From the NCBI GenBank assembly GCA_028292565.1, contig JAQGMD010000099.1:1-11049 (forward strand): DNA of 11,049 nucleotides, read 5' to 3'. The stretch comes from Burkholderia sp. GTDB taxonomy: Bacteria > Pseudomonadota > Gammaproteobacteria > Burkholderiales > Burkholderiaceae. Both the position numbers and the translations under genes were made by a program. Positions 1 through 11,049 of this stretch are shown in pieces; position 1 is the stretch's first letter, and each line of letters starts with the position of its first letter. The notes beneath the pieces were generated by a model. That model was given only the letters and a program-made list of their open reading frames with translations. It was not told the origin of the DNA and searched no databases.

Positions 1-465
1 ATTGCGCAATTCATGCGCCAGCGTGGCCAGGAATTCGTCCTTGCGTTTATCGACTTCGCGCAACTCGCGTTCTACATGACTCAGGCGCAGCAGCGCCTTG
101 GCATTCGCCACCAGTTCTTCGGGTTCGATCGGCTCGAACAGGTAGTTATCGGCGCCACCATCGAGGGCACGTATCTTGTCGGCGATTCCGATATAGGACG
201 CCGATGTCTGCAAGACCAGGACCATTTTGGTCAACGGGTCTTCCTTGAGGAGCCGGCACACCTCGAACCCATTGATATCGGGAAGTTTGACGTCAAGCAG
301 CACCAGGTCCGGGGAGTCTTCGTTCGCGCGCCTCAATGCTTCGTCGCCGCTGGCCGCTTCAATGACCGCGAAGCCGGCACGCGTCAGGATACGCGTTTTG
401 GCGTACCGCGCGGCGTCGGTGTCGTCAACGTTCAGGATTAACGAATCTTGCAGGTTCGGCTTCAT
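1..465 (-). CDS. Receiver domain-histidine kinase hybrid (partial, C-terminal part beyond window)
   Basis: The gene starts at ATG 465-463 and stays open for 155 codons to the window edge. It has an AGGGA ribosome site a few bases upstream and begins 8 nt after the stop of the preceding hybrid kinase, so it ends the visible operon. Residues about 7-128 form a receiver domain with acidic pair D14/D15, phosphoacceptor D58 (VLLDVKLPD) and T87/S88. A short helical linker follows (about 129-142). A HisKA H-box then starts, FLATLAHELRN, with phosphoacceptor His at residue 151; the kinase ATPase domain must lie outside the window. At the usual receiver Lys-Pro the sequence reads LFEPIEP, so Glu111 replaces the conserved lysine. 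As far as I recall, this exchange recurs in N-terminal receivers of hybrid kinases. Inferred role: acceptor or next relay step for the upstream RsbT-like/kinase fusion, its receiver taking phosphate and its kinase passing the signal on. It could be longer, with PAS or further receiver domains. Confidence 0.9.
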   Translation of the reverse strand, partial: MKPNLQDSLILNVDDTDAARYAKTRILTRAGFAVIEAASGDEALRRANEDSPDLVLLDVKLPDINGFEVCRLLKEDPLTKMVLVLQTSASYIGIADKIRALDGGADNYLFEPIEPEELVANAKALLRLSHVERELREVDKRKDEFLATLAHELRN

Positions 466-473
466 TTTCCCTG

Positions 474-2279
474 TCACGTATTTTCACTTTCCGCGCGTCC
501 CTCAACCGGGGATGACGCATCGGCGGGAGGCGGGTTGATCAAAGACCGCAGCATCGACACCAGGTCGTCGCGCAACAGCGGTTTGACGAAATACGCATCC
601 GCCCCGAGCGCAAAACCCTTGCGCTTGTCATCCACGTTGGTCGCAACGATGATCGGCACATCCCTGCGCCCGTCATTGTTTTTGGTTTCCATTAACCAGC
701 GCCAGGTATCTTCGCCGTTCAAAACGACGTCGAGCACCACCGCCGCAGGACGCAGCGAGGTCCAGGAGTGCTCCGCTTCCCAGATGCTGCGGGCATAAAC
801 CAGCCGGAATTCCGTACCCCGCAGGAATTTTTCATAGAGCAGCCTGACATTCTGGTCATCTTCGACAACCAGCACCGGCAAACGCTGGTCGTCGACTGCG
901 ACGGCGCCGCTATCGTCTACGGTCGCCGGGTCGGCCGAATCATGCTCGACCGGGATGACTGCCGAGAAGGTAGAGCCATGCCCAGGCGTACTCTCGAGCT
1001 CGACCCGTCCGCCGAGCAGCGCGGCCAGTTTGCGGCATAGCGGCAATCCGAGGCCGGTGCCTTTAACACGCTGCTGCAGGCGATTTTCGATCTGGCTGAA
1101 TTCTTCAAAGATGAGCTGCTGGTGTTCCGGCGCAATGCCCAGGCCGGTATCGGCGACCGAAAAGCGGATCGCCGCTTCTTCCGGCACCGGTGTGGCGGTG
1201 ATCCTCACTTCACCGGATTCAGTGAACTTCAGTGCGTTCGAAATGAAGTTGCGCAGGATCTGCGACAATTTTGCTTCATCGGTGTACATGCCGATGACAT
1301 CCGCCGGTTCATCGAAGACGAGCCTGACCGAATCGCTGACCAGCAGCGGACGAAGCATGCCGCGGAGCGCGCTGAACATATCGGCGACTTCGAACTTGAC
1401 GGATCGCACGTCAATTTTGCCCGCCTCGATCTTCGCCAGATCGAGCAGGTCGTTCACCAGTTCGGCCAGCGATTCCGTGCCTTTGAGTATGAATGTGACC
1501 TGCTTTTCCTGCTCTTCGGAAAGTTCGCCGTCGACCCGGTCGAGCAAGAGTTTCGACAAAGCGCGTATCGAACTGAGCGGCGTACGGAATTCATGGCTCA
1601 TGTTCGAAAGGAAGCGCGATTTCATCTCGTCGGCGCGGCGCAGGTGGTCTGCTTTTTCATCGAGTTCCGCATACAGCGCGACCACGCCGCGATTGGTATC
1701 TTCCAGTTCGCGGGTCAGCCGCAGCAGTTCTTCCTGCCGTGCCTTCAGTTCCGCCAGGGTACGCAGCAGTTCCTTGTTTTGTTCCTGCACCTCGGAGAGG
1801 GTGATGTCGGCGGGAAGCGTTGCAAGCCGCGCCCCCATGTCGCCGACGATTCTTGGCGTCAGCACCGGCGCAGTCGCGGGAATGAGCTTTTTCAGGACCA
1901 CCGTCGTGCCCTGGCCCTTGACGGTACTGATGTCGCATTGGTCCATCAACCGACGCGCGCCGATAATGCCGAGGCCCATCCCGGTCTGGGAGTGATACCG
2001 GCCGGAGAGAATGAGGTCGAGATTCGCTATACCCGGACCTTCGTCTTCAATCCGGATGATCAGAACCTGCGGCGTAATTTCGCCCTCGACTGAAAACTCG
2101 ATCCTGCCACGCGACGCATAGTTGTAAACATTGCGCGCAAGCTCCGATACCGCGGTGCCGATACGGGCCTGGTCCTGAACGCCGAAGCCGCAGAGCGATG
2201 CAATCTGCCGCGCGCGCTGGCGGGATGCGACGACGTCGAGCTCCGCATTGATCGCTACTGTCAGGATGCGCAGGCTCAT
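474..2279 (-). CDS. RsbT-like ATPase / histidine kinase / receiver fusion protein
   Basis: This 601-residue protein has four parts. Residues 1-132 are an RsbT-type GHKL domain with N-box SELARN (E46, N50), G1 box EDEGPGI (D79) and a glycine loop TGMGLG near 99-104. Residues about 158-220 are a predicted coiled coil rich in Leu/Glu. Residues 221-445 are a full histidine kinase core: H-box FLSNMSHEFRTP with H229, N-box N344/N348, DTGLG at D377, FEEF near 391 and GTGLGL near 407. Residues about 468-580 are a C-terminal receiver with E473/D474/D475, phosphoacceptor D517, T547 and K566. All catalytic residues expected of a working hybrid kinase are present. There is no membrane segment, so it is cytoplasmic. 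Its ATG overlaps the previous stop as ATGA, which implies coupled translation. The RsbT-like head suggests direct docking on the stressosome core, making this the likely output; that is inference. Confidence 0.93.
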   Translation of the reverse strand: MSLRILTVAINAELDVVASRQRARQIASLCGFGVQDQARIGTAVSELARNVYNYASRGRIEFSVEGEITPQVLIIRIEDEGPGIANLDLILSGRYHSQTGMGLGIIGARRLMDQCDISTVKGQGTTVVLKKLIPATAPVLTPRIVGDMGARLATLPADITLSEVQEQNKELLRTLAELKARQEELLRLTRELEDTNRGVVALYAELDEKADHLRRADEMKSRFLSNMSHEFRTPLSSIRALSKLLLDRVDGELSEEQEKQVTFILKGTESLAELVNDLLDLAKIEAGKIDVRSVKFEVADMFSALRGMLRPLLVSDSVRLVFDEPADVIGMYTDEAKLSQILRNFISNALKFTESGEVRITATPVPEEAAIRFSVADTGLGIAPEHQQLIFEEFSQIENRLQQRVKGTGLGLPLCRKLAALLGGRVELESTPGHGSTFSAVIPVEHDSADPATVDDSGAVAVDDQRLPVLVVEDDQNVRLLYEKFLRGTEFRLVYARSIWEAEHSWTSLRPAAVVLDVVLNGEDTWRWLMETKNNDGRRDVPIIVATNVDDKRKGFALGADAYFVKPLLRDDLVSMLRSLINPPPADASSPVEGRAESENT

Positions 2280-3322
2280 TGATGCCCACCCGGAACATCA
2301 AGAGCCCGGTTTTCCCGGACAACCAATACCGTGACGTCGTCGCTCTTGCGGGCGAAGTCGCGGTATAAAACAGCGGCAATCAAGCTCGGATGCCGCATCT
2401 CGAGGCCAGGATAGTCTTCCAGGCCCCAGCGGGTCACGATTCCGTCGGAGCACATGACGATCATCGAGTCGACGGACCACGGAACAACGAATTCCTGCAC
2501 CTTGCGCAGGTTGCTGCCGACGATGCCGTTATGCGAAACCATTTGACGACGGTTGTTGATTCCAAAAACAAAGGCAGCGATATTGCCGACGCCGGCGAAG
2601 CATAGTTCACCTGCAATGGTATCCAGGCGTGCAACCGCAACAGCGGCGCCTCGCGTTGCACGCAACGCGCCATGGGCCTCGTGTAATGCCGCGCCGGGTG
2701 GCAATTCCTGATGCCGGTCGAGTACCGCAGCGGCAGCCTGGGACGCCCTCGCGGCATCGGGGCCGTGACCGAGTCCGTCAGCCACCATCAGGTGTAATGT
2801 TCTGGCATCGCCGCTAGCCGCCCAGGCGTCGCCGCACACCTCTTCTCCGGGAAAAGGCAGGCAGACCGCACCGATTTGCCACGCTGCGGCGGCGCCAACG
2901 GGCCCGGCCCACACGGTCATGCACAAGACAGTTCCCTTGCCGGGAGCGGTATGCACATCGAACTCGTCGGCAAGGCGCCGCATTGCGCCAAGACCAACGC
3001 CATAAGTGCCGGCCGATGACACGCCATCCTGCATGTTCAACGCAAGATTGGCCATGCCGGGACCGGAGTCGATCGCCACTATTTCGATACCGGCGGTGTC
3101 ACCGGATCGAACCGGCCTTATAAGAATTTCTCCGGGAGCGGCATGTTTGACAATATTGGTTGCCGCTTCGGTAATGACAAGCGAGACCCGGCCTGCCCTG
3201 GTCTCGTCAAAGCCGAGCCGCCTGGCGATTTCGTTGCCGGCGCGCCGTGCGGCCGCAACCGCGGTGGATTCCCCGATATGGAATGCCGCCTGCGGCCTTA
3301 CTGCACTTAGAATGGTTTCCAT
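2276..3322 (-). CDS. RsbT-like ATPase / PP2C (SpoIIE-type) phosphatase fusion, RsbX-like
   Basis: The protein has 348 residues. Residues about 12-138 are an RsbT/RsbW-type ATPase fold with N-box TEAATN (E52, N56), G1 box IDSGPGM (D95), a glycine loop (GTYGVGLG, 105-112) and the APGKGT motif. Residues about 145-336 are a PP2C/SpoIIE-type phosphatase with metal-binding aspartates in GDAW (D165), ADGLGHG (D182), SDG (D293) and SDD (D328/D329). The phosphatase part is about 190 residues, close to stand-alone RsbX, and lacks the extra N-terminal region of RsbU. By family knowledge RsbX removes phosphate from RsbS and RsbR and resets the stressosome, so that role is inferred here. The start (ATG 3322) lies 16 nt inside the end of the RsbT gene and has only a weak ribosome site, suggesting translational coupling. 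The N-terminal ATPase could act as a second switch kinase or only as a docking unit. Confidence 0.93.
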   Translation of the reverse strand: METILSAVRPQAAFHIGESTAVAAARRAGNEIARRLGFDETRAGRVSLVITEAATNIVKHAAPGEILIRPVRSGDTAGIEIVAIDSGPGMANLALNMQDGVSSAGTYGVGLGAMRRLADEFDVHTAPGKGTVLCMTVWAGPVGAAAAWQIGAVCLPFPGEEVCGDAWAASGDARTLHLMVADGLGHGPDAARASQAAAAVLDRHQELPPGAALHEAHGALRATRGAAVAVARLDTIAGELCFAGVGNIAAFVFGINNRRQMVSHNGIVGSNLRKVQEFVVPWSVDSMIVMCSDGIVTRWGLEDYPGLEMRHPSLIAAVLYRDFARKSDDVTVLVVRENRALDVPGGHQ

Positions 3323-3723
3323 TTGGTGATCTTTACCACGGTGCCTTTTCCTGGCGCTGTTTGAATGTCGAACTCATCGGAAAGACGCTTGGCGCCGCTT
3401 AAACCCAGCCCCAATCCGCCGCCGGTCGTATAGCCATCGGTCAATGCGAGTGCGATATCAGCAATTCCCGGGCCATGGTCAATAAAACTCAGGCGGACTC
3501 CGCGGCGGCTGCCATTCGCTACCCTGGCAAGATGTGACTCGCCACCGCCGCCGTACCTGAGCGTATTACGCGCAAGTTCGCTGGCCGCGGTCACCATCTT
3601 GGTCTGGTCCACCAGGCTGAAGCCGACCGCAACCAGCGACTCGCGCACTGCCTGGCGCATGCGAACCACGTCTTCGTCCGATCGCAGCTGCATCACCATC
3701 AGGTCCGCATCATTAGTACTCAA
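3307..3723 (-). CDS. rsbT: Stressosome switch kinase RsbT (serine/threonine kinase, GHKL fold)
   Basis: This is a 138-residue single-domain protein of the usual RsbT length. The Bergerat-fold signs are clear: N-box TAASELARN (E49, N53), G1 box FIDHGPGI (D82), glycine-rich lid GGGLGLGLSG (101-110) and the terminal TAPGKGT. RsbT is known to phosphorylate RsbS and RsbR and then to leave the stressosome and activate a partner. In Bacillus the partner is RsbU; no RsbU is visible here, so the partner must differ. The start is taken as TTG 3723-3721 because GAAAGG sits 8 nt upstream; an ATG at residue 9 is possible but lacks a ribosome site. The gene lies 49 nt after rsbS and overlaps the RsbX-like fusion by 16 nt. 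Confidence 0.94.
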   Translation of the reverse strand: MSTNDADLMVMQLRSDEDVVRMRQAVRESLVAVGFSLVDQTKMVTAASELARNTLRYGGGGESHLARVANGSRRGVRLSFIDHGPGIADIALALTDGYTTGGGLGLGLSGAKRLSDEFDIQTAPGKGTVVKITKWKPF

Positions 3724-3731
3724 TTCGTCGG

Positions 3732-3737
3732 CCTTTC
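3732..3737 (-). promoter_or_regulatory. Ribosome binding site supporting a TTG start of rsbT
   Basis: On the minus strand GAAAGG is followed by 8 nt and then TTG. It lies in the 49-nt rsbS-rsbT gap. It favours the TTG at 3723 over the in-frame ATG eight codons later, which has no comparable purine-rich stretch. Confidence 0.5.
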
Positions 3738-3772
3738 ACAGCAGAAGGAGGAGCCTCTGAAGGCATACGCCG

Positions 3773-4132
3773 TTATACGGCACTTGACTGCTGAAGCAGC
3801 CTGATGCCCTTCTCGACGTTGAGCGCGGTTCTGACGCCTGCCAGCGACAGGCCCAACTCGACCAGGGTAATCGCGACCGCCGGTTGCATGCCGACCAGCA
3901 CGGTTCGCGCGTCAAGAATGCGGGCCATCGCCGCCGTATCGCTGATCATCCGGCCTATGAACGAATCGACGATATCGAGCGCCGATATGTCGATCAGGAC
4001 ACCTTTTGCCCGGTCTTTCACAATGCGCGCCGTCAGGTCATCCTGAAGCGTCATTGCCAGGCGGTCGTGCATGTCGACCTGTATCGTCACCAACAGCAGG
4101 TCGCCCATTTTCAGTATCGGTATACGGTCCAT
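3773..4132 (-). CDS. rsbS: Stressosome scaffold protein RsbS (STAS domain)
   Basis: This 119-residue protein is a single STAS domain, the typical RsbS layout. The core motif ISALDIVDSFIGR places the conserved phosphorylatable serine at residue 57, matching the RsbT target serine known in RsbS proteins. The segment GMQPAVAITLVELG (81-94) is the conserved second half of STAS stressosome proteins. RsbS forms the stressosome core with RsbR and holds RsbT until phosphorylated; this is family knowledge. The ATG at 4132 has AAGG 5 nt upstream and follows the rsbR stop by 7 nt, so the two core subunits are co-translated from one message. There is no membrane segment or extension. Confidence 0.94.
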   Translation of the reverse strand: MDRIPILKMGDLLLVTIQVDMHDRLAMTLQDDLTARIVKDRAKGVLIDISALDIVDSFIGRMISDTAAMARILDARTVLVGMQPAVAITLVELGLSLAGVRTALNVEKGIRLLQQSSAV

Positions 4133-4139
4133 CAGTACC

Positions 4140-5006
4140 TTACCTTTCGGTTTGCGAATACGTGATCGTCGATCCGGTACGTTTCAATGCGACAAGGAAC
4201 GCGTCAGCCAGGGTCGCCTTCGTGATCACGTCTTCCAGATTGACGCCGAGATGCACGATGGTTTGCGCGATCTGTGGACGAATGCCGCTGATGATGCAAT
4301 CCGCGCCCATCAATCGGGCGGCGGCAACGGTCTTGAGAAGATGCTGTGCGACCAGCGTGTCCACTGTAGGCACGCCGGTGATATCGATGATGGCGATCGA
4401 CGCGCCGGTGTCGATGATCTTCTGGAGCAGGTTTTCCATCACGACCTGCGTGCGCGAGCTGTCCAACGTGCCGATCAGCGGCACCGCGAGGACGTTCTGC
4501 CACAACTGGACCACCGGCGTGGACAACTCGAGCAATTCCTGTTGCTGACGCATGATGACCTGCTCGCGGCCTTTCTGGTATTCGGCAACGGTAAACAAGC
4601 CGAGCTGGTCAAACAAAGTGCCTGCTTGCGCGGTCTCTTCCACCAACGCCATCGGATCTCTTTCGAGTTCTGCACGCAGAAGCGCGAACACAGGCTCTTT
4701 CAGTGCAAAGACGAAAGTCGCTGTCTCGGTCGGGGAGAAGCCCTGACGCGCCCGGTACTGGGACATTTCGCTGAGCAACTGCCTTACCTCACTCCATGAG
4801 GACGCGTCGATATCGGAAGTCTGCCCTTCCGTGACCGCCTTGACCAGGACCGGAATGAAGCGGGCCGCCTGGTGGCTGGCTTCGTTTTCGGCGACTTTGT
4901 CACGGCGCACGGCGCGCGAAAACATGTTTTCCAGCCATCCGTTCAGCAAATGATCCTGATGTTTCGTGAGAACCCTGGCCAGATGGCCGGTCGATTGTTT
5001 GCTCAT
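4140..5006 (-). CDS. rsbR: Stressosome sensor protein RsbR (RsbRD-like N-terminal domain plus STAS)
   Basis: The protein has 288 residues. Residues about 5-145 form an all-helical N-terminal sensory domain resembling the RsbRD N-terminal family (for example HLLNGWLENM near 19-28). Residues about 146-165 are a linker helix rich in Gln/Glu. Residues about 166-275 are the STAS core with PLIGTLDSSR, IDITGVPTVDT and SGIRPQIAQTI. Aligned from memory to Bacillus RsbRA, whose RsbT targets are T171 and T205, the equivalents are S183 and T217, so both remain phosphorylatable. The start ATG 5006 has GGAG 5 nt upstream. As first gene of the operon it follows the putative FNR-type promoter. The input is unknown: related Vibrio RsbR proteins bind heme and sense oxygen, but the histidines here (H8, H16, H19, H45) all lie in the first third of the domain, so heme binding cannot be claimed. 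Confidence 0.93.
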   Translation of the reverse strand: MSKQSTGHLARVLTKHQDHLLNGWLENMFSRAVRRDKVAENEASHQAARFIPVLVKAVTEGQTSDIDASSWSEVRQLLSEMSQYRARQGFSPTETATFVFALKEPVFALLRAELERDPMALVEETAQAGTLFDQLGLFTVAEYQKGREQVIMRQQQELLELSTPVVQLWQNVLAVPLIGTLDSSRTQVVMENLLQKIIDTGASIAIIDITGVPTVDTLVAQHLLKTVAAARLMGADCIISGIRPQIAQTIVHLGVNLEDVITKATLADAFLVALKRTGSTITYSQTER

Positions 5007-5120
5007 TTATGCTCCGTGGATAATTTTCGCGCCCCGGTGTTTTGGGGTGTCGGTACGCTTTAGTGGATGGCCCTTGAATTTTGCTTGGTGGACTTTTTTA
5101 TTGCAGGGGCAAATCGCAAA

Positions 5121-5161
5121 ATTCTATTGGCTTCAGAGCAAACCGCTTTGACACACATCAA
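5121..5161 (-). promoter_or_regulatory. Putative class II FNR/Anr-dependent promoter of the stressosome operon
   Basis: On the minus strand 5161-5148 reads TTGATGTGTGTCAA, matching the FNR/Anr consensus TTGAT-N4-ATCAA at 9 of 10 defined positions. Downstream, 5126-5121 reads TAGAAT, one mismatch from the sigma-70 -10 box. A start site near 5114-5113 would put the box centre at -40.5/-41.5, the class II activator position. The -35 region (AAAGCG) is poor, as expected when an activator substitutes for it. The predicted leader is about 107 nt to the rsbR ATG. This implies induction under low oxygen by an FNR, Anr or Dnr-type regulator, which is an inference from the site alone. Confidence 0.6.
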
Positions 5162-5168
5162 CCACTGG

Positions 5169-5188
5169 TGGAGTAATACCTGGAGTAA
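5169..5188. repeat. 8-bp direct repeat TGGAGTAA, 12-bp period, upstream of the FNR box
   Basis: TGGAGTAA occurs at 5169-5176 and again at 5181-5188, a start-to-start distance of 12 bp. It would lie at about -55 to -75 of the predicted stressosome promoter. Such spacing suits a dimeric regulator binding one face of the DNA, for example a response regulator. No DNA-binding regulator is encoded in the window, so the binder is unknown and chance occurrence is possible. Confidence 0.35.
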
Positions 5189-5402
5189 AGGTTCCCCTGC
5201 GCTACCCTTCCCCATGCCGTCCCGCTCCGAACCGGCTGACGCGAGGAATATGACCGGGCCGATAGCTGGTCAAAATCCTTTCACGTTTGATTTATAAAAA
5301 AGTGCTTGCACAGGCCGGCACACTAACTACCGCGCGTGTGTTCCGCGCGTCGCCTGACGCCTGGCTCGTCATGGCCCCCGGTTTCACCACGTCTCTTCCA
5401 AG

Positions 5403-6857
5403 TCAAGCGTAATTGATCACAAGATGTTTGATATCCGACATCTCCTCCATCGCATACCGTGTCCCTTCCCTTCCGAACCCCGAGTCTTTCCACCCGCCGA
5501 ACGGCATGCTGTCGATACGATAAATCGGCACATCGTTGACCATCAACCCGCCGACATCCCAGTCCTCGATCGCCTGAAATGCCCGCCGCAGGTCGTTGGT
5601 AAACATCCCACCCTGCAAGCCATATCGGGAATCGCCGGCGCGCTGGATGGCTTCCTCGAATGTCTCGTAACTGTTGACCGTCAGGACAGGCCCGAACACC
5701 TCCTCGTCCTCGATCTTCATGCCCTTCGCCGTGTTGGTAAGCACGGTCGGCTGAACTACCGCACGATTGCGTGAACCGCCGGTCAGGACAGTGGCCCCGC
5801 CAGCGACCGCTTCATCAACCCAGCTTTGAATGCGGACCGCCGATGCTTCATCAATCACCGGGCCCACATCGATTCCTTCCTGCATCGGATCGCCGACGCG
5901 ACAGGCGCGAACGCGTTCAACCAGTTTGCGGGTAAATTCCTCCGCAACCGATTCATGCACCAGGATCCGTTGTACGCCGATGCAGTACTGCCCGCCATAG
6001 ACGACGCCACCACGAACACAGCGCGCGGCCGCAAGGTCGAGGTCCGCATCTTCGCAGACGACGACTGCGCCGTTACCGCCAAGCTCAAGCGCCACCTTTT
6101 TGCGGCCCGCAATGTCCTTGATGTGCCAGCCGACTTTGGCGCTGCCAGTGAAACTGACCATGGCGAATCGCTCATCGCGCACCATTGCCTCGGCAAGCGG
6201 AACCGGACAATGAATGACCTGTAGTGCGCCCTCCGGCAGTCCGGCTTCGGTCATGATCTGCTGCAGCAGCAGCGATGTGAGCGGCGTCTGCGGCGCCGGT
6301 TTCAGCACCACGCTGTTGCCGACCGCGATCGCCGGCGCCACCTTGTGCAATACCAGGTTCAGCGGAAAATTGAACGGCGCAATCGCCAGGATAGGACCGA
6401 TCGGGAAACGCCTTGCAATGCCTATCCTGCGCCGCATGCGGTTCAAAGCGTCTGGGTCGAGCTGCGACAGTTCAACCGGGCGCCCCTGGCTGTCAGTGGT
6501 CTGGTACTCGAAAACCCCGGCATCCATATCGAGAGGAACTTCCTCACCACCAAAGCGCCGCGCTTCCGCCGCGGAATTGGTCAGATTGAAGATCGCGCGC
6601 GATACCTCTCCGCGGGCGTCGTACACCGGCTTCCCTGCCTCTGCGGCGATGGTCCTGACGAATTCGTCGCGGCGGGCACGCAGCAGCTCTGCGGTCCGCT
6701 GCAGGATGTCGGCCCGCACGAATCGCGGCAGTTTGCGCACTACCTGAAATGCCTGCTGCGAACGTACGATGGCATTCTCGACGTCCTTCGCAGTGGAAAC
6801 CGGCATTTCGCCTACTACGCTGCCGTCGAACGGGGAAAGGATTTTGTCAGTGACCAT
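5403..6857 (-). CDS. NAD(P)-dependent aldehyde dehydrogenase
   Basis: This 484-residue protein is full length for the soluble ALDH superfamily. It oxidises an aldehyde to its acid with NAD(P). Visible residues: oxyanion Asn163 (APFNFPLN), cofactor Lys186 (LKPAP), the FTGS motif at 236-239, general base Glu258 (LELGGN), catalytic Cys292 (GQYCIGVQR) and Glu386 (EEVFGP). The GQYCIGVQR context and the polar stretch at about 118-143 resemble the lactaldehyde/phosphonoacetaldehyde-type branch more than the betaine-aldehyde type, but the substrate cannot be assigned. The ATG at 6857 has AGGA 7 nt upstream. It follows the Rid-like deaminase gene by 84 nt and is probably the last gene of the liv operon. 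Given that neighbour, a semialdehyde from ring cleavage of an aminated compound is one possible substrate (inference). Confidence 0.92.
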   Translation of the reverse strand: MVTDKILSPFDGSVVGEMPVSTAKDVENAIVRSQQAFQVVRKLPRFVRADILQRTAELLRARRDEFVRTIAAEAGKPVYDARGEVSRAIFNLTNSAAEARRFGGEEVPLDMDAGVFEYQTTDSQGRPVELSQLDPDALNRMRRRIGIARRFPIGPILAIAPFNFPLNLVLHKVAPAIAVGNSVVLKPAPQTPLTSLLLQQIMTEAGLPEGALQVIHCPVPLAEAMVRDERFAMVSFTGSAKVGWHIKDIAGRKKVALELGGNGAVVVCEDADLDLAAARCVRGGVVYGGQYCIGVQRILVHESVAEEFTRKLVERVRACRVGDPMQEGIDVGPVIDEASAVRIQSWVDEAVAGGATVLTGGSRNRAVVQPTVLTNTAKGMKIEDEEVFGPVLTVNSYETFEEAIQRAGDSRYGLQGGMFTNDLRRAFQAIEDWDVGGLMVNDVPIYRIDSMPFGGWKDSGFGREGTRYAMEEMSDIKHLVINYA

Positions 6858-6898
6858 GATTCATTCCTGAAGATCTATTGATGTTTCAGTAAATGGAG

Positions 6899-6930
6899 GT
6901 GAGGGACTGAGCTTTCATTCTGTCACTCAC
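6899..6930 (-). other. Imperfect hairpin between the deaminase-like and aldehyde dehydrogenase genes
   Basis: On the minus strand GTGAGTGAC (6930-6922) can pair with GTCCCTCAC (6907-6899): eight pairs with one T-C mismatch and a 14-nt loop. No T run follows, so a simple intrinsic terminator is unlikely. It could stabilise or separate the two halves of the transcript, or be incidental. Confidence 0.3.
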
Positions 6931-6941
6931 TTGTTAAAAGC

Positions 6942-7700
6942 TCAGCAGACTACAAGCACTCGTTCCACGTGCACGCCGCGGCAATCCATTTCATACTCGA
7001 GATCGACCACTGGCGGACGATTCAGGTGCCAGGTCAAGCCGCCCTTCATCGCGCCGCGCCGGCCGATTTCGTCGGCGATGAAAGGATGAATGTCGTGCAC
7101 CGTATAGAGCTGGGCGGCAGTCGTGTCGGACCATTTGAATCCGAGCGCACGCATCCGGTTCTCCATCTCCGCGAGCACAAAGCGCGCCTTGTTGCGCAAT
7201 CCTTCCGTCGACACGTCGCCGAAGCTGATGAGGTGATCCTTGTAATTGCCTTTACCTTTCGGCGCTTCACCGCTGCCGGCGACCACGAACGAAGGCGCGG
7301 CGGAAGCATCCGCAACCGTGTACGAGAATGCATAGAAGCTCGGCACCTCCGGCGGATCGATTGCCGGGCATACGTTACTGCGGGCTATCGGGTTAGTCTT
7401 GCCATCGAAGATGCCCCATTGCGTGAGCGTTCCGACGTAGGCCCTGTTGAAGGCCTCGAAGCCGGCCTCGTCGAATGGCGCCGGCGAACGCAATTCGCAT
7501 GCGCAGAATGCGGTAAGCGGCCGCCCTGCCGCCCGCAGGGTTTGCTCGATCAGCCGGAATCCCTCCGCGAGCGGAACGGGCTTGAGGAAGCGGACACGTT
7601 CGATCCGGTATCCGGGCTCGGCGGCGACGCCTGCGGAGTATTGGAATACGCCGGGGACGAAACGATAGTTACCAGGTGCAAAGACTTGTGTGCTGGACAT
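6942..7700 (-). CDS. Rid-superfamily protein with two Rid-like halves, CnbZ-type 2-aminomuconate deaminase-like
   Basis: This 252-residue cytoplasmic protein has no signal peptide. Two halves each resemble the RidA/YjgF fold. In residues about 45-135, FEAFNRAYVGTL and PIARSNVCP (R107) echo the Rid motifs around the substrate arginine. In residues about 158-250, NKARFVLAEMENRMRALG and AQLYTVHDIHPF echo the Rid helix and following strand. Rid enzymes hydrolyse reactive enamines/imines, and the CnbZ family deaminates 2-aminomuconate and its chloro derivative in nitroaromatic breakdown; the link to CnbZ is from recall of the family's appearance and is moderate. The gene follows livF by 31 nt, has a weak GAAAG ribosome site, and precedes an aldehyde dehydrogenase, which fits a pathway that deaminates and oxidises an imported compound. 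A non-catabolic imine-clearing role is the main alternative. Confidence 0.72.
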   Translation of the reverse strand: MSSTQVFAPGNYRFVPGVFQYSAGVAAEPGYRIERVRFLKPVPLAEGFRLIEQTLRAAGRPLTAFCACELRSPAPFDEAGFEAFNRAYVGTLTQWGIFDGKTNPIARSNVCPAIDPPEVPSFYAFSYTVADASAAPSFVVAGSGEAPKGKGNYKDHLISFGDVSTEGLRNKARFVLAEMENRMRALGFKWSDTTAAQLYTVHDIHPFIADEIGRRGAMKGGLTWHLNRPPVVDLEYEMDCRGVHVERVLVVC

Positions 7701-7731
7701 GTCGAGGCTTTCGTAATCAGGTTGAGTGGGT

Positions 7732-8466
7732 CTACTGGGTCAGCGCGCCGAGATAGGCGCTGCGGATGGCGGGGTCGTGCATGAGTTCTGAACTGGGACC
7801 ACTGCGGACTATGCGTCCCATATCCATCACATAAGCGGTGGTCGACAATTCGAGCGCGGTGATGACGTCCTGTTCGACTACCATGATCGACAGGCCTTCG
7901 CGATTGAGCAACTGCAGGGCATCAACCAGTTGTTCAACCAGCAGCGGTGACAAGCCAAGCGACAATTCGTCGATCATCAACAGGCGAGGCGCGCTCATCA
8001 TTCCGCGTCCGATCGCGCACATCTGCTGTTCGCCGCCGGACATCGTGCCGGCGGCCTGGTTACGTCGTTCGGACAATTTCGGGAACGTTGCATAGACACG
8101 ATCAAGGTCGCGCTGGATGGCCGAGCGTGGTTCCTTGCGCGCATAGGCGCCCATTAACAGGTTGTCCTCGACACTCATGGCGCTGAACAGCCGCCGGCCT
8201 TCGGGCACATGGGCTATGCCATGCGCAAGGATCTGCGCGGGCCACCGTCCGGAGATGTCCTCGCCTTCCCATGCGATGCTTCCCGCAGTTGGCGCAATCA
8301 ATCCGGACAGTGCTCGCATCAGCGTCGATTTGCCGGCGCCATTGGAGCCGACCAGCGCGGTGATCTCGCCTCGGCGCAGCGTCAGATCGATGCCCCACAG
8401 CACCTGGATCTCGCCATAACCGGCCTCAAGCCCGCTCAATTTGAGCAATGGAATGGAGTTGTTCAT
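7732..8466 (-). CDS. livF: Branched-chain amino acid-type ABC transporter ATP-binding protein LivF
   Basis: This 244-residue cytoplasmic ATPase is one of the two nucleotide-binding subunits of the Liv transporter. Visible motifs: Walker A GSNGAGKST (40-48), VPEGRR at the Q-loop position (87-92) as usual for LivF, signature MSGGEQQ (142-148), Walker B LLMIDE (162-167), and VVEQD with Gln199 where other ABC proteins carry the H-loop His, also a common LivF trait. The start is ATG 8466, not an upstream in-frame codon, because AGGAAGG lies 2 nt before it and overlaps the livG stop, leaving a 7-nt gap. The upstream extension would be 33 arginine/serine-rich residues unlike any LivF. It is coupled to livG. 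Confidence 0.94.
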   Translation of the reverse strand: MNNSIPLLKLSGLEAGYGEIQVLWGIDLTLRRGEITALVGSNGAGKSTLMRALSGLIAPTAGSIAWEGEDISGRWPAQILAHGIAHVPEGRRLFSAMSVEDNLLMGAYARKEPRSAIQRDLDRVYATFPKLSERRNQAAGTMSGGEQQMCAIGRGMMSAPRLLMIDELSLGLSPLLVEQLVDALQLLNREGLSIMVVEQDVITALELSTTAYVMDMGRIVRSGPSSELMHDPAIRSAYLGALTQ

Positions 8467-8473
8467 GGCCTTC

Positions 8474-9223
8474 CTAACCGGTTGCGGTGTTGAGCTGCGC
8501 GTATTTCTTCCCGAGATACGCTTCGACGACACGCCGGTCATTAACCACTTCGGCAGGCGTGCCATCCGCTATCAGCGCACCGTTTTGAAGAACCACGATG
8601 CGGCTGCATACGGTCAGCACCACTTTCATCAGGTGCTCAATCAGCACGATAGTGATGCCGCGCTGCGCGAGTTGGCGTATCAGCACCATCGCATGTTCAA
8701 CCTCCATGGAATTCAGGCCGGCGTTGACCTCGTCGAGGAACAGCAGCTTCGGGTTCATCGCCACGGCCTTGGCCAGTTCCAACCGTTTGCGCATTGCCAG
8801 CGTCAGCATGTGCGCCGGCTTGTCCGCATGCTGGCTAAGCCCGACAAAATCCAGCTGGCTCGCTGCGAACTCGCGCGCTTGCGCCGGACGCATCCCGGCT
8901 TGCGAGAACAGCGCGGCCGCGGCAACGTTGTCGAGCGTCGACAATTCGGGGAATGGTTGCACGACCTGGAAAGTACGCGCCAGGCCGGCGCGTGCTGTCT
9001 GGTACGGCTGCAGCCGGGTGATATCCCGGCCTTCGAACAGCACACGCCCGGCAGAAGCGCGATGGACCCCAGTCACAACGTTCACGAGGGTCGTCTTGCC
9101 CGCGCCGTTCGGGCCGATCAGGCCGAGGATTTCACCTTGGCCGACCGATAAGCTGACGTCCTGCAGCGCCTGCAACCCGCCGAAACGGCGCGACAGGCCT
9201 TCGAGCTTCAGCACTTCAGCCAC
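8474..9223 (-). CDS. livG: Branched-chain amino acid-type ABC transporter ATP-binding protein LivG
   Basis: This 249-residue protein is the second nucleotide-binding subunit, pairing with LivF under LivH/LivM. Motifs: Walker A GPNGAGKTT (37-45), Q-loop RTFQ (Q86), Walker B LLFLDE (160-165) and H-loop His197 (IEHLMK). The signature is degenerate: LTLAMRKRLELAKA (140-153) replaces an LSGGQ-type sequence, a variant that I believe recurs in some LivG proteins. The start is GTG 9223, backed by a strong GGAGGA site, and lies 8 nt inside the end of livM. The usual LivG insert after Walker A, with its RAGLARTFQ segment, is present. Confidence 0.94.
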   Translation of the reverse strand: MAEVLKLEGLSRRFGGLQALQDVSLSVGQGEILGLIGPNGAGKTTLVNVVTGVHRASAGRVLFEGRDITRLQPYQTARAGLARTFQVVQPFPELSTLDNVAAAALFSQAGMRPAQAREFAASQLDFVGLSQHADKPAHMLTLAMRKRLELAKAVAMNPKLLFLDEVNAGLNSMEVEHAMVLIRQLAQRGITIVLIEHLMKVVLTVCSRIVVLQNGALIADGTPAEVVNDRRVVEAYLGKKYAQLNTATG

Positions 9224-10160
9224 GGCGTCCTCCGATGAATTTAAAGCGCTTCGAAATGGACATCATGCCATTCGGCAGGAACAACAGTAGCAGCACAACC
9301 AGCAAGCCGAGGACACCCGAGTGGATCTGCAGGTAGTTACGCCACACCAATTCCTCGATGCCGAGGAAGGCGAATGCACCCAGTACGGCGCCGGCAGGGG
9401 AACCAAGTCCGCCCAGCAGGGCCATCACGATCGGCTTTACAGCGAATAGCACGTCGAATACATCGGGCGGTTCGATGTAATGCACCCATGCTGCGTAGAT
9501 CACGCCTGCCATTGCGACGAACACGCCGGAGAAGGCAAACGCGACGCTCTTGTACATGGTGGCGTTGACGCCGATCATGTCGGCGGCCGATTCATTCTGC
9601 TTGATGCATACCAGGCCGAAACCGAGCTTCGATTGCTGGATCAGGCGCACGACTATGAAGGTCAGCAGCAGCAATGCCCACATGGTCCAGAAGAAGAACG
9701 ACGCCTCGCCCATGACACTATTGGAGCCGGAGACCACCAGCGGAATGTTGAGTCCCATGCCGCCACCGGTCAGGTCGGTTGCCGAGTTGGTGCTTTCTCG
9801 CAGCACTTCGGCAACGGCCAGGCTGGCAATCGCAAAATAGTGGCCGCGCAGCCGCAGCAGCACGATGCCCAATACCAGCGCGCAAACGAAGGCGACCATA
9901 CCTGCGGTGCCCACGGCGGCAAGCAGGGGCCAGCCTTTATTGATGAGTACGCCGCCGCAATAGGCGCCGAACCCGAAGAACGCCGCTGTGCCAAATGACG
10001 GATAGCCGGTGAAGCCGCCGATCACGGTCCACGACACGGACATGATTGCGTACATGCAGGCGAAGGTGCCGATGCGCAGCGCATACGAACTGTCAAATAG
10101 CGGGAGGCAGCCGAACAGGACCAGCAGAGCGATGGTGGCAAGGTAGATCGACTTTTTCAT
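9216..10160 (-). CDS. livM: Branched-chain amino acid-type ABC transporter permease LivM
   Basis: This 314-residue inner-membrane permease has about 9-10 hydrophobic segments. LivM hallmarks are LRLRGHYFAI (102-111), LTGGGMGL (130-137), a cytoplasmic coupling loop IKQNESAADMIGVN (186-199) that contacts the ATPase, and LLGGLGSPAG near 248. The start is ATG 10160, with the N-terminus MKKSIYLATI typical for a membrane protein and an ATGA overlap with the livH stop. The much longer open frame upstream runs antiparallel-free through livH in another frame, is rich in Arg/Gly, and is not part of the protein. Together with LivH it forms the membrane channel. Confidence 0.94.
   Translation of the reverse strand: MKKSIYLATIALLVLFGCLPLFDSSYALRIGTFACMYAIMSVSWTVIGGFTGYPSFGTAAFFGFGAYCGGVLINKGWPLLAAVGTAGMVAFVCALVLGIVLLRLRGHYFAIASLAVAEVLRESTNSATDLTGGGMGLNIPLVVSGSNSVMGEASFFFWTMWALLLLTFIVVRLIQQSKLGFGLVCIKQNESAADMIGVNATMYKSVAFAFSGVFVAMAGVIYAAWVHYIEPPDVFDVLFAVKPIVMALLGGLGSPAGAVLGAFAFLGIEELVWRNYLQIHSGVLGLLVVLLLLFLPNGMMSISKRFKFIGGRRG
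9228..9233 (-). promoter_or_regulatory. Strong ribosome binding site setting the GTG start of livG
   Basis: On the minus strand GGAGGA is followed by CGCC and then GTG (9223-9221). This near-perfect Shine-Dalgarno sequence inside the livM end justifies a GTG start and would give livG efficient translation. Confidence 0.65.
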
Positions 10161-11023
10161 TCGAATCCCCGCTTCCCGAGCAGTCCCTGTGGACGAACGA
10201 CGAGGAACAGGATCAACAGCGCGAATGACAGCGTGACCGCGTGTTCCGGGCCGAAAGCCAGCGAACCGAAACTTTCCACTATCCCAAGAAACAGCCCGCC
10301 CACCACGGCACCTGGCACGCTGCCAAGTCCGCCGAGCACACAAACCACGAAGGCCTTGCCCAGATATGACCCTGAGGCTATCGGCGAAATCGGAAAGATC
10401 ATTGCCAGCAGCACGCCTGCGCAGCCGGCCATGGCGGCGCCGAGGCCGAACGCGGTTGCATAAATTGACGGTACATCCACACCCATCAGGCGCGATGCGT
10501 CCCGATCCATCCTGACGGCCACGATCGCGCGTCCGATACGGGAACGGCGCAGCACGAGATAGAGCGCCAGCGTCAGCAGCAATGCGAAGATGGTCGCGAC
10601 TATCCGATCGGTCGGCACCACCAGCGGGCCCAGGGAAACCGACCCGAGCGAAGGATCGAGAACCAGGCGGCGATAATCGGCCTTGAATGCCACCAGCATG
10701 GCGTTGTTGAGCATCAGGTCGAGGCCGAAAGTCAGCGTCAGCGTGACCAGTACCGGCGCCGCGATTACACGATTGAGGATGCCGCGCTGTATCGCATAGC
10801 CCAGGCAGAAGAATGCCGGGGCGGCGATCAGCAGCGACGTCCATGGCGCTAGCCCGAGTGAGTTATAGGCGGCCCATGCCAGATATGACCCCAGCACGAT
10901 GAACGAACCGTGTATCAGGTTGATCACATTGAGCACTCCCCACACCAGGGAGAAGCCAGCCGCTATGCAGGCGTAGAGGCTGCCCAGCACGATCGCGTTG
11001 AGCAGTACTTGCAGGATGAGCAT
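10157..11023 (-). CDS. livH: Branched-chain amino acid-type ABC transporter permease LivH
   Basis: This 288-residue inner-membrane permease is of normal LivH length with about 8 hydrophobic segments. The N-terminal pattern LLNAIVLGSLYACIAAGFSL and the following INLIHGSF (34-41) are typical of LivH. The coupling-loop region VRMDRDASRLMGVD (170-183), VLGGLGSVPGA (229-239) and the C-terminal RPQGLLG confirm the family. The ATG at 11023 lies 8 nt after the stop of the preceding gene and lacks a clear ribosome site, suggesting translation coupled to it. The substrate of the transporter is set by the binding protein, which is outside the window: members of this family import branched-chain amino acids, urea, short amides or aromatic acids. 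Confidence 0.94.
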   Translation of the reverse strand: MLILQVLLNAIVLGSLYACIAAGFSLVWGVLNVINLIHGSFIVLGSYLAWAAYNSLGLAPWTSLLIAAPAFFCLGYAIQRGILNRVIAAPVLVTLTLTFGLDLMLNNAMLVAFKADYRRLVLDPSLGSVSLGPLVVPTDRIVATIFALLLTLALYLVLRRSRIGRAIVAVRMDRDASRLMGVDVPSIYATAFGLGAAMAGCAGVLLAMIFPISPIASGSYLGKAFVVCVLGGLGSVPGAVVGGLFLGIVESFGSLAFGPEHAVTLSFALLILFLVVRPQGLLGKRGFE

Positions 11024-11031
11024 AGGGCCGC

Positions 11032-11049
11032 TTATTTCACGCCAAGTTT
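11032..11049 (-). CDS. C-terminal end of the gene upstream of livH (possibly the periplasmic binding protein)
   Basis: Only the last five codons (K-L-G-V-K) and the TAA stop at 11034-11032 lie in the window. The 8-nt gap to livH and the usual gene order of such operons suggest a LivJ/LivK-type substrate-binding protein ending here, but the visible residues cannot prove it. Confidence 0.4.
   Translation of the reverse strand, partial: KLGVK

Follow-up and report, generated by a model that had tools for sequence, protein, structure and literature searches.

A stressosome operon of Burkholderia sp. encodes a hybrid histidine kinase with a built-in RsbT-like domain, a candidate link to a phosphorelay

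Results and Discussion

In an 11,049-nucleotide stretch of DNA from Burkholderia sp. (contig JAQGMD010000099.1; hereafter the window), stressosome genes are followed by two kinase genes. The first kinase, HK1, opens with the third RsbT-like ATPase of the operon, which belongs to the RsbT subfamily according to both hidden Markov model (HMM) scores and phylogenetic reconstruction. Judged from sequence, HK1 is probably a direct effector of the stressosome, occupying the slot that is filled by RsbU in Bacillus. The wiring of stressosomes to phosphorelays is already in print; the built-in RsbT-like domain adds a new twist.

A stressosome operon that continues into kinase genes

All genes of the cluster lie on the minus strand. 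It begins with rsbR (positions 4140-5006; 288 aa; RsbRD_N, 3.2e-27, and STAS) and rsbS (3773-4132; 119 aa; STAS), both from the ORF list and Pfam, followed by rsbT (3307-3723; 138 aa; HATPase_c, with SELARN and DHGPG intact), X (2276-3322; 348 aa; HATPase_c_2, 7.9e-19, and SpoIIE, 7.1e-12, by Pfam), HK1 (474-2279; 601 aa), and the first 159 aa of HK2 (1-477). According to the ORF coordinates, R and S are separated by 7 bases and S and T by 49, and the T/X, X/HK1, and HK1/HK2 pairs overlap by 16, 4, and 4 bases, respectively. The ORFs, Pfam matches, and junctions confirm the claim of the initial annotation that stressosome genes and kinases form one tight, same-strand cluster.

Residues of the core proteins were compared across 98 loci, a set that left out L001-L015, L019, L033, and the 4.7 kb loci L034-L053. 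Ser183 of RsbR lines up with a Thr position occupied by Ala in chain 9o3o, and Thr217 with the second acceptor site; site 1 is Ser or Thr in 97/98 loci (with one gap) and site 2 in 98/98. Ser57 of RsbS corresponds to the Ser replaced by Ala in chain 9o4r_a, and the phospho-Ser position is occupied by Ser in 93 of the 98 loci, Thr in 2, Tyr in 2, and Gln in 1. Stand-alone RsbT, which in the window groups with Listeria RsbT in the tree, keeps the N-box and G1 residues E/N/D in all 98. X had been described as an RsbX-like phosphatase fusion, a description that holds and can be refined to an RsbT-like ATPase (2915-3265, minus) joined to an RsbX-type PP2C (2315-2806, minus). The best match of the PP2C half was Moorella 3zt9 (1.3e-13), followed by RsbX 3w40 (1.3e-6), and the RsbX-type PP2C Asp residues are kept in 97 or 98 of the 98 loci. 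Listeria RsbT matched the window three times, in HK1 (43%, 1.8e-26), X (37%, 1.5e-22), and RsbT (47%, 2.3e-18). Collectively, these genes point to a putative RST(X) stressosome module.

Pfam divides HK1 into HATPase_c_2, HisKA, HATPase_c, and REC, the last three with their catalytic residues, which identifies a hybrid histidine kinase. On the minus strand, the RsbT-like domain (residues 1-136; ATP motifs intact) spans 1872-2279, a coupling helix (residues 160-218) spans 1626-1802 and contains the linker motif TNRGVVALYAEL at 1662-1697, HisKA and HATPase_c occupy 1419-1625 and 945-1280 (jointly 945-1625), and the C-terminal receiver, with Asp517 and Lys566, occupies 549-875. HK2 begins with a receiver (103-438, minus) that has the phospho-Asp and a Glu at the switch-Lys position; a HisKA-like box, recognised by eye, starts at the window edge. 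Because the window cuts HK2 short, only relatives show how the complete protein is laid out. Thus, of two hybrid kinases previously proposed, HK1 is one and carries an additional RsbT-like domain, and HK2 is seen as its N-terminal portion only.

Conservation of the operon and its surroundings

Comparison of gene order in related genomes, which had been suggested as a check, supports the cluster: of 60 related loci retrieved with wide flanks, 59 carry the whole series R-S-T-X-HK1-HK2 and the remaining one runs into a contig end. The series is also found in 15 Janthinobacterium loci and one Massilia locus. The order R-S-T-X-kinase recurs in Deinococcus, a cyanobacterial MAG, and Embleya. From one set of 101 genomes, 80 were examined; HK1 of L015 is split over two frames, and the labels PP2C for L157, GGDEF-EAL for L159, and GGDEF for a gene of L156 come from motifs rather than from a family search. 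Recurrence of the order in 59/60 related loci suggests that the cluster is more than chance. It is therefore very improbable that HK1 and HK2 simply lie beside the stressosome with no functional link, an interpretation that the gene overlaps, the RsbT-like domain inside HK1, and the distant Deinococcus, cyanobacterial, and Embleya examples likewise oppose. In its favour, section 10 of PMC9237108 reports that binding of VvRsbT to VvD1 was not detected in Vibrio vulnificus, although that kinase differs from HK1.

The absence of SigB, RsbU, RsbV, and RsbW noted in the initial annotation is borne out in the window, which none of the corresponding Listeria queries matched. Across the window and 60 related loci, RsbU, RsbV, and SigB had 0/61 matches, and RsbW had matches in 4/61, all outside the window; left of the window edge, this search covered the loci of relatives. 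A sigma cassette next door was therefore rejected. Gram-negative stressosomes often occur without SigB. A look beyond the left edge for a response regulator had also been suggested: among 60 relatives, 55 of them with flanks that long, no receiver-like ORF was found in the 4 kb that follow HK2. A search for a Sigma70-like promoter before rsbR found 0 versus 0.4 expected.

RsbU_N was detected in 0/8 related genomes, with a positive B. subtilis control, and Pfam assigned no such domain to HK1 at a threshold of E 0.01, so that HK1 as an RsbU_N effector was rejected. Section 10 of PMC9237108 states that RsbU_N was not detected in most proteins downstream of Gram-negative stressosomes.

The N-terminal domain of HK1 is of the RsbT type

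Earlier HMMs spanned all three ATPases, and an HMM built from RsbT only was therefore used. The N-terminal domains of HK1 scored 47-127 bits (n = 24) with this model; 46 other, weak domains, mostly kinase HATPases but with the L028 and L032 domains among them, scored at most 27.6 bits (the top being L032), and Listeria RsbW scored 6.8. The tree was built without the L024 domain, which is degenerate, the L028 and L032 domains, which are weak, and the near-duplicates among the Janthinobacterium loci; in it, HK1 domains clustered with RsbT, including that of Listeria, with support of 100/99; support for the HK1 domains as a single clade was only 69/29. The scores and the tree rule out an RsbW type or a plain kinase HATPase.

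A separate HMM of the HK1 domain was built from the first 142 residues of proteins P0001-P0235, a few of which are without the domain. All 235 of these listed HK1 proteins have H229, N348, D377, and G407, and 233 have the linker motif. Among HK1 ORFs of the loci, the strict linker pattern occurred in 45/91 and a looser one in 47/91, and we therefore do not call the motif invariant. In the predicted model of HK1 (pTM 0.48), the coupling helix is part of a single helix from 160 to 246. Foldseek (HK1 model) and VIA-align (P0121 model) returned only kinase and receiver folds, which have no bearing on the N-terminal domain.

Docking domain, partner of RsbT, or active kinase

The ATP-binding Asn (N50) of the domain is lost in 33/77 HK1 proteins from the loci, whereas Arg20 and Glu46 are kept in 77/77. 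On the kinase tree, the loss corresponds to three changes, in a mapping that scored L162 as intact though it is without the domain, placed the long-branched L028 with uncertainty, and did not include L032 (PP2C). In an alignment, R20 corresponds to Arg 20 of the SpoIIAB chain, which presumably contacts STAS. Frequent loss of N50 together with constant retention of Arg20 and Glu46 gives the domain the appearance of a dock. We thus favour, tentatively, a role for the fused domain in docking HK1 on STAS proteins, by which HK1 would contact the stressosome core.

The domain might instead be an active Ser/Thr kinase acting on RsbR/RsbS, such that the phosphorelay feeds into the stressosome in the reverse direction. 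ATP motifs are indeed intact in the window and in all of the nearest 120 listed proteins (the window's own included); however, in addition to the losses at 33/77 loci, N50 is lost in 50/50 Caballeronia-type proteins in which the kinase core is intact, and we regard this reading as improbable.

Docking on STAS proteins must also be weighed against the possibility, somewhat less likely in our judgment, that free RsbT leaves the core, binds the N-terminal domain and helix of HK1, and switches the kinase, the domain being a partner that receives released RsbT rather than a STAS dock. According to PMC12143880, RsbT orders the helix linker of RsbU. Kinases with RsbU_N occur in stressosome operons (L156, L161), and in 8/26 Pseudomonadota stressosome genomes HK1 consists of helix and kinase without the RsbT-like domain, which suggests that the domain is dispensable there; the strict linker pattern is present in all 8 of these domain-less loci. 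However, HK1 is without RsbU_N, and R20 and E46, the former aligned with a residue that presumably faces STAS, persist when ATP binding is lost.

Among the 120 listed actinobacterial proteins, a kindred N-terminal module heads 102 PP2C proteins and 18 kinases; in Streptomyces, it heads a PP2C in the operon position that matches HK1. With the RsbT-only HMM, these domains reached only approximately 25 bits, which does not exceed the scores of kinase HATPases. Because the kindred module heads either a PP2C or a kinase, HK1 most likely sits in the RsbU slot.

A possible route from the stressosome to a phosphorelay

If HK1 docks on STAS proteins, phosphorylation of RsbR/RsbS would free or re-orient it, the helix and kinase activity would then change, phosphate would pass to the receiver that opens HK2, and X, as a fused feedback phosphatase, would reset the switch. 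HK1 is without its own REC in 42/80 loci; HK2 opens with REC in 80/80, and this first receiver is without the switch Lys in 80/80. More generally, though more speculatively than docking itself, the RsbT-like domain may serve as a docking adaptor that arose as a switch-kinase copy, turned into a pseudo-enzyme more than once, and tethers HisKA, HisKA_2, and PP2C outputs to the STAS core; the effector itself would be released under stress, and the signal would exit via an atypical receiver without the switch Lys.

The earlier proposal that the stressosome feeds a phosphorelay is partly supported by the conserved order, the RsbU, RsbV, SigB, and RsbU_N results, and the exchange of PP2C and kinase, but it is not new: section 10 of PMC9237108 (Heinz 2022) already describes RSTX clusters followed by kinase/receiver phosphorelays. 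For V. vulnificus, the mutants in PMC10014275 tie RSTX to a two-component module, and similar phenotypes of dRSTX and dD1 mutants are given there and in PMC9237108. V. vulnificus RSTX-D1-D2 resembles our operon in that RSTX precedes a two-component module with no sigma cassette, yet it has a globin RsbR and single-domain RsbX in place of an RsbRD_N RsbR and ATPase-fused X, and our operon adds an RsbT-like domain in the kinase. For D1/D2, c-di-GMP is the proposed point of action. The operon DR_RS15570-15595 of D. radiodurans MP1 shares the order R-S-T-X-HK1-HK2 and the RsbT-like domain in HK1, but its HK2 is without the C-terminal receiver. From their position, these kinases appear to be DR_B0028/29, which, according to PMC6501615, were earlier tied to an antisigma operon.

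RsbRST-U-V-W-SigB of Listeria and B. subtilis shares the R, S, T core and has an RsbX-type phosphatase as well, with RsbU, RsbV, RsbW, and SigB where kinases are found here. RsbU_N effectors (Moorella MtG and RsbU_N histidine kinases) are likewise stressosome-linked with an N-terminal input and helix linker, but have RsbU_N in place of the RsbT-like domain. RsfSR of M. smegmatis and TciKR of Vogesella are two-component systems joined to partner-switching proteins; they have other input domains, and the available parts of their descriptions describe no RST core, for which reason they were rejected as experimental kin.

By carrying an RsbT-like domain of its own, the kinase offers a concrete physical connection, accessible to work with pure proteins in harmless organisms. 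If true, the HK1 fusion would explain how a Ser/Thr switch drives His-Asp signalling with exchangeable outputs.

Operon layout and conservation

Six genes run on the minus strand from position 5006 to position 1 of the window: rsbR, rsbS, rsbT, X (an RsbT-like ATPase fused to an RsbX-type PP2C), HK1 (a hybrid kinase with an N-terminal RsbT-like domain), and the start of HK2 (a second kinase, with its first 159 codons inside the window). The first three genes are separated by 7 and 49 bases, and the later junctions overlap by 16, 4, and 4 bases; ORF and domain matches confirm the packed cluster of stressosome and kinase genes recognized in the initial annotation. Among the matches listed, the closest named relatives of HK1 include proteins of a Burkholderia sp. 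MAG (75%), Noviherbaspirillum (72%), and Massilia (71%), so the DNA probably derives from the Oxalobacteraceae or a neighboring lineage.

Upstream of the operon, positions 5403-11049 carry catabolic genes, among them those for an aldehyde dehydrogenase, a CnbZ-type deaminase, and a liv-type transporter, with no evident tie to the operon. The relative of CnbZ-type 2-amino-5-chloromuconate deaminase scores 407 bits against a cut-off of 220. The ORF at 9216-10844 overlaps the next permease gene and, because 9216-10169 alone matches UrtC/LivM-type permeases, its annotated start is probably too early.

At a threshold of 1e-80, HK1 was present in 101 of 294 genomes, all sampled from one family, and 80 of the 101 were examined (60 loci with wide flanks and 20 as 4.7 kb). 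The comparison of gene order proposed in the initial annotation recovered R-S-T-X-HK1-HK2 in 59 of the 60 wide-flank loci, the remaining one being truncated by a contig end, while T-X-HK1-HK2 was visible in the 20 shorter loci. HK2 starts with a receiver in all 80 loci; HK1 is without a receiver of its own in 42, all of them among the wide-flank loci. More distantly, the full order was found in Deinococcus and Caballeronia, and R-S-T-X-HK1 in Paraburkholderia and Sphingomonas (HK2 was not found there) and in a cyanobacterial MAG with a different kinase upstream of rsbR. Embleya encodes a receiver-PP2C after the kinase. In Xanthomonas, Variovorax, and a Ramlibacter MAG, HK2 comes after an HK1 that lacks the RsbT-like domain.

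In one Janthinobacterium locus (L015), HK1 (10001-11753) is split over two frames, through either a frame change or an assembly error. In D. radiodurans MP1 (L023), the operon is carried by a megaplasmid, with an IS4-type transposase gene ~2.6 kb away; DR_B0028 is probably its HK1 and, according to PMC6501615, was higher after vacuum exposure. Relatives of RsbS (1e-15) occur on 97 records of the plasmid collection, 58 of which are Phaeobacter.

The stressosome core

Judged by its residues, the rsbR/rsbS/rsbT core is a real stressosome set. RsbS Ser57 in the window aligns to the Ser replaced by Ala in chain 9o4r_a, RsbR Ser183 to the Thr replaced by Ala in chain 9o3o_A, and RsbR Thr217 to the second acceptor site; we take the RsbR positions aligned to Ser183 and Thr217 to be phospho-acceptor sites. 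Across 98 loci, the E, N, and D of RsbT are kept in all; the Ser of RsbS is conserved in 93 of them, and the Asp residues of RsbX in 97 or 98. The PP2C half of X is closest to Moorella 3zt9 and next to RsbX 3w40, and the N-terminal domain of RsbR is RsbRD_N, not globin.

An RsbT-like domain on the kinase

An HMM built from stand-alone RsbT only scored the N domains of HK1 (n = 24) at 47-127 bits and those of X (n = 29) at 57-95 bits. The highest score among 46 weak domains was 27.6 bits; most of these are kinase HATPases, and the degenerate domains of L028 (Embleya) and L032 (Streptomyces) are also among them. Listeria RsbW scored 6.8. A 47-row tree united HK1 domains with RsbT, that of Listeria among them, at a support of 100/99 and placed X domains and RsbW apart. 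Ten HK1 domains grouped together (99/87), as did 17 RsbT (97/87); the HK1 domain of Phaeobacter, a long row, fell outside this group of ten, and a single clade of all 11 HK1 domains had support of only 69/29. The best match by E-value of Listeria RsbT to the window is HK1, and an HK1-type protein of Pararobbsia (P0214) is called RsbT in its own source annotation.

The HK1 domain looks like a dock, as far as its residues indicate. Residue R20 aligns to Arg 20 of the SpoIIAB chain (profile alignment, 1til, 1.2e-9); this Arg presumably contacts the STAS partner. R20 and E46 are kept in 77 of 77 loci, and N50 is lost in 33 of these. ATP residues are intact in the nearest 120 of 120 relatives listed, the window's own included. 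In the Caballeronia-type proteins (P0121-P0170), by contrast, Thr replaces N50 in 50 of 50, and of the 65 further listed relatives beyond P0170, 26 keep the Asn. On a kinase-core tree, the degenerate state amounts to three changes, one hanging on the long-branched L028, and absence of the domain to one; we read these changes as losses. The predicted structure of the window HK1 (pLDDT 82.9, pTM 0.48) has, after the N domain, a single helix (160-246) running into HisKA, and the predicted secondary structure of the N domain would fit a GHKL ATPase. A model of the degenerate P0121 has the same layout (helix 155-241).

Distribution of effectors

In a phylum-wide sample, RsbS (1e-12) was detected in 26 of 398 genomes. 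Ten of the 26 encode a kinase with an RsbT-like domain (one of them HisKA_2), eight a helix and kinase without that domain, two an RsbU_N kinase, and six another or ambiguous effector (L157, L159, L160, L162, L163, and L164, with L163 a weak 20-bit match at a contig end). In locus L156, rsbT is followed by a second stand-alone RsbT-like gene (6158-6631); after this come an RsbX-like gene with a single domain, a gene that is GGDEF-like by its motif, and a kinase with RsbU_N.

A search with residues 1-260 of the PP2C that is the R-S-T-X effector in Streptomyces retrieved 351 proteins, the best 120 of which comprised 102 PP2C and 18 HisKA kinases. Median scores against an HK1-domain HMM were 43.7 bits for PP2C (lowest -1.2) and 42.1 for kinases (shuffles at most 3.5); with the RsbT-only HMM, the corresponding medians were just 24.6 and 24.8, and shuffles did not exceed 0.5. 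In the two loci examined, the operon slot is occupied by a PP2C in Streptomyces (L032) and by a kinase in Embleya (L028). The same input module thus serves outputs of both kinds, phosphatase and kinase.

HK2 and the proposed output

The first receiver of HK2 (window 103-438) keeps the phospho-Asp, with Glu replacing the switch Lys. In the 80 family loci (L034-L113), Asp and Thr are kept in all, and the switch-Lys position is E in 49 and A in 31. Among eight distant relatives, this position is H in five, E in two, and D in one, and the Thr varies; K stands there in the kinase that precedes rsbR in the cyanobacterial MAG. The initial annotation had suggested looking past the left edge for a response regulator; in 60 relatives, 55 with a full 4 kb, no receiver-like ORF was found within 4 kb beyond HK2.

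The proposal that the stressosome feeds a phosphorelay is partly supported and has for the most part been anticipated: RSTX genes followed by kinase/receiver phosphorelays, with RsbU_N in some downstream proteins, are already described in PMC9237108. The text of section 10 of that source contains no RsbT-like domain in a kinase, although its Fig. 3 may draw one. The available portions of PMC10014275, PMC4976288, PMC12143880, PMC6501615, PMC8363230, PMC6848086, PMC12189002, PMC10950880, PMC8115616, PMC12826045, and PMC9237128 make no mention of it, and none of the titles and abstract openings searched, a set outside which most subscription journals fall, names such a domain in a stressosome kinase. 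The RsbT-tagged effector is the portion of the finding that deserves tests.
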